A stretch of DNA of 64,000 nt. Origin: an uncultured Flavobacteriaceae bacterium. Its GTDB lineage: Bacteria > Bacteroidota > Bacteroidia > Flavobacteriales > Flavobacteriaceae. The stretch lies in assembly GCA_947486785.1 (NCBI GenBank), contig CANKUU010000004.1, positions 1-64,000 on the forward strand, written 5' to 3'. Positions within the stretch are counted from its first letter, which is position 1, and the number at the start of each line of letters is the position of its first letter. Both the position numbers and the translations under genes were made by a program. Positions 1 to 64,000 of the stretch are shown in pieces. Under the pieces are notes generated by a model. The model did not search any database, was not told the DNA's origin, and was given only the letters and a program-made list of their open reading frames with translations.

Positions 1-656
1 CCTTCAATCAAATTTGAAACAACAAATACCACGCAGTTAACTCTTTTTTACTAATTCCTTATGTCGAACTCAGGTTATAAGGGTATTATCTGGTTTTATA
101 GAAAATGTTGTCAAATTTAGAAACTAATTACATTTCATTTTGTGGAGGTGTACGAAATACAGTAATACAATTAGATAGTGCGAAAAAATTATAGTCCTTA
201 ATAATTAAGGTGTAATTGTCTGAACCATGGCTTTTTTAGCTTACATATTTTTAAGCTATAGCGGTACACTTTAAAATTAATTCATCCAATCTTTGGTGAA
301 AATATAGTTCAAAATATTAGTATTGGTAGTGCAGTACCTTACATAGTCTTCTTAAAAATGTATTAGTACACCCTCAGAAAAAAGCATTCTGGTGGGCGAA
401 ATACTTCAAATTTTTAAATGAAACAAAACGGTAGTTAAAATTCGATTTTTGCTTATAAGACTTTGTTTAAAAGATAAGATGAAACAAAAAAAGGCTTAAA
501 TATTGTTTGTTAGGCTAAAAATGATTCTTGCGATAGCACAAGGATATTTGAGGTCTATTGGGCGAGATAATTAAATTTTTGGCACCCCACTTAGAATAAT
601 TTTGAGATTAACCCAGCAGCTTTAAATGTGGATAACAATAAGAATAGAGAAAACAG
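1..656. other. Intergenic, no gene recognised
   Basis: This stretch is AT-rich with stop codons in all frames. Two short plus-strand runs look faintly protein-like (near 270-350 and 360-415), but neither extends beyond about 30 codons nor matches a family I know. It lies downstream of the sensor kinase that ends at 657 on the minus strand. No tRNA, hairpin terminator or repeat was recognised. Confidence 0.5.
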
Positions 657-2621
657 CTATTTAAAATCGAACCAGAAACGAACTCCTTCAGAAGTTTTAT
701 CAATATTCAAATTAGATTGTAGTTGATTTACCAAACGATTCATTAATCGAATTCCCATAGATGATTTTGTGCGTTCATCTGTATCTTCAGGTAAACCAAC
801 ACCATTATCAGTATATTCAAAAAAGCCTGGCTGACCAAGTTCTTTACGAAGGTGAATATATATTTTACCTTTATCATCATTTGGAAAAGCATATTTAAAT
901 GAATTAGATACCAATTCGTTTAAAATAAGACCAAACGGAATTGCTCTATCGATATCAAGTTCTACACCCTCAGCATCGATGGTAATGTTAATGTTGTGTC
1001 CACCTTTTTTAAATACCGATTGCACACTATTTATTAAGCTTTCAATATACCCTTGCATTTCTATAACCGAAAGATCTTCATTTTGATATAGTTTTTGATG
1101 AATTAACGCCATGGCTTTCACCCTACTTTTACCTTCCTCTAAGGCTTCAATAGCTGCCTTACTTCGCGTATTTTTAGTTTGTAAACTCAACAAACTAGAA
1201 ACCATCTGAAGGTTATTTTTAACACGGTGGTGAATTTCTTTTAACAAAGAATCTTTTTCAACAAGTGCATTTTCAATGATATTTTTTTGCTCTGCGATTA
1301 AACGCTGATTTTTAATACTCTTTAGATAGGCATAAACTAAGCCTGCAAAACCAAGAAGAGTAAAAATCAAAGAAATAAATACCAGCTGAATCTGATCTTC
1401 TTTCTCTACCATTTTATCTCTCGATTGTGCCAGCTCTTCTTTCTGTTCTGCTAATCTGGTTTTGGTGTATTTTTGATCTTCAGCTATTAAAATCGCCTGT
1501 TGCTCATTTCTTAGTTTGGTGAAATTGGTTTGTATAGAATCAATTATTCTGAGGTTTTTTAATAGATATTTAGCCTGGCTTTTATGATCACCAATTTTAT
1601 CATAATAAGAAGCAAAAATCATGTTCATCTTTTGCAGATTTTCTTCCGTTCTAGGTTTTAGGTTATCTGTTAAATAATCTGTCGTCTTTTTAAAATTGCC
1701 TAATTTAAGAAAGCACTCTGCTAACGTTAATTTATTTTCTACTAAATCTGATGAAAACTTGTCTTTTTTAAGTTTCTTAATTTTCTCAATACTTCTTTCT
1801 AAATACGGAATAGCTTCTTCATACTGGTCTAACTGCGCATAACATTTACCAATATTTCCTTCAATTACTGCTTTTAAGACTTCAATTTTAGCTAATTCTT
1901 TTTCGGTCTTAACTTTAGTAACATCCATTTCATATAAGTTAATCCAATTGTTTGCCTTATTGTATAAATTTAACGCAACTGGGCAAGAATTATCGAGTCT
2001 AAGGTAATTACCAATATTATGCTCATAAACTGCTTTACCGTAATAGTCATTGTCATCAATACTCTTTTTCTCTTCCAAAATATAATAGTTCATAGCTTTT
2101 CTATGAAGACCTAATTTGGAGTATATATCATGAAATGTAACATTATCCGTTATCTCTAGCTTGTTTCTTTCTTTTCGAATTTCTATTTGTTCTGGGTAAA
2201 GTTGTAATTCGGAATAGGTTCTATCCATTAAATCAAGAAGAATAGCTTTTGTTTCTAAATCCCAAGCGTCTTTTTTGTAGTATAACTCTTTTGAGTTAGA
2301 TAAACTTTTCTCATAAGAACCAATGTCAAAATAAATCTGTGCTCTTATTATTTTGTAATAATCTACACTCTCATCATCATTATTCTTTTCGGCCTCATGC
2401 AAATAATCATTTACTTTATCTAACCAATCAAATCCAGAATTTTTATTGTACGGATTTTCTGTATTAAAAAAGTATAATAATCGTTCTTTTGACTTCTTAA
2501 TATTTTGAAATTCAACAAAGTAATTAGTGCCTACAGGTATACTGTCTTGTGCTATTGAGGAACTCAAGCCAAGAAAGAAAATTAAAACTAAGCCTAAGAC
2601 TTTGCTAGACAATTTTTTCAT
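657..2621 (-). CDS. TPR-containing sensor histidine kinase, HisKA_2 type
   Basis: Membrane-bound sensor kinase that should autophosphorylate on histidine and pass phosphate to a response regulator. A signal peptide covers about residues 1-24. A helical TPR-like sensor region covers about 60-390, then a short charged coiled-coil stretch, then one membrane helix at about 410-432. The phosphoacceptor motif EIHHRVKNNLQMVSSLLSLQ has the paired histidines at about 464-465, typical of the HisKA_2/HWE-like group. The C-terminal ATPase shows an N box (LNELVSNSFKYAF) and a G1 box (YTDNGVGLP). The TPRs probably face the periplasm. The LytTR regulator at 3040-3795, transcribed the same way just upstream, is the probable partner, although a terminator separates them. 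The signal is unknown. Confidence 0.9.
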   Translation of the reverse strand: MKKLSSKVLGLVLIFFLGLSSSIAQDSIPVGTNYFVEFQNIKKSKERLLYFFNTENPYNKNSGFDWLDKVNDYLHEAEKNNDDESVDYYKIIRAQIYFDIGSYEKSLSNSKELYYKKDAWDLETKAILLDLMDRTYSELQLYPEQIEIRKERNKLEITDNVTFHDIYSKLGLHRKAMNYYILEEKKSIDDNDYYGKAVYEHNIGNYLRLDNSCPVALNLYNKANNWINLYEMDVTKVKTEKELAKIEVLKAVIEGNIGKCYAQLDQYEEAIPYLERSIEKIKKLKKDKFSSDLVENKLTLAECFLKLGNFKKTTDYLTDNLKPRTEENLQKMNMIFASYYDKIGDHKSQAKYLLKNLRIIDSIQTNFTKLRNEQQAILIAEDQKYTKTRLAEQKEELAQSRDKMVEKEDQIQLVFISLIFTLLGFAGLVYAYLKSIKNQRLIAEQKNIIENALVEKDSLLKEIHHRVKNNLQMVSSLLSLQTKNTRSKAAIEALEEGKSRVKAMALIHQKLYQNEDLSVIEMQGYIESLINSVQSVFKKGGHNINITIDAEGVELDIDRAIPFGLILNELVSNSFKYAFPNDDKGKIYIHLRKELGQPGFFEYTDNGVGLPEDTDERTKSSMGIRLMNRLVNQLQSNLNIDKTSEGVRFWFDFK

Positions 2622-2980
2622 ATTAAAATTAAATACTTGAACAGTTCACCTTATAACTTAGGCTTGTGTTTTTTGAAAACGAAATAATAAGGAGAATATT
2701 CTTGCTAAGGCTCTCTTTAGTCGAAATTACCTAAATCAAAGCTCTTAACAAAAAAAATAATCCTTTAGACTGAGCTCTTCAATAACGAACACAGAACCGC
2801 AAAAAAATGCTAAGATTTTCACCCACAAAAAAACGAATTTAAGATTATAATTGATAAGACAAAAACTCATTTAATTAATCCTTCAAAATTATCATATTGA
2901 ATTTAATAAAACAGTTTATTGTTGTGTAAACCACAATTTATGTAGTGAAACGAGATAGCGAATAAAACCTAGCAATTTTC

Positions 2981-3012
2981 TAAATAAAAAATGGACACCG
3001 AACGGCATCCAT
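2981..3012 (-). terminator. Terminator of the LytTR regulator gene
   Basis: Read on the minus strand, ATGGATGCCG and CGGTGTCCAT form a hairpin with a small internal mismatch, followed by a T-rich tract. It lies 28 bases after the stop of the LytTR gene. The rest of 2622-3039 is AT-rich and presumably holds the kinase promoter, which I could not pin down. Confidence 0.6.
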
Positions 3013-3039
3013 ATTTTATATCGATTTTTAGTATCAGAT

Positions 3040-3795
3040 TTAAGAATTCATTGCAGAAATAATAAACTCTTTAAAATCTTTAGAAATTGGAATCAAGTTA
3101 TTATTGATCATAATATCTTTCGAATTAATTGCATCAATATGATCTACATTAACGATGTAAGATTTATGCGCCCGATAAAATTTATTTTTAGGTAATTTTT
3201 CTAAATAATCTTTTAAAGGTGATCGAACTAAGAATTTTTTATCTACCGTATTTACTTCTAGGTAAACATTGTCTGCTTTTATAAATTGGATATCACCAAA
3301 CTGAATCCGATAATACAAATGTTGCTTCTTTACAAAAATAGAGTCTTTTAATACCGAATTAGACATTGGAACATCTTCTTGTCCTGGCATCTCTGCTGCT
3401 TTATCATCTCCGGCATTATAGGTGAAATTTGCTAGGGCAATTTCGATTGAGGTATATAAATCTTGCTGTTCAAAGGGTTTAACAAGATATCCATTTGGCT
3501 TCACTAATTTGGCATTTTCTACTGTGGCTCTGTCCGAATTTGAAGTCACGAATATGAAAGGAATGTCATATTCTTCTCGAATATGCCTACCTAAATCAAT
3601 TCCAGTTTTATCTGAGGCTAAAATGATGTCAATAAGTACAAGATCTACCTGTTGCGATTTTAAGACTTCTTCAGCTTGTTCGTAAACAATTACATTGTCT
3701 ACAATCTCGTAACCAATCTCCTCTAGCATTGATTGCATGTCATCTGCAATAATGACATTGTCTTCCACTATAAGTATTCTAATAGGTCTTTCCAA
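3040..3795 (-). CDS. LytTR-family response regulator
   Basis: Two-component response regulator of 251 residues. The N-terminal receiver has the acidic pair E11/D12, phosphoacceptor D56 in the DLVLIDI strand, T84 in FVTSN, and K106 in YLVKPF, so it looks fully phosphorylatable. The C-terminal LytTR DNA-binding domain (about 150-251) shows the family core around LPKNKFYRAHKSYIVNVDHI. It probably acts with the HisKA_2 kinase encoded downstream at 657-2621. It differs from the second LytTR protein of the window (44506-45237), whose receiver has lost its key residues. Target genes cannot be read from the sequence. Confidence 0.92.
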   Translation of the reverse strand: MERPIRILIVEDNVIIADDMQSMLEEIGYEIVDNVIVYEQAEEVLKSQQVDLVLIDIILASDKTGIDLGRHIREEYDIPFIFVTSNSDRATVENAKLVKPNGYLVKPFEQQDLYTSIEIALANFTYNAGDDKAAEMPGQEDVPMSNSVLKDSIFVKKQHLYYRIQFGDIQFIKADNVYLEVNTVDKKFLVRSPLKDYLEKLPKNKFYRAHKSYIVNVDHIDAINSKDIMINNNLIPISKDFKEFIISAMNS

Positions 3796-3834
3796 GATTA
3801 TGGTTTTTTTGGTGATTATATTTCAAAAATACGA

Positions 3835-4731
3835 TTAATTAAAGGTTAAGTAAAACAAAAATGATAATAGGAATGTACTTAACGCTAGTTTCTTTAATTC
3901 AGCATCTAAATGCTGAGGCACGTCAACTCTCAAAACTTTTATTATATGAATTGCTATTGGTATAAAAGCCAACAGCGGTATAAACTGGTACCAAACATTA
4001 AAGTTATAAACAATAAAACTAAAAAAGCTAAAAAACGCAATTAAAACTAATATTAAGTGATAAATTTTACCGTTTTTAAATCCCATTTTAACTATTAACG
4101 TATTTTTTCCTGCCTTTTTATCCGATTCAACGTCTCTTAAATTATTCAAGTTTAGCACTCCGGTACAAAGTGCACCGTTTGCTATTGCAGGTAACCAAGC
4201 AAAGGCAGTTATAAATTTTGTAAACAAAAATAAAGAACCAAGTACAGCAACTAAACCAAAAAAAATAAAAACAAAAATATCGCCTAAACCTTTATAACCG
4301 TATGCCGATGAACCTACGGTATATTTAATCGCCGCCCAAATGCTAAGAAATCCTAGAACGCTAAAAATTACAAAATATTCTATTTGATATGTATCAAATG
4401 CAAAATATAATAAAAATAACACCAATAAAATGCAAATGAACACCGATACTTTAATACCGTTTTTGAGTTCTTTTCTGGTTAACAAACCACTTTGTAATGC
4501 TCTTTTAGGCCCTACTCTATCTTCATTATCAGTACCTTTAACCCCATCGCCGTAGTCATTTGCAAAATTAGAAGTTACTTGAAATGCAATAGTTGTGAAC
4601 AGCGCTAAAATAAAAATTAACACGTCACTTTTTCCATAGAATTTTGCCAGGGCAGCACCTAATATAATACCGGAGACAGACAGAGGCAAGGTTCTTAATC
4701 TCGCAGCATTTAGCCAATCTAATATCTTCAT
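3835..4731 (-). CDS. menA: 1,4-dihydroxy-2-naphthoate polyprenyltransferase MenA
   Basis: Integral membrane prenyltransferase of 298 residues that attaches the polyprenyl chain to 1,4-dihydroxy-2-naphthoate, giving demethylmenaquinone. It is a UbiA-superfamily protein with about eight to nine hydrophobic helices. The two aspartate-rich Mg-diphosphate motifs are visible: ANDYGDGVKG (about 58-67) and NLRDVESDKKAGKNTL (about 196-211). The NLRD form of the second motif is characteristic of MenA rather than UbiA. It follows the SPOR-like gene by 5 bases, so the two are probably co-transcribed. Other menaquinone genes lie about 2 kb upstream on the same strand. Confidence 0.93.
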   Translation of the reverse strand: MKILDWLNAARLRTLPLSVSGIILGAALAKFYGKSDVLIFILALFTTIAFQVTSNFANDYGDGVKGTDNEDRVGPKRALQSGLLTRKELKNGIKVSVFICILLVLFLLYFAFDTYQIEYFVIFSVLGFLSIWAAIKYTVGSSAYGYKGLGDIFVFIFFGLVAVLGSLFLFTKFITAFAWLPAIANGALCTGVLNLNNLRDVESDKKAGKNTLIVKMGFKNGKIYHLILVLIAFFSFFSFIVYNFNVWYQFIPLLAFIPIAIHIIKVLRVDVPQHLDAELKKLALSTFLLSFLFYLTFN

Positions 4732-4736
4732 AAAGG

Positions 4737-5342
4737 CTAGTAAGGATCCTCGATTTGTATTCTTTTGCCCTCCTTAAAAGAAGCTACAAAAGCGTCTTCA
4801 AAACCTATATTTACAAGCTGTAATCTAAATTTTCTAGCTTCTTCTAAAGTTTCAAAATTACCTAAGGAATAAGAGTAAAACGGATTTGTTTTAACAAACA
4901 TCGTGTTTGATAAAGCTTCTGATGATAATATAATGTTATTATCAACAAACGATTTAATTTGAACTGAGTACACCTTTTCTTTTTGTAAGAATTTTTTAGC
5001 TAAATAAAACTCATTCACCAAGCTCAACTCTTCATTTTGCTCTTTAAGATTATCGATACGTGATTTAATAGCATCAAGACTATCAATTGAAACCAACAAG
5101 TTTCTTTTACTATCCATTTTGCTAGCCCCACCTGTAGTAAGACCAGCTGTAAATGCGGTAAATGATAGTGCTCCAATTAAAAATAGTGATGTAATAACAG
5201 CAAATACATTTCTTTGTATTTTACTAGATCTAAGTTCTTTATTTTTAATTTTAATTTGATCTAAAAGACGTTCATTAATAATTTGTGCCTTGTCAATATC
5301 TTTGTGTAATTCTAATAAATCACTTTCTTCGATAAATGGCAT
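4737..5342 (-). CDS. SPOR-like single-pass membrane protein
   Basis: A 201-residue protein with a charged N-terminal coiled-coil stretch (about 1-42), one membrane helix (about 46-68), a second coiled-coil-like segment, and a C-terminal domain of about 75 residues. That domain (YSVQIKSF ... SYSLGNFETLEEARKFRLQL ... ) has the beta-alpha-beta pattern of SPOR domains, which bind denuded glycan strands of peptidoglycan. The topology would place it in the periplasm. The gene sits 5 bases upstream of menA, but a link to quinone synthesis is not evident; this may be operon sharing only. The SPOR call rests on pattern alone. Confidence 0.7.
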   Translation of the reverse strand: MPFIEESDLLELHKDIDKAQIINERLLDQIKIKNKELRSSKIQRNVFAVITSLFLIGALSFTAFTAGLTTGGASKMDSKRNLLVSIDSLDAIKSRIDNLKEQNEELSLVNEFYLAKKFLQKEKVYSVQIKSFVDNNIILSSEALSNTMFVKTNPFYSYSLGNFETLEEARKFRLQLVNIGFEDAFVASFKEGKRIQIEDPY

Positions 5343-5525
5343 ATTGTTGGTTTTAAGGAGGTTTTTTTATTACTCTAAGAATCGCTTTAAAAGTATTTAA
5401 TTTTTGAATAAATCAAAAATAAAAAAAAAGTAACTTTTCACTAATCTCTATTGGTAAAAGTACGTACATTCAATTGATTTTCATCCGCTTATCGATGAAA
5501 GGCTTCCTTAAATCTATTTTTGGCA

Positions 5526-6356
5526 TTAGATAAGCTGAATTCCGTCTGAATTAATCTCAATTTTACGTGCTTTGTATAAGGTGCCTACTCCTTTTTTAAA
5601 GGTTTTTTTGCTCATTTGAAGTTCTTCGCGAATTAACTCTGGATCTGATTTATCATTTAAGGGTAAAAAACCACCATGTGCAGACAGGGTTTCATATATT
5701 TTATTGGCAGCTGGCTCAAGAATTTTTTCGCCTAAGGGTTGTAATGAAACATCAATTTTGTTATCGCTCCTGATTGATTTAATAACTCCAGCCATTAAAT
5801 CACCAATACGAATGGTTTTAAATACTTCATTATTATACACCAAGCCTTTATGCCTGTTGTTTATAATTACTTCCCACCCAAGATCTGTTTGTCGAGTAAT
5901 AATCAGCTCTACTTTTTCTCTAACCCTAACGGTTAACACATCGTTACTTATAAACTTATCTAATTTATTTGATGCAACTAATCGATTACTTTTCTCATCT
6001 AAATAACAAAAAACTACATACCATTGTCCTTCTTGCATTTTACTTCTTTGTTCTCTAAAGGGCACTAATAAATGTTTTTCTAAACCCCAGTCTAAGAACG
6101 CTCCATATTCGTTTACTTCTGCCACCTGCAATAGTTGAAATTCGTTTACCACGATGCCAGGTTCTAAATTGGTAGCTACCGGTCTTTCGTCATAATCGAG
6201 ATAACAAAAAACCTCCAATTTATCTCCAATTTCATAGGTTTCCGGAACATATTTATTTGGCAATAATATATCATTACCATCCTCATCTCCTAAAAAGAGA
6301 CCCACACTTGTATGTCTTAAAATTTCTAAAGTATTAAACTGTCCTAATGCTATCAT
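5526..6356 (-). CDS. cvfB: S1-domain RNA-binding protein, CvfB family
   Basis: A 276-residue protein of the CvfB/YitL family. It begins with GQFNTLEILRHTSVGLFLGD, followed by repeated S1-like OB-fold segments (AEVNEYGAFLDWGLEKHLLV and ITRQTDLGWEVIINNRHKGL are S1 signatures). It ends in a small winged-helix-like region (about 215-276, LPLNDKSDPELIREELQMSK). The length fits the family. CvfB proteins bind RNA and influence gene expression, but their exact role is not settled. A terminator at 6389-6415 separates it from the upstream DUF2853 gene, so it probably has its own promoter in the short gap. Confidence 0.85.
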   Translation of the reverse strand: MIALGQFNTLEILRHTSVGLFLGDEDGNDILLPNKYVPETYEIGDKLEVFCYLDYDERPVATNLEPGIVVNEFQLLQVAEVNEYGAFLDWGLEKHLLVPFREQRSKMQEGQWYVVFCYLDEKSNRLVASNKLDKFISNDVLTVRVREKVELIITRQTDLGWEVIINNRHKGLVYNNEVFKTIRIGDLMAGVIKSIRSDNKIDVSLQPLGEKILEPAANKIYETLSAHGGFLPLNDKSDPELIREELQMSKKTFKKGVGTLYKARKIEINSDGIQLI

Positions 6357-6388
6357 ACCACAAAAGTACGTTGATTCAGGTTCATAAA

Positions 6389-6415
6389 AAAAGCCGTTCT
6401 AAAAGAACGGCTTTT
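6389..6415 (-). terminator. Terminator of the men-DUF2853 operon
   Basis: A perfect 12-bp stem (AAAAGCCGTTCT with AGAACGGCTTTT) encloses a 3-base loop. Read on the minus strand it continues into a T run. It lies 29 bases after the DUF2853 stop codon and ends the menI-menF-menD-DUF2853 transcript. Confidence 0.9.
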
Positions 6416-6443
6416 AAATTTTATAACACTTACTAGATAGCGC

Positions 6444-6785
6444 CTAGTTATAGATAGACTGTTTATCAAAATGCTTACATAACATGTAATACACAACAGC
6501 TCTATGCTTATTTCTGTTTGAAGAACCGTATTTCTCCATTACAGCCTGAATACCTTCCATTAGTTTAGGACTATCACTCATTCCGAGTTTTTTCATTAAA
6601 TAGTTCTTTTTAACGGTCTCTAATTCCTTTTCGTCAGAACCAGAAACTTTTGAAGCATCAATATTATAAATTGATGGACCTAAACCTACGGTTACTTTGG
6701 TTAATAAATCCATATCTGCGTTTTCACCAAATTTATCTTTAATGTCAGCAGCGTACTTTGTAATTAAATCGTCTCTTTTACTCAT
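6444..6785 (-). CDS. DUF2853 family protein
   Basis: A small soluble protein of 113 residues, start MSKRDDLITKYAADIK. It matches the DUF2853 family (helical; the ending AVVYYMLCKHFDKQSIY is typical). The function of the family is unknown to me. An in-frame ATG lies 26 codons upstream (6863) but would overlap menD and adds an unrelated N-terminus, so the 6785 start is preferred. It follows menD by 37 bases and is the last gene before a strong terminator, so it is co-transcribed with the menaquinone genes. Confidence 0.82.
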   Translation of the reverse strand: MSKRDDLITKYAADIKDKFGENADMDLLTKVTVGLGPSIYNIDASKVSGSDEKELETVKKNYLMKKLGMSDSPKLMEGIQAVMEKYGSSNRNKHRAVVYYMLCKHFDKQSIYN

Positions 6786-6822
6786 AATAGTTAGTGTGTC
6801 AATATAAATGGTTAATTTTCCC

Positions 6823-8574
6823 CTAAGATATGAAATCGAAATAACCGAGCAAAATTTTATCATTCAATAATCTTTCAGTTGAAACCTCTAACAACTTAGG
6901 ATGAGCCGAAGGTGCGAAAAAGCTATACATGGCTGACTTTAAACTTTTTTCAGTTTCTGAATACATATAGTTGATGGAATACATTTCACAGATTTTTTTT
7001 ACCTTTAACGTGTGTTTGGTTTCAAAAAAATATTCAAAATTCTTACTTTCTTCTTTTCCTGGTAATATTCTAAAAATACCTCCTCCCGAATTATTAATCA
7101 CAATTATTCTAAAATCTGATCTTAAATAATTATTCCACAAACCGTTACTATCATATAAGAAACTTAAATCGCCAGTAATTAAAACCGTAGGTGATGTACT
7201 ATATATTGACGCCCCTACTGCTGTTGACGTGCTACCATCTATACCGCTCGTTCCTCTATTGCAAAAAACGCTTAAAGATGGCTTTATATTAAAAAGTTGG
7301 GCATACCTTACTGTTGAACTATTTGCTAGCTGCAATTGATATTTTTCTGGAATTTGTTCGTTAATGATATGAAATGCCAACATATCAGAGAATGGTATTT
7401 TGTTTAAATAAGCTTTTCGTTTACTTTCATAATTTAACTTAACCTTGTTCCAATAACTGAAATACTCACTCGCTATAGGTTTAAAGTCGGTGTAAATCTC
7501 TTTATAAAAATTATTTACACTCATTTTAAAGTGATGCGATAAAGAAAAAAATGTATTGTTCGCTTTAACAGGGTCTATATGCCAATGATGTTTGGGTTGA
7601 TACTGCCGCAAAAAAGCTTTTATTTTTTTTGAAACAATTAAACCACCGAAGGTTAGTAATAGCTCTGGTTGCAATTTTGAAAATAAATAGTCCTTTTCGT
7701 CTGACTTTTCAATTGGCGCTAAAAGACTATCTATACTCGGAAAAAAATTGGTATGCTGTATGTTTGATGTGGTTTCTGTGAGAACCAAAACAGAGGGATC
7801 TGTTGCTAAGCTAGTTAAAAAGGCTAGATTTATCGTATTCGGATCATTTACACCTACTAGTACCATTTTCCTGCAACTCGTATTCCAAAGCTGCGAAGGC
7901 GCTTTTAAAGTAGTACTTGTGTTATTTTTACTAGCAATAATTGGTCTACAATTAGCAGAAACAGTTGGTTCGCTGAGGGTTTCATATAAGGGTTCTTCAA
8001 AACGAACATTTATATGAATGGGCAAACCTTTAGTAATTGCAATTTTAAAGGCCTTATTTAGCTGTTTATCATTGTAGGCTTGAATCTTTTGCTGAACGCT
8101 AATGGCATCATATTTCAGATATTCTGGGGCATATCGCAGCACCTTTTCGTATGCATGAATAAGGTCTTGCTTTAAATTGGCAGAATATCCAATATGCCTA
8201 TGAAAAACATTGTCTTGACGAATGGTTTGCCCGTCTCCGACATCTATTTTATACGCTGGTCTATCGGCAGAAATAACTACAAGTGGTATATTGCTGTAAA
8301 AAGCCTCACTTACCGCTGGATAGTAATTTAATAGTGCACTACCCGAAGTACATACCACGGCGACAGGAACTCGCAATTGCTGTGCAATACCTAAAGCAAA
8401 AAAGGCTGCAGATCGTTCATCTACGATGCTAAAACATTTAAAAAAAACATCTTCAGTAAAACCAATCGTTAAAGGCGCATTGCGTGAACCCGGAGATATA
8501 ATAATATTTTGAATACCCTTCGACTTACAATGCTGTATAACAGTTTGTGCCACGGGAATGCTAGAATACTTCAT
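6823..8574 (-). CDS. menD: 2-succinyl-5-enolpyruvyl-6-hydroxy-3-cyclohexene-1-carboxylate synthase MenD
   Basis: ThDP-dependent enzyme that joins 2-oxoglutarate and isochorismate in menaquinone synthesis. It has 583 residues from the ATG at 8574 (MKYSSIPVAQTVIQHC). The frame is open to an ATG at 8685, but that start would overlap menF and adds 37 unrelated residues. Seen: the N-terminal signature IISPGSRNAPL, the catalytic-glutamate segment VDERSAAFFALG, CTSGSALLNYYPAVSEA, ISADRP, and the C-terminal ThDP/Mg motif GDLSFLYDSNGLWNN. The length is normal for the family. It lies 53 bases after menF and 37 bases before DUF2853 in one operon. Confidence 0.95.
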   Translation of the reverse strand: MKYSSIPVAQTVIQHCKSKGIQNIIISPGSRNAPLTIGFTEDVFFKCFSIVDERSAAFFALGIAQQLRVPVAVVCTSGSALLNYYPAVSEAFYSNIPLVVISADRPAYKIDVGDGQTIRQDNVFHRHIGYSANLKQDLIHAYEKVLRYAPEYLKYDAISVQQKIQAYNDKQLNKAFKIAITKGLPIHINVRFEEPLYETLSEPTVSANCRPIIASKNNTSTTLKAPSQLWNTSCRKMVLVGVNDPNTINLAFLTSLATDPSVLVLTETTSNIQHTNFFPSIDSLLAPIEKSDEKDYLFSKLQPELLLTFGGLIVSKKIKAFLRQYQPKHHWHIDPVKANNTFFSLSHHFKMSVNNFYKEIYTDFKPIASEYFSYWNKVKLNYESKRKAYLNKIPFSDMLAFHIINEQIPEKYQLQLANSSTVRYAQLFNIKPSLSVFCNRGTSGIDGSTSTAVGASIYSTSPTVLITGDLSFLYDSNGLWNNYLRSDFRIIVINNSGGGIFRILPGKEESKNFEYFFETKHTLKVKKICEMYSINYMYSETEKSLKSAMYSFFAPSAHPKLLEVSTERLLNDKILLGYFDFIS

Positions 8575-8627
8575 GTAAAACAAAAATACAAAGCAAAGTG
8601 GTCTTTTACCAATGTTAGTACAAAATA

Positions 8628-9740
8628 CTAGATACTGTTTAAAATTTGCAACATCGTAGCGCTTTTTGAAACCGTCTCTTGCCACTCTTTATTAGGATCA
8701 GAACTTTCTGTAATACCCCCTCCAATATAAATATGAGCATGGTCGTGCATTAATTGCATACAGCGCAAGTTTACGAAAAGTGTTGATGTATTTTTTAGAA
8801 CTGAATAAGCCTGTTGTTCTTGATTTCTTTTATTTGATGAACGCTGTTTTTTTTCTTTCAGATTTAACTCGCCCAAATAACCGGTGTAAAATGACCTGTT
8901 ATATCCTTCATTCTCTAAAATAAATTTCTTAGTTCTTTCGAGGGGTAAACCGCAAACCGCGGGTGTAGGATGCAAAGCCTTAACTATTTTAGCAAAATTG
9001 TCGGTAATAAACGTACCGGTAAGTTTCGTTCTTAAATGCCAAAGGTTACCTGCTTTAACCGATTTTTTTTCTAAAACATTTAAATTAAATACCAGATTGT
9101 TAAGGGTATTAAAAATATAATCTGTTACCAATTGCTGCTCTTCAACTTCTTTAGAACCCCAAACAGGGTGCATATTTTGAATTTGTTTTTGAGTACCTGC
9201 CAAAGACATAGAAGTAATTCGAAAATTATCAGTTTTTAGTAAAATTTCTGGGGTAGCTCCTAACCAAGCACCTACCTTCGGGTGGTACCATAAATAACAA
9301 AAAGCTGTACTATAATAATCTAGTATCTTTAGAAATAAATCTACAGGTTTAGTTTTGCAATCAACGGTTAATAACCGAGAAAGTACAACCTTCTTAAACG
9401 AACCAGATTGTATCTCCTTAATAGCTTTACTAACTTTATCAAGATAAGCTTGTTTTGCAACATCATCGTTTCGAAAAGCATCAACTTCATTTGTCTTATT
9501 AGCTTTTTTTACTTTATATTCTGCCTCTATACGGTCATTTTCTGGAATTAATAGGGTTGACTTTTGGTCGTCAAACGGAGCGAAAACAAAACCAGATTCA
9601 TTAAAATTAGTGGCAAGATGTAACTGAGTATCATTTTGAAAAATAGCACGAACTGTTTCTTCATTTGGTTTACGATAAATTACAAAAGGCAATTTATTTG
9701 CGTGTTGATCTACAACTTTATTTAAAAGGTCTAAAAACAT
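8628..9740 (-). CDS. menF: Isochorismate synthase (MenF/EntC type)
   Basis: Chorismate-binding enzyme of 370 residues converting chorismate to isochorismate, the entry step of menaquinone synthesis. Family signatures are visible: WLGATPEILLK, the AVCGLPLERTKKFI segment, the YTGYLGELNL segment, and the C-terminal YIGGGITESSDPNKEWQET that carries the Mg-binding glutamates. The N-terminal third is short and divergent, as in compact Bacteroidota forms. Its start codon lies 1 base after the menI stop, so translation is probably coupled. Position upstream of menD supports menaquinone rather than siderophore use. Confidence 0.93.
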   Translation of the reverse strand: MFLDLLNKVVDQHANKLPFVIYRKPNEETVRAIFQNDTQLHLATNFNESGFVFAPFDDQKSTLLIPENDRIEAEYKVKKANKTNEVDAFRNDDVAKQAYLDKVSKAIKEIQSGSFKKVVLSRLLTVDCKTKPVDLFLKILDYYSTAFCYLWYHPKVGAWLGATPEILLKTDNFRITSMSLAGTQKQIQNMHPVWGSKEVEEQQLVTDYIFNTLNNLVFNLNVLEKKSVKAGNLWHLRTKLTGTFITDNFAKIVKALHPTPAVCGLPLERTKKFILENEGYNRSFYTGYLGELNLKEKKQRSSNKRNQEQQAYSVLKNTSTLFVNLRCMQLMHDHAHIYIGGGITESSDPNKEWQETVSKSATMLQILNSI

Positions 9741-9741
9741 T

Positions 9742-10164
9742 CTATTTTCGGGGTAATGAGATGGTGGTTAATTTGCAAAGCGAAATTAGATTATTATCAA
9801 CGTCTGTAACTTTAATATCCCACAGTTGAGTTGTGCGCCCTTTATGAACAATAATAGCCTTGGCAAATACATCACCTTCTCGAATACTCTTTACATGATT
9901 TGCGGCAATCTCTAAGCCCCTAATAAAAAATTGTTGTCCGTCTAAAAAAATATAAGCTGCCGTACTGCCTACAGTCTCCGCCAATGCCACAGTAGCGCCA
10001 CCATGAAGCACACCATCTGGCTGATGAACCTTTGGGCTAACTGGCATTTTCGCTACCAAAAAATTTTCTCCAACATCAATAAATTCAATATTCAACGTTT
10101 CCATAAGTGTATTTTTTACAGATCCATTGCACACCTTTAAAATTTTCTCTTTATACTCGTTCAT
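9742..10164 (-). CDS. menI: Hotdog-fold thioesterase, probable DHNA-CoA thioesterase MenI
   Basis: A 140-residue hotdog protein starting at MNEYKEKILKVCNGS (10164). A longer frame to 10251 adds a leader with no family resemblance. The core VHQPDGVLHGGATVALAE closely resembles E. coli YdiI/MenI, keeping its glutamine, histidine and catalytic glutamate. GLEIAANHVKSIREG and the ending LCKLTTISL also match that family. MenI hydrolyses 1,4-dihydroxy-2-naphthoyl-CoA before MenA acts. Being first gene of the menF-menD operon fits this role. A general PaaI-type acyl-CoA thioesterase is the alternative. Confidence 0.82.
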   Translation of the reverse strand: MNEYKEKILKVCNGSVKNTLMETLNIEFIDVGENFLVAKMPVSPKVHQPDGVLHGGATVALAETVGSTAAYIFLDGQQFFIRGLEIAANHVKSIREGDVFAKAIIVHKGRTTQLWDIKVTDVDNNLISLCKLTTISLPRK

Positions 10165-10236
10165 CACATTTTTTTTTGTAAAATTAAGGATATCTAAAGC
10201 AAAAAAAGAGTTTGCTAGATATTTGAATTTAAGAAT

Positions 10237-10872
10237 ATGAAGATAAAACAAACGAGTTATAAAACTACAAATACCTATCGTACTTTAAATACACTTAGTG
10301 ATAAGACTATAAATATTTGGATAGTTCTGCATGGTATTGGTTATTTAAGCAAATATTTTATTCGTTATTTTGATGAGTTAAACAAAGACGAAAATTATAT
10401 TATTGCCCCACAAGCCCCTTCAAAATACTATTTAAAAGATGAATATAAATATGTAGGAGCAAGCTGGTTAACGAAGGAGGATACCGTTTTAGAGACCAAA
10501 AATGTTTTAGCCTATTTAGATGCTATTTTTGCTGCTGAAAGCTTATATACTAGCAAAAATTTAATCCTTTTTGGCTTTTCTCAAGGTGTATCTATTGCGG
10601 CTAGATGGTTTGTCTCGCGTAAAATAAATTGCAAGCATTTAATACTTTATGCGGGTAGTTTGCCTAAAGAATTAACGAGTAAAGATTTTAGTTTCATAGA
10701 TTACAAACAAACTAAAATAACTTTTGTTGTAGGTAATAAAGACCCCTATTTAACAGCAAATGTGCTTAAATCGGAAACAGAAAGAATAACTCAATTATTT
10801 CAAGAAAACGCGGCGATTCATATTTTTGATGGAAAACACGAAGTAAAAAAAGCAATTATAAATCGGTTGTAA
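10237..10872 (+). CDS. Alpha/beta-hydrolase, phospholipase/carboxylesterase family
   Basis: Small cytoplasmic serine esterase of 211 residues, with no signal peptide. The catalytic triad can be placed: S115 in the nucleophile elbow GFSQG, D169 in GNKDPYL, and H201 in DGKHEV. The early strand WIVLHGIG corresponds to the oxyanion region. The protein belongs to the abhydrolase_2 group, which hydrolyses short-chain esters, lysophospholipids or acyl-protein thioesters; the substrate cannot be told. It is transcribed divergently from menI with 72 bases between the starts. Confidence 0.85.
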   Translation: MKIKQTSYKTTNTYRTLNTLSDKTINIWIVLHGIGYLSKYFIRYFDELNKDENYIIAPQAPSKYYLKDEYKYVGASWLTKEDTVLETKNVLAYLDAIFAAESLYTSKNLILFGFSQGVSIAARWFVSRKINCKHLILYAGSLPKELTSKDFSFIDYKQTKITFVVGNKDPYLTANVLKSETERITQLFQENAAIHIFDGKHEVKKAIINRL

Positions 10873-11363
10873 ATAAGCAACTTAAAAAGCTCATGTTCAT
10901 GCGATCATTTTGTAAAGTTAAGTACCTTAAAATGAAGAAAAAATACTAAATATTCATAAAGCCTATAACGTGATCTCAATATACTTAAGAACCAAGAAGT
11001 AAATATCATTAGCAACATCTAAACATTTGTAATTTTTTGCATTTATAATAATCCAATCCGCATAACTCCCTTTTTTTTTTAAAACTTTGACATTTTGGAG
11101 TATATGTATTATTGCGATCTTTAGTTAAAGAAAAAAAGGATTAAACGTTAGAGCGTATTACTCATTGCTTTTGATCATAAAAATCGAAAAAAAAAACAAA
11201 AAACAAGCGCCTAATTAAGATCAACCTTTGAATAGGGTTTTGAAATCTAAAATTACTCGGTTAGTTTGCACTAAATAAATAAGCGTAATACTTCAAACGT
11301 TTCTAATAAGACGAGAATTTAATAAACACTAAACAAATTAAAAAAGAGGCGGAAAAATCTAAT
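10873..11363. other. Intergenic between convergent genes
   Basis: About 490 bases of very AT-rich sequence between an esterase gene ending from the left and a minus-strand gene ending from the right. There are poly-A/T runs near 11071-11080 and 11190-11200. I see no open frame above about 30 codons, no clear hairpin terminator and no RNA gene. Confidence 0.5.
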
Positions 11364-12275
11364 TTACTCCTCTTCTATAACGGCATAGTAGTCAATTTTC
11401 CTAGTTTTATAGGTGTTATCCGGCGTAATGATTTCTTTAACCCAGTTACCTTGTTTATCAAACTGATAGATGTACTCTTTTTTCGAAACAACCTCATCTA
11501 CCGTAGAATTTGAAGATTTTAAAACTCCGTTGTTATCGTAAGTGTACGTTGACATTTCGTGGAGTGCAAATTGTTTGGTTTTCTCGTTAAAGAGGAATTG
11601 AGCTTTAGAAATTAGCTTATTATTACCGTCAAATTCTTGTTCTAAGGCAGATACACGCTTACCTTTAATATACTTTTTAACCAGTAAGTTCTTTTTTATA
11701 ATGCTGTCTTTTTTCTTTTTAAATGAAACTCGTTCCGACTTTTTTAGAACGCCATTTAGTTTAAAAACCATTGTTTTCTCTCCCTTTACATCACTGTAAG
11801 AAACCAAAGTTTCATCAATACCTTCATTATTAGTTCTTACGATTCGCACTAATTTATTGTTTTTATAATAGTGTTCGTACTGCTCTAAAAAATCTTTATT
11901 GTAGCTTAATATTTTTTCTGTTATTTTTAAATTTGAAGTAGAATCAATGGTATAAAAATGCGCAATAGAGGTTGTGCTATCTAAGGTATTTTCACTATAA
12001 TTTTCGATCCTTTTTTCTATCAATTTACCATTAGCATATTTATAATTGGTAAGATTATAATCATGATCGCTAAAACGGGTTACTGATTTTGTGAGCAAAC
12101 CATTTTCGTTAAAATCATATTGCTCTTTTCCATAACTGGTGCTTACCAAACAAGATTTAACAGGACCAACTAAATCAAAATCTTCTATTGTGAAAAGTTG
12201 AATTTCTTGAGCGGTTATTAGCTTTGAGAAAAGAAGGATAAATAAGAAAACGGGAACAAGGCTTTTCTTTACCAT
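11364..12275 (-). CDS. Secreted YD-repeat-like hypothetical protein
   Basis: A 303-residue protein with an N-terminal signal peptide (about 1-22, ending near ITAQ). The mature part consists of short repeating beta-strand units such as YDFNENGLLTKSV, YKYANGKLIEKR, YTYDNNGVLKSSN and YQFDKQGNWVKE. This pattern resembles RHS/YD-type strands found in many secreted Bacteroidota proteins of unknown role. It is too short for an RHS toxin shell and has no toxin domain. It is a single gene, downstream of and oriented with dnaK but separated by the dnaK terminator. No function is assigned. Confidence 0.7.
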   Translation of the reverse strand: MVKKSLVPVFLFILLFSKLITAQEIQLFTIEDFDLVGPVKSCLVSTSYGKEQYDFNENGLLTKSVTRFSDHDYNLTNYKYANGKLIEKRIENYSENTLDSTTSIAHFYTIDSTSNLKITEKILSYNKDFLEQYEHYYKNNKLVRIVRTNNEGIDETLVSYSDVKGEKTMVFKLNGVLKKSERVSFKKKKDSIIKKNLLVKKYIKGKRVSALEQEFDGNNKLISKAQFLFNEKTKQFALHEMSTYTYDNNGVLKSSNSTVDEVVSKKEYIYQFDKQGNWVKEIITPDNTYKTRKIDYYAVIEEE

Positions 12276-12371
12276 ATTATAAAAATACTTGATATTATCA
12301 CAACAAAGTACTTTTAGTAGTACTTAATTACTTAATGAATAAACCTAATAACTATTTTTAAAGTCATTTAG

Positions 12372-12410
12372 TATAAAAAACCCGTAAAGCTAATGCCTTA
12401 CGGGTTGTTC
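12372..12410 (-). terminator. dnaK terminator
   Basis: A perfect 9-bp stem (AACCCGTAA with TTACGGGTT) with a loop of about 10 bases. On the minus strand it runs into TTTTTT. It lies 26 bases past the dnaK stop codon. Confidence 0.88.
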
Positions 12411-12431
12411 TTATTTGATGTAATATAAAAA

Positions 12432-14333
12432 TTACTTCACTTCTTCAAAATCAACGTCTTCTACGTTATCTCCTTCAGCTTCAGCTGTTGGCTCACCTTT
12501 TGGAGCTTCACCTCCTGCTTGCTGAGCTTCAGCTTGTGCTTTATACATTTCTTCAGATGCGACTTTCCAAGCTTCATTAATTTTTTCTAAAGCTGGTGTA
12601 ACTAAAGCTAAGTCTTTACTTGCATAAGCCTTCTTAAGCTCTTCTAAAGCTGCTTCAATCGGTTTTTTCTTATCATCAGAAAGCTTATCTCCGAATTCTT
12701 TCAATTGTTTTTCGGTTTGAAAAATCATACCATCAGCTTCGTTTAGCTTATCGGCAGTTTCTCTTGCAGCTTTGTCAGCTTCAGCGTTTGCTTCAGCATC
12801 AGCTTTCATCTTTTGAATTTCTTCTTCTGTTAAACCTGATGATGCTTCAATTCTAATATCTTGAGTTTTGTTTGTTGCTTTATCCGTTGCTGAAACCTTA
12901 ATTATTCCGTTTGCATCAATATCAAAAGTAACTTCAATTTGAGGTACTCCTCGCTGTGCAGGTGGAATTCCGTCTAAATGAAAACGACCAATAGTTTTAT
13001 TGTCTGCTGCCATTTGGCGTTCTCCTTGTAAAACATGAATTTCTACTGAAGGCTGGTTGTCTGCAGCTGTTGAGAATACTTGCGACTTTTTAGTTGGTAT
13101 GGTTGTATTAGCCTCTATTAATTTAGTAAAAACATTACCCATTGTTTCTATTCCTAAAGAAAGTGGGGTAACATCTAAAAGAAGTACATCTTTAACATCA
13201 CCGGTTAAAACACCTCCTTGAATTGCAGCACCTACAGCCACAACCTCATCTGGATTTACACCTTTTGAAGGAGCTTTTCCGAAGAACTTTTCAACCGCTT
13301 CTTGCACTGCAGGAATTCGTGTTGAACCACCTACTAAAATAATTTGATCAATGTCGCTCTTAGATAAACCTGCAGCTTTTAAGGCAGTTTGACAAGGCTC
13401 AATAGTTCTTGCCACTAAATCCGCAATTAATTGCTCAAACTTTGCTCTTGTTAACGTACGTACCAAGTGCTTTGGCCCAGTTGCAGTAGCAGTAACATAT
13501 GGCAGGTTTATTTCGGTCTGCGCAGAAGATGATAATTCAATCTTAGCCTTTTCTGCAGATTCACGTAAACGTTGCAATGCCATGGCATCGTCTCGCAAGT
13601 CAATACTTTCCTCTGCTTTAAATTCATCAGCCAACCAATCAATAATTTTTTGATCTACATCGTCACCTCCTAAATGTGTATCTCCGTCTGTAGATAATAC
13701 CTCAAAAACACCATCACCTAATTCTAAAATTGATACATCGTGCGTACCACCTCCAAAATCAAAAACAACTATTTTTTGATCAGTATCTTTCTTATCCATA
13801 CCATAAGCCAAAGATGCTGATGTTGGTTCGTTGATAATACGTTCTACAGTAAGACCTGCAATTTCACCTGCTTCTTTAGTTGCCTGACGTTGTGCATCGT
13901 TAAAATATGCTGGAACTGTAATAACAGCTCTAGTAACATCTTGACCTAAATAATCCTCTGCAGTTTTCTTCATTTTTTGAAGAATCATTGCAGATAACTC
14001 TTGTGGTGAATATAAACGACCATTAATATCTACTCTCGGCGTATCGTTATCTCCTTTAACCACTTTATAAGGTACTCTTTCAGCTTCTTTCGTAGACTCT
14101 GAGTATTTATTACCCATAAATCTTTTGATTGAATAAATGGTATTGTGTGGATTAGTCACCGCTTGCCTTTTCGCTGGATCTCCAACTTTAATTTCACCAC
14201 CTTCAACAAATGCGATTACCGACGGTGTAGTTCTTTTACCTTCAGCATTAGGTATAACTACGGGCTCGTTACCTTCCATTACAGAAACACATGAATTGGT
14301 AGTACCTAAATCTATTCCTATTATTTTACTCAT
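12432..14333 (-). CDS. dnaK: Chaperone DnaK (Hsp70)
   Basis: ATP-dependent Hsp70 chaperone of 633 residues. The N-terminal ATPase begins with [18 protein letters not shown] and carries the phosphate-binding and adenosine motifs ([26 protein letters not shown]). The interdomain linker is [18 protein letters not shown]. The substrate-binding beta domain follows, then a helical lid ending in DVDFEEVK. It would work with DnaJ and GrpE, neither of which is in the window. The gene stands alone with its own terminator. A heat-shock promoter or regulatory inverted repeat could not be identified in the 850-base upstream region. Confidence 0.98.
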
Positions 14334-15185
14334 TACTATATGTATTTATTAGTGCGTATTTATTTTTGTAAACATTATACCTATTGACAAACAATATGCC
14401 AAGACCTAAAACCTGACAGGATGTCATTAAATCTAAAAAACAGGTGCTTTTTTACTTTTAAGATGATTTTAAAAGACACTCTTAATGACTTTAATTTTGA
14501 ACACCCTTGTTCAACTTTGCTTACTTATTATTTTTAGGAAATACTAGTTTTGGGTAGCCCCTACATTATATGTAAATCTTTAGTGCGATTAATCGGTAGC
14601 GAAATAATTATTCTCTTTCAAATAGCTATTGTTGTGTTTCGAGTGAGGTTTAAGTTGACAACTTAAAAAAGTGCAGTTAGACTATATTTGCTGCACCTCT
14701 ACCCATTTAAACACAATGATTTACACCAAAAAGAACAGCGTCCCATGCGCAGCATCTGACCAAAAATCTTAAAAGGATAACAGCTTTTATACTTTTGCTA
14801 TTACCGTAATTTATTTTATCAAATAGACCTTTATTTAACTAATGGATATACAGATTTTAACATAAATATTTTCTAATTTAGCAAGAGATTATGTTGTAAT
14901 TATTAGCATTGGTGTTTAAATTTTAGAAGCCTGTTAAGACAACTTTAGTTTTATCTATTGAACATGACCCTTGCTAAACAATTACTGCAAACCCCTTAAA
15001 AGTGTTGTTATTATTTCTTTTAAGCGATAAAAAGCATACTTATTTTTTGAGTAAATAACGTATAAATCTATAATTAAACTACACCTCGCAAAGGGCATAA
15101 CAATTTAAAAAAGCGCATTATTTAGACATAAAATCAGCCTAAATATCTTAAATATTAAAACTACCTTTACTTAAAATATTTTAAA
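14334..15185. other. Long intergenic between divergent dnaK and sdaA
   Basis: About 850 bases with no gene that I can support. A TATATTTG sequence at 14683-14690 on the plus strand resembles a Bacteroidota -7 element, flanked by an inverted repeat GTGCAG/CTGCAC (14671-14676 and 14691-14696). It is 500 bases upstream of sdaA, so its relation to that gene is unclear. A 15-codon frame starts at about 14716. The stretch presumably also holds the dnaK promoter. Confidence 0.45.
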
Positions 15186-16613
15186 ATGGAATGTATCAGT
15201 ATTTTTGATATGCTGAAAATAGGAGTCGGTCCATCAAGCTCACATACCCTAGGTCCGTGGCGCGCAGCAGAGCGGTGGATTTTAGAATTAAAAGCTAAAG
15301 GGCGTTTTAACGCGATAGAAAAAATTCAAGTTCAAGTATACGGGTCGCTATCTTTAACTGGCAAGGGTCATGCTACAGATTATGCCATAATGCTAGGTCT
15401 TTCAGGTGCTGACCCCGTTAACATTCCTATTGAAAACATTCACAATATTGTTGCTGAAATTAAAGAAAATAATGTTTTAATTTTTGGAGGAGAAAGACCA
15501 CTACCCTTTCACTACAAAGAAAATATTATCTTTAATAGAGAGTTTTTACCATTTCATGCGAACGGTCTCAAGTTTGAAGCCTTTTTAAAAGATGGACGCA
15601 AAAAGTCAAAAACCTATTATTCTATAGGCGGTGGATTTGTTATTTCTAAAAAAAGAAAAAACGCAAAGAAAAAAATAGCCACATTTAACACTTTTCCTTA
15701 CCCTATTCAAAAAGGCCAGCAATTATTAAATTATTGTAATCTAGAACAAAAATCGATTTCTGACATTGTACTTCAAAATGAACTTTCGCTTAGAAGTGCT
15801 GCTGAAATTGACACTCAATTAAAAAAAGTTTGGGACACCATGCTCGAGTGTATTTATATCGGTTGCCATACTGAAGGTCATCTTCCTGGAGGTCTAAACG
15901 TTCGGCGTCGCGCTTTCGAAATCCATAAAAGTTTAATGTCTAATGCTGAAGACTATGATACTCCGGAAAAATGGCTTCAGGCGATTCGTAAAACAAAAGT
16001 TAAATTTCGTCAAATTTTAAAATGGGTAAGTTGTTTTGCTTTATCAGTAAATGAAGTTAATGCTTCTTTAGGTAGAGTAGTTACAGCACCTACCAATGGT
16101 AGTGCCGGTGTAATACCTAGCGTACTACTATATTATCTGGTAATTGAAAATCACAATGCCAATTTTGAACATGTAAAAAAGTTTTTACTTGTTGCAGGCG
16201 AGATTGGTAGTATTTTTAAAAAAGGAGCTACCATTTCGGCAGCTATGGGGGGATGTCAGGCAGAGATTGGTGTTTCTTCAGCTATGGCAGCAGGTGCGCT
16301 AACAGAACTTTTAGGAGGCTCTCCTGAACAAGTTTTAATGGCAGCAGAAATTGCAATGGAGCATCATTTAGGTTTAACCTGCGATCCTATAGGTGGTTTG
16401 GTACAAATTCCATGTATTGAGCGAAACTCAATGGGTGCAATAAAAGCGATTAATGCTGCAGAGCTGGCTTTAGACTCAAACCCCAAAGATGCTAAAGTTC
16501 CACTAGACAAAGTGGTGCAAACCATGTGGGAAACTGCTAAAGATATGAACTCGAAATACAAAGAAACTTCACAAGGCGGATTGGCCGTTGGTGTATTTTT
16601 AAGTGATTGTTAG
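15186..16613 (+). CDS. sdaA: L-serine dehydratase (iron-sulfur, single chain)
   Basis: Oxygen-sensitive [4Fe-4S] enzyme that deaminates L-serine to pyruvate and ammonia; 475 residues, the usual single-chain length. The N-terminal beta domain has the signature [21 protein letters not shown]. The C-terminal alpha domain has [10 protein letters not shown] and the cluster cysteines C357 (GGCQAE), C399 (LTCDPIGG) and C410 (IPCIERN). The intermediate segment ESKxGLPGG-like motif reads [16 protein letters not shown]. The gene is monocistronic. Together with glyA at 49 kb it connects serine to one-carbon and pyruvate metabolism. Confidence 0.95.
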
Positions 16614-17039
16614 TTTTTACAAAACCTAATTGATTAATTCCAACTCTTACACCATATTTTTAGTTCTTTTAAGATAACAGGTGTGTACTTTTTATTTTTA
16701 TCTTATTTTTCTAAAATTTAAAATGTAAAGAAGAGGAATTATTTACTTATTGCTTAAATTTCGTAACAAACAAAGTAGTAAATATTGCGATAAATAAGTC
16801 CTATTAAACTTGCTTAAAATTAACTAGGCTAACACGCATCTAAAGCTATTAACCGGTCGTAAAAAAAAGAATCTTTACTACTTACTACAACGCTAACCAA
16901 CTACCCCTTAACCCAAATTATTGCGTTAAATTAGTGTAAAAGCAAAAAACTTAAAAAAAAGGTGATATCAACTTTATATCGTATTTTTCTATCGAAAACT
17001 TTAAAATAAAACCTTTTTAAATCACTAATTTTAAACTAA
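16614..17039. other. Intergenic, no gene recognised
   Basis: About 425 bases, very AT-rich, between sdaA and the DUF1080 lipoprotein gene. No clear terminator hairpin after sdaA and no open frame of note. It should contain the promoter of the downstream sugar-catabolism pair, but no unambiguous TAnnTTTG element stands out. Confidence 0.45.
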
Positions 17040-17792
17040 ATGAAAAAAACATTGCTTTTTGCATTTCTACTACTCCCATTTTTATCTTGTAAAAACGAGA
17101 AAAAAAAGACAGATAATAGTATCACAAAAACTGAGGCGTCAGCTGAGAATGACGAATGGATTTATTTATTTGACGGAACCTCTGTAGATGGCTGGCGGGC
17201 TTATAATGGTGAAGATTTGCCACCACAATGGGTTATTAAAAATGGAGAGTTAACGTTTGATACAGAAATTAGATCAGAAGCTGACCGTAAGGGAGGAAAC
17301 GATATTATTTTTGCTAAAGAAAAATTTGAAAACTTTGAATTATATTGGGAATGGAAGATTCCTGAAGGTGGCAATAGTGGAATGTTTTATCATGTTCAAG
17401 AAGGAGACTGGGGACCACCAGAGGTAGCCCCAGAATATCAAATGCTCGATGATTTAAAATGGGAGGAAATCAACAACGCACATCTAGAAGAGTGGCAAAA
17501 AACCGGAGCTGATTACGCCATGCATTTACCAGACATTAGTCAGAAAATAGTTAAACCTGCCATGGAATGGAACACTTCTCGAATTATCTTTACACCAGAC
17601 CATGTAGAGCATTGGTTGAACGGAAAAAAATTATTATCTTTTGAACCTTGGACGAAAGAATGGGAGGCTAAAAAAATGGCAAGTAAATGGAAAAACGCTC
17701 CAAACTATGGAGCTTTTAAAACAGGCTATATCTGTATTCAAGACCATGATAGTCCGCTTTGGTTACGAAACATTAAAATTAAAAAACTATAA
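17040..17792 (+). CDS. DUF1080 (3-keto-disaccharide hydrolase-like) lipoprotein
   Basis: A 250-residue lipoprotein with lipobox cysteine C17 (PFLSC). The mature domain is DUF1080, a concanavalin-like beta-sandwich: WIYLFDGTSVDGWRAYNG, the NSGMFYHVQEG segment, PEYQMLDD, HWLNGKK and the end WLRNIKIKKL are typical. Members of this family act on 3-keto-glycosides, often beside Gfo/Idh/MocA oxidoreductases. Here such a gene follows after 15 bases. It is probably periplasmic or outer-membrane anchored. The exact substrate is not visible. Confidence 0.88.
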   Translation: MKKTLLFAFLLLPFLSCKNEKKKTDNSITKTEASAENDEWIYLFDGTSVDGWRAYNGEDLPPQWVIKNGELTFDTEIRSEADRKGGNDIIFAKEKFENFELYWEWKIPEGGNSGMFYHVQEGDWGPPEVAPEYQMLDDLKWEEINNAHLEEWQKTGADYAMHLPDISQKIVKPAMEWNTSRIIFTPDHVEHWLNGKKLLSFEPWTKEWEAKKMASKWKNAPNYGAFKTGYICIQDHDSPLWLRNIKIKKL

Positions 17793-17807
17793 CTGATATT
17801 AACGAAA

Positions 17808-19139
17808 ATGGATAAAAGAGAATTTTTAAAAAAAACGGCTGCCGCATCTTCGTTTGCCGTGCTGCCATCAATGAGTTGGGCCCTATCTAAAGACAAGCGT
17901 TTAAGAACTGCTCATATCGGAGTGAGCAATATGGGTGGTGAAGATTTAAAAGCTATATCTTCTCATGCAAAAGTGGACGTAGTTGCGCTTTGTGATGTTG
18001 ATTCAAATCATTTGGCAGAGGCACACAAATTGCATCCAAAAGCAAAAATATTTTCTGATTATCGAGTGATGCTCAAAGAAATGGGAAAAAAAATAGATGC
18101 TGTTGTAGTCTCTACCCCAGATCATACCCATGCACCAGCATCTATGATGGCCATGAATATGAATAAACCCGTCTATTGTCAAAAACCCCTTACTCACCAT
18201 GTGACAGAAGCACGAGCTATGAAAAAATTGGCTTCAGATAAAGGATTAGTAACGCAAATGGGGATTCAGGTACATTCTTTTTATGATTACAAATTAGCCA
18301 CTTTACTCATTCAATCAGGCATAATTGGTAAAGTAAGCACCGTACGCGCATGGTCTCCAAAAAATTGGGGCTATGATGGTGCCCCTCCTACCGGTAGTGA
18401 TCCAGTACCTGAATATTTAGATTGGAATTTATGGCTAGGCACTTCTGCCGAAAGGCCTTACAAAGAAGGCGTATACCATCCTGGTAACTGGAGGAAATTA
18501 GTAGATTATGGCTGTGGTACACTAGGTGATATGGGCGTTCATATTTTTGATACTCCTTATAACGCCTTACAACTAGATGTGCCAAGAACGATCACCACCA
18601 ATTGTAGGAAACCAAATGGCTTTGGCTACCCAGAACAAAATATGGTTACGTATGAATTTCCTGGAACAAAATATACCACAGATACTTTAAAATGGGTTTG
18701 GTACGATGGTGTTGATGCCGATAAGCAACGTGAAGATTTAATGTTACCCAATGCAGACACATTGCATGACCAAGGTGCCATGTTTATCGGAGAAAAAGGA
18801 AGACTCTATTTACCTCATTTTCAAAAACTACCGATGCTTATAGTGGATGGTGAATATGTTGATATTAGCAAAGAAATATCAGCTCAAAATTTAGGTGAGC
18901 CAGTTCGCGATTATGAATCTGAAGGAAAAAAGCATTATCATCAGTTTGTAGACGCATGCTTAGGTGAAGGGCAAACCTCTGCACCTTTCTCTTACGCATC
19001 ACGACTTACAGAAACTATACTTTTAGGAGTTATTGCTGGGCGTTTTCCAAACAAAACATTGCATTGGGATAGCAAAACAGCAAAGTTTGCTGAAGAAGAA
19101 GCTAATGCGTTTTTAGATGCTCCATACCGAGAATTCTAA
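17808..19139 (+). CDS. Gfo/Idh/MocA-family oxidoreductase with export signal
   Basis: NAD(P)-dependent sugar oxidoreductase of 443 residues. The N-terminus (DKREFLKKTAAASSF) is a Tat-like signal with KR instead of the usual RR pair. The Rossmann start is RTAHIGVSNMGGED, where the usual GxGxxG is modified to GVSNMGG. The conserved lysine region reads YCQKPLTHHVTEARAM, with QKP replacing the usual EKP. The C-terminal domain has GCGTLGDMGVHIFDTPYNAL. It probably oxidises or reduces a sugar or inositol-like substrate in step with the DUF1080 hydrolase upstream. A strong terminator follows. Confidence 0.88.
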   Translation: MDKREFLKKTAAASSFAVLPSMSWALSKDKRLRTAHIGVSNMGGEDLKAISSHAKVDVVALCDVDSNHLAEAHKLHPKAKIFSDYRVMLKEMGKKIDAVVVSTPDHTHAPASMMAMNMNKPVYCQKPLTHHVTEARAMKKLASDKGLVTQMGIQVHSFYDYKLATLLIQSGIIGKVSTVRAWSPKNWGYDGAPPTGSDPVPEYLDWNLWLGTSAERPYKEGVYHPGNWRKLVDYGCGTLGDMGVHIFDTPYNALQLDVPRTITTNCRKPNGFGYPEQNMVTYEFPGTKYTTDTLKWVWYDGVDADKQREDLMLPNADTLHDQGAMFIGEKGRLYLPHFQKLPMLIVDGEYVDISKEISAQNLGEPVRDYESEGKKHYHQFVDACLGEGQTSAPFSYASRLTETILLGVIAGRFPNKTLHWDSKTAKFAEEEANAFLDAPYREF

Positions 19140-19163
19140 CTGTTGTTGTTTCGAAGCTTAATA

Positions 19164-19216
19164 AAAATAAACCGTCTTTAGTTTTCTTCATTCTAAAAAC
19201 GGTTTATTTTTTTTTG
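19164..19216 (+). terminator. Terminator of the DUF1080-Gfo/Idh operon
   Basis: An 11-12-bp stem (AAATAAACCGT with ACGGTTTATTT), loop of about 23 bases that can pair further (CTTTAG with CTAAA), followed by a T9 run. It lies 25 bases after the oxidoreductase stop. Confidence 0.88.
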
Positions 19217-19356
19217 TGTTTAAATACGTTTAAGTTCATCAATTTTATAATTAAATTTTAAAAAAATTGAATCATCTAGGTATCTTACAAGCCTATTTAC
19301 GAATACAGTAATTTTTTAATCAAATCTCCTTACTTTTATCTTTCTAAAAAAAATAC

Positions 19357-20175
19357 ATGTCTACCGCTAAAAAAGAATACAAAAGAGTTACTGTAAAATC
19401 CCTAGTGGATATGAAAAAAAATGGCGAAAAAATTTCTATGCTTACCGCCTATGACTATTCGATGGCAAAAATTGTAGATGCTGCAAAAGTTGACGTTATT
19501 TTGGTTGGAGATTCTGCAAGTAACGTTATGGCTGGTCATGAAACTACTCTGCCAATAACTTTAGATCAGATGATTTATCATGCTTCTTCTGTAATTAGAG
19601 CAATTGACCGAGCTTTAGTTGTAGTAGACCTTCCTTTTGGTAGCTACCAAAGTGATCCAAAAGAAGCACTTCGGTCTGCAATACGTATTATGAAAGAAAG
19701 TGGCGCTCATGCTGTAAAACTTGAGGGAGGTTCTGAAATTAAAGAATCGGTTAAACGTATTTTAAATGCGGGCATACCCGTTATGGGGCATTTAGGACTT
19801 ACGCCTCAATCTATTTATAAATTTGGCACCTATACAGTTCGAGCGAAAGAAGAAGAAGAAGCATCAAAGTTAATCGAAGATGCACAAATGTTAGAGAAAC
19901 TAGGGTGTTTTGGTGTTGTACTTGAAAAAATACCTGCAAATTTAACCAAAGAGGTTTCAGAGCGTATTTCGATACCTACCATAGGAATTGGTGGTGGTAA
20001 GCACGCAGATGGGCAAGTACTGGTAATTCATGATTTATTAGGAATGACACACGAGTTTAATCCAAGGTTTTTGCGTAGATACATGAATTTATATGAAGAA
20101 ATGGGCAATGCAATTTCACAATATGTTAACGATGTAAAAAGTAGAGATTTCCCCAATGATGATGAACAGTACTAA
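19357..20175 (+). CDS. panB: 3-methyl-2-oxobutanoate hydroxymethyltransferase PanB
   Basis: First enzyme of pantothenate (vitamin B5/CoA) synthesis: transfers hydroxymethyl from methylene-tetrahydrofolate to 2-oxoisovalerate, giving ketopantoate. It has 272 residues. Signatures: [39 protein letters not shown] (Mg-binding aspartate), [20 protein letters not shown], and IPTIGIGGG. It is followed after 28 bases by lspA, an unrelated function often sharing transcripts in these genomes. 2-oxoisovalerate also feeds leucine synthesis, whose genes leuA and leuB lie at 27-29 kb. Confidence 0.96.
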
Positions 20176-20203
20176 TTAAGTACTTGAAATTGAAAAAAAT
20201 AGG

Positions 20204-20686
20204 ATGAATAAAATTATAATCGTATTGCTGGTTCTTCTCAATATTAGTTGCGACCAACTATCAAAGCGCATAGTTCGTAAGCATATAGCTGATCGTGAGA
20301 CCATTGAACTAATTGGCGAAAACTTTATTTTAACGAAAGTAGAAAACAGTGGCGCTATGTTAGGTTTTGGCGCTGATCTCTCTCCCCTACTAAAGCTAAT
20401 ATTTTTACAAATTTTACCTATTGCTGTTTTACTTATTTTACTCTACAGGATTCTAAATAATTCAATGATGAATAAGTGGCTCGTATTTGCCTTTGCTTGC
20501 GTTATTGGTGGAGGAATTGGAAATTTAATTGATAGAATCGCATACGGTCAAGTGACCGATTTTTTTCATATTGACTTTGGCGGATTTTTTAAAACTGGCG
20601 TTTTTAATATGGCTGATGTATCAGTAACCATGGGTGTACTTTTAATTCTCTTCTTAAATCTACGTAACCGACAATTAGAAATGTAG
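20204..20686 (+). CDS. lspA: Signal peptidase II (lipoprotein signal peptidase)
   Basis: Aspartic protease of the inner membrane that cleaves prolipoproteins before the lipidated cysteine; 160 residues with four membrane helices. Family motifs are seen: SCDQLSKRIV, LTKVENSGAMLGFG, GGGIGNLIDR with catalytic D110, and FNMADVSVTMG with catalytic D138. The helix before the first motif ends in NISC and mimics a lipobox, but DQxxK is the LspA motif. Several lipoproteins in this window are expected substrates. Its TAG stop overlaps the GTG start of the next gene by one base. Confidence 0.9.
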   Translation: MNKIIIVLLVLLNISCDQLSKRIVRKHIADRETIELIGENFILTKVENSGAMLGFGADLSPLLKLIFLQILPIAVLLILLYRILNNSMMNKWLVFAFACVIGGGIGNLIDRIAYGQVTDFFHIDFGGFFKTGVFNMADVSVTMGVLLILFLNLRNRQLEM

Positions 20687-21384
20687 TGGCAAATAAAATT
20701 ATTTCTACAACAGAGAACCTTCAAATTATTTATGAAGACAATCACCTCATAGCTATTAACAAAAGGCCTGGTGACCTCGTACAAGGCGATAAAACAGGTG
20801 ACACCCCACTTAGTGAATTGGTTAAGGCTTACCTAAAAAAAAAATACAACAAGCCAGGTAACGTATACTTAGGCGTTGCACATCGTTTAGATAGGCCCAC
20901 CTCTGGTATCGTAGTATTTGCTAAAACATCAAAAGCCCTACCAAGACTTAATAAATTATTTGCTGAAAAAGCTGCAAAAAAAACATATTGGGCGGTTGTA
21001 AAGCATATGCCGGAAAAACAACAAGACACTTTATCGCATTGGATGAAGCGAAACACCAAGCAAAACAAGTCTTATGCACATAGGAAAGAAGTACCTGAAA
21101 GTAAAAAAGCCATATTAGAGTACCAAATAATAAAAAAACTAGATAATTTTTATTTACTAGAGGTTAATTTAAAAACAGGAAGACATCATCAAATACGTTC
21201 GCAATTATCGGCAATAGGCTGTCCAATTAAAGGAGACTTAAAATATGGTTTTGACAGAAGCAATAAAGATGGTAGTATACACTTGCATGCCCGTAACCTA
21301 TCTTTCATTCATCCTGTAAAAAAAATAGCACTAGATTTATTGGCTAGTCCGCCGCATGATGCGCTTTGGAACGCTTGTTGCTAA
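20686..21384 (+). CDS. RluA-family RNA pseudouridine synthase
   Basis: Converts uridine to pseudouridine in rRNA or tRNA. It has 232 residues and no S4 domain. The catalytic motif HRLDRPTSGIVVFAKT carries nucleophile D69; the KTGRHHQIRSQLSAIGCPIKGD motif is also typical. It starts with GTG at 20686, overlapping the lspA stop (TAGTG), so the two are translationally coupled. The exact modified position cannot be read from the sequence. Confidence 0.92.
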   Translation: MANKIISTTENLQIIYEDNHLIAINKRPGDLVQGDKTGDTPLSELVKAYLKKKYNKPGNVYLGVAHRLDRPTSGIVVFAKTSKALPRLNKLFAEKAAKKTYWAVVKHMPEKQQDTLSHWMKRNTKQNKSYAHRKEVPESKKAILEYQIIKKLDNFYLLEVNLKTGRHHQIRSQLSAIGCPIKGDLKYGFDRSNKDGSIHLHARNLSFIHPVKKIALDLLASPPHDALWNACC

Positions 21385-21420
21385 TTTAGTTTATCAGTAA
21401 AATCATTTAAACCTTAAACC

Positions 21421-21969
21421 ATGATTAAAAAAATAGTTGCTCTTCTTTGCCTCTTTATCCTATCTGGTTGCAGCTCTTATAATTCTATCGATTCTTTTTA
21501 TGAAAAACATAAAAATGATAACGAAGTAACTGCTGTAAGAGTTCCTCGTTTTATGCTTTCTATGCTTGGAAATATCTCCCCTGAGATGAGCTCAATTATA
21601 GGAAACACCAAAGATCTGCGCTTTATGCAATTTTCGAGTACTACCGCTCAACGCACTAAATTGTTAAATGATCAAATGAATTTAATGACGGGTAGCTCTT
21701 TTAAAGAAGTATTTAGAAAAAATGATAATGAAAAAAGAAATGTGGTCGCTATTCGCGAAAAAAGAGACGCTGTAAAAGAAATTTTAATTTATAACAATAA
21801 CTCCGTCCAAGGTTCTTTTTTGTACTTCAATGGTAATTTTGACCCTGAGAAAGTAAGGCAAATTTCAAAAAATCAAGATTTTACAAAACTCAGTAATGGT
21901 ATTATCAATCAATTTAACATGAGTGGTACACCCGGTATCTATCCAAACAAAGTAGAGAATAAAAACTAG
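21421..21969 (+). CDS. DUF4252 lipoprotein
   Basis: A 182-residue lipoprotein, lipobox FILSGC with cysteine at about 17. The mature part fits DUF4252: an opening SIDSFYEKHKNDNEVTAVRVP, a helix-rich centre, and a closing beta stretch with IREKRDAVKEILIYNN. DUF4252 proteins are common in Bacteroidota, often near sigma factors; their function is unknown. Here no sigma factor is close. It follows the pseudouridine synthase by 36 bases and may be the last gene of the panB-lspA transcript. Confidence 0.8.
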   Translation: MIKKIVALLCLFILSGCSSYNSIDSFYEKHKNDNEVTAVRVPRFMLSMLGNISPEMSSIIGNTKDLRFMQFSSTTAQRTKLLNDQMNLMTGSSFKEVFRKNDNEKRNVVAIREKRDAVKEILIYNNNSVQGSFLYFNGNFDPEKVRQISKNQDFTKLSNGIINQFNMSGTPGIYPNKVENKN

Positions 21970-22464
21970 ATGAATTTTAAATATAAGTATACTTAAATTC
22001 GTACTTATAATTAAATACTTTAATCACTAAAAAACGGATATAAATTAACTGTTTATTCAATAAAAACAAAAATACACATGTTTTCAATTTAGTAAAATAG
22101 TTTAGTGCGGTTAATTCGTTTAACATTAAAATTCCAATTAATGATGAACATATTTTAAAGGTTTATCCTAGTTTATAGAGCGTACAAAAAATAAAGTTCA
22201 AAATATTGAACTACCAAGCTTAATCCCAATTTTGTCTTTTGTAAACTAATCGACTAAAAGACAACAACTTTTAAAAATGTTATTTCTGTCTTTTTTCGGC
22301 TAATAAACTAGCCCCTAAGTTTACCAAAGATTAATTTACAATGGTAATTTAAATACAGAATGAGCAGCTAAGAACTGCTTCGTATAAAGCGATTTTTCAA
22401 AAGTGTTTTTTTTTATATTTAATCATAAAAAAAGAATAGCTAACCTTTTAATCTATTTAACAAG
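21970..22464. other. Intergenic, no gene recognised
   Basis: About 495 bases, AT-rich, between the DUF4252 gene and the Crp/Fnr-type regulator. No open frame of note, no strong terminator and no RNA gene. It probably contains the regulator promoter, which I cannot define. Confidence 0.45.
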
Positions 22465-23040
22465 TTGAAAGAATTAATTAAAAAAATAAGAAGTAAGATA
22501 GATTTAAGCCAAGCTGCTGAGAAATATCTTTATTCAATTTCAAAAAAGAAAACTGTTGCCAAAGAATCGATATTAATTCGGCAAGGGCAGCCAGTTAAAA
22601 AGATATTCTATGTAACTGAAGGTTGTTTACGATCATACTGTGTTGATAAAAACGGAAAAGAACATACCCTTCAATTTGCAATTAAAAACTGGTGGATTAG
22701 TGATTATATAGCTATTCATAATAATGAGGTTGCAACACTCACTATTGAATGTCTTTCCGAATCGAAAATTATTGAGTTTAAAGCTAAGGAATTAAGTGGT
22801 GTACTCACGCTTTTTCCTGAATACGAACCTTTTCAAAGGTTTATTTTAGAGCGTCATGTGGTTAGCCTACATCGAAGAATTTTAAATCAGCTTCAATTGA
22901 CAGCTTCAGAACGATACCTTCTATTTTTAGAAGAATATCCAAATACTGAGCAGTTTACAAGAAATTATCATATTGCCTCCTATTTAGGAATAACTCAAGA
23001 GAGCTTGAGCCGTATTCGAGCTGAAAAAACAAAAAAATAA
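22465..23040 (+). CDS. Crp/Fnr-family transcriptional regulator
   Basis: A 191-residue regulator. The N-terminal cNMP-binding-like beta barrel (about 20-130) has RQGQPVKKIFYVTEGCLRSY and EHTLQFAIKNWWISDY. The C-terminal helix-turn-helix ends with HIASYLGITQESLSRIRAE. This group in Bacteroidota generally lacks the cAMP arginine, and I see no canonical phosphate-binding cassette here, so the ligand is unknown. The start is TTG at 22465; no in-frame ATG lies near. The MDR oxidoreductase follows after 71 bases and may be its target. Confidence 0.87.
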   Translation: MKELIKKIRSKIDLSQAAEKYLYSISKKKTVAKESILIRQGQPVKKIFYVTEGCLRSYCVDKNGKEHTLQFAIKNWWISDYIAIHNNEVATLTIECLSESKIIEFKAKELSGVLTLFPEYEPFQRFILERHVVSLHRRILNQLQLTASERYLLFLEEYPNTEQFTRNYHIASYLGITQESLSRIRAEKTKK

Positions 23041-23081
23041 CTTTTTTACCATAGGTCAATTTTTACTAAAACCTATACTTC

Positions 23082-23089
23082 TATTTTTG
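23082..23089 (+). promoter_or_regulatory. Candidate -7 element of the MDR-hchA operon
   Basis: TATTTTTG fits the Bacteroidota TAnnTTTG consensus and ends 22 bases before the ATG. No good -33 TTG is present at the expected distance. Confidence 0.45.
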
Positions 23090-23111
23090 TGTCAAATAAG
23101 ATTTAACAGAT

Positions 23112-24101
23112 ATGAAAATGAAAGCTTTACAATTAATAAAATATGGGGAAATTGAAGAAAGTTTGGTTTTTAATGAAGTAAATAAACCTAAACCAGCTGC
23201 AAAAGATCTTTTAGTAGAGGTTAAAGCTGCAGCAATTAACCCCATCGACAAAAGCATAATTTTAGGAAACTTACAAAATATGTTGCCTATTGCTTTACCA
23301 AGCACTTTAGCTTATGATGTAAGCGGTGTAGTTATCGAAAAAGGCGCAAATGTCGTTGATTTCAAAGTTGGAGATTTGATATACGCTAGAGTACCGCAAG
23401 AACAAATGGGAACCATTGCTGAATTTGTTACCGTGGCTAGTAATGCAGTTGCTAAAAAACCAGGTAATCTCTCTTTTGAAGAAGCAGCAAGCCTACCTTT
23501 GGCAGGGCTTACAGCTATGCAATCTTTAGATTATGCGAAAATCAAAAAAAACGATACTATATTAATTCATGCGGGTTCGGGTGGTGTAGGCAGCTTTGCC
23601 ATACAATATGCAAAAGCTAAGGGAGCTTATGTTTATACCACAACAAGTACAACAAACGTTGAGTGGGTAAAAAATCTTGGTGCAGATACAGTTATTGATT
23701 ACAAAACAGAAGATTATAAAGCTATTGTAAAAAATGTAGATATTGTATTTGACACTCTTGGTAAGGATTATTCCGTAGAAGCTTTTAACGTAATTAAAAA
23801 AGGCGGAAAAGTTGTAAGTGTAGCTGGCCCTTTAGATGAGGATAGTGCGAAATTGTTTGGTTTTCATGATTACAAATTACCCCCAGAGTTAACAAAGCAA
23901 ATAGCTTCCAAAGAGGCTCAGTATAAATTTATATTCATGCATCCAAATGGAGCGCATTTAAACGAAATAAAAACCATGGTCGAAGATGAGAAAATACAAC
24001 CTATCATTGACAGAGTATATCCGTTTTCGGATAGTATTTCGGCATTTACCCACTTGGCATCAGGCAGAGCAAAAGGAAAAATAGTAATAAAAATAAATTA
24101 A
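23112..24101 (+). CDS. NADP-dependent MDR oxidoreductase (quinone reductase-like)
   Basis: Medium-chain dehydrogenase/reductase without zinc ligands, 329 residues. The N-terminal GroES-like part has AAAINPIDKSIILG and LAYDVSGVV. The nucleotide-binding part has ILIHAGSGGVGSFAIQYAKAKGA, the AGxGGVG form typical of NADPH quinone reductases. Such enzymes reduce quinones or enones and help against electrophile stress. It lies between a Crp/Fnr-type regulator and an HchA-like gene (4 bases apart), which suggests a detoxification operon. Confidence 0.9.
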   Translation: MKMKALQLIKYGEIEESLVFNEVNKPKPAAKDLLVEVKAAAINPIDKSIILGNLQNMLPIALPSTLAYDVSGVVIEKGANVVDFKVGDLIYARVPQEQMGTIAEFVTVASNAVAKKPGNLSFEEAASLPLAGLTAMQSLDYAKIKKNDTILIHAGSGGVGSFAIQYAKAKGAYVYTTTSTTNVEWVKNLGADTVIDYKTEDYKAIVKNVDIVFDTLGKDYSVEAFNVIKKGGKVVSVAGPLDEDSAKLFGFHDYKLPPELTKQIASKEAQYKFIFMHPNGAHLNEIKTMVEDEKIQPIIDRVYPFSDSISAFTHLASGRAKGKIVIKIN

Positions 24102-24105
24102 TAAT

Positions 24106-24963
24106 ATGTTGAAAAAATTATTAGGTATCGCACCAAAATTAGAGGCTGATGGGTCTTATAGCCCTTCCAAAGTAGCATTGAAATTATCAACCTCAGACAC
24201 TTCCGATTATGAGAATGTATCCTATTCAAAATACCAAGGAAAAAAGTCTAAAATTGTAGTCATTTTCACTGAGCAAAAAAATATGAAAATGAAAAATGGA
24301 AAGCTATTTTCAACTGGAAACCATCCTATTGAAGCTTTAGTACCATTACTACATTTAAAAAACGCAGGTTTCGATTTTGAGATTGTAACACCCACCGGAA
24401 AACCAGTTGTTTTTGAAATGTGGGCTTTTCCTAAAAAAGATAAACATGTTAATGCCATCTACAATCAATACAAAGCTGAATTTGAGAAACCAAAAGCCCT
24501 AGCTAGTTTTATTGAAAATGAGTTTGAAAATAGCGCTTCATATGCAGCCGTATTTATACCAGGTGGTCATGGTGCTATGCTAGGAATACCTGAAGACAAA
24601 AACGTTCAAAAAACCTTAAACTGGGCTTACAATAAAAATTTATATACCATTACCTTATGTCATGGTCCGGGTTCATTATTATCAACAACTTTAGACGGAC
24701 AACCCTTCTTATACAAAGGATATAATATGGCTGTTTTTCCAGATGCTGTAGATAAACAAACCCCAATGATTGGTTACCTCCCCGGACATATGCCTTTTGG
24801 TTTATCAGAAAAATTAGAAAAACTTGGTGCCAAGTTAATGAATACTAAATCAGATAAAACCGTATGTGTAGATCGAAAATTAATTACTGGCGCAAGTCCC
24901 CTAGCATCTAACGAATTAGGAAAACTAGCGGCAAATACATTGTTAAAAGAGTTAGATTCTTGA
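24106..24963 (+). CDS. hchA: Hsp31/HchA-type DJ-1 superfamily protein (glyoxalase III / deglycase)
   Basis: A 285-residue DJ-1/PfpI superfamily protein closely resembling E. coli Hsp31. Shared segments are GKLFSTGNHPIEAL, FEMWAFPKKDK, FIPGGHGAMLGIPE, ITLCHGPGSLL with nucleophile C185, AFPDAVDKQTP-like VFPDAVDKQTP, and the end ASNELGKLAAN. E76 in the HPIEAL motif would complete the active site with the following histidine. Hsp31 proteins convert methylglyoxal to lactate without glutathione and have chaperone activity. It is co-transcribed with the oxidoreductase upstream and followed by a strong hairpin. Confidence 0.9.
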   Translation: MLKKLLGIAPKLEADGSYSPSKVALKLSTSDTSDYENVSYSKYQGKKSKIVVIFTEQKNMKMKNGKLFSTGNHPIEALVPLLHLKNAGFDFEIVTPTGKPVVFEMWAFPKKDKHVNAIYNQYKAEFEKPKALASFIENEFENSASYAAVFIPGGHGAMLGIPEDKNVQKTLNWAYNKNLYTITLCHGPGSLLSTTLDGQPFLYKGYNMAVFPDAVDKQTPMIGYLPGHMPFGLSEKLEKLGAKLMNTKSDKTVCVDRKLITGASPLASNELGKLAANTLLKELDS

Positions 24964-24980
24964 TATTGGAAATAGCTTCA

Positions 24981-25025
24981 TAAATTGAACTGGGATATTG
25001 CTAAGCAGTATCCCAGTTCAATTTA
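24981..25025. terminator. Long perfect hairpin after hchA
   Basis: A perfect 17-bp inverted repeat (TAAATTGAACTGGGATA with its complement at 25009-25025) around an 11-base loop that can itself pair (TGC with GCA). It begins 18 bases after the hchA stop. No long T run follows on the plus strand, so it is either a terminator or an mRNA 3'-end stabiliser. Confidence 0.75.
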
Positions 25026-25245
25026 ATATTATCCTAAACTCAGCGCTACCTTATTATTATGGTTCTCACATCCAAAAAATAGCCCTTGTACATTTATAAT
25101 GTGAGAATTTTAAACAGATTAGGAATGCTCTTTTCTGGTAAATAATTTTTTAGCTTTTTTTGTCCCTATCCTAACAAAAAAACGCAGCACATACTCGTAA
25201 TGTACAAAGTATACCTAGGCGAACTATCTAGCTGAACTACCACAT

Positions 25246-26790
25246 TTAACGGGTGAGTAATTTTGATTTTTCTCTAATAATTTCAGAAACAGGTTTTTTT
25301 TGTAAATGACTTTCTAACCAAGAAATGACATCTAAGTAAAGAAACGCTCTTTTTTCATAAGGGTGATCTTCATATTTCTTTAACTCTTTATGTAGTTTTT
25401 CAAACTCTTTATGAAGATCTGTTGGGTATATATTACCCAAGTTTCGTAAAAATTTTATCATCTCTTTTTGCACTTCATGCAAGTCATCCATTTTAAGCAA
25501 AAATTTATAAGTGCTTTTAAGTTGAATTTCTAAGTGATAATCCATTCCTGCCTCATAATGTGCAACTAAACTTAATACTCTAGCAAAGCATAAAAGATCT
25601 TCACGCATTTTTAGGTTTTTGTTTTCAATAATTCGTTTTAAATATTGAATACAAATTTTATTTTCCCCCATACCAAAATACAAACATGCAATTTTGTAGT
25701 ACAATAACATTATATGATGTGCATCAATACGGTCTTTATGTTTTTCAATACCATATTCTATGATACGCACTAAGTACTCGCCTTGTTTAAAAGTACCCTC
25801 TAAAAAATGTAAATTAAGCTTATTTGAATTTGTATAAACAAAAGCAAGAGAAGTAATATTATCATTATTTGGGAAAATTTTACTGCTTACCATAGCCTCC
25901 ATACGTTCTAAAACTTCTTTAAACTGAGAACTGTATTTTACATAAAAAAGCGACTCTAATAAATAATGGTTTCCTTTTAAAAAAAATACCGGGTTTAAAT
26001 AAATCATCTCTTTATGCTCATAAAACAAGGAAACCCACTTGTGTGCGTATTTATAACAAGACAAAAAATCTTGAATTAGAAAGCTATACCATAAATGAGC
26101 TTTGTACAACCATAACTTTTCTCTAAAGCCAAGTTTCTTAATGTCGTATACCGGTAATTGTTTCTCGAAATAATTTCTAACCCTTTTTATATCATCATCA
26201 CTTCTTGCGTAACCTACTTTTAACATCCAGCCATAAAGCTGTAAAGAGAGGTTAGAAAGTTTGCTGGTCATTAAATTTTGAGCAGAGAGTTCTTTTGCTT
26301 GAATGGCTAATTCATCTGCCCTGTGGGGAATACTACGTGTAATATATTGTGTTTCAATAATTTTTTCGAGTTCAACAATCTCATAGGCTACATTTTTTTC
26401 TTCATTTTCAATGGCCGTATTTTTTGCCTTATCCAGTATTTTTAGGCTCTGTTTATACAAACCTTTTTGATACAAAATGGTAGCAAAATCTAGCTGTTCT
26501 CGTAATTGAACTCGAATATTTTGATTTACTGGATTTAGTCTTAAGCTAATTAAAATTTGTTTATATAAGTGAGCTTTAAGGTTAGATAACTGTGATTTTT
26601 TAACGATACCACTTGCTAAAATAACCTTCTCGCTATAGTTTTTCATTTTGTCCATTATATTGAACAAAGCAATAAATTTTGCATTGGTATTAACTCCCAA
26701 ACGCCCTGCATAGAGCTTAAATTGCCGCTTTTCAGATTTCGAAAGTGATTTTACCAGTACAAAAAGGGCGTCTTTATTGACTGTTGTCAT
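25246..26790 (-). CDS. Conserved helical-repeat protein of unknown function
   Basis: A 514-residue, wholly helical protein with no signal peptide. It begins MTTVNKDALFVLVKSLSKSE and continues with TPR-like helix pairs, for example FATILYQKGLYKQSLKILDK and ACLYFGMGENKICIQYLKR. No catalytic motif is seen. Long helical proteins with this SLSKSEKRQFKLY opening recur in Bacteroidota, but I know no function. It is transcribed divergently from leuA with about 150 bases between. A regulatory or scaffold role is possible but not shown. Confidence 0.7.
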   Translation of the reverse strand: MTTVNKDALFVLVKSLSKSEKRQFKLYAGRLGVNTNAKFIALFNIMDKMKNYSEKVILASGIVKKSQLSNLKAHLYKQILISLRLNPVNQNIRVQLREQLDFATILYQKGLYKQSLKILDKAKNTAIENEEKNVAYEIVELEKIIETQYITRSIPHRADELAIQAKELSAQNLMTSKLSNLSLQLYGWMLKVGYARSDDDIKRVRNYFEKQLPVYDIKKLGFREKLWLYKAHLWYSFLIQDFLSCYKYAHKWVSLFYEHKEMIYLNPVFFLKGNHYLLESLFYVKYSSQFKEVLERMEAMVSSKIFPNNDNITSLAFVYTNSNKLNLHFLEGTFKQGEYLVRIIEYGIEKHKDRIDAHHIMLLYYKIACLYFGMGENKICIQYLKRIIENKNLKMREDLLCFARVLSLVAHYEAGMDYHLEIQLKSTYKFLLKMDDLHEVQKEMIKFLRNLGNIYPTDLHKEFEKLHKELKKYEDHPYEKRAFLYLDVISWLESHLQKKPVSEIIREKSKLLTR

Positions 26791-26939
26791 CGTAAAAAAA
26801 AAAGTTTAAGTAAGTGTTATTCAAAATTTTAATGTCTTACAAAGCTCTTAAGTGTTGTAAATCCTGTATACTTTTTTAGGAGGTTTGCGCTATTGGTCAT
26901 ATATTCGTAATGTGTTCATAAAACTACACAAATAATGTG

Positions 26940-28112
26940 ATGAGTAAAGATAAAGTTCAAATATTTGATACCACCCTTCGAGATGGCGAACAAGTACCGG
27001 GGTGCAAACTAGATGCGAATCAAAAACTTGTTATTGCCGAACGTTTAGACAATTTGGGTGTTGACACTATAGAGGCAGGCTTTCCTATATCGAGCCCAGG
27101 AGACTTCAATTCTGTATATGAAATAGCTAAACTTGTTAAAAATGCTACGGTTTGTGGATTAACCAGAGCGGTAAAAAATGATATCAAAACTGCTGCTGAA
27201 GCCTTAAAACCGGCAATAAGACCAAGAATTCATACTGGAATAGGAACTTCAGATTCTCACATAAAGTACAAATTTAACTCTAATAGAGATGCCATTATTG
27301 AACGAGCTGTAGCCGCTGTTAAATATGCAAAGACCTTTGTTGAAGATGTTGAGTTTTATGCGGAAGATGCAGGTAGAACAGATAACGAATTTCTTGCGCG
27401 TGTTTGTGAAGCCGTTGTCGCCGCTGGCGCGACTGTTTTAAATATTCCTGATACTACAGGGTATTGTTTACCAGAAGAATATGGCGAAAAAATGAAATAC
27501 CTAAAAGAAAATGTTAAAGGCATACATAAAGCCATACTTTCTTGCCATTGCCATAATGATTTGGGTTTAGCAACTGCTAATTCTATTGCTGGTGTTATGA
27601 ATGGAGCGCGACAAATAGAGTGTACCATAAACGGAATTGGCGAAAGAGCTGGCAATACCTCTCTCGAAGAGGTGGTTATGATTTTACGCCAGCATCCAAA
27701 TTTAAATTTAGATACTCGAATAAATAGTAAATTATTATACAGTACCAGCCAAATGGTTTCTCAAAAAATGGGAATGATGGTACAACCAAACAAAGCTATT
27801 GTTGGCGCTAATGCTTTTGCACATAGTTCGGGCATTCATCAAGACGGAGTAATTAAAAATAGAGAGACCTATGAGATTATTGACCCTGCAGATGTTGGGG
27901 TAGATGAATCTTCTATCGTTTTAACCGCAAGAAGTGGTAGAGCAGCATTAGCTTACAGAGCGAAATTAGTAGGTTACGAATTAACAAAAGTTGAACTAGA
28001 TCAAGTATATCAAGAGTTTTTAAAATTTGCAGATAAGAATAAAGAAATCTTAGATGCCGATATTCATACAATTATTAGCGCTACTGACGTAGCCATAGAA
28101 AAACAAGGTTAA
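26940..28112 (+). CDS. leuA: 2-isopropylmalate synthase LeuA (short form)
   Basis: Condenses acetyl-CoA with 2-oxoisovalerate, first committed step of leucine synthesis. It has 390 residues from the ATG at 26940; a GTG directly before it (26937) is also possible. Catalytic motifs: [16 protein letters not shown] (metal-binding aspartate), [14 protein letters not shown] (metal-binding histidines) and [13 protein letters not shown]. It lacks the C-terminal leucine-binding LeuA dimer domain of the 500-residue enzymes, so feedback control by that route is not expected. leuB follows with a one-base overlap. Homocitrate or citramalate synthase are less likely given leuB. Confidence 0.9.
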
Positions 28113-29230
28113 TGCAACTTAACATTGCTCTTTTAAAAGGTGACGGAATCGGCCCAGAGGTTTTAAACCAAGCTATTAAATGCCTTAAAGCTGTTGAAGA
28201 AACATTTAATCATCAGTTTAAATTTACTGAGGCTGAAGTTGGGGCTATAGCTATAGCCAACTCTGGGGTGCCTTTAACCGAAAAAACTATTACCATTTGT
28301 AAATCTTCTGATGCAATTCTTTTTGGTGCTATCGGTGAATTAGAATTTGACAATAACCCTGATGCAAAAGTTAGACCCGAGCAGGCTCTTCTAAAACTAA
28401 GAAAAGAATTGGGTTTGTATGCAAATATAAGACCCGTTAAAGTTTTTGCTGACTTAGTAGAAAATTCGTTACTGCCAAAAAAAATAATTACTGGTACAGA
28501 TTTAGTTATATATCGTGAATTAACAGGTGGAATTTATTTCGGTAAAAAAAGCTTGAGTAAAGATGGTACTGTTGCTTCAGACCTTTGTGAATATTCTGAA
28601 GAAAAAATTACACGCATAGCACACATGGCTTTTAAATCTGCAAAACGCAGAAAACAAAAACTCACACTTGTAGATAAAGCTAATGTTTTAGAAACCTCTA
28701 GATTATGGAGAAAGATTGTAACAGAAATTGCAAAAAGCTACCCAGAAGTTCAGCTTGAATGTCTTTTTATAGATAACGCAATCATACAATTGACTATGAA
28801 CCCTTCTAAATTTGATGTCATATTAACGGATAATATGTTTGGTGACATTATTACAAGCTTAGGTAGTGTTATCATTGGCTCTGTAGGTTTATTGCCTTCT
28901 GCATCAATAGGTGATAAGAACGCTATGTTTGCTCCCTTTCATGGCTCTTACCCTCAGGCGACAGGAAAAAATATAGCAAACCCAGTAGCATCAATTTTTA
29001 GTGCAGTTTTACTTTTACAGCATTTTAACCTTCATGAGGAGGCTATTGCAGTGTCAAGAGCTATTCAAAAATCATTTAAAAAAGGAATAACTACTACTGA
29101 TATACTGGGTAGTAATAAATATGGCACCAATGCTGTTGGAGATTTCATCGCTGCGAACATTGTTGATTCTGATGAAAATTTAAGCCTTAATTATGAAAAC
29201 ATTGGGTTAGGAAGATCTACGATTATTTAA
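28112..29230 (+). CDS. leuB: 3-isopropylmalate dehydrogenase LeuB
   Basis: NAD-dependent oxidative decarboxylase of 3-isopropylmalate, 372 residues. Seen: ALLKGDGIGPEVLNQA, RPEQALLKLRKELGLYANIRPVK, RELTGGIYFG, the catalytic lysine in LVDKANVLETSRLWR, and the metal-binding DVILTDNMFGDIITS; the closing HGSYPQATGKNIANP is also typical. Its start overlaps the leuA stop (TAATG), indicating coupled translation. leuC and leuD are not in the window. Confidence 0.95.
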   Translation: MQLNIALLKGDGIGPEVLNQAIKCLKAVEETFNHQFKFTEAEVGAIAIANSGVPLTEKTITICKSSDAILFGAIGELEFDNNPDAKVRPEQALLKLRKELGLYANIRPVKVFADLVENSLLPKKIITGTDLVIYRELTGGIYFGKKSLSKDGTVASDLCEYSEEKITRIAHMAFKSAKRRKQKLTLVDKANVLETSRLWRKIVTEIAKSYPEVQLECLFIDNAIIQLTMNPSKFDVILTDNMFGDIITSLGSVIIGSVGLLPSASIGDKNAMFAPFHGSYPQATGKNIANPVASIFSAVLLLQHFNLHEEAIAVSRAIQKSFKKGITTTDILGSNKYGTNAVGDFIAANIVDSDENLSLNYENIGLGRSTII

Positions 29231-29346
29231 GGTAAAAACGCTACAATTTAAATAAAACCTTACGTATAAAACTTAGAAAACTGCAAAACTTCGTTCAACA
29301 TTTAATAAGGCTCATTTTTCGCCTACAATAGCCTAGTTTAAAAAAA

Positions 29347-30570
29347 TTATTCTGCCACCAATAATTTTACAAAATCATCAAATTCTCTTTGAAATTCTAT
29401 ATATTTTTCGCCAGTTGCAGGCCCGTTAAAACCAGTATGTATTTTTCTAACCGCTCCGCTTTTATCAATAAAAATTGAAGTAGGATAAGACAACACGTGA
29501 TTTAACATAGGTAGTTTTTGCTGCGCTAATTCTTTATCGGAAGAGCCAAACTGAGCGAGTAAAACAGGGTATGGAATCTTGAGACGATTTTTCATTCTTT
29601 TAATGCTTTTTAGTGCACCCTCTTTGGTTTTAGCGTATTCAAATGCTAGAGCAACTATTTCTAAATCAATATTCGTATTCTTTTTTAGATAATTAATATA
29701 ATATTTAGTTTCGTCTAAACAGTTGGGGCACCAAGTACCCATAATTTGAACAATTACCACTTTATTTTTAAAACGATCATCAGTTAATGAGATTAAATTT
29801 TCTTCTGTATCTAAAAAAGAAAATTCCAATTTATCATAACCCTCCTTTAAAAAGGTGAGTGAATCTGCATTAGGCAATTCAAAAGCTTCATTTCGCTTAC
29901 CTACAAAAGCTCCTTTATAATGATTACCCGAATAAAAAGTTCCTTTTAGAGTACTATCCTTTACTTGAGCAGTAAAAAGAAAGGCGTGGGCACCATCAAA
30001 AGCAGATAATTTTAAAGAATCTCCGCTCATAACACCTTCAAGATATCTATAATCACCTGTTGTGGTTCTAAAAGTACCTGTAACTTTACCTCCCATCTGT
30101 TTAAAAATACCTTTTGCGGCATAGGCGTCATCCGTATTAGGTTCAAACTCAACTTCCCAAATTCCACTAACATCTTGTTCTGCCTTCTTACTCGTAGAAA
30201 AGCGATTTTCCTCATTAAATTTTGCAGTAAATGGTACAACCCTATTTAAACTCTCTTTAATAAAATGACCGTTGATTTTGTTTTTGGTAAAACGGCCTGC
30301 TATGTAGCCTTCAAATACTGGCGTTTTAACTATAATTGAATCTTTAATAATTTCGATTTCGTCAACCTCTATAACTTCAGAGGCATTATAAATTTTCATA
30401 TCATAATCGCCTTGGTCGTCCTTTATCAACATAAAATTAAAGGGAAGTTTTTGGTGATCCATTACTTCTAGTTCGGCAAGCCAAATTCCTTCAGATAACA
30501 TCTCTTTATTATCCGAAGTACAAGAGTAATTAAGTATCATAATTACTACAAAAAAAATAATTTTTCTCAT
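29347..30570 (-). CDS. TlpA-like thioredoxin-fold lipoprotein
   Basis: A 407-residue lipoprotein with lipobox cysteine at about 16 (LNYSC). A long N-terminal beta-rich region (about 25-235) precedes a TlpA/thioredoxin domain with the redox motif W280-CPNC (C281, C284). The cis-proline region reads LSYPTSIFIDKSG. It probably reduces disulfides in the periplasm, for example for cytochrome c or outer-membrane proteins. It is a single gene, convergent with leuB. Unlike the lipoprotein at 37929, its active cysteines are intact. Confidence 0.85.
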   Translation of the reverse strand: MRKIIFFVVIMILNYSCTSDNKEMLSEGIWLAELEVMDHQKLPFNFMLIKDDQGDYDMKIYNASEVIEVDEIEIIKDSIIVKTPVFEGYIAGRFTKNKINGHFIKESLNRVVPFTAKFNEENRFSTSKKAEQDVSGIWEVEFEPNTDDAYAAKGIFKQMGGKVTGTFRTTTGDYRYLEGVMSGDSLKLSAFDGAHAFLFTAQVKDSTLKGTFYSGNHYKGAFVGKRNEAFELPNADSLTFLKEGYDKLEFSFLDTEENLISLTDDRFKNKVVIVQIMGTWCPNCLDETKYYINYLKKNTNIDLEIVALAFEYAKTKEGALKSIKRMKNRLKIPYPVLLAQFGSSDKELAQQKLPMLNHVLSYPTSIFIDKSGAVRKIHTGFNGPATGEKYIEFQREFDDFVKLLVAE

Positions 30571-30682
30571 GAAATACCTAAATTAATTTATGGTTAATTA
30601 AGACTACAACCATGTCTTATGCTTTGTGAAATAACAACAAAAAATTACAAATAAAAAATAAAGATAATTCAGATACATGGTT

Positions 30683-30714
30683 ATTGAATGTCAACACACA
30701 TTGTTTTATATTTG
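30683..30714 (+). promoter_or_regulatory. pheT promoter, Bacteroidota type
   Basis: A -33 TATTG at 30683-30686 and a -7 TATATTTG at 30707-30714 are about 20 bases apart, matching the Bacteroidota primary sigma consensus. The ATG of pheT follows 19 bases downstream. Confidence 0.7.
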
Positions 30715-30733
30715 TGCCCACTAAATATATTTC

Positions 30734-33160
30734 ATGAACATTTCTTACAACTGGTTAAAACAATTTATAAATATTGATTGGGATGCTAGGCAAACTGCCG
30801 AACTTTTAACTGACCTTGGTCTTGAGGTGGAAGGAATCTCAGCTTTTGAATCTATTAAAGGTGGCCTCAAAGGAGTGGTTGTCGGTGAAGTAATTTCTTG
30901 TATACAACACCCAAACGCAGACCGTTTAAAATTAACGAAAGTTGATATTGGTACTAAAGAACCTCTTCAAATTGTTTGTGGAGCACCCAATGTTGCAACC
31001 GGACAAAAAGTGCCTGTGGCTACCGTTGGCACTACTTTATTCAAAGACGGCGAGCCTTGGATCATAAAAAAAGGTAAAATTAGAGGAGAAGAAAGTTTTG
31101 GTATGATTTGCGCAGAGGATGAGTTAGGCTTAGGTACAGATCATGACGGTATTTTGGTTCTCGACGATGCTTCAGAAATAGGCAGCCCTTGTTCCTCTCT
31201 TTTTGACATTGAAAATGACGAAGTTTTTGAAATAGGACTAACTCCAAACCGATCAGATGCAATGAGTCATTTTGGAGTAGCACGTGATCTTAGAGCCGGT
31301 TTAAGACAAAAAGAAGTTGAAAAAGAGCTAATTACTCCGCCTTTAAGTAATTTTAATATTAGTGATAGATCATTAAAAATTGCAGTTTCGGTAGCAGATA
31401 GCACTTTAACACCAAGGTATTGCGGTGTTACGATTAGTAATTTAGTGGTAAAACCCTCGCCTACTTGGTTACAAAATAGATTAAATGCAATTGGTATTGC
31501 TCCGAAAAATAATTTAGTTGATGCTACTAATTATGTTTTACATGAACTAGGGCAACCCTTACATGCCTTTGATGCGGATAAAATAAAAGGGAAGGAAATT
31601 AGTGTAAAAACACTACCAAAAGGCACAAAATTTATCACTTTAGACGGGGTAGAGCGCGAATTGCATGAAGAAGATTTAATGATCTGTGATAAAGAAAAGC
31701 CAATGTGTATTGCCGGTGTTTTTGGAGGTATTCACTCGGCCGTATCTGACCAAACGACATCAATATTTTTAGAAAGTGCTTATTTTGACCCCATCTCTAT
31801 TAGAAAAACCGCAAAAAGACACGGTCTAAATACCGATGCCTCATTTAGGTTTGAGAGGGGTATTGACATAGAAAATACAGAATTTGCCCTACGAAGAACT
31901 GCTATACTTATTACTGAAATTGCGGGTGGTGACATTACATCAGACATTATTGACCTGTATCCAAAAAAAGTGATTGAAAAGCATGTTTTTTTAAGTTTTG
32001 AAAAAACAAATAAGTTAATTGGTCAAGAAATTCCTAAAGATACAATTAAAGCTATTTTGTCATCCCTTGATATAAAAGTGATGAACATAACAGAATCTGG
32101 CTTAGGTTTAATGATACCTTCTTACCGTGTAGATGTACAACGCGATGTTGATGTAATCGAAGAAGTGCTTCGGGTATATGGGTACAATAACGTTTTGTTC
32201 ACTCAAAAACTTAATGCCTCTATCGCTACAACATCTAAATTTGAAGATTATAAATTACAAAATATTGCAGGTAATCTCTTAGCAGCAAAAGGTTTTTTTG
32301 AAATAATGGCAAATAGCCTTTCAAATCCCAATTACATTGCACTTTCTAAAAATTTAAAAGAATCTGAAAACGTAACAATGATGAACCCCTTAAGTACCGA
32401 TTTATCCGTACTTAGACAATCAATGTTGTTTTCTGGTCTTTCCGCCATATCTCATAATATTAACCGAAAAAGAGAAAATCTTAAACTTTTCGAATTCGGA
32501 AAAACATATCATAAATATGGTGAAAAACATATTGAAAATAAACACCTAAGCTTGTTTTTAACAGGAAATAGAAATGAGGAAAACTGGGAAAGTCCTTCTC
32601 ATAAAACTGATTTCTATTTACTAAAAACCATGTCCGAAATGGTTTTGTCTCGTTTAGGAATTACTAATTTTCAAAGTATACCACAATCGTCGGATGGTGA
32701 TTTTTCTGAAGGGCTAATTCTTAAATCAAACAAAAAAGAAATTGCAGTTTTAGGTATCGTAAAAAAGAGTATTAGCAAAGCATTCGATATTAAACAAGAG
32801 GTTTTTTATAGCGATTTTAACTGGAACAACATACTTTCTTTAATTTGTAAAACTAATATCGTTTACAAAGAAATTCCTAAATATCCTGAAGTAAAGCGAG
32901 ATTTTGCTTTATTGTTAGATACCCATGTCACCTATAAAGAAGTGTATGATTTAGCTTTTCAAACCGAGAAAAAAATCTTAAAAAGTATGCAGCTTTTTGA
33001 TGTTTATACGGGGAAGAATCTACCTGAAGGGAAAAAATCATATGCAGTAAGTTTTACTCTACTAGATGAAAATAGTACCCTTACTGACAAAAGAATTGAT
33101 AAAACTATGAATAAATTGAAAATGCGCTTCGAAAAAGAATTAGCTGCAGAACTTAGGTAA
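30734..33160 (+). CDS. pheT: Phenylalanyl-tRNA synthetase beta subunit
   Basis: Beta chain of the alpha2-beta2 synthetase charging tRNA-Phe; 808 residues, normal length. Domains in order: N-terminal start MNISYNWLKQFINIDWD, EMAP/tRNA-binding OB fold (about 40-150, IQHPNADRLKLTKVDIG), B3/B4 editing domain (about 215-390), B5 domain with metal-binding acidic residues, synthetase-like core (about 490-700), and the C-terminal ferredoxin-fold anticodon-binding domain (YPEVKRDFALLLD). pheS is not adjacent, which is usual in this phylum. Confidence 0.97.
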   Translation: MNISYNWLKQFINIDWDARQTAELLTDLGLEVEGISAFESIKGGLKGVVVGEVISCIQHPNADRLKLTKVDIGTKEPLQIVCGAPNVATGQKVPVATVGTTLFKDGEPWIIKKGKIRGEESFGMICAEDELGLGTDHDGILVLDDASEIGSPCSSLFDIENDEVFEIGLTPNRSDAMSHFGVARDLRAGLRQKEVEKELITPPLSNFNISDRSLKIAVSVADSTLTPRYCGVTISNLVVKPSPTWLQNRLNAIGIAPKNNLVDATNYVLHELGQPLHAFDADKIKGKEISVKTLPKGTKFITLDGVERELHEEDLMICDKEKPMCIAGVFGGIHSAVSDQTTSIFLESAYFDPISIRKTAKRHGLNTDASFRFERGIDIENTEFALRRTAILITEIAGGDITSDIIDLYPKKVIEKHVFLSFEKTNKLIGQEIPKDTIKAILSSLDIKVMNITESGLGLMIPSYRVDVQRDVDVIEEVLRVYGYNNVLFTQKLNASIATTSKFEDYKLQNIAGNLLAAKGFFEIMANSLSNPNYIALSKNLKESENVTMMNPLSTDLSVLRQSMLFSGLSAISHNINRKRENLKLFEFGKTYHKYGEKHIENKHLSLFLTGNRNEENWESPSHKTDFYLLKTMSEMVLSRLGITNFQSIPQSSDGDFSEGLILKSNKKEIAVLGIVKKSISKAFDIKQEVFYSDFNWNNILSLICKTNIVYKEIPKYPEVKRDFALLLDTHVTYKEVYDLAFQTEKKILKSMQLFDVYTGKNLPEGKKSYAVSFTLLDENSTLTDKRIDKTMNKLKMRFEKELAAELR

Positions 33161-33167
33161 TAAATTT

Positions 33168-33725
33168 TTAGTTGCCCGACCTAAATACGGTATCAATTTC
33201 ATGAATAACCCCATTACTTTGTTTAAAATCAGCAGAAGTAATTTTTGCTGAATTACCTAAACTATCAGTGAGTATAATGTCAACACCGGTCATTGTTGCT
33301 GTAAGTATATCTCCTTGTATAGTCGTAAAAAAGGCTTTACCTGCACCTCTGCACATTTCTAAAAGAATTTTAGAAGCTGAAAAGTTTCCTGCTATAATAT
33401 GATAACCGATAAAAGACTGAAGTTCTTTTTTATTTTTAGGTTCTAATAACTCGGCTAGAGTTGTCTTTGATAATTTTTCAAAAGCAAGGTCAGAAGGTGC
33501 AAATACTGTAAACGGACCTTCTTTACTTAATGCATCATCAAGATCTGTTGCCTTTAAAATCTGTAATAGCGTTTTATGGTTGGCACTAGCTTCGGTACTA
33601 CTAAGAATGGTTTTATGCTTATTTTTATCCATCGTTAATCGAGGAGACACTATACTACTTTGGGAAAAAACATTAACCGATAGATTTAAAAAAACAAGAA
33701 GCAGCAAGCATAAATTACGATTCAT
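33168..33725 (-). CDS. Secreted fasciclin-domain protein
   Basis: A 185-residue protein with a signal peptide (about 1-22) and a single fasciclin (FAS1) domain. Seen: HKTLLQILKATDLDDALSKE, GPFTVFAPSDLAFEKL, FIGYHIIAGNF, and the ending SNGVIHEIDTVF, which are the H1 and H2 motifs of the family. FAS1 proteins mediate adhesion; the ligand is unknown. It converges on pheT with only 7 bases between the stops and no hairpin in between. Confidence 0.88.
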   Translation of the reverse strand: MNRNLCLLLLVFLNLSVNVFSQSSIVSPRLTMDKNKHKTILSSTEASANHKTLLQILKATDLDDALSKEGPFTVFAPSDLAFEKLSKTTLAELLEPKNKKELQSFIGYHIIAGNFSASKILLEMCRGAGKAFFTTIQGDILTATMTGVDIILTDSLGNSAKITSADFKQSNGVIHEIDTVFRSGN

Positions 33726-33927
33726 ATTAAGAAACTGAGGGTATGTTAAGGTGAAAATTCTATAAAAGGTATAAAAACGTCGCTAAAATACAACATTACA
33801 TCGCTTGGAAACTTATTTTTATTTAGGATATCATTTTATTAACAAAACATTAACACATATTTTTTTAGCTCTAAAGCGTTTTGATTAGAAAATTCTTAAT
33901 TTAGGGAGAACAGGTAAAAAAAAATTG

Positions 33928-34650
33928 ATGTTGATAGAAAAAACGAATATAGAAAAGAAACTGAAACAAATAAGAGATAATGATCTTCATTCAGGTACTA
34001 CAATCCTTCAAGAGGTTTACCAAATATTACAGCAAGAAGATGTAACAAAAGAACGCATTTCAAAAACCATTAAAAAAGGTCATCCCACAGCTTTAAATAA
34101 TTTTGATTTTGAGTTATTAGAAACTAAAAATATTTATCACCTAAGTCAAATAAAACAAATTTGTATTGATTATCGTCTTCGCTTTTTGGACTCAAAATAT
34201 TTTAAAAATGAGATACCTGAAGAAGCTATTTCTAAAATTAAACGATTAGAGGAAATACATAATATTGAACTTGTAGGTTTTAAGATTATTGCTCCTTCTA
34301 AACTTTTTAAGTTAAAAGATAAAGATGATCCTTTGTTATTTGCACCCATTGGTAATGATTATTTTTATTTAATTCACACATGGGGTAATGATCTTCATCC
34401 CTTTCGAAAGATGATGGCCTGGCCGTTTAAAAGCATTGTGAATTTAGCCATTTTAACTTTTGTCTTAAGTTTTGTAATTACTTTATTAATTCCAGATGGT
34501 TTATTCTCAAAATCTAGTACAACTTCACAATTTATGATTTTGTTCTTCTTTGTTTTTAAATCAATTGCCGCCATAGTTGTTTTTTACGGTTTTGCATTAG
34601 GCAAAAACTTTAATACTGAAATTTGGAATAGCAAGTATTTTAATGCCTAA
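33928..34650 (+). CDS. Hypothetical membrane protein
   Basis: A 240-residue protein whose first 165 residues are charged and helical, followed by two membrane helices near the C-terminus (about 168-190 and 205-230). The start is taken at the ATG at 33928; a TTG one codon earlier is also open. I do not recognise a family. The soluble part contains FKIIAPSKLFKLKDKDDPLLFA and a HTWGNDLHPFRKM segment. Isolated gene. Confidence 0.65.
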   Translation: MLIEKTNIEKKLKQIRDNDLHSGTTILQEVYQILQQEDVTKERISKTIKKGHPTALNNFDFELLETKNIYHLSQIKQICIDYRLRFLDSKYFKNEIPEEAISKIKRLEEIHNIELVGFKIIAPSKLFKLKDKDDPLLFAPIGNDYFYLIHTWGNDLHPFRKMMAWPFKSIVNLAILTFVLSFVITLLIPDGLFSKSSTTSQFMILFFFVFKSIAAIVVFYGFALGKNFNTEIWNSKYFNA

Positions 34651-34939
34651 AAAGAAGTTTTCTAAATTATTTGAGCTACAATGTTTTACTAAACTAAAGC
34701 GTGTAGTATTTTTCTTTAGACACCTTTAATTATCGAGTTGTTACTTTATCAAAAAATACTATTTGTTAGCGTAAAAGCTGATGTTTTTTAGCGGTTTTAA
34801 AAGCTGATATTCTCTAATTACAATTTTTTTATTTCGATAGTTTTAAGCATCAAAAAACATCTTTATTACAAGCTGCGAAAGCTATGCATTTGCACAATGG
34901 ATGTATAAGTGTTCTCTTTTTTCTTAATTAAAGAATAAT

Positions 34940-36076
34940 TTATTTTACAACAATCTCATAAGGCACCCCGTCTAGGTTTATATTATCGACTAAATTTGGA
35001 GCCGTTGCTGTTTGAACTCGAAGCAAACCACCTTTATTTATTTCTCCTGTTTTTTTGTAACCAATCAAAAGCAAATTATTTTCCTCATCAAAACCAACGG
35101 CTGTTGTAGTTTCTATTTTAAGTTCAAAATCGCGCTTTTGTTCAGTTAAGAAATTTTCGTAAGCATAGAAAGTGGCTAAATTTTGCGAAAAGTCGTATAC
35201 TGCGGCTATTTGTGGATAGTCGCTGAAGTCGCCAGAATTTGAAGGGTAATATAATCTACCGGTATCATCTAGACGTTTTGAATTAGTGCTTGCAAATTTT
35301 GGCTTGGCATCTTCTCTATATCTTACATAGTTAACCGCCATTGTAGTAGAATTTAAAATACCATGTAAGCCTTCATAACTGATTAAAATATTATTACTCC
35401 CATCTTTAAAAATACGTTTTGCATCATTACCTGCAGGTACCTCATGTATTAGGTTGTTTGTACTTAGATCAATAACCAAAACGTTATTTTTATTAGCTTC
35501 GGCTTCATCTTGGGTCAAAATAAACAGCTTATTATTTGTAGTGGCCAAATCAAATGGTTTTTTTTCTACCATTACATCTTCATAACTAAAGTCTGCAGAG
35601 GTTGCATCTATTATTCGTATCGTATAATCAGGTGAATTTGACTCTGCTGTTTCATAAGAAATAAACATAGTATTTGCTGACTGTGCTATGGCCAACACGT
35701 TTATGTTACAATTACCTAAATCGCTAAAAACAACCATTTCAGATGCACTGTCGTTACTAAAGTTATATTTGGTTAATGAACCTTGGCAATTACCAGTTCT
35801 GTGATATTGTAAAAAATTAGCACCTTCAAGATCGTACAAATTAGGAACTATCTTTTCTGCTAGTGAACTTTCATTAGGGTTTAAAGTTATTGTATTTGCA
35901 TTTGCATTTAAAAATTGGACCGAAAGCTTATTATCTTTCTTTAGAAGCAAGGCATATTCTGCTTCAATACTGGGCATATTTCCGTCACCACCATTCGATT
36001 CATCATTCTCAGATTTTGAACAACTAGCAATAAGTAGTGTTGAAAGTAAGTAAAAGGCAAATTTAAACTTCATCAT
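34940..36076 (-). CDS. Hypothetical lipoprotein, beta-propeller-like
   Basis: A 378-residue lipoprotein with lipobox IASC (cysteine at about 20). The mature part alternates beta strands with segments such as NTNNKLFILTQ, SNNILISYEGLHG and EENNLLLIGYKKTGEI, the look of a propeller of repeated sheets. No catalytic motif was recognised. Single gene, 52 bases downstream of the ABC-F gene, same strand, so possibly co-transcribed. Confidence 0.65.
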   Translation of the reverse strand: MMKFKFAFYLLSTLLIASCSKSENDESNGGDGNMPSIEAEYALLLKKDNKLSVQFLNANANTITLNPNESSLAEKIVPNLYDLEGANFLQYHRTGNCQGSLTKYNFSNDSASEMVVFSDLGNCNINVLAIAQSANTMFISYETAESNSPDYTIRIIDATSADFSYEDVMVEKKPFDLATTNNKLFILTQDEAEANKNNVLVIDLSTNNLIHEVPAGNDAKRIFKDGSNNILISYEGLHGILNSTTMAVNYVRYREDAKPKFASTNSKRLDDTGRLYYPSNSGDFSDYPQIAAVYDFSQNLATFYAYENFLTEQKRDFELKIETTTAVGFDEENNLLLIGYKKTGEINKGGLLRVQTATAPNLVDNINLDGVPYEIVVK

Positions 36077-36128
36077 AAAAGTATTTTAGGTTACTCAAAT
36101 GACGCAGTTAATCAAGGTCTTTTACTAG

Positions 36129-37751
36129 TTAACTTGCGTACATTTTTTTTCGTTGTTCTTTTATAGTCTTATCAGACATAAACTCATCGAACGTTGAATA
36201 CCTGTCAATATTGCCTTTTGGAGTTAATTCTATGATTCTATCGGCAACCGTTTGAGCAAATTCATGATCATGTGTAGTGAACAAAACTGTACCTTTAAAG
36301 TTCTTTAATGAATTATTAAATGCAGTAATACTCTCTAAATCTAAGTGGTTTGTTGGTTCATCAAGCATTAAAACGTTTGCTCTGAGCATCATCATTCTGC
36401 TTAACATACATCTCACTTTTTCGCCACCAGATAAAACTGTACACTTTTTTAACGCTTCTTCTCCACTAAAAAGCATTTTTCCGAGAAAACCTCTTATGAA
36501 AACTTCTTCGCGCTCTTCTTCTGTTTTTGCCCATTGACGCAACCAATCAACTAAACTAATATCCTCTGTAAAAAAACTTGAATTATCAGCAGGCAAATAA
36601 GATTGATTGGTAGTTATACCCCATTTAAACTCACCAGCATCTGCCTTGCGATTATTGTTTATAATCTCATAAAAAGCAGTTGTAGCTCTAGAGTCTCGTG
36701 AAATAATAGCTACTTTATCTCCTTTGCTTAAATTAATATTTACTTTCTGAAAGAGTAAATCACCGTCTTCTGAAGTTGCAGATAAATTTTCAATATTTAA
36801 GATTTGATCACCCGCTTCTCTTTCGCGTTCAAAAATTATAGCAGGATACCTTCTGCTTGAAGGTTTAATATCTTCAATTCGTAACTTAGAAAGCATTTTT
36901 TTTCTTGAGGTTGCCTGCTTACTTTTTGCAACATTTGCACTAAATCGAGCAATAAATTCTTGAAGTTCCTTCGCCTTTTCTTCCGATTTTTTATTCTGTT
37001 GTGCTCTCTGCCTGGCAGCTAATTGACTACTTTCATACCAAAATGTATAGTTGCCCGAAAAGTGATTTATTTTTCCAAAATCTATATCAGAAATATGTGT
37101 GCATACCGCGTCTAAAAAGTGCCTGTCATGTGAAACAACTATTACTGTATTTTCATAATTAGCCAAAAAATTCTCTAACCAATTGATGGTTTCATAATCT
37201 AAATCGTTTGTTGGCTCATCCATTATTAAAACATCTGGATTACCAAATAAGGCTTGGGCTAATAACACTCTCACCTTTAGTTTTGAGTCAATTTCACTCA
37301 TGATCGTAAAATGCAAATCTTCAGAAATACCTAAATTTGACAACATAGCGGCGGCGGCGCTATCTGCGTTCCATCCATCCATTTCTTCAAATTGTACTTG
37401 CAGCTCTCCAATTCTGTCTGCATTTTCATCTGTATAATCAGCATATAGCGCATCAATTTCTGTCTTAAGTGCAAACAAAGGTTTATTACCCATTACAACG
37501 GTCTCTAAAACGGTTGAATCATCATAAGCGTTGTGGTTTTGTTCTAAAATTGACATTCGCTTAGAAGGCTCTAGGTGCACATGCCCCGAGGTAGGGTCTT
37601 GTTGTCCAGAAAGTATTTTTAAGAAAGTAGATTTACCCGCCCCATTGGCTCCGATAACACCATAGCAGTTACCTTGAGTAAATGCTACATTTACCTCATC
37701 AAACAAAACTCTTTTTCCAAACTGAACCGATAAATTAGAAACGGATAACAT
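36129..37751 (-). CDS. ybiT: ABC-F ATPase, YbiT-like, with degenerate second Walker A
   Basis: Soluble tandem-ABC protein of 540 residues, close to E. coli YbiT. The first domain has Walker A GANGAGKST (about 34-42) and Walker B VLIMDEPTNDLD. Its signature region reads SKLKVRVLLAQ, a degenerate form also seen in YbiT. The linker contains FSANVAKSKQATSRKKM. In the second domain the Walker A position (about 348-358) reads ISRDSRATT, with no lysine, whereas the signature LSGGEKVR and Walker B VLMLDEPTNHLD are intact. ABC-F proteins act on ribosomes. The second ATP site may thus bind nucleotide without the usual P-loop lysine. Confidence 0.9.
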   Translation of the reverse strand: MLSVSNLSVQFGKRVLFDEVNVAFTQGNCYGVIGANGAGKSTFLKILSGQQDPTSGHVHLEPSKRMSILEQNHNAYDDSTVLETVVMGNKPLFALKTEIDALYADYTDENADRIGELQVQFEEMDGWNADSAAAAMLSNLGISEDLHFTIMSEIDSKLKVRVLLAQALFGNPDVLIMDEPTNDLDYETINWLENFLANYENTVIVVSHDRHFLDAVCTHISDIDFGKINHFSGNYTFWYESSQLAARQRAQQNKKSEEKAKELQEFIARFSANVAKSKQATSRKKMLSKLRIEDIKPSSRRYPAIIFEREREAGDQILNIENLSATSEDGDLLFQKVNINLSKGDKVAIISRDSRATTAFYEIINNNRKADAGEFKWGITTNQSYLPADNSSFFTEDISLVDWLRQWAKTEEEREEVFIRGFLGKMLFSGEEALKKCTVLSGGEKVRCMLSRMMMLRANVLMLDEPTNHLDLESITAFNNSLKNFKGTVLFTTHDHEFAQTVADRIIELTPKGNIDRYSTFDEFMSDKTIKEQRKKMYAS

Positions 37752-37895
37752 AGTTACTTCTTTTAAATTCGGTGCAAAAATAGATAAATTAAAATCTCTA
37801 AACCAATATTGTAGCGCTCAAAGCAACTGATTTAAGACAAAATTGTCTTACTTATTTTTAACCTCCTCTTAACAGCAATGAATACAAGTCTTTAT

Positions 37896-37903
37896 TAGCT
37901 TTG
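37896..37903 (+). promoter_or_regulatory. Candidate -7 element of the thioredoxin-fold lipoprotein gene
   Basis: TAGCTTTG fits TAnnTTTG and ends 25 bases before the ATG at 37929. No clear -33 TTG is seen. Confidence 0.45.
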
Positions 37904-37928
37904 TGATGTACATAGTTAGACTTCATTT

Positions 37929-39326
37929 ATGAATAAAAACTTACTTTACATCTTTCTTTTTGTTCTTGCATCTTGCAATAAAACTGATAAAGAACCTCAA
38001 GGGCTTTTTTTCGGTGGAGAAATAGTAAATCCCACAGCCAAATACATTGTTCTTCTTAAAGATGACCAAAAAATTGACTCAGCAAAGTTAGACGACAAAA
38101 ATCGCTTTAACTTAAGGCTTGACTCAATAAGTAAAGGACTCTACCATTTTAAACATGCCCCTGAAAATCAATATATATATCTTGAGCCAGGTGATAGTAT
38201 TCAAGTACGATTAAATACTATTGATTTTGATGAATCGTTGGTTTTTTCAGGACAAGGATCAGATATCAATAATTTTTTATTAGAACTTTTTTTAGCAAAC
38301 GAAGAAGAAGAAAGCAAATTTAGAACGTCTTATTTTGAATTAAATCCAAAAGAATTCAACCAAAAGATAAGGCAATTAAAAGGCGAAAAAAACAAAGCAT
38401 TAAATCAACTAAATCTTGAAACAAAGCTTTCTAAAAGTGCAAAAAAAATGGCACAAGTAAGTATCGATTATACCTACTACAATTATAAAGAAATATACCC
38501 CTTCGAGCATCGCAGAAAAACGGGTAATAGGGTTAGCGACAAGCTACCTTCTGACTTTTACAACTATCGAAAAAACCTTACTTTTAATAACAAAAACTTA
38601 AACTACCTTACCCCCTATTACAACTTTGTTAAGTCATATTTCAAAAATATTTCATTGAGTGGCTGCGAAAAAAAATGCGGAGTTGACAATGATAAAATTG
38701 TAAATCAATTGCATTATAATAGGCATAAACTGGGCTTAATTGACAGTTTAGTGCATGAAGATGAACTAAAAGACAACTTATTTAGAAATGTTGCTTTTGA
38801 ATATCTTTTACGAGGAAAAGATACCGAAAAAAATAACGAGATTTTTATTACTGACTTTCATCAGCGATCGGCAAATAATAGGCATATAGAGGAAATAAAT
38901 CAACTTTATGAAGGCATTAGAAATATGCAGCCTAATAAAAAAATTCCGAATATAATAGTGACCGACTTTGAGGGTGAAAAAATATCCCTTCGAGAAATTG
39001 CCAAAAATAAGAAAGTTGTCTTTTATTTCTGGTCAGGTTCTAATGCGGCTAATCGAAGATATTTTAAAGATGCTACCAAAAAAATAGCGCTACTTTTCGC
39101 GAAAAACAAAGATTATAAATTTGTAGGAATTAACTACAGAACAGACGATCATATTTGGAAGGGTATGATTGATAAAGCTAACTTGGATAAAGCTTATCAA
39201 TTTAAGACCGATAATTTTGAAGAACTTGCTAAGGTTCTATTTATTTACCAAAAGAATAAATGCATTGTTACTAAAAACGGAAAGATTGATGATGGCTTCA
39301 CGACACTTTGGGCAGCCAATTTATAA
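37929..39326 (+). CDS. Thioredoxin-fold lipoprotein lacking the CxxC motif
   Basis: A 465-residue lipoprotein, lipobox VLASC (cysteine at about 16). The N-terminal part (about 25-110) resembles DUF4369-type domains found ahead of TlpA-like proteins. The middle is helical and charged. The C-terminal thioredoxin-like domain starts at about 337 (IPNIIVTDFEGEKISLREI), but where WCxxC is expected it reads FWSGSNAANRR. It is therefore not a normal disulfide oxidoreductase. A C-x3-C pair (SGCEKKCG) occurs in the middle region. It could be a structural or binding relative. Confidence 0.72.
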   Translation: MNKNLLYIFLFVLASCNKTDKEPQGLFFGGEIVNPTAKYIVLLKDDQKIDSAKLDDKNRFNLRLDSISKGLYHFKHAPENQYIYLEPGDSIQVRLNTIDFDESLVFSGQGSDINNFLLELFLANEEEESKFRTSYFELNPKEFNQKIRQLKGEKNKALNQLNLETKLSKSAKKMAQVSIDYTYYNYKEIYPFEHRRKTGNRVSDKLPSDFYNYRKNLTFNNKNLNYLTPYYNFVKSYFKNISLSGCEKKCGVDNDKIVNQLHYNRHKLGLIDSLVHEDELKDNLFRNVAFEYLLRGKDTEKNNEIFITDFHQRSANNRHIEEINQLYEGIRNMQPNKKIPNIIVTDFEGEKISLREIAKNKKVVFYFWSGSNAANRRYFKDATKKIALLFAKNKDYKFVGINYRTDDHIWKGMIDKANLDKAYQFKTDNFEELAKVLFIYQKNKCIVTKNGKIDDGFTTLWAANL

Positions 39327-39341
39327 ACTAAATAGTATTAA

Positions 39342-39373
39342 AAAACCCTTAATTAATTACTATTAAGGGTTTT
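39342..39373. terminator. Bidirectional terminator
   Basis: A perfect 12-bp stem (AAAACCCTTAAT with ATTAAGGGTTTT) with an 8-base loop, A-rich on the left and T-rich on the right, between two convergent genes. It can serve both the lipoprotein gene and fsa. Confidence 0.85.
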
Positions 39374-39406
39374 AAAAGCTATAAAAAGCTGCAAATTTGC
39401 TTTTAG

Positions 39407-40060
39407 TTAATTTCCTTTTTGATAATCGGCTAAAAACTTGGCCAAACCAATATCGGTTAATGGGTGCTTTAAAAGACCTTCAATTGATGATAAAGGACCC
39501 GTCATAACATCGGCACCTAACTTAGCACAATCAATCACATGCATTGTGTGACGTACTGAAGCTGCTAATATTTGCGTATCAAAAGCGTAATTATCATAAA
39601 CATGCCGTATTTCAGCAATAAGGTTTAATCCGTCTGTTGAAATATCATCAAGTCGACCTATAAACGGTGAAACATAAGTTGCACCAGCTTTAGCTGCCAA
39701 TAATGCTTGACCTAAAGAAAAAACCAAGGTACAATTAGTGCGAATACCTTTGTCTGAAAAATATTTTAAGGCCTTTAAACCATCTTTTATCATCGGTACT
39801 TTTACCACAATCTGCTCATGCAACTCTACAAGCTCTTCCCCTTCTTTAATCATTCCTTCTAAATCTGTGGCAATTACTTCTGCCGAAACATCTCCTTCAA
39901 CAATAGAACATATATCTACATAGTGTTTTAAGATATTATTTTTGCCACTAATACCTTCCTTAGCCATTAGTGAGGGGTTAGTAGTAACTCCGTCAAGAAC
40001 ACCCAGTGCTTGAGCTTCTTTAATTTGATCTAAATTGGCTGTATCAATAAAAAATTTCAT
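39407..40060 (-). CDS. fsa: Transaldolase-like / fructose-6-phosphate aldolase
   Basis: A 217-residue TIM-barrel enzyme of the short transaldolase (TalC/FSA) group. Seen: [29 protein letters not shown], the Schiff-base lysine in [38 protein letters not shown] and the ending [13 protein letters not shown]. Its role is most likely the transaldolase step of the pentose phosphate pathway; sequence alone does not separate transaldolase from FSA activity. Monocistronic, with the shared terminator downstream. Confidence 0.93.
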
Positions 40061-40105
40061 GTGATTTGTTTTGGTTTAGTAAACGTATAATTCTTAAATA
40101 TAAAA

Positions 40106-40915
40106 CTACAACTTATAATGATTTATCAAAAGTTTCTCGTACACATTACTGGGTAACCAACGCTTTAAAAAAACGGACAGTTTTTGCATGTACGAACCAA
40201 CTACATAACGTACCTTAGGATTTTTAGTGTTTATAATTTTAAACACCATTTTTGCCATTAGCACCGGATCTTCGCCATCATTAACTCCTTCATTAATGAG
40301 TTCAAGTGTCTTTGCATAAGGTTTATAATAGGCTGATGTTTCATTAACTGGTGCATGATAACGACCCGCGGCTATATTTGTTTTAAAATCACCAGGGGCG
40401 ATGCTTGTAATATGTATTCCGAAATCTTTAGCCTCAATCCTTAAAGCTTCTGTAACTAACTCTAAAGCTCCTTTTGTGGCCGAATAAAAACCTCGATAAG
40501 GCAAACCCATAAAACCAGCGATAGATGTAATATTAATAATTAGCCCACCCCCTTGCGCACGCATTTGTGGCAAAATCGCTTTAAAAAGGTATATTGGTCC
40601 ATTAAAATTTGTATCAAACACCTTCCGAACCTCTTCGTTTGGGGTTTCTTCAATAGGCCCTGTAATTCCAATGCCAGCATTGTTAATTAAAACATCAATA
40701 CGCCCCTCTTTTTCAATAATAAGCTCACATGCTTCTTGAATACTCTGCACATTTGTTACATCCATCTTTAACAATTGAAATGCTTCGAAATTTGCGTGAT
40801 TTTCTAGTTTTCGGGTAGTACCGTAAACCCTATAACCTTTCAACTTTAAGTATTCACCAATTGATTTTCCAATGCCTGACGAACCTCCTGTAATAAGAAC
40901 AACTTTAGTCTTCAT
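40106..40915 (-). CDS. SDR-family oxidoreductase
   Basis: Classical short-chain dehydrogenase/reductase, 269 residues. Seen: cofactor loop TGGSSGIGKSIG (about 8-19), NNAGIG, the catalytic serine in NITSIAGFMGL, and YSATKGALEL with the YxxxK tyrosine and lysine. The residue after the second strand (GTTRKLEN) suggests NADPH preference. The C-terminal tail is longer than in minimal SDRs and resembles retinol-dehydrogenase-like members. The substrate is not known. Confidence 0.88.
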   Translation of the reverse strand: MKTKVVLITGGSSGIGKSIGEYLKLKGYRVYGTTRKLENHANFEAFQLLKMDVTNVQSIQEACELIIEKEGRIDVLINNAGIGITGPIEETPNEEVRKVFDTNFNGPIYLFKAILPQMRAQGGGLIINITSIAGFMGLPYRGFYSATKGALELVTEALRIEAKDFGIHITSIAPGDFKTNIAAGRYHAPVNETSAYYKPYAKTLELINEGVNDGEDPVLMAKMVFKIINTKNPKVRYVVGSYMQKLSVFLKRWLPSNVYEKLLINHYKL

Positions 40916-41030
40916 AGAAGATGCAAATTAACAAATAAAATAAGGTTCGAAAAATAAAAAGAATAATATCGCTCTAGAAAACAGCACAAAAAGAAAAGAT
41001 TAAACCATCTCAATTTTGGGTACAAAAAAA

Positions 41031-41124
41031 GGCAAGCTACCTACATCGCACCGCTACAACCATATACCCTTGCTGCGTTCCCACCCTGGGGGATTCTACA
41101 GGAGCTGGTCGTGTAGGACTTGCC
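41031..41124 (-). ncRNA. ffs: Signal recognition particle RNA, small bacterial type
   Basis: Read on the minus strand the transcript begins GGCAAGTCCTACACGACCAG, has the apical part CTCCTGTAGAATCCCCCAGG, then GGTGGGAACGCAGCAAGGGT, the conserved SRP loop form found in Bacteroidota, and closes with CGATGTAGGTAGCTTGCC. GGCAAG pairs with CTTGCC, and CCTACA with TGTAGG. The terminal stem is followed by a T run that can end transcription. The RNA binds Ffh and directs nascent membrane and secreted proteins. Confidence 0.9.
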
Positions 41125-41129
41125 AGGTG

Positions 41130-41137
41130 CAAATATA
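41130..41137 (-). promoter_or_regulatory. -7 element of ffs
   Basis: On the minus strand TATATTTG, exact TAnnTTTG, ends 5 bases before the first base of the SRP RNA, the right distance for initiation at GGCAAG. Confidence 0.7.
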
Positions 41138-41202
41138 CAATCTTTTCTATTTTACCGTCATAAATTAATTGCAAATATTGTGCTTGATTTATTCTTTGGT
41201 GC

Positions 41203-41210
41203 TATTTTTG
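41203..41210 (+). promoter_or_regulatory. Candidate -7 element upstream of the glutaminyl cyclase gene
   Basis: TATTTTTG fits the consensus; two TTG trinucleotides lie at 16 and 22 bases upstream, neither at the ideal spacing. It would give a 5' leader of about 85 bases. Confidence 0.4.
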
Positions 41211-41300
41211 TCTCAAACTCTTAAATTATAGAGTTTTAGTAAAAAACATTTAACAATAAGGTATTGCCTTATATACTTTTATAAACAAAACAGCTAGCTC

Positions 41301-42350
41301 ATGATTAAATCTTTGGCACTATTTAGTTTTTTAACCCTAATTATTGCGTGCGGTAGTCACCAAGCAGACCCTGCGCTACTTTTTGATATCTCTTTGGATG
41401 AAAATAAAACACAATTTCAACAAAATGAAGCCGTTCGAGTTCAAATAAACAACAAAAAGAATAAGAGCATTGAAGCGGTCACGTACTATATTGATGACAA
41501 AGTTTTACCTGTTAAAGACCATACGGTAGTATTCGATATGAAAACCTTAGGTAACAAAACCTTAAAAGCGGTTATTGAATTTGAAGATACTTCGGTTGAA
41601 GTATATAAAAAAATAAAAGTGCTTGCAGAAAAAGCACCTGAAATATACACCTACGACATCGTTAACATCTACCCACATGACACCAACGCCTATACCCAAG
41701 GTCTTGAATTTTATCAAGATACCTTATATGAAAGTACAGGTAAATTAGGTCGTTCTACCTTACGAAAAGTTGATTATAAATCGGGAAAAATATTAAAGAA
41801 AATTGATCTTGATGATGCTGTTTTCGGAGAAGGTATGACTATTTTAAACGGAAAAATTTACCAGCTTACCTGGAAAAGCAAAATTGGATACATTTATGAT
41901 TTAAAAGACTTTAAAAAAATAGATAATTTTCAATATGGAGAGAGTAAAGTAGGCTGGGGATTGGCAAATGACGGTACTAAATTATTTAAAAGCGACGGAA
42001 CAGAGCGAATTTGGTTCTTAAACCCCGAAACCCTCGTAGAGCAAGGCCATATTGACATCGTAACAAATTCTGCCATTTTTAACAAGGCAAATGAACTTGA
42101 ATACGTCAACGGAAAGCTTTTCGCTAATGTATATCAAAAACCAAGTATGATGATACTTGATGCATCAAGCGGTGCAATTGAAGGCGTGGTTAATTTTAGT
42201 GGTCTTTTAGAAAAAGTGACCAAAACTGAAAACTGGGATGCCGTTAATAATGTTTTAAACGGCATAGCGTATCACCCAACTAAAAAAACTTTCTTTGTAA
42301 CCGGAAAAGATTGGGACAAACTATTCGAAGTAACAATTCGGAAAAAATAA
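41301..42350 (+). CDS. Glutaminyl-peptide cyclotransferase (plant/type I) lipoprotein
   Basis: Cyclises N-terminal glutamine to pyroglutamate. A 349-residue lipoprotein, lipobox IIACG (cysteine at about 17). A short beta domain (about 25-110) precedes a five-bladed propeller typical of type I QCs. Seen: IYPHDTNAYTQGLEF, YESTGKLGRSTLRKVD, GEGMTILNGKIYQLTWK, WGLANDGTKLFKSDG, ELEYVNGKLFANVY and LNGIAYHPTKKTFFVTGKDW. It would act on proteins exported by signal peptidase I. A thioesterase gene follows 12 bases later. Confidence 0.9.
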   Translation: MIKSLALFSFLTLIIACGSHQADPALLFDISLDENKTQFQQNEAVRVQINNKKNKSIEAVTYYIDDKVLPVKDHTVVFDMKTLGNKTLKAVIEFEDTSVEVYKKIKVLAEKAPEIYTYDIVNIYPHDTNAYTQGLEFYQDTLYESTGKLGRSTLRKVDYKSGKILKKIDLDDAVFGEGMTILNGKIYQLTWKSKIGYIYDLKDFKKIDNFQYGESKVGWGLANDGTKLFKSDGTERIWFLNPETLVEQGHIDIVTNSAIFNKANELEYVNGKLFANVYQKPSMMILDASSGAIEGVVNFSGLLEKVTKTENWDAVNNVLNGIAYHPTKKTFFVTGKDWDKLFEVTIRKK

Positions 42351-42362
42351 ACAACGCAGCAA

Positions 42363-42767
42363 ATGGAAACCTTTGAAAAAATTATAACGGTTTCAATAAA
42401 TGACCTAGATGATCTAAATCACGTTAACAACGTGAGGTATGTACAATGGATTCAAGACATAGCAAAAGAACACTGGCAAACTTATGCAACAAAAAAAATG
42501 CAAGAAAGTGTAGTATGGGTAGTAATGAATCATAATATTACCTACAAAAGTGCTGCTATTTTAAATGATAAAATTAAAATTCATACCCATATTAAAGATA
42601 ACAACGGTCCTACATGTATTAGAGTTGTAGAAATTCACAATACAAAAACAAATAAACTGTTATTATATTCAGAGACAAAATGGTGTTTGTTAAATGCTAA
42701 AAACTTTAGGCCCATTCGAATTTCTAAAGAGATTGAACAGTTATTCCGTTCCAAAGAACATTTTTAA
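42363..42767 (+). CDS. Acyl-CoA thioesterase, hotdog fold (4HBT type)
   Basis: A 134-residue cytoplasmic hotdog protein with the FatA/YbgC-type signature DLDDLNHVNNVRYVQWIQDI, where the aspartate and asparagine-histidine would form the active centre. The rest (VVWVVMNHNITYKSAAIL, KIKIHTHIKD, ETKWCLLNA) follows the family. It hydrolyses acyl thioesters of unknown chain length. It is 12 bases downstream of the glutaminyl cyclase gene, so co-transcribed. Confidence 0.88.
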   Translation: METFEKIITVSINDLDDLNHVNNVRYVQWIQDIAKEHWQTYATKKMQESVVWVVMNHNITYKSAAILNDKIKIHTHIKDNNGPTCIRVVEIHNTKTNKLLLYSETKWCLLNAKNFRPIRISKEIEQLFRSKEHF

Positions 42768-42841
42768 AAATAAAAAATTTAAATAATTGATTGACTAAAA
42801 TTGTAACCAACACTAAAAACCCTTTTGTTTTAAAACTAAAA

Positions 42842-44374
42842 ATGCGCTATTATTTTTTTATTATTCTTTTACTTCTTAGTATTATTTTAGGTAATTCTTG
42901 CCGAAAAAATTTAGAATATGCCCCAAGTGCAGGAAATTTAGAGTTTTCAAAAGACACAGTATTTTTAGACACTATTTTTACAAATATTGCGAGTAGTACT
43001 CATACCCTAAAAGTATATAACAGAACTAGAGACGATATAGAAATTCCGTCAATTCAATTGGCTAAAGGTGAAAACAGTAAATATCGTTTAAATGTCGACG
43101 GTATTGCAGGTAAAAATTTTAAAAATATACCCATTTTCGCTCAAGACAGTCTTTTCATTTTTATAGAAACAACAATTGATAACCCTAGTTTAGAAAAAGA
43201 ATTTCTTTATACTGATGCAATTGAATTTGATGCTGGCGACTTCTTACAACAAGTAGAATTAGTAACCCTAGTAAAAGAGGCCATTTTTATTTATCCTAGA
43301 ACGCTTTCTAATGGTACAAAAGAAACTTTTTCTATTGGCGTTGATGAATTAGGTAACGAAGTTACTGTTATGGGATCTTCTTTAAAAGAGAATCAACTAG
43401 TATTCTCAAAAGACAAACCTTATGTTATATATGGATACGCCAAAGTACCAAGGAGCAAAAAACTTGTTATAGACGCAGGCGCACGGGTATACTTTCACAA
43501 AGACTCTGGTATTTATGTTGAATCAGGCGCAACTATAGAAATTAACGGTAGACTTAGTGAAGATCAAGAAACATTGGAAAATGAAGTAATTTTTCAAGGT
43601 GATCGATTAAATGAAACCTACAAAACTTTGTCTGGCCAATGGGGCTCCACCTATATTGCATCTGGTAGTACTGCAAATAAGATTAATCATTTAACTATTA
43701 AAAACGCAACAATTGGGCTAGTAGTAGAAGGTAACGGGAGACTTGAGACACCAACTCTAGAAATACAAAACACGCAAATATATAACAGCTCTAGTGTAGG
43801 TTTATGGTCTAAAACTGCGTTTATAAATGGACAAAACCTTGTCCTCGGAAGTGCAGGAAAAACATCACTATTCTGTAGTTTAGGAGGTAAATATTCTTTT
43901 AAACATTGTACAATTGCCAATTATTGGTCTACTAGTTTTCGAGTTGGTACGGCGCTCGAAATTAATAATTTTAACACTACACAAGCAGCAAACCTTAGTC
44001 AAGCCAATTTTATAAATTGCATCATAGATGGTAATAGTAGTTTTGAACTAAGTTTAGCTTCAAATCAATCAAATAGTTTTGAGTATTCTTTTACCAATTG
44101 CTCATTGAAATTTATAGCTGATAGCAATAACAATAGCGACTTGTATGATTTTGAAAACCGCGATAAATTTGATCAAATATTTTTTAATGAAGATATAAAT
44201 TTCTTAAACGTTGCTGAAAATGATTTTAGAATAGGAAAAAATGAAACCTCTAATAGTATTGCAAATAATGCTGCTGCCGTACAGGTTCCTTTAGACATCC
44301 TTGGTATTGACCGAACAAACATGCCCACAATTGGCGCATACCAAGAAAAAAGTGAAAGTGAAAATATACCTTAG
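42842..44374 (+). CDS. Large lipoprotein with right-handed beta-helix repeat
   Basis: A 510-residue lipoprotein. The start is taken as the ATG at 42842, because the signal helix (MRYYFFIILLLLS) and lipobox NSC begin there; the frame is open 17 codons further up to a TTG. After an N-terminal beta region (TVFLDTIFTNIASSTHTLKVY), the centre (about 240-440) has strands typical of parallel beta-helices, such as TIEINGRL, NKINHLTIKNATIGLV, TLEIQNTQIYNSSS and INCIIDGNSSF. No catalytic residues are obvious. Such proteins often bind polysaccharides. Confidence 0.72.
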   Translation: MRYYFFIILLLLSIILGNSCRKNLEYAPSAGNLEFSKDTVFLDTIFTNIASSTHTLKVYNRTRDDIEIPSIQLAKGENSKYRLNVDGIAGKNFKNIPIFAQDSLFIFIETTIDNPSLEKEFLYTDAIEFDAGDFLQQVELVTLVKEAIFIYPRTLSNGTKETFSIGVDELGNEVTVMGSSLKENQLVFSKDKPYVIYGYAKVPRSKKLVIDAGARVYFHKDSGIYVESGATIEINGRLSEDQETLENEVIFQGDRLNETYKTLSGQWGSTYIASGSTANKINHLTIKNATIGLVVEGNGRLETPTLEIQNTQIYNSSSVGLWSKTAFINGQNLVLGSAGKTSLFCSLGGKYSFKHCTIANYWSTSFRVGTALEINNFNTTQAANLSQANFINCIIDGNSSFELSLASNQSNSFEYSFTNCSLKFIADSNNNSDLYDFENRDKFDQIFFNEDINFLNVAENDFRIGKNETSNSIANNAAAVQVPLDILGIDRTNMPTIGAYQEKSESENIP

Positions 44375-44505
44375 CTGACACTTTTAGCAGGCGCCTTTTC
44401 ATTAAAAAATTTAAAATTTACTACAAAAACCTCAATTAATATATGGTTTACCTTGGTTTTAAATTTCAAGACTATTGTTATTTTGCATAAATACATGCAA
44501 AGATC

Positions 44506-45237
44506 ATGGCCTACCAATACACCATAATTGATTCGAATGAGAGCTCTAATTTAAAATTACAACAGTATTTGAAAGAATACGGAGAATTCATCTGTTGTTC
44601 GATAGCAAAAAATAGCATTGAAGGTTTAAACGAAATACTTAAGCATTCGCCAGACATTGTATTCATAAATTTAAATGAGAATTCAAGTGCCTATTTTCAA
44701 ATGACAACAGAGCTTCACCAATATGGCAATTGCATTCCCATTTTTATCGGTATATCAGAAAATAAAAAATATGCTTACGAAGCCTTAAAAAGCAATTTTT
44801 TCGATTATTGGCTTTTTCCTTACAATGAGTTTGATATTCGCAAATCGATGATGCGGTTAAAAAAGAGCATGCCCCAAGAAGAAATTCCGCATACCTTATG
44901 CTTAAAGTCATACCGTGATTTTCAATACTTAAACACTAATGACATTTTGTACTTACGCGCCGATAATAATTCGACAGAATTTATAATGAAAGACGGAACA
45001 ATTAACAATGCATTTAAAACGCTTAAGACCTTTGAAAACCAGATGCCTAAGAATTTTATTCGTATTCATCAAAGCTACATGGTAAACATAAACTATATTT
45101 CACGAATTAGTTATGGCAAAGCGATTTGTACGTTAAAGCATCATAAAGTACAATTACCATTCTCTAAATCTTACCGAAAAAACATCGATAAGCTAAAGAA
45201 ACTGCTTACGAAAAATGCAATTTCTTCTTTAAATTAG
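44506..45237 (+). CDS. LytTR DNA-binding protein with degenerate receiver domain
   Basis: A 243-residue regulator. The C-terminal LytTR domain is intact (FIRIHQSYMVNINYISRI). The N-terminal part folds like a receiver but has lost the phosphorylation centre: the phosphoacceptor position in DIVFINLNE is N55, and the conserved lysine in YWLFPYNEFD is replaced (F104). It should therefore not work by ordinary phosphotransfer. It precedes a small peptide gene and a kinase/NarL pair. Its signal may be a ligand, protein binding or expression level. Confidence 0.85.
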   Translation: MAYQYTIIDSNESSNLKLQQYLKEYGEFICCSIAKNSIEGLNEILKHSPDIVFINLNENSSAYFQMTTELHQYGNCIPIFIGISENKKYAYEALKSNFFDYWLFPYNEFDIRKSMMRLKKSMPQEEIPHTLCLKSYRDFQYLNTNDILYLRADNNSTEFIMKDGTINNAFKTLKTFENQMPKNFIRIHQSYMVNINYISRISYGKAICTLKHHKVQLPFSKSYRKNIDKLKKLLTKNAISSLN

Positions 45238-45382
45238 GTTAATTCTCGTCAACATAGGCCAGATACTCGCAAAAAACTACTATTTACCGCCAAATTATTT
45301 TGCAGCCATTTTAAAATTACATCGACAGTTACATTTACTTCGAAATTCTAACGAAATATTAACTCTTATTAATTACATTATC

Positions 45383-45553
45383 ATGAAAAAAGTAGCAAGC
45401 ATTTTAGCAGTAGTGTTGTTCGCATTAGGAATGTTCTCAACTCAAATTGAGAATACCTTAGATGCTAATTTTGATCTTGAATCTATGTTGGCATGCGGTA
45501 ACTGTGCTGATGAAGGTGATCGAGGTAGAGATGGTGGTTTTAAGTGGGCTTAA
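45383..45553 (+). CDS. Small secreted cysteine-containing peptide
   Basis: A 56-codon gene, ATG at 45383, TAA at 45551-45553. The N-terminus KKVASILAVVLFALGMF is a hydrophobic export signal. The remaining 35 or so residues (ENTLDANFDLESM) end in the compact acidic/glycine-rich tail LACGNCADEGDRGRDGGFK with two cysteines spaced C-x2-C. A 17-bp terminator hairpin with a T10 run follows 18 bases after the stop, so it is a unit of its own. It is flanked by a degenerate-receiver LytTR gene and a sensor kinase. No family is known to me; a signal or structural peptide is possible. Confidence 0.72.
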   Translation: MKKVASILAVVLFALGMFSTQIENTLDANFDLESMLACGNCADEGDRGRDGGFKWA

Positions 45554-45570
45554 TACACAACACTAAAATA

Positions 45571-45615
45571 AAAAAGGGGTTAAATCTAAGATTTAGCACC
45601 TTTTTTTTTTATCTT
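45571..45615 (+). terminator. Terminator of the small peptide gene
   Basis: A 15-17-bp stem (AAAAAGGGGTTAAATCT against AGATTTAGCACCTTTTT, with one mismatch and one wobble) and a T10 run. It ends 12 bases before the TTG start of the histidine kinase gene. Confidence 0.9.
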
Positions 45616-45626
45616 GTAGTAAAAAA

Positions 45627-47708
45627 TTGAAAACGTCCCCCATTCGTATTCGCCTATTTCTTAAACTGCTGCTATGCATTCATTTTGTTTTAGCTGTTTG
45701 TGCTTGTGATCAAAAGAAGATAACTGAATTTGAGACCGCAAATTACAACACAGCCAAAGACAGCATAAAAATATGGATTTCTCAGTCTAAACAAGTTAAC
45801 ACCTCACCTGAGAGGAGACTATTTTTGCTGCAAAAAATACTAAAAGCAGTTTTAAAAATAGAGAACGACACACTTAAAAGCGATTATCTTAAGCGTCTTT
45901 CTTATGAGTGCTTAAAGGCTAAAGACACCAGAATTTTTAAAAAAGTAAACCGAGAGGCCATCTTAGCTGCGGCAAAAATAAAAGACTCTAACAGTTTAGC
46001 AAATCTTTATTGGGATTTAGGCATTTTTTATCGAGAAAACTCTGTTAAATCTGACAGTTCTTACTATAACTATAAACTAGCCAACAACCTTTTTAATGCA
46101 TTAAATGATCATTATTCTAGCGGCAGAATGCTTCTAGAAATGGCGTGGATACAAAATTTTATAGGTGATTACACAGGTAGCGATATTACTGCAATCAAAG
46201 CTATAGAAAAATTAAAGTCACTCGACAAGTTCGATAAGTACATAGATCTAAAAAGGTGCTATATATTGCTTGGTGATAATGCGCAGTTACTCAACGATTA
46301 CGACCGATCTCTTATTTACTTTAATCAAGCACTTGAGTACTTAAAAAAATCAAAATCAGGCAAGATCAAAGAACAGATTATTTCAAATAGTATTGCTCTA
46401 GTTTATCAATCAAAAGGGCAACATAAAACAGCCATCGATTATTTTAAAGGTATTATTTCTGTAGATAGTCTTCGCTACAAAAACCCCAAACTATATGCTA
46501 GAGCTTTAAGCAATTTAGCTTACAGCTATTTAAAAATTGATAATACATCTCAACTTCCAGAGCTATTTTTTAAGGCTGCTGCCTTACAAGATGATATCAA
46601 CGATTCCAGGGGGAAGGTTTCTAGCAACTTTAGAATAGCTGAATATTTTCTAGAAAATAAAGACACTGTTAATGCTTCAAAATATTTATCTGAAGCAAAA
46701 AAAATGGCTTCATTAACAAGTGATAATAAAGCCTTGTTGAAAATATTAAGAATGTATCCTAGGGTAGACCCCGACAACGTTGTACACTATTCTCAAGAAT
46801 ATCTTACCCTAAATGATAGCCTGTTAACGCAAGAACGAAAAATTAGAAACAAATTTGCACGTATTCAGTTCGAAACCGATGAGTTTATTGCCAAGAACGA
46901 GTATTTGTCACGTCAGAATAAATGGTGGGTTAGTATTGCAATCGCTCTATTTCTTTTAGGTTTAGCTACTTTTATTATTGTTAGCCAACGAATTAAAAAC
47001 CAAAACCTTCGGTTTAAAGAACAACAACAACTGAGCAATCAAGAAATTTTTAATTTATTATTGAGTCAAAAAGAAAAAGTACAAGAGGGCAAAAAACTAG
47101 AGCAGAAGCGCATATCTGAAGAGCTACATGATGGTGTTTTAGGTAAAATGTTGGGTGCAAGAATGATGCTTTTGGGTTTGAATAAAAAAAATGATCCCGC
47201 AGCCGTAGCAGAAAGAGCAAGAGCCATTTCAATTTTGCAAGAAGTCGAAGGCGAGGTAAGAGCTATTTCTCATGAATTAAGTCATGCGGCTTATCAAAAA
47301 ATTGATAACTTTATTTTATCGATTAAAGATTTATTACAAACGGTAAAAAATGCTTCGAACATAAATATTGATTTTGAATATTCTTCAGAGCTAGATTACG
47401 ATAGCCTACAGGGAGAAATAAAAATAAATTTATACCGTATGATTCAAGAAATCATACAAAATGCCGTTAAACATGCAGCATGTAATAATATTAAATTAGT
47501 TTTTAAGGAAATCAAAGGGCTACTAAAAGTAACTATTTCTGACGATGGCAAAGGTTTTATTTTAAATAAAGGAACTAAAAAAGGTATTGGCACTCGAAAT
47601 ATAAAATCAAGAATTAAAAAAATAAATGGTAACTGGATTATCGATAGTAATTTAGGAAAAGGCACAAAAGTGAGTCTTAGCATCCCTATTGTTAACTCAA
47701 ATAGTTAG
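45627..47708 (+). CDS. TPR histidine kinase (HisKA_3) with lipoprotein-like signal
   Basis: A 693-residue sensor kinase. The start is TTG at 45627, with no in-frame ATG nearby. The N-terminus is a signal with lipobox-like VCAC (cysteine at about 28). The region about 40-400 carries TPR-like repeats (LLGDNAQLLNDYDRSLIYFN). A membrane helix lies at about 432-453. The phosphorylation motif is RISEELHDGVLGKMLGARM with H501; the ATPase has an N box (NLYRMIQEIIQNAVKHA) and IKSRIKKINGNW. It forms a pair with the NarL-type regulator 53 bases downstream. The TPRs probably sense a periplasmic peptide or protein. Confidence 0.9.
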   Translation: MKTSPIRIRLFLKLLLCIHFVLAVCACDQKKITEFETANYNTAKDSIKIWISQSKQVNTSPERRLFLLQKILKAVLKIENDTLKSDYLKRLSYECLKAKDTRIFKKVNREAILAAAKIKDSNSLANLYWDLGIFYRENSVKSDSSYYNYKLANNLFNALNDHYSSGRMLLEMAWIQNFIGDYTGSDITAIKAIEKLKSLDKFDKYIDLKRCYILLGDNAQLLNDYDRSLIYFNQALEYLKKSKSGKIKEQIISNSIALVYQSKGQHKTAIDYFKGIISVDSLRYKNPKLYARALSNLAYSYLKIDNTSQLPELFFKAAALQDDINDSRGKVSSNFRIAEYFLENKDTVNASKYLSEAKKMASLTSDNKALLKILRMYPRVDPDNVVHYSQEYLTLNDSLLTQERKIRNKFARIQFETDEFIAKNEYLSRQNKWWVSIAIALFLLGLATFIIVSQRIKNQNLRFKEQQQLSNQEIFNLLLSQKEKVQEGKKLEQKRISEELHDGVLGKMLGARMMLLGLNKKNDPAAVAERARAISILQEVEGEVRAISHELSHAAYQKIDNFILSIKDLLQTVKNASNINIDFEYSSELDYDSLQGEIKINLYRMIQEIIQNAVKHAACNNIKLVFKEIKGLLKVTISDDGKGFILNKGTKKGIGTRNIKSRIKKINGNWIIDSNLGKGTKVSLSIPIVNSNS

Positions 47709-47761
47709 TAAAAATCACAAACTAGAACAAGACCACCAACAAAATATTTAAAAACGCAGCG

Positions 47762-48439
47762 ATGGAAGAAATGGAAGTAATAAGAATACTAGCAATTGAC
47801 GATCATGAAATGACTACATTGGGGTACAAGTATATCTTAGAAGGGCAAGAATTTGATGATTTTAAGGTTAAAGTTGAAATAGCTACTAGTTTTGACATGG
47901 GTAAAGAAAAAATAGAATTTTCTGCTCGGGCACTAAAATATGATATCTTATTATTAGATATTCAATTATTTCCTTCACACTCCAATGAAATACGAAGCGG
48001 TGAAGACTTAGGTATTCTTGCAAGAAAATTAGTGCCAGACACAAAAGTGGTATTTATGTCATCATTTAGTGACAACTTAAGAATTAACAGTATTTTTAAA
48101 TCTGTTGACCCAGATGGGTACATGGTGAAGTCAGAAATTGATGAAAAATCACTTCGAATGATGGTAGAAACTGTCCTAAAAAAACCTCCCTACTATACCG
48201 CAGGAGCATTTGCCGCAATGAGAAGACGCATGACTAATGACCTTGTTGTGGACGATTTAGACAAAAAAATACTCTATTATTTATCTATTGGAACAAGAAC
48301 TAAAGATATTGCTCCCAAAATATCTTCTGCGACTACTACAGTTGAATCGAGAAAAAGACAATTAAAATCTCTTTTTGGCATTGAAAGCGGCAATGATATC
48401 AGCCTAGTGGAAGAGGCACGTAAAAAAGGATTCATCTAG
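47762..48439 (+). CDS. NarL-family response regulator
   Basis: A 225-residue response regulator. The receiver has IDD (D13/D14), phosphoacceptor D66 in DILLLDIQLF, and a lysine in YMVKSEID. The C-terminal LuxR-type HTH is TRTKDIAPKISSATTTVESR. This HTH is more divergent than usual but keeps the length. It pairs with the kinase encoded immediately upstream. A terminator lies 61 bases after its stop. Confidence 0.9.
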   Translation: MEEMEVIRILAIDDHEMTTLGYKYILEGQEFDDFKVKVEIATSFDMGKEKIEFSARALKYDILLLDIQLFPSHSNEIRSGEDLGILARKLVPDTKVVFMSSFSDNLRINSIFKSVDPDGYMVKSEIDEKSLRMMVETVLKKPPYYTAGAFAAMRRRMTNDLVVDDLDKKILYYLSIGTRTKDIAPKISSATTTVESRKRQLKSLFGIESGNDISLVEEARKKGFI

Positions 48440-48500
48440 AGATCAAATACGTATTTTCTTACTTAAGTCAATATAAACCAACTACTTAAAGTAATTATCG

Positions 48501-48541
48501 GCCTTATAAAAAACGAAAACCTCATTTTTTATAAGGCTTTT
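48501..48541 (+). terminator. Terminator of the kinase/NarL operon
   Basis: A perfect 13-bp stem (GCCTTATAAAAAA with TTTTTTATAAGGC) and 11-base loop, followed by TTTT. Confidence 0.88.
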
Positions 48542-48608
48542 GTATAACGAAAAACCATTGGTAAAAATTAAATTTACATCATCTACCAATCTTACTAAAG
48601 TTGTACTT

Positions 48609-49268
48609 ATGCATAACAGTAAAAATAATTTCAATAGTTATTGCCTTAAAGGGTTCGACAAAAATGTTGAGATAGCAGGGCTTCATCGCTTTGCTACCAG
48701 CCTTGAGAAGCAATTTTTCTCAAAAGTGACTATTAAAAATATATCTTTACTCCCCTTTAAACTAAAACTCGTAGTTGAATTGACTTGTAATTACAAGCTG
48801 GTTGATGCTTTAACTCATTTTAAAAAGGAAATCTGGGGTAACTTCTCATCAAAAAAATACTCCTTTAAAAAGGAATTAAAGCGTTTAAAAGATGCTAATG
48901 AGGTATTTATTGAGGTAGAAGAATTGTCCGTTTTTTTGAGCGATACTTCTATTATCATACATCGTGTTTACCATGAAAGTATACCAGAGCAATTAAACAG
49001 CATTTTTTGTAAACTAGAAAATTCTTATGTCAATTTTACCAGGGGCCTTGAAGAAGTGCCTTATGAAATTTTCGTCCCCGTTTATGAAGAAAAGTATTTG
49101 ACATATGAAAGTCAAAAAGAATTAAATATACAAGCAGGCCCCAATTGTTCAACTCACTATTTTAGTTATTGGGGCCTTTACTTTTCTTCAGAGAAAGATG
49201 CCGTTGTATATGACTTAAAAAACCACTTACTTATTAACAGCAACTTACAAATGTTAACTAGGTATTAA
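48609..49268 (+). CDS. Hypothetical protein
   Basis: A protein of about 219 residues from the ATG at 48609 (MHNSKNNFNSYCLKGFD). The frame is open to a TTG at 48540, but that codon sits in the T run of the preceding terminator, so it is unlikely. No signal peptide or membrane segment. The sequence is rich in beta strands (FVPVYEEKYLTYESQKELNI) and has a WGLYFSSEKDAVVYDLK segment. I recognise no family. It converges with glyA with 10 bases between the stops. Confidence 0.6.
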   Translation: MHNSKNNFNSYCLKGFDKNVEIAGLHRFATSLEKQFFSKVTIKNISLLPFKLKLVVELTCNYKLVDALTHFKKEIWGNFSSKKYSFKKELKRLKDANEVFIEVEELSVFLSDTSIIIHRVYHESIPEQLNSIFCKLENSYVNFTRGLEEVPYEIFVPVYEEKYLTYESQKELNIQAGPNCSTHYFSYWGLYFSSEKDAVVYDLKNHLLINSNLQMLTRY

Positions 49269-49278
49269 AACTATTTTA

Positions 49279-50553
49279 TTAATAGTTAAATAATGCTCTA
49301 CCCTTCATTAGTTGGTTAACTTTTAATTTTACTTCAGCTATTTTAGCTTCGTTCTCATGATCACTTAGTACAGCGTCAACCAAATCTACTATTGTAGCCA
49401 TATCATTTTCTACTAAACCTCTTGTGGTGATAGCCGCTGTTCCAAATCGAATGCCAGAAGTAACAAACGGTGATTTGTCATCAAAAGGCACCATATTTTT
49501 GTTTGCAGTAATATCAGCTTTTACCAATACATTTTCAGCTTCTTTACCCGAAATATTTTTATTTCTTAAATCAATCAACATCATATGGTTATCAGTGCCT
49601 CCAGAAATTATATGATAATTTTTAGCCACAAAAGCAGCTGCCATCGCCTCCGCATTTTTTTTCACTTGCAACATGTAGTGTAAAAAATCATCTTTTAATG
49701 CCTCTCCAAATGCTATTGCTTTGGCAGCAATAATATGTTCTAACGGTCCTCCTTGATTACCTGGAAAAACTGCAAGATTTAATAATGCAGACATCTTTCT
49801 TAGCTTACCATTTTTCAATTTTATTCCGAACGGATTATCGAAATCTTCTCCCATTAAAATAAGTCCCCCTCTTGGCCCTCTTAATGTTTTATGTGTTGTG
49901 GTGGTTACGATATGACAATGAGGTAATGGATCGTTTAAAATTCCTTTAGCAATTAACCCCGCTGGATGCGATATATCAGCTAATAACAAAGCGCCAACGC
50001 TATCTGCTATTTCTCTAAACTTCTTAAAATCCATATCACGAGAATAAGCTGAAGCCCCTGCGATGATCATTTTAGGTTTTTCACGACTCGCAATTTCTTG
50101 AATTTTATCATAATTTAAAACACCAGTAGCCTCCTCTACACCATAAAAAACAGGTTTATATAATCTACCTGAAAAATTTACTGGTGACCCATGGGTCAAG
50201 TGTCCTCCATGAGATAAATCAAAACCAAGTATGGTATCGCCAGGTTTTAAGCAAGCATGGTATACCGAAGCGTTTGCTTGTGAACCAGAATGTGGCTGCA
50301 CATTTGCATAAGCTGCTCCAAATAATTCTTTTGCTCTATCAATTGCTAATTGCTCTATTTGGTCTACAACTTCACAACCGCCATAATATCGCTTACCGGG
50401 GTAGCCTTCAGCATACTTATTAGTTAAAACAGATCCACAAGCTTCCATCACTTGTGGGCTGGTAAAATTTTCAGAAGCTATAAGTTCTATTCCATTAAGT
50501 TGGCGTTCGTTTTCCTCAGCAATAAGGTTAAAAATGGTTTCGTCACGTTGCAT
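49279..50553 (-). CDS. glyA: Serine hydroxymethyltransferase
   Basis: PLP enzyme interconverting serine and glycine with tetrahydrofolate; 424 residues. Seen: [62 protein letters not shown], and the PLP-lysine motif [15 protein letters not shown]. It supplies the one-carbon units used by PanB and others. Monocistronic here. Confidence 0.97.
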
Positions 50554-50789
50554 ATCTACAGCTATTAAAATTAGGTTGTAAAAATACTAACTTGCTTTAG
50601 ATAATCTTGCTTAATTTTAAACATTTGCCGCGATATTTATCAAATACAAATTAACAATTAATGTTTTGATATGCGCTTAAAAAAATTAGCGATAAAAACA
50701 CTTTTAGCAAACGCAAAATAATTTACTTTTTTTTAAAATAATAGTTTAAAGCTTTTCTCGAAGTTTTAAGAGTATAACGCAAATTATGT

Positions 50790-51185
50790 TTAAATAAATT
50801 GAGCTAAATCAACCTCATTAATTTCGCCATGCGAAGCATTAAAAACTACGACATCGTTTTTAATCACAAGTAATTGAGGTGATTGATGAATCACTTGAAA
50901 TTCTGCAGCTATTTGGTTAGAAACTTCACGATATGATAATAAGTCTAAATAGTACAAATCTAATTGTTCCGTAGAAAAAGTATAGTTACTCTTAAAGGTA
51001 TTTAAAACCATTCGGCTTACACCGCAACTCGTAGAATGTTTAAAAATAACTTGCGTTTTTGTCCTAGATTTTCTTTTAATTTCATCAATTTGACTTAAAA
51101 CATCAAGAGGAATCCAGGGTATTACATTTTCTTCTTTGTTCTCCCCTGATTCTTTTTTATTAAATAGCCCTTTAAATAATCCCAT
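50790..51185 (-). CDS. ytxJ: Bacillithiol-system redox protein YtxJ
   Basis: A 131-residue thioredoxin-fold protein. The signature IFKHSTSCGVSRMVLNTF (single cysteine, corresponding to HSTxCPxS in the family) and the motif IHQSPQLLVIKNDVVVFNASH are characteristic of YtxJ. YtxJ is associated with bacillithiol metabolism and is proposed as a monothiol bacilliredoxin. It starts divergently from clpB. Its presence suggests bacillithiol as the low-molecular-weight thiol of this organism, which is consistent with Bacteroidota. Confidence 0.88.
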   Translation of the reverse strand: MGLFKGLFNKKESGENKEENVIPWIPLDVLSQIDEIKRKSRTKTQVIFKHSTSCGVSRMVLNTFKSNYTFSTEQLDLYYLDLLSYREVSNQIAAEFQVIHQSPQLLVIKNDVVVFNASHGEINEVDLAQFI

Positions 51186-51364
51186 TTGTATATTCTATTA
51201 TTATTACTTGTTTTTAATTCGAAGATTTTACCAAACCCTATCACGAAACTGCCTAATTGTCATTTCATAATGCTTAAAAAATGTCATTTTGTCTGCAAAA
51301 ATGCATTGGTAAGGTTATTGACCTTTGCTCGTAAAAGTACTAATCTCAATAACATATCAAAGAT

Positions 51365-53965
51365 ATGAACTTTAATAATTTCACCATAAAATCACAAGAG
51401 GCTATACAGCGAGCACAACAGCTCGCTCAAAGTTTAGAGCATCCGCAAATAGAAAATGAACATATTTTTAAAGCTATCTCAGAAATAGATAAAAATGTGC
51501 TGCCGTTTATTTTAAAAAATCTAGATGTTGACAGCCAACTACTATTTCAAATTCTTGACAAAGAGTTAGAAAATTTTTCAAAAGTTTCTGGAGGCGAAAT
51601 AATGCTATCGAGAGAAGCAAGTAAGAGTTTAAATGAAGCAAGTATTATCTCAAAAAAACTTAAAGACGAATTTGTAGCCATAGAACATCTTATACTGGCA
51701 ATATTTAAATCAAAAAGTAAAATTGCACAAATATTAAAAGACCAAGGGGCTACCGAAAAAAATTTAAAAGCAGCTATAGAAAAGCTTCGAAAAGGCGGCA
51801 AAGTAACATCTCAAAGCATGGAAGACACTTATAATTCTTTAGATAAATATGCCAAAAACCTAAATCAACTTGCCGATAGCGGCAAACTAGACCCCGTTAT
51901 TGGTAGAGATGAAGAGATACGGCGTATACTTCAAATATTATCTCGTAGAACCAAAAACAACCCCATTTTAGTAGGTGAACCTGGCACAGGAAAAACAGCA
52001 ATTGCTGAAGGTTTAGCCCATAGAATTGTACAAGGCGATGTACCCGAAAATTTAAAAAACAAAATTATTTATTCTTTAGATATGGGTGCCCTTATTGCAG
52101 GCGCCAAATTTAAAGGTGAATTTGAAGAACGGTTAAAAGCTGTAATTAAAGAAGTAACAAACTCTGATGGTGATATTGTATTATTTATTGACGAAATACA
52201 TACCCTGGTAGGTGCTGGCGGCGGCCAAGGGGCCATGGATGCAGCAAACATTTTAAAACCCGCACTTGCTAGAGGTGAGCTTAGAGCTATTGGTGCAACA
52301 ACTTTAGATGAATATCAAAAATATTTTGAAAAAGATAAAGCCTTAGAGCGCAGGTTTCAAAAAGTAGTAGTTCAGGAGCCTGATACTGAAAGTGCTATTT
52401 CTATTTTACGTGGAGTTAAAGAAAAATACGAAACCCATCATAAAGTTCGCATAAAAGACGAGGCTATAATTGCTGCAGTTGAACTTTCTCAACGCTATAT
52501 TACCAATCGGTTCTTACCTGATAAAGCAATTGATTTAATTGATGAGGCCGCTTCGAAAATTCGTATGGAAATTAACTCTAAACCTGAAGAGCTCGATGTT
52601 CTTGACCGAAAAATAATGCAATTAGAAATAGAAATAGAAGCTATAAAACGAGAAAAAGATAACGCTAAATTAAAATCTTTAAATATAGATCTTGCCAATT
52701 TTAAGGAAGAGCGAAATGAAATTTATGCAAAATGGGAAAGTGAAAAAAGCGTAGTAGATAGCATTCAAAAAACAAAGCAAGATATTGAACAGTTTAAAAT
52801 AGAAGCCGAAAGAGCAGAACGCAACGGAGATTATGGCAAAGTTGCAGAGCTTCGTTATGGTAAAATTAAAGAAGCTCAAGAAAATTTAGAAAATTTACAA
52901 GTTGCTTTACAAGAACAACAAAAAACCGATACCCTGATTAAGGAAGAAGTTACCAATGAAGATATTGCCGAAGTGGTGGCTAAATGGACTGGAATACCTG
53001 TTACTAAAATGCTGCAAAGTGAGCGCGAAAAATTATTACAATTAGAACAAGTGCTTCGCAAAAGAGTAATAGGCCAAGAAGAAGCTATAGAAGCCGTTTC
53101 AGATGCTATTCGCCGAAGCAGAGCTGGACTTCAAGACACCAATCGCCCCATCGGCTCTTTTCTTTTTTTAGGCACCACTGGGGTTGGCAAAACAGAACTA
53201 GCTAAAACGTTAGCCTCCTACCTCTTTGATGATGAAAGTGCAATGACTCGAATTGATATGAGTGAATACCAAGAAAGACATTCCGTAAGCAGATTGGTAG
53301 GAGCACCTCCGGGATATATCGGTTACGATGAAGGCGGACAGTTAACCGAGGCCGTGCGACGACGCCCTTATTCCGTTATCCTTTTAGATGAGATTGAAAA
53401 AGCCCATCCAGATACTTTTAATGTGCTTTTACAGGTTTTAGACGAAGGTAGACTAACAGATAATAAAGGTAGAACTGCAGACTTTAAAAATGCTATTATT
53501 ATTATGACGAGTAACATGGGAGGCCACATCATTCAAGAAAAGTTTGAGGGCACTTCTAATTTAGCAGCAGCAGCAGAAGCCGCTCGGGTTGCCGTATTAG
53601 ATCTTCTTAAAAAGAGTATTAGACCTGAATTTTTAAATCGTATTGACGATATTATTACGTTTACCCCCTTAAATAAAGAGGATATCATAAAAATAGTTCG
53701 GTTACAGTTAAATCAACTAAAGAAAATGATTGCTAAACAAAACATAACAATCGATGCAACTGAAGAAGTAATTGAGCTGTTAGCCGAAAAAGGTTTTGAC
53801 CCACAATATGGAGCCAGACCAATTAAAAGAGTTATTCAAAAAGAGGTTTTAAATAATTTATCTAAAGTACTTTTAAGTGGCAAAATAAAGACTGATAGCA
53901 TTGTTTTAATTGATTCTTTTGATAATAAATTAGTATTTAGGAACCAAAACGAGTTGGCAAACTAA
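51365..53965 (+). CDS. clpB: Chaperone ClpB
   Basis: AAA+ disaggregase of 866 residues. The N-terminal Clp-N domain (about 1-145) is followed by NBD1 with Walker A GEPGTGKTA (about 201-209) and Walker B IVLFIDEIHTLVGAG. A long coiled-coil middle domain (about 395-525) identifies ClpB rather than ClpA/C. NBD2 has GTTGVGKTE and VILLDEIEKAHP. It cooperates with DnaK, whose gene is at 12.4 kb. The gene starts divergently from ytxJ and ends with a terminator. Confidence 0.97.
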   Translation: MNFNNFTIKSQEAIQRAQQLAQSLEHPQIENEHIFKAISEIDKNVLPFILKNLDVDSQLLFQILDKELENFSKVSGGEIMLSREASKSLNEASIISKKLKDEFVAIEHLILAIFKSKSKIAQILKDQGATEKNLKAAIEKLRKGGKVTSQSMEDTYNSLDKYAKNLNQLADSGKLDPVIGRDEEIRRILQILSRRTKNNPILVGEPGTGKTAIAEGLAHRIVQGDVPENLKNKIIYSLDMGALIAGAKFKGEFEERLKAVIKEVTNSDGDIVLFIDEIHTLVGAGGGQGAMDAANILKPALARGELRAIGATTLDEYQKYFEKDKALERRFQKVVVQEPDTESAISILRGVKEKYETHHKVRIKDEAIIAAVELSQRYITNRFLPDKAIDLIDEAASKIRMEINSKPEELDVLDRKIMQLEIEIEAIKREKDNAKLKSLNIDLANFKEERNEIYAKWESEKSVVDSIQKTKQDIEQFKIEAERAERNGDYGKVAELRYGKIKEAQENLENLQVALQEQQKTDTLIKEEVTNEDIAEVVAKWTGIPVTKMLQSEREKLLQLEQVLRKRVIGQEEAIEAVSDAIRRSRAGLQDTNRPIGSFLFLGTTGVGKTELAKTLASYLFDDESAMTRIDMSEYQERHSVSRLVGAPPGYIGYDEGGQLTEAVRRRPYSVILLDEIEKAHPDTFNVLLQVLDEGRLTDNKGRTADFKNAIIIMTSNMGGHIIQEKFEGTSNLAAAAEAARVAVLDLLKKSIRPEFLNRIDDIITFTPLNKEDIIKIVRLQLNQLKKMIAKQNITIDATEEVIELLAEKGFDPQYGARPIKRVIQKEVLNNLSKVLLSGKIKTDSIVLIDSFDNKLVFRNQNELAN

Positions 53966-53985
53966 TTTTTTTTAATTATTTTAAG

Positions 53986-54027
53986 GCATCTTTAGAAGTC
54001 ATTTGATGGCTAAAGATGCTTTTTTTA
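53986..54027 (+). terminator. clpB terminator
   Basis: A 10-bp perfect stem (GCATCTTTAG with CTAAAGATGC), 14-base loop, followed by a run of eight T. It lies 20 bases after the clpB stop. Confidence 0.88.
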
Positions 54028-54033
54028 GATCTG

Positions 54034-54053
54034 TATATACCATACAGTATATA
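54034..54053 (+). promoter_or_regulatory. Candidate TetR operator
   Basis: An inverted repeat TATATAC-N6-GTATATA, of the size TetR/AcrR dimers bind. It lies at the -33 region of the promoter for the TetR gene, whose -7 element TATATTTG is at 54061-54068. This suggests autorepression. Confidence 0.5.
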
Positions 54054-54060
54054 GTTTATT

Positions 54061-54068
54061 TATATTTG
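54061..54068 (+). promoter_or_regulatory. -7 element of the TetR gene promoter
   Basis: TATATTTG, exact TAnnTTTG, ends 20 bases before the ATG at 54089. No TTG -33 is seen where the palindrome sits. Confidence 0.6.
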
Positions 54069-54088
54069 TAAAAAATTGCCGACAAAAC

Positions 54089-54685
54089 ATGGCTACCAAA
54101 GCTGAAAGAACTACCGCTTTTATTATTGAGACCGTGGCTCCTGTTTTTAATAAACATGGCTACATTGGTACAAGTATGAGCGATTTAACTGAAGCTACAG
54201 GTCTTACAAAAGGTGCCTTATATGGCAATTTTAAAAACAAGGAAGCCCTAGCTTTAGCAGCTTTTGAATATAACAGCAAACAGTTATTAGATAAAATTGA
54301 TGAAGTATTATCGATTGACAGTACTGCGTTAGACAAAATTTTTAACCTTACCAATTTTTATAAAAATTATAATGTATTCACCACAAAAATGGGGGGTTGC
54401 CCAATTATTAAGGTGGGTGTAGATGCTCAATACAACAACTTATTATTAAATAATGCGGTTAAAGCTACTATTAAATCTGTTGAAAGTAAAATTGCATCAA
54501 TTCTTGAAAACGGCATAAAAAAAGGAGAATTAAGTTTACCTGTACCCGCCTTGCAATTTGCAAAACAATTTTTTACCATGCTCCAAGGTGCTGTGGTGAT
54601 GTACACAACCACACAAGATCATAAATATCTTAATAACACCGTAGCTTATCTGAAACAGCTAGTTGCAAAAGAAATAAAAAAATAG
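54089..54685 (+). CDS. TetR/AcrR-family transcriptional regulator
   Basis: A 198-residue regulator. The N-terminal HTH (IIETVAPVFNKHGYIGTSMS, then LTKGALYGNFKNKEALALAA) is a classic TetR_N. The C-terminal ligand domain (about 70-198) has a TetR_C_like shape of the YxaF/LmrA/ScmJ type (CPIIKVGVDAQYNN). No target gene lies beside it; it is separated from clpB by a terminator. It probably binds the palindrome at 54034-54053 in front of itself. Confidence 0.9.
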   Translation: MATKAERTTAFIIETVAPVFNKHGYIGTSMSDLTEATGLTKGALYGNFKNKEALALAAFEYNSKQLLDKIDEVLSIDSTALDKIFNLTNFYKNYNVFTTKMGGCPIIKVGVDAQYNNLLLNNAVKATIKSVESKIASILENGIKKGELSLPVPALQFAKQFFTMLQGAVVMYTTTQDHKYLNNTVAYLKQLVAKEIKK

Positions 54686-55361
54686 TTCATTTTTAGTTCG
54701 TGCTGTTATTCTTAAAACGCTTGTTTTTATGTAGCGATTACTAAATTTATATCTAGTTTAAATCGTAATTCTTAGTTAAAACTTATTCTCATAAAAACTT
54801 CATTCAATTGGCATTAATTAGGCACTTTAATTAGCAACCCAATTTTTAGAAATTAGGATGTATTAAAAATGCCTTTGAATTTATTTTTGGCGCATTTTTT
54901 ATAGGTTTATCAGAGCTTTTTTCAATACTTTGGATTTGAAACTTAATTTGGATGAATTTTTTAGCAAGTTCACACGCAGTCTCGCTGACAAGCGTATTAG
55001 TTACTGAGACGCACATTACCAAGATGGCTCTCTCAAAAGACCCGATTATCATAGTGCCCTAGAGCTGTTTTAACGCGCCAATGGCGTTCACCATATTACC
55101 TTCTAAAAAACAATTAAAAAAAGGTTGAAATCTTCTGATTGTGATATGAAAAAAATTCTGTTCTGGAAATTTTTGAATCTTAGTATTGTAGATATACATA
55201 TAATAGATACTACATCGTTTTTAGCACTTTAGATTCATATTCGGAGTTTCGTTTATCTAAGAACAGGATTTATATATCTAAAAGTCAATAGAATAAAATA
55301 AGTCTGAACCTATCTAAATAGTGCTTTAACTTTTTAGTTATCTTCGTAAATCCATCAAAAA
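54686..55361. other. Intergenic with a possible decayed coding segment
   Basis: About 675 bases between the TetR and cysteine desulfurase genes. Most is AT-rich, but about 54950-55110 is clearly richer in G and C. On the minus strand one frame runs from about 55200 to 54846 with a single internal stop near 55062; the pieces read MVNAIGALKQL and MIIGSFERAILVMCVSV. Plus-strand frames over the same bases also look coding-like, for example DGSLKRPDYHSALELF. I recognise no family. It may be a gene remnant or mere chance. Confidence 0.35.
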
Positions 55362-56510
55362 TTATTGCTCAATAAACTCCTTAAGTACCGCAATGGTATA
55401 ATCTAATTCTTCTTTAGTGTTGTAATGAGAGAATGAAAATCTAAGCGAAGGTCTCGCCATTTGTTCTTCTGACAAAATTTCTGCAAGCACATGAGAACCC
55501 ATACCACTACCCGATTGACATGCACTACCTTTTGAGCAAGCAACCCCTTTCATATCTAAATGAAATAATAACATAAGCGCTTTTTGAGCCTCAATAGGCA
55601 AACAAACATTGACTAATGTATAAGTACTTTTATCTAAATCGCCAGAATACCCATTAAACTTAACTTTAGGTATTTCTGAAGTTAACTTCTCAATAAAATA
55701 ACGTTTTAATTCGGTTACCAACGCCTTCTCTTCATTTAACTTATCATAGGCATTAATAAATGCTTCTTCTAAACCTACAATGTTATGAAAAGCCTCTGTT
55801 CCTGCTCTAAGACCTCGTTCTTGTGATCCACCAGAAATCAAAGGACACAGACCAGAATTTTTTTTAATAAACGCAAAACCAATACCTTTTGGGCCATGAA
55901 ATTTATGTGCCGCTGCAGTCATAAAATCAACAGGAGTCTTTTTTACATCCCAATTATAATGACCGATGGACTGTACCGTATCTGAATGAAAATAAGCGCT
56001 ATATTTTTTACACAACACAAGCACTTCATCAATATCAAGTAGATTGCCTATCTCATTATTTACATGCATTAAACTAACTAATTTCTTAGAATCATCATTT
56101 TGCAATAATTTTTCTAAATGACCCATATTTGGGTTTCCAAAAACATCTAGGTCTACATAAAGAAGTTTAATTCCATATTCTTTTTCTAATTCTTCAACAG
56201 TATGCAAAACAGCGTGATGTTCAATTTTTGAGGTAATAATTGTGCGTACTCCTAAATCACGAACGGCACATCGTAAAATCATATTATCTGCTTCAGTACC
56301 GCCAGAGGTGAAAATTATTTCTGATGGGTGAGCATTTAAACCTTTTGCAATAGTTTTTCTTGCACTTTCAACTACTGTTTTCGCAGATCTACCAAAACTG
56401 TGCGTTGAAGAAGGATTACCATATAAGGTAGCTAAGGCATCTTGCATTTTAACTATCACGCTTTCTCGCACTTGCGTTGTGGCTGCATTATCTAGGTAAA
56501 TATTCTTCAT
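55362..56510 (-). CDS. Cysteine desulfurase (NifS/IscS type)
   Basis: PLP enzyme that takes sulfur from cysteine, 382 residues. Seen: IYLDNAATTQVRESV, TSGGTEADNMIL, HHAVLHTVEELEKEYGI, the PLP lysine in AAAHKFHGPKGIGF, and the catalytic-cysteine loop CSKGSACQSGSG. This loop is of the IscS/NifS kind rather than SufS. It probably supplies sulfur for Fe-S clusters or tRNA thiolation. No iscU or other cluster genes are adjacent. Confidence 0.92.
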   Translation of the reverse strand: MKNIYLDNAATTQVRESVIVKMQDALATLYGNPSSTHSFGRSAKTVVESARKTIAKGLNAHPSEIIFTSGGTEADNMILRCAVRDLGVRTIITSKIEHHAVLHTVEELEKEYGIKLLYVDLDVFGNPNMGHLEKLLQNDDSKKLVSLMHVNNEIGNLLDIDEVLVLCKKYSAYFHSDTVQSIGHYNWDVKKTPVDFMTAAAHKFHGPKGIGFAFIKKNSGLCPLISGGSQERGLRAGTEAFHNIVGLEEAFINAYDKLNEEKALVTELKRYFIEKLTSEIPKVKFNGYSGDLDKSTYTLVNVCLPIEAQKALMLLFHLDMKGVACSKGSACQSGSGMGSHVLAEILSEEQMARPSLRFSFSHYNTKEELDYTIAVLKEFIEQ

Positions 56511-56611
56511 AATATAAAATCATCTAAAAACTATCCAAAATTAAAGGAATTTTAGTTAATTTCTAGCTAATAGGACAGAAACTTATGGGATATTTCATTT
56601 AAATTTGGAGC

Positions 56612-57133
56612 ATGAAAAAAATCTTATTTTACGGAGTATTACTCATTTTATCTGCTTGTGATGATGGTGATTTACAAATAGAAACTTTAGACTTCGATAG
56701 TGTATCAATTGAAAATTGTAATGCAGTTACAATTGATGTTTCTAATTTACTTTTTAAAATTAATAATAGCGAAGCTATAATTTTAGAACTACCTGCAGGT
56801 AGCATCAAAAACGAGGTTACGGAAGAAGCTTTAACTTTCTCTGTATCGACTTCAGGGCCTGCAAAAATAAGCTATAGAACATTTTCTGACGATGTAACAA
56901 AAAATTATTTCTGTTCGGATATACCTTTAACTTCACCCACCGTTGTTGAAGAAATTTTAGCGCAAGGCGGTAACCTAATTGTTTCAACAACACTAAATGC
57001 AGATGGAATTACCTATGAACATGAAATAATACTGAGCGGAATTTCTTTGGTTAGTTCTGATGGCAAGCGAATAACCGATCTAAGAATTAATAATTTTGGC
57101 ACAGTAACCACAGTAGCGGAAGTAGCGGAATAA
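56612..57133 (+). CDS. Hypothetical lipoprotein
   Basis: A 173-residue lipoprotein with lipobox ILSAC (cysteine at about 16). The mature part is beta-rich (FSVSTSGPAKISYRTFSDD, LIVSTTLNADGITYEHEIIL) with two cysteines (NCNAV, YFCSD) that may form a disulfide. No family recognised. It converges with the Smr gene with 3 bases between the stops. Confidence 0.65.
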   Translation: MKKILFYGVLLILSACDDGDLQIETLDFDSVSIENCNAVTIDVSNLLFKINNSEAIILELPAGSIKNEVTEEALTFSVSTSGPAKISYRTFSDDVTKNYFCSDIPLTSPTVVEEILAQGGNLIVSTTLNADGITYEHEIILSGISLVSSDGKRITDLRINNFGTVTTVAEVAE

Positions 57134-57136
57134 GAC

Positions 57137-57679
57137 TTAAGTATTCTGATAAATGTATATTTCGGTTGCTCCTAAACCATACTTTTGATAATCCGCATCA
57201 TAAAAAGTTACATTATCATAACGACCAAATAGGTATTTCAATTCTTCTTTAAGAACGCCTGTACCTACTCCATGTATAAATACAACTTTCTGAATACGTT
57301 TTCTAATAGCAAATTCTAGCTGTCTTTTGGCTGTTTCTAATTGCAAGTTGAGCATTTCATAATTAGACATACCACGTGAAGAATTGGTAAGTTGATGAAT
57401 ATGTAAATCAACTTCCATTTTTGGAGCATTTCTGTCCTTCGCCTTTACCACGATAGATTTTCTTTTTTTTGGCTTCTCCTTTTCTGACTTTATTTGTGCA
57501 ACTTCATAATTTGTTACTTTAAATTCTGACTCAATTTTAACCAGCTCGTTAGATTTAAAAAATAATGAAAAACCATCAGCACTTTCGACCGTAATGGTAT
57601 CCTTTTCTATTGCAGTAACTACCCCTTTTATGGTATCATCAATGGTTTCTACAAAATCGCCAAGATAAAAAACAGTCAT
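57137..57679 (-). CDS. Smr-domain protein (MutS2-like C-terminal domain)
   Basis: A 180-residue protein. An N-terminal small beta-barrel (about 1-60, FYLGDFVETIDDTIKGVV) and a lysine-rich linker are followed by a Smr domain: VDLHIHQLT, the helix QLETAKRQLEFAIRKR, VVFIHGVGTGVLKEELKYLF and GLGATEIYI. These are the DxH and HGxGxG motifs of Smr. Smr domains are nicking nucleases or RNA-cleaving modules in ribosome rescue; the present function is not known. No MutS ATPase part exists. Confidence 0.85.
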   Translation of the reverse strand: MTVFYLGDFVETIDDTIKGVVTAIEKDTITVESADGFSLFFKSNELVKIESEFKVTNYEVAQIKSEKEKPKKRKSIVVKAKDRNAPKMEVDLHIHQLTNSSRGMSNYEMLNLQLETAKRQLEFAIRKRIQKVVFIHGVGTGVLKEELKYLFGRYDNVTFYDADYQKYGLGATEIYIYQNT

Positions 57680-57739
57680 ACATAAGTTTTATTTCTACAA
57701 AAATAATAGTATTTTTCAAGAGATAAACGTAATTGCATA

Positions 57740-58051
57740 ATGAATACAGTTTTAACACTTGTATCCGTATCCTCAAAAATGGAAGATTTTATGCTTCCAT
57801 GCTTAACCAAGCAATTAATTGGGTTGGACTGCCCAGGCTGTGGTATACAAAGGTCTTTTGTTTTTCTACTTAGAGGAGAATTTTCCGCTAGTTGGGATAT
57901 GTATCCAGCTATTTTTACCCTAATTCCGTTACTTCTGATGCTAACACTTAACTATTTTTTTAGCATCAAATTTGCAAATAAAATAATCATTTTACTCACC
58001 TTTTTAAGCGTAGCATTAATTTTATTAAACTTTATACTTAAATTATTTTAA
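57740..58051 (+). CDS. DUF2752 membrane protein
   Basis: A 103-residue protein with the DUF2752 signature FMLPCLTKQLIGLDCPGCG, then IQRSFVFLLRGEF. Two membrane helices follow (about 53-75 and 80-101). The cysteines C-x8-C-x2-C may bind a metal or form disulfides. Function unknown. It is the first gene of a small operon with the CCC-motif protein 12 bases on. Confidence 0.82.
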   Translation: MNTVLTLVSVSSKMEDFMLPCLTKQLIGLDCPGCGIQRSFVFLLRGEFSASWDMYPAIFTLIPLLLMLTLNYFFSIKFANKIIILLTFLSVALILLNFILKLF

Positions 58052-58063
58052 CTAACCTTTATT

Positions 58064-58402
58064 ATGGAACAAGAGAAGTTACCAAATGTTACCACCTCAC
58101 TGGTATTAGCTATTTTATCATTCATTGGATGTTGTTGCACCTCGGGTATTGGAGGACTCATACTTTCAGGTATTGCTTTATTTTTAACTAAAAAAGATGA
58201 AGAACTTTATCAAGAAGCTCCAGAAAATTATCATAATTACAGTCAATTAAAAACTGCCAAAACAGTAGCTATCATTGGCTTAGTTTTGAGCTCAATTATC
58301 TTATTATATACAATCTATACCATTTATGATGCAGGTGGATGGAGTGCATACCAAGAAAAACAAAAAGAAGCAGTAGAACAAATTATGAATATGCTTGAAT
58401 AA
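58064..58402 (+). CDS. CCC-motif membrane protein
   Basis: A 112-residue membrane protein with two helices (about 10-42 and 66-89). The first contains the triple cysteine of the FIGCCCTSGIGGLIL segment, the mark of the CCC-motif family in Flavobacteriia, usually next to DUF2752 genes as here. Function unknown. A terminator follows 3 bases after the stop. Confidence 0.82.
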   Translation: MEQEKLPNVTTSLVLAILSFIGCCCTSGIGGLILSGIALFLTKKDEELYQEAPENYHNYSQLKTAKTVAIIGLVLSSIILLYTIYTIYDAGGWSAYQEKQKEAVEQIMNMLE

Positions 58403-58405
58403 TAA

Positions 58406-58447
58406 AAAAAGTATCATTTGGTAGTATTGTGCTAAATGATACTTTTT
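58406..58447 (+). terminator. Terminator of the DUF2752-CCC operon
   Basis: A perfect 14-bp stem (AAAAAGTATCATTT with AAATGATACTTTTT) around a 14-base loop. Confidence 0.88.
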
Positions 58448-58630
58448 CTGTTAAACAACATGGTGTATGTTTAAAGAATTAATGCAACATGCATGTTTTT
58501 AAGACTATTGCTATTAGTTGTAGTGTATGTAAAACAAAAAAGATTATGATTAAACAATAAACACACAAATTGGTTTTCTTTTATCAAAAACTTGTTTAAA
58601 ATAAATGGAAAAACTAAGTGGTTAAAAATT

Positions 58631-58667
58631 AAAAGTCCTGTTTCAAAAAAATGAATTCAGGACTTTT
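58631..58667. terminator. rocD terminator
   Basis: A perfect 10-bp stem (AAAAGTCCTG with CAGGACTTTT), A/T-flanked on both sides. It lies 20 bases after the rocD stop on the minus strand and could also stop plus-strand readthrough. Confidence 0.8.
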
Positions 58668-58687
58668 TTTATTTGTAAGTCTTAAGA

Positions 58688-59968
58688 TTACCTTTCGAAC
58701 TGCGATAGTGTCTTTGTAATAATGTTAACACAATCAAGCAATTGCTCTTCATTCATTACTAATGGCGGTGCAAAGCGAATAATATTACCATGCGTTGGTT
58801 TAGCCAATAAACCATTTTCCTTTAAGGCCATACAAATATCCCACGCCGTAGAACTTTCTTCAGTATCATTTATTAAGATTGCGTTAAGCAAACCTTTACC
58901 ACGTACCGCATTTACAATATTTGAGTTAACAATATATTTATTAAGCTCCGCTCTAAATAGTGTTCCTAATTCAAAAGCATTATGGGCCAATTCTTCATCT
59001 TTAATAACATCTAAAGCAGCCATACCTACTGCTGCAGCTATGGGGTTACCTCCAAAAGTACTACCGTGGTTACCAGGCTTTATTACCCCCATAATGGCGT
59101 CATTTGCTAAAACTGCAGAAACAGGATAAGCACCGCCAGACAAAGCCTTTCCTAAAATTAAAATATCAGGTTTCACTTCTGGGGTACCACTACAATGCTT
59201 ATCAGCACATGAGCAATTACCACAAGTTGCTAAAAGCCGTCCGGTACGAGCTATACCCGTTTGAACTTCATCTGCAATAAACAACACTCCATATTTCTCA
59301 CAAAGGTCTTTAGCTCCAGATAAATATCCTTCTGACGGAACGTAAACACCAGCCTCACCTTGTATAGGCTCTACTAAAAATCCGGCAATATTCGTATTAG
59401 ATTTTAGTACTTCTTCAAGTGCTTTTAGATTATCATATTCTATTTTGATAAAACCATCAGTAAAAGGACCAAAATTTGTTCGTGCTATTGGATCATTTGA
59501 AAACGAAATGATCGTTGTTGTTCTTCCGTGAAAATTATTCTCACAAACAACAATTTGAGCTTGGTTTTCAGGAATACCCTTTTTTTCGTAAGCCCATTTT
59601 CTACATAACTTCAAAGCCGTTTCAACAGCTTCGGCTCCAGTATTCATCGGTAAAAGCTTATCGAAATTAAAGGTGTTAGTAGCATATTTTTCAAACCTAC
59701 CTAAAACATCATTATAAAATGCGCGAGAGGTGAGTGTTAAGGTTTTAGCTTGACTTACCATTGCCTCTACAATTTTTGGGTGACAATGACCTTGATTTAC
59801 TGCGGAATAAGCAGACAGAAAATCATAGTACTTTTTTCCTTCAACATCCCATACATAAACTCCTTCACCTCTACTTAATACAACTGGTAATGGGTGATAA
59901 TTGTGTGCGCCATGTTGATCTTCTAATGCAATTGCATCTTCTGATGTGATTTTTTGTAAAACTGACAT
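58688..59968 (-). CDS. rocD: Ornithine--oxo-acid aminotransferase with cysteine-rich insert
   Basis: PLP class III aminotransferase making glutamate semialdehyde from ornithine; 426 residues. Seen: [72 protein letters not shown], and the PLP lysine in [18 protein letters not shown]. Between IARTGRLLA and that lysine lies a cysteine motif C249-x2-C252-x-C254-x4-C259 not found in the well-studied enzymes. It could bind a metal or act as a redox switch. The leader has secondary-structure potential. Confidence 0.95.
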
Positions 59969-59996
59969 AATAAAAATTACTTTAAATAAAACTTCA

Positions 59997-60076
59997 GTAA
60001 TTCCTTCAATACCTTTTTCCTTTCGAAGATTCGAAAATTCAGCGTGGGAGAGAAATCATCCCTATTAAAGAATTAC
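59997..60076 (-). promoter_or_regulatory. Possible structured leader of rocD
   Basis: On the minus strand the 80 bases upstream of rocD can form a closing helix of about 14 pairs (GTAATTCTTTAATA with TATTGAAGGAATTAC, one bulge). It encloses a GGGA/TCCC hairpin and the palindrome TTTCGAATCTTCGAAA. This gives a three-way junction. I cannot name a matching riboswitch class. A conflict is noted: the best -7 element overlaps the first arm. Confidence 0.35.
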
Positions 60077-60083
60077 AAAAGTA
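60076..60083 (-). promoter_or_regulatory. Candidate -7 element of rocD
   Basis: On the minus strand TACTTTTG fits TAnnTTTG; a TTG lies 17 bases upstream, slightly short of the usual 19-21. If used, the leader would be about 100 bases. Confidence 0.4.
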
Positions 60084-60475
60084 TAATTTTTTTCTGTTTC
60101 CAACGCAATTTAAAAGTGATCCAAAAAAAAACAATAAAAAATGAGTGCTTAGTAGATAATTACTATGATGACGTAATTGCAACTAAACCAAACCCGAAGA
60201 AAACTTAAGATATAAAACTACAACTATCTAAAGTTACTATATTGCCAAATGCGACTTTGCAAAAGATATTCTAATTATTAGATGACTCATTATCAATTTT
60301 ACAAAAAAGTAGGTCCTTAAATAAATGAAATAATTGAAGATAAAATAATATTTGAGTACAAAACGTGTTTCACTTTTAATCTCTACTAAAATATTACTTT
60401 TTTACAGTTAATTATTAGCTTGGTATTGATTTGATAATGTGCATGTCCGTCATTAGTTACAACCTGCAATATTAG
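60084..60475. other. Intergenic, no gene recognised
   Basis: AT-rich sequence between the rocD promoter region and the 3' end of the eroded transposase. No open frame, hairpin or repeat was recognised. Confidence 0.45.
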
Positions 60476-61166
60476 CTATAAGTAGCCATCAAATATTTTT
60501 TCTCCTGAATAACTTCGCTTAAGATTGTACACAACTTCATTTAAGCACAATTGAAGATGTTTCTTTTTGATTTTATGGTGAATACCCACAAAATTCCGTT
60601 ATGCATTAATGATGCTTATAAGGATCCATTTTTAAGGATTCTTTTCTTGTGGTCTCGCTCGATTTTTCGCCGATACGTTACTCTAAATAATCAGCAATAT
60701 TTACATACTAGGTACCATTATACGTAAAGACGATCATTTTCTCATCTTCTAATGCTTGTTTCAAAGTTTTATCTGATCCATCGGCCTCATTGCTTTTCAA
60801 AACCTTCACTTTAAAATATCGCCATTGTAGCCCTACTTTGCCTGTTTCAATATCAACAAGAACTTTACTTTAAGCCAAGTTGGCGCTAAAATTATTTTGA
60901 AGAAAAGCCTTTTTGGTGCCGTTAACAAGAACATAGTTTTGTGTCAGGTCATAAAAGATTAGAACTTTGCATTATGGTTCCTCTTCTCAAAGAAGTACTG
61001 CTTTTTACATTTTTTAATTTCATAGCTCCGTTTGCTTTTTTTATCCAGAAATGCACTTTATGAGAACACTTTTACAGAAAACACCATTTTTTTTCTAATA
61101 AGCTCCAAAGTGGTTGCGGCATAATTCTTCACTATCAATAGCTACCGTAAAACAGAAAATATTCAT
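60476..61166 (-). pseudogene. Eroded IS1595-family transposase
   Basis: Read on the minus strand across several frames, this stretch gives, in order, pieces of an IS1595-type transposase: a start MNIFCFTVAIDSEELCRNHF, the zinc-ribbon pieces NGVFCKS and KRSYEIKKCKKQ, SLRRGTIMQSSNL, YVLVNGTKKAF, DIETGK followed by RYFKVKVLKSNEADG, YVNIADYLE, GEKSSETT, and the end HHKIKKKHLQLCLNEVVYNL. At least three frameshifts and four in-frame stops (for example 60708, 60870, 61095) break it. The middle, with the first catalytic part, is missing (690 bases against about 900 or more expected). It lies 80 bases after mtaB. No terminal inverted repeats could be recognised. Confidence 0.75.
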
Positions 61167-61246
61167 GTTTTAACTTAATTAGAATTAAGCATTAATACCT
61201 GTGGTGCATTTAAGCAAAATGAGTTTTAATATTGTTTATGAGTTTA

Positions 61247-62593
61247 TCAAATACCCTTAACGTCTTGTAGCACAAATTCGAATCGAACCAAACCGTCTTT
61301 ACTAATATCTGTTAACTTAACTTCGTGTAATGTATTTACCAATTTTGGGTTCCAAGGTGATTTTACTTTAACATAATTTTCGGTAAATCCGTGTATGTAG
61401 CCTTCTTTATTTTCTCCTTCAAACAAGACAGTTCTTAAAGAACCTAATTGACTTTCATAGAATGCTCTTCTTTTTTTAACGGATAGCCCGCGAAGCATTT
61501 TACTACGTTTACTTCTTATATTCATTGGTACAGCACCCTCCATTTTTGCTGCTACCGTGTTATCTCGCTCCGAGTAGGTAAAAACATGCAAGTACGAAAT
61601 ATCGAGTTCATTTAAAAAATTATACGTTTCTAAAAAGTTTTGCTCGGTCTCGCCAGGAAAACCAACAATAACATCTACCCCTATACACGCATGGGGCATA
61701 ACTCTCTTAATTAGACCTACCCTTTCTACATATAAATTACTCAAATAACGCCTTTTCATTAACTTTAAAATCTTATCGGAGCCACTTTGAAGTGGTATAT
61801 GAAAATGAGGAACAAATGCATTACTGTTTGCAACAAAATTTATGGTTTCTTCACTTAAAAGATTAGGTTCAATCGAAGAAATACGTAATCGGTGGATACC
61901 TTGCACCAAATCAAGGGCTCTAATCAAATCTAAAAAAGTATGCTCATGTTTTTTAGTGCCAAATTCACCTTTTCCGTAATCGCCGATATTCACTCCTGTT
62001 AAAACAATTTCTTTAATTCCCGTTTCAGAAATCTCCTTTGCATTTTTTAACACATTTTGAAGCGTATCACTTCTAGAAATACCACGAGCTAAAGGAATGG
62101 TACAATACGTACATTTATAATCACAACCGTCTTGTACTTTTAAAAAAGCACGAGTTCGGTCACCAATAGCATAACTACCCTCATAAAAATTGGCATCTTC
62201 AATTTCACAAGAATGAATTTCACCAAATTCATTCTTACTTAAATCATTAAGATAATCTGTAATTTTAAACTTTTCTGTAGCTCCTAAAACCAAGTCTACT
62301 CCATCTACTTCAGCTAATTGTTCTGGTTTTAGCTGTGCATAGCAGCCAATTGCTGCTATAAAAGCCCGTGGGTTAACCTTTTGGGCTTGCCTCACAATTG
62401 TTTTAAAGCGCTTATCAGCATTTTCGGTAACAGAACAAGTATTAATAACATACATATCTGCATGTTCTGAAAAATCTACACGTTTAAAGCCCTCCTCTTC
62501 AAAACCTCTAGCAATTGTAGAAGTTTCAGAAAAGTTAAGCTTACAACCTAAGGTATAAAAAGCAACTCTTTTTTTTGGGGTACTTACAATCAT
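61247..62593 (-). CDS. mtaB: tRNA t6A37 methylthiotransferase MtaB
   Basis: Radical-SAM enzyme converting t6A to ms2t6A at tRNA position 37; 448 residues from the ATG at 62593 (a TTG four codons earlier is open). The UPF0004 domain has KVAFYTLGCKLN-like RVAFYTLGCKLNFSE with its cluster cysteines (INTCSVTENAD, AAIGCYAQ). The radical-SAM motif is QDGCDYKCTYCTIP (C-x3-C-x2-C). A TRAM-like domain closes the protein. The MtaB group is preferred over MiaB because of GCKLN. It follows the GlmU-like gene by about 20 bases. Confidence 0.93.
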   Translation of the reverse strand: MIVSTPKKRVAFYTLGCKLNFSETSTIARGFEEEGFKRVDFSEHADMYVINTCSVTENADKRFKTIVRQAQKVNPRAFIAAIGCYAQLKPEQLAEVDGVDLVLGATEKFKITDYLNDLSKNEFGEIHSCEIEDANFYEGSYAIGDRTRAFLKVQDGCDYKCTYCTIPLARGISRSDTLQNVLKNAKEISETGIKEIVLTGVNIGDYGKGEFGTKKHEHTFLDLIRALDLVQGIHRLRISSIEPNLLSEETINFVANSNAFVPHFHIPLQSGSDKILKLMKRRYLSNLYVERVGLIKRVMPHACIGVDVIVGFPGETEQNFLETYNFLNELDISYLHVFTYSERDNTVAAKMEGAVPMNIRSKRSKMLRGLSVKKRRAFYESQLGSLRTVLFEGENKEGYIHGFTENYVKVKSPWNPKLVNTLHEVKLTDISKDGLVRFEFVLQDVKGI

Positions 62594-62614
62594 ATTATTT
62601 AACAACTCAAGAAA

Positions 62615-63790
62615 TTAATAATTTCTCCATTTTTTAGTAAGCTCAAAAACATGCTCTAAAATTCGAGCCTCTGTCGCATCAAATTCCACGCCTCTTCTTG
62701 CCATCATAACCTTTGCCGCCTCAAAGGCTTTTTTAGGTAAATAACTAGAAAAACCAGTTGCACCACCCCAGCTAAAACTTGGTACAAAATTGCGGGGAAA
62801 ACCTGGTACGTAAATATTACAGTTAACCCCAATTACCGTACCTGTGTTAAACATAGTGTTTATAGCTGTCTTACTGTGGTCACCCATCATTAGTCCACAA
62901 AACTGCAAGCCAGTTTGATCAAATCCTTCGGTAGCATAGTTCCAAATACGCACTTTTGCGTAATTATTTTTAAGGTTAGAATTGTTGGAGTCAGCCCCTA
63001 TGTTGCACCACTCGCCCAATACCGAATTTCCTAAATATCCTTCATGTCCTTTGCTAGAATATCCAAAAAGAACAGCATTACTTACTTCTCCGCACACTTT
63101 AGAAAATGGGCCAACTGTTGTAGGGCCATACATTTTACCCCCCATTTTTACTGTTGCACTTTCGCACAAAGCAAAAGCACCACGTATCATAGCACCTTCC
63201 CATACTTGGGCATTTTTACCAATATAAATTGGCCCATCGGTGGCATTCAATATACTAAATTCTACACTAGCCCCTTCTTCCAAGAAAATATTATCCTCTT
63301 TAATTAAACGATTAGTATTAGAAATAGGCTGGCTTTTACGACCAGCTGTAATAAAATCAAAATCGGCCTGAAGAGCTTCACCGTTTTTAGAGAAAATATC
63401 CCAAGTATTTTCAATTTGAAATACATCACCATCGAACTCAATGTGCTTAAACGATGACAGTTCTATTTTCTCTTGAGCATCTTTCGTAAAAAAGGCAATT
63501 ACATGTTCTTCATGAAAAATAGCTTCATTTTCCTTAAGATTTTCTATAAGCGAAACAAGTGCTTTATTTGGTAAGAAAGAAGCATTTATTAAAACGTTTT
63601 CTTCTAGTTCTACCATCGGGTATTTTTCAGTAAGATATTCTTCTGTTATACTAGAAGTAGTATTTCCAAGATATTTTTCCCATTTTTCTCGAATAGTAAG
63701 AATTCCAATTCTAATATCTGCAACAGGCCTCGTATAGGTAAATGGCAAAAGCGCATCTCTAGCGGGTCCATCAAAAAGTATATAGTTCAT
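62615..63790 (-). CDS. GlmU-like sugar nucleotidyltransferase/acetyltransferase
   Basis: A 391-residue protein like the Bacteroidota GlmU variant (TIGR03991 type). The N-terminal part begins with YILFDGPARDALLPFTYTRP, in place of the usual pyrophosphorylase glycine loop. The C-terminal half is a left-handed beta-helix (GPIYIGKNAQVWEGAMIRGA, GGKMYGPTTVGPFSKVCGEV, GEWCNIGADSNNSNLKNN), typical of hexapeptide acyltransferases. It is likely involved in UDP-GlcNAc synthesis, but activity is inferred from the family. It follows rpmE2 on the same strand, with a terminator between. Confidence 0.88.
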   Translation of the reverse strand: MNYILFDGPARDALLPFTYTRPVADIRIGILTIREKWEKYLGNTTSSITEEYLTEKYPMVELEENVLINASFLPNKALVSLIENLKENEAIFHEEHVIAFFTKDAQEKIELSSFKHIEFDGDVFQIENTWDIFSKNGEALQADFDFITAGRKSQPISNTNRLIKEDNIFLEEGASVEFSILNATDGPIYIGKNAQVWEGAMIRGAFALCESATVKMGGKMYGPTTVGPFSKVCGEVSNAVLFGYSSKGHEGYLGNSVLGEWCNIGADSNNSNLKNNYAKVRIWNYATEGFDQTGLQFCGLMMGDHSKTAINTMFNTGTVIGVNCNIYVPGFPRNFVPSFSWGGATGFSSYLPKKAFEAAKVMMARRGVEFDATEARILEHVFELTKKWRNY

Positions 63791-63816
63791 TAATTGATAT
63801 ATTTAAAACAAAAGTA

Positions 63817-63854
63817 ACAAAAAACGCCTCTGATACTAGGTATCAGAGGCGTAA
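63817..63854 (-). terminator. rpmE2 terminator
   Basis: A perfect 12-bp stem (ACGCCTCTGATA with TATCAGAGGCGT) with a 5-base loop and, on the minus strand, a T6 run. It lies about 40 bases after the rpmE2 stop. Confidence 0.9.
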
Positions 63855-63892
63855 GGTAAATATTATCTTTAATTGAAGACTTTCTCCGCCTT

Positions 63893-64000
63893 TTAAGACT
63901 TATCTTCTTTAGAATCTTGAGCTGCAACTGGTTTCTTCTTCTTAAATTTATCGTATTTACTTTTAAATTTATCAATTCTACCAGCGGTATCCAAAAATTT
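63893..64000 (-). CDS. rpmE2: 50S ribosomal protein L31 type B, C-terminal part
   Basis: The last 35 codons of a gene whose start lies beyond the window. The peptide KFLDTAGRIDKFKSKYDKF followed by a lysine-rich tail and ending in SKEDKS is the C-terminus of type B L31 (the VDTAGRVDKFxxRY motif). The stop TAA is at 63893-63895. It is followed by a strong terminator and the GlmU-like gene, the usual neighbour in Flavobacteriia. Type B L31 lacks the zinc-binding cysteines of type A, but that part is outside the window. Confidence 0.88.
   Translation of the reverse strand, partial: KFLDTAGRIDKFKSKYDKFKKKKPVAAQDSKEDKS

Follow-up and report, generated by a model that had tools for sequence, protein, structure and literature searches.

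The locus studied here raises the question of what a gene of only 56 codons, encoding a peptide with a predicted export signal, is doing between a DNA-binding regulator and a two-component pair in the genome of an uncultured Flavobacteriaceae bacterium. Using a combination of sequence searches, comparison of homologous loci and structure prediction, starting from a window of 64,000 nucleotides (the whole stretch of DNA that was analysed), we arrive at a reading of the cluster as a peptide-pheromone two-component system, in which the core of an exported precursor would be sensed by a kinase with a TPR domain that acts on a NarL-type regulator. We put the probability of this reading at roughly 0.6.

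The peptide gene and its neighbours

On the + strand the order is LytTR regulator, 56-codon gene, terminator, TPR histidine kinase and response regulator, and the features that the argument draws on are as follows, in coordinates of the window.

41301..42350, + strand: glutaminyl cyclase (PF05096, E 2e-85), 3 kb upstream of the peptide gene
44506..45237, + strand: LytTR DNA-binding regulator with a degenerate receiver (PF04397, E 1.4e-18)
45238..45382, + strand: intergenic region of conserved length, where promoter-like boxes are frequent in homologues
45383..45553, + strand: peptide precursor gene, 56 residues, ATG to TAA; its core is single-copy in this genome
45383..45442, + strand: Sec signal peptide, residues 1-20, from the sequence, with predicted cleavage before Gln21
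45494..45550, + strand: proposed core or mature region CGNCADEGDRGRDGGFKWA, residues 38-56, placed by the position of the repeat unit in homologues, with putative exact ends
45570..45611, + strand: Rho-independent terminator of the peptide gene (fold z -6.4, T run)
45627..47708, + strand: sensor histidine kinase with a TTG start, TPR, HisKA_3 and HATPase_c domains, a lipobox-like N-terminus and a TM helix
47762..48439, + strand: response regulator with a divergent LuxR/NarL-type HTH; acceptor Asp, Lys and acid pocket present

The first-pass annotation had described a complete 56-residue gene with an export signal, a C-x2-C tail and a strong terminator of its own, set between a LytTR regulator with a dead receiver and a kinase/NarL regulator pair, and our analysis agrees on each count. 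The frame runs from ATG to TAA as described. Its Sec-type export signal, MKKVASILAVVLFALGMFST followed by Q, has Gln at the predicted +1 position, and the tail ACGNCADEGDRGRDGGFKWA contains C-x2-C. The full precursor reads MKKVASILAVVLFALGMFST followed directly by QIENTLDANFDLESMLACGNCADEGDRGRDGGFKWA, with ST on one side of the predicted cut and Q on the other, a cut predicted from the Q-rule published for signal peptidase I of Bacteroidetes (PMC5837995, in excerpt). The T-Q junction recurs in 9 of the 10 CxxC-type members of the genus; the expression used to search for it across the loci missed the window itself, so that counts made with it are minimum values. If the two genes are linked, the glutaminyl cyclase encoded upstream may serve to cap a peptide with Gln at its N-terminus.

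Folding of 45554-45612 gives -15.1 kcal/mol, or z -6.4 relative to 200 shuffled versions, and a T run closes the stretch; a simple promoter/terminator scanner did not detect this terminator. At 109 of 116 homologous loci a T run is accompanied by a hairpin of -6 kcal/mol or better, a count made without a shuffled control. Upstream of the gene, three boxes that were picked by eye from the sequences and only then counted recur in the 116 homologous gaps: a promoter-like TAnTTTAG about 47 nt before the ATG (55 gaps against 2.5 expected), TTYACTA at about -96 (50 against 10.7) and AACCCC(Y)TAAA at about -22 (30 against 0.2). The window's own gap, 45238..45382, holds no exact TAnTTTAG box.

The LytTR protein of the window carries Asn at the phospho-acceptor position and Phe at the position of the switch Lys, in agreement with a dead receiver, and among 103 aligned homologues the acceptor Asp is present in 2 and the Lys in 11. 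Both partners of the two-component pair keep their catalytic residues: the catalytic His and N-box Asn of the kinase are found at 103 of 103 loci, as are the acceptor Asp, Lys and acid pocket of the response regulator, whose Pfam Response_reg and GerE matches are sub-threshold in the window while a NarL model gives E 3.2e-6. Among the four genes of the window's cluster we saw none for an exporter or a protease.

The peptide itself resembles no catalogued family. Pfam gave no match to it at E <= 10, and the one NCBIfam match was far below the curated cut-off; Rfam placed no family within 44300-48600. Eight homologous peptides were also scanned, none of which rose above an NCBIfam cut-off. Six Pfam matches among them exceeded the cut-off on summed bits (five for locus L066, one for L168), but in each of them 0 or 1 stretch passed by itself and the domains named are unrelated, and we rejected these as a true family, taking them as repeat artefacts.

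Conservation beside the kinase

We used LytTR as bait for homologous loci at E <= 1e-30. Such homologues occur in 116 of 396 family genomes, and in a class-wide sample of 198 genomes matches came only from the window's own genome and two others of the same family. Loci were gathered from family genomes (80, taking in the matches of roughly 50% identity or more) and from the best 80 of 442 named relatives, with G076, G351, the second LytTR copy of G068 and further rows below 50% identity added later. Before these additions, 163 loci reduce to 129 with distinct LytTR, of which 119 have a LytTR at least 50% identical, three of them cut by a contig end. Loci with LytTR below 50% are a sample, 10 at first and then 18 (including G351, at 37% by full alignment), and the later additions served presence counts only, standing outside the array, selection and co-variation tests.

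With this set, the cluster proves conserved. Where LytTR is 50% or more identical, every one of the 117 untruncated loci examined (116, plus L187 at 50%) has an ORF for an exported peptide after LytTR, a median of 141 nt downstream of it across the 116; a kinase follows within 1.2 kb at 113 of these 116, and the regulator was found at 105. By tblastn, the peptide matched 13 of 14 genomes in the genus, counting that of the window, at E 2.6e-4 or better; in the fourteenth, G005, a diverged peptide occupies the slot (L097). Another genome of the genus, G007, has a LytTR identical in sequence to that of Maribacter algarum RZ26, which places the window in the Maribacter neighbourhood of the family. 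The expectation that homologues of the peptide would be found, its frame kept in place and LytTR and kinase genes adjacent is borne out in many Flavobacteriaceae. Close pairs also show coding selection, whose absence had been named beforehand as evidence against a gene: over 16 independent pairs, which were picked for protein similarity (ratio >=0.72, a choice that lowers pN and leaves pS unaffected), dN/dS is 0.16 for the whole peptide and 0.13 for its mature part, indicating purifying selection.

Linkage extends to absence. Among 28 distant loci (LytTR <50%), a peptide was called at 24 of the 25 with a kinase and at none of the three without one; at these three (L091, L092 and L197, LytTR 42-45% identical), LytTR is followed by a NarL-type regulator, with neither a TPR kinase match nor a called peptide. 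L090 is the sole distant locus with a kinase but without a called peptide. The called ORF of L093 is just 27 aa long, and L188 has an 89-aa ORF without a recognisable core. In the distant LytTR group a TPR kinase is preceded, in the same slot, by small lipoproteins whose cores are often of the ATG(G)D type, and the system therefore appears wider than the set studied in depth.

Several loci deserve separate mention. Small lipoproteins occupy the slot at the distant loci L087-L089, L094-L096, L187, L190-L196 and L198-L206. At L127 the kinase lies 2.7 kb from the peptide and at L128 the kinase frame has 452 residues, a displacement and a shortening that are possibly due to insertion or decay. L189 (G068) carries tandem LytTR homologues at 398-1114 and 1504-2241, 54% and 64% identical to the window's LytTR, upstream of a peptide array.

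This conservation bears on whether the peptide might be an effector or surface product, such as a bacteriocin, an adhesin or a mineral-binding repeat protein, merely controlled by the adjacent regulators. A gene that stands as a monocistron between a promoter-like box and a terminator of its own would suit such a product, and tandem repeats, which we describe below, are common in surface proteins. Yet the slot directly before the kinase is near-constant, peptide and kinase are lost jointly, no immunity or modification genes were seen in the window's cluster, and the divergence of the core follows that of the kinase sensor in close pairs, and we consider an effector or surface product very improbable.

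Repeated cores and a diverging sensor

The peptides have two main core types, CxxC and T-D-G-D-like. The CxxC type is found at 28 of 103 loci, and its association with the lipobox discussed below is not significant over independent pairs. A core of this kind could in principle present an ion or a redox state to the kinase, through CxxC with His/Asp or through an Asp-rich calcium-like loop, and the frequency of CxxC, the acidity of the cores and weak Pfam zinc-ribbon matches for L148 are what such a role would lead one to look for. Those matches lie below their curated cut-offs, however, and the tree calls for at least 12 switches of the CxxC state with the linked genes remaining in place, which leaves a metal or redox function with only a slim chance of being right.

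Cores are often multiplied. Three or more intact copies, ranging from three to fourteen, stand in one precursor at 26 of 123 loci, the remainder of 36 precursors flagged for repeats after exclusion of seven with under two copies, of L142 and L159, whose flags come only from masked letters inside their arrays, and of L082. Zobellia barbeyronii has 10 units of the STDGDDVQIDRRGS type, Maribacter arenosus 8 of the CDDCSHDKDEREAVA type, Arenibacter species 4-7 units of 28 residues and L066 14 units of 34 residues; single-copy relatives have one such core, at the C-terminus, as Z. uliginosa has one unit, and the genome of the window has one copy each of peptide and sensor. Arrays also occur in the one-contig genomes G271, G407 and G068, so an assembly error is unlikely for those. 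A tree built from LytTR, the regulator and the kinase domain implies at least 11 changes of array state (precursor >66 aa). In L082 (G430; ORF 132-1008 nt past the LytTR stop), the array shifts frame after about four units and continues as a basic, Arg-rich repeat, either a real feature or an assembly error.

The units of an array keep their protein sequence while their codons drift. Adjacent units over the 26 arrays differ at pS 0.285 against pN 0.013, in stretches chosen by protein identity, which lowers pN and leaves pS unaffected. In L065, L068 and L083 synonymous sites are near saturation with zero amino-acid change between units, and in L065 and L068 the between-unit pS reaches 0.8 at preserved protein identity. 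Units are also concerted: pN is 0-0.08 within arrays as opposed to 0.03-0.25, mostly above 0.07, between congeners, and in the pair L136/L138 a LytTR pN of 0.014 compares with a unit pN of 0.20. Slippage does homogenise the units in part, as pS within arrays is usually lower than between species, but it does not account for units that stay identical in protein as their codons drift. In 25 of the 26 arrays the last unit runs up to the stop codon, at most three residues off the period (L066, with 17 of 34 residues, being the exception), as if the C-terminus defined the repeat unit, whose ends remain putative. A strict core pattern is present in 77 of 116 precursors, in 53 of these 77 with Ala directly before it.

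Most of the precursors look lipid-anchored, with a lipobox in at least 76 of 116 (the search expression missed L075 and L111, so this is a lower bound), which makes free diffusion uncertain. The tree requires at least eight changes between a lipobox and an ordinary signal peptide. Two or three acidic residues stand at +2 to +6 after the Cys in 58 of the 76 lipobox precursors, a count of the acidic residues alone; in the surface lipoproteins of Bacteroidetes, the export motif is a polar residue with acidic residues directly after the lipid-anchored Cys (PMC5080379, in excerpt). Judging from these signals, the cores may reach the cell surface and be shed from there, or they may be active in the periplasm of the producing cell.

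The kinase begins in a similar way: its start (window 45627-45710) encodes a lipobox-like signal, with a Cys27 conserved in >=90% of 92 aligned sequences, suggesting a lipidated sensor domain. It is here that the peptide could instead be viewed as a private co-sensor, a small periplasmic lipoprotein that binds its own kinase and reports lipoprotein-trafficking failure or envelope damage, with RcsF and NlpE as analogues. The lipobox that most precursors have (at least 76 of 116), the near-invariant lipobox-like Cys27 and the close linkage of peptide and kinase, joint absence included, all speak for such a protein, but it would leave unexplained why up to 14 near-identical cores share a precursor, why units are fixed within an array and differ between congeners, and why the lipobox has been swapped for ordinary signal peptides (>=8 state changes). 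On balance we regard a private co-sensor as unlikely.

A pheromone would instead be expected to meet a receptor, and the candidate is the exported TPR superhelix of the kinase (about residues 34-380), placed by sequence between the N-terminal signal/lipobox and the TM helix in the predicted topology. Kinase analyses covered the 103 of 122 loci with a complete kinase and regulator and LytTR >=50%, and the structure alignment 92 of the 103. Structure prediction gave a TPR superhelix with a mean pLDDT of 93.5, whose closest PDB folds are LGN complexes (VIA-align Z ~26-28); the Rap and NprR pheromone receptors match at Z ~22-25, and OGT and other TPR proteins are also among the top matches. Since TPR superhelices are alike whatever they bind, the predicted model indicates a suitable fold, not a function.

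The exported TPR domain diverges steeply beside a conserved kinase, regulator and LytTR. In the Arenibacter pair L174/L175, LytTR is 98% identical, the sensor 42-87% per 60-codon block, the kinase 98-100% and the regulator 100%, and synonymous divergence is likewise uneven (sensor pS 0.59 against 0.15 in the kinase); L159/L169, L142/L152 and L109/L114 have a similar pattern. Over 37 disjoint pairs the sensor pS exceeds the kinase pS in 28 (p 1e-4), with a small gap between medians (0.78 against 0.71), and the sharp mosaics stem from few pairs, namely three of the four with kinase pS <0.45. In these pairs, exchange or old alleles would explain the sequences better than relaxed constraint by itself.

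Core and sensor distances are correlated at close range. In 37 close pairs, with kinase, LytTR and regulator distance removed, the partial rho is 0.47 (p 0.004), and the core shows -0.08 with the kinase; adding the neighbouring upstream gene as a control, in the 18 of 37 pairs having that gene, gives 0.32 (p 0.19), that gene itself standing at 0.04 with the core. Partial Mantel tests across 103 loci, with CxxC, lipobox and array state as the traits, did not tie core type to the sensor in particular (sensor 0.024, LytTR 0.125). A column scan over 10 independent pairs at a threshold of 4.0 found 10 of 763 sensor columns switching with CxxC against 2 of 964, and in a rate-matched scan this excess of sensor columns was not significant. 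Taken together, the close-pair correlation makes co-divergence of core and sensor suggestive, but the family-wide tests are null.

These null tests would suit a reading of arrays and sensor divergence as unrelated by-products, the one arising from repeat slippage and the other because the TPR domain has some other signal to sense and is under relaxed constraint. Repeats do expand easily, and sensor domains often evolve fast. Slippage alone, on the other hand, does not keep protein identity at a pS of 0.8, as in L065 and L068, nor would relaxed constraint lift the sensor pS above the kinase pS, as it is in 28 of 37 pairs, and we find an origin as unrelated by-products improbable.

Proposed mechanism and related systems

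We therefore return to the peptide-pheromone reading and outline the steps that it would involve. The 56-residue gene would encode the precursor of an exported signal peptide. In the organism of the window, the precursor would pass through Sec and be cut by signal peptidase I with Gln at +1; in most relatives it would take the signal peptidase II route, as a lipoprotein. The active part would be a C-terminal core of the CxxC or TDGD type, of about 12-28 residues, of which many relatives string three to fourteen near-identical copies together in one precursor. The TPR superhelix of the neighbouring sensor kinase would recognise this core, free or still attached, and the kinase would in turn phosphorylate the adjacent NarL-type regulator; the upstream, phosphorylation-independent LytTR probably controls transcription of the peptide gene. 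The first-pass annotation had suggested, from position, a peptide-linked signalling system, and this suggestion gains support from the conserved frame, coding selection, arrays, joint absence with the kinase and the close-pair correlation of core and sensor; the function we infer, as we do binding, processing, cell-to-cell rather than self sensing and the role of LytTR. More tentatively, and at somewhat less than even odds, the cluster may belong to a pheromone system found throughout Flavobacteriaceae, with multi-copy precursors, in which peptide and sensor diversify as matched pherotype cassettes beside a conserved kinase, regulator and LytTR.

Several known systems come close. In the ComQXPA system, conservation falls in the order ComA > ComP > ComQ > ComX, and the active C-terminus of ComX and the N-terminal domain of ComP are variable (PMC4008528, in excerpt). 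Like this system of Bacillota, the cluster places a prepeptide, a HisKA_3-type kinase and a LuxR-type regulator side by side (the GerE match of the regulator being sub-threshold here), and combines a variable C-terminal core and receptor domain with a conserved kinase and regulator. Unlike it, the cluster has no ComQ-type isoprenyl transferase among the window ORFs scanned around it, occurs in a Gram-negative family, where its precursor is predicted to leave through Sec or as a lipoprotein, has tandem cores and an extra LytTR gene, and would use an exported TPR superhelix in place of a multi-pass receptor domain.

Tandem Phr propeptides are exported, with up to 8 pheromone copies reported (PMC11343458, in excerpt). 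The cluster resembles the RRNPPA systems of Bacillota (Rap-Phr, NprR-NprX) in exported propeptides, some of them multi-copy, and may resemble them in the receptor, a predicted TPR superhelix that matches Rap and NprR among other TPR proteins; it also resembles the multi-copy Phr precursors in the several near-identical cores at 26 of 123 loci, the window's own being single-copy. RRNPPA receptors sit in the cytoplasm and bind peptide that has been re-imported; here, in contrast, the TPR domain is by its sequence exported and fused to a membrane histidine kinase, in a different phylum and with up to 14 copies. The cluster thus belongs to neither the ComQXPA nor the tandem-Phr family, having no ComQ-type gene and a predicted exported TPR domain fused to a kinase.

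In Agr and ComD-ComE, a peptide precursor lies beside a kinase and a LytTR-type protein, an adjacency that the cluster shares. Its LytTR, unlike theirs, has a dead receiver, the evident partner of the kinase being the NarL-type regulator, and, unlike in Agr, we saw no gene for an AgrB-like processing protein in the cluster of the window. Within Bacteroidetes, the kinase has the same general architecture as FimS-type TPR sensor kinases, although the NCBIfam FimS model matches residues 95-468 of the window kinase (E 3.4e-11) at 42 bits, far below its cut-off of 600.

Peptide quorum sensing is textbook biology for Gram-positive bacteria, and among the matches listed from openly licensed papers on peptide signalling and on this gene arrangement, no such system is described for Bacteroidota. 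The peptide cluster is, in our view, a strong candidate for a bacterial peptide-signalling system that has yet to be described, and it has features which, if confirmed by experiment, would be new to the phylum. If the reading is true, the repeat units are ready-made ligand sequences for synthesis and testing, and congeners provide a natural series in which to follow the co-diversification of ligand and receptor. The cluster would then give a largely marine group of bacteria a species-specific peptide language.
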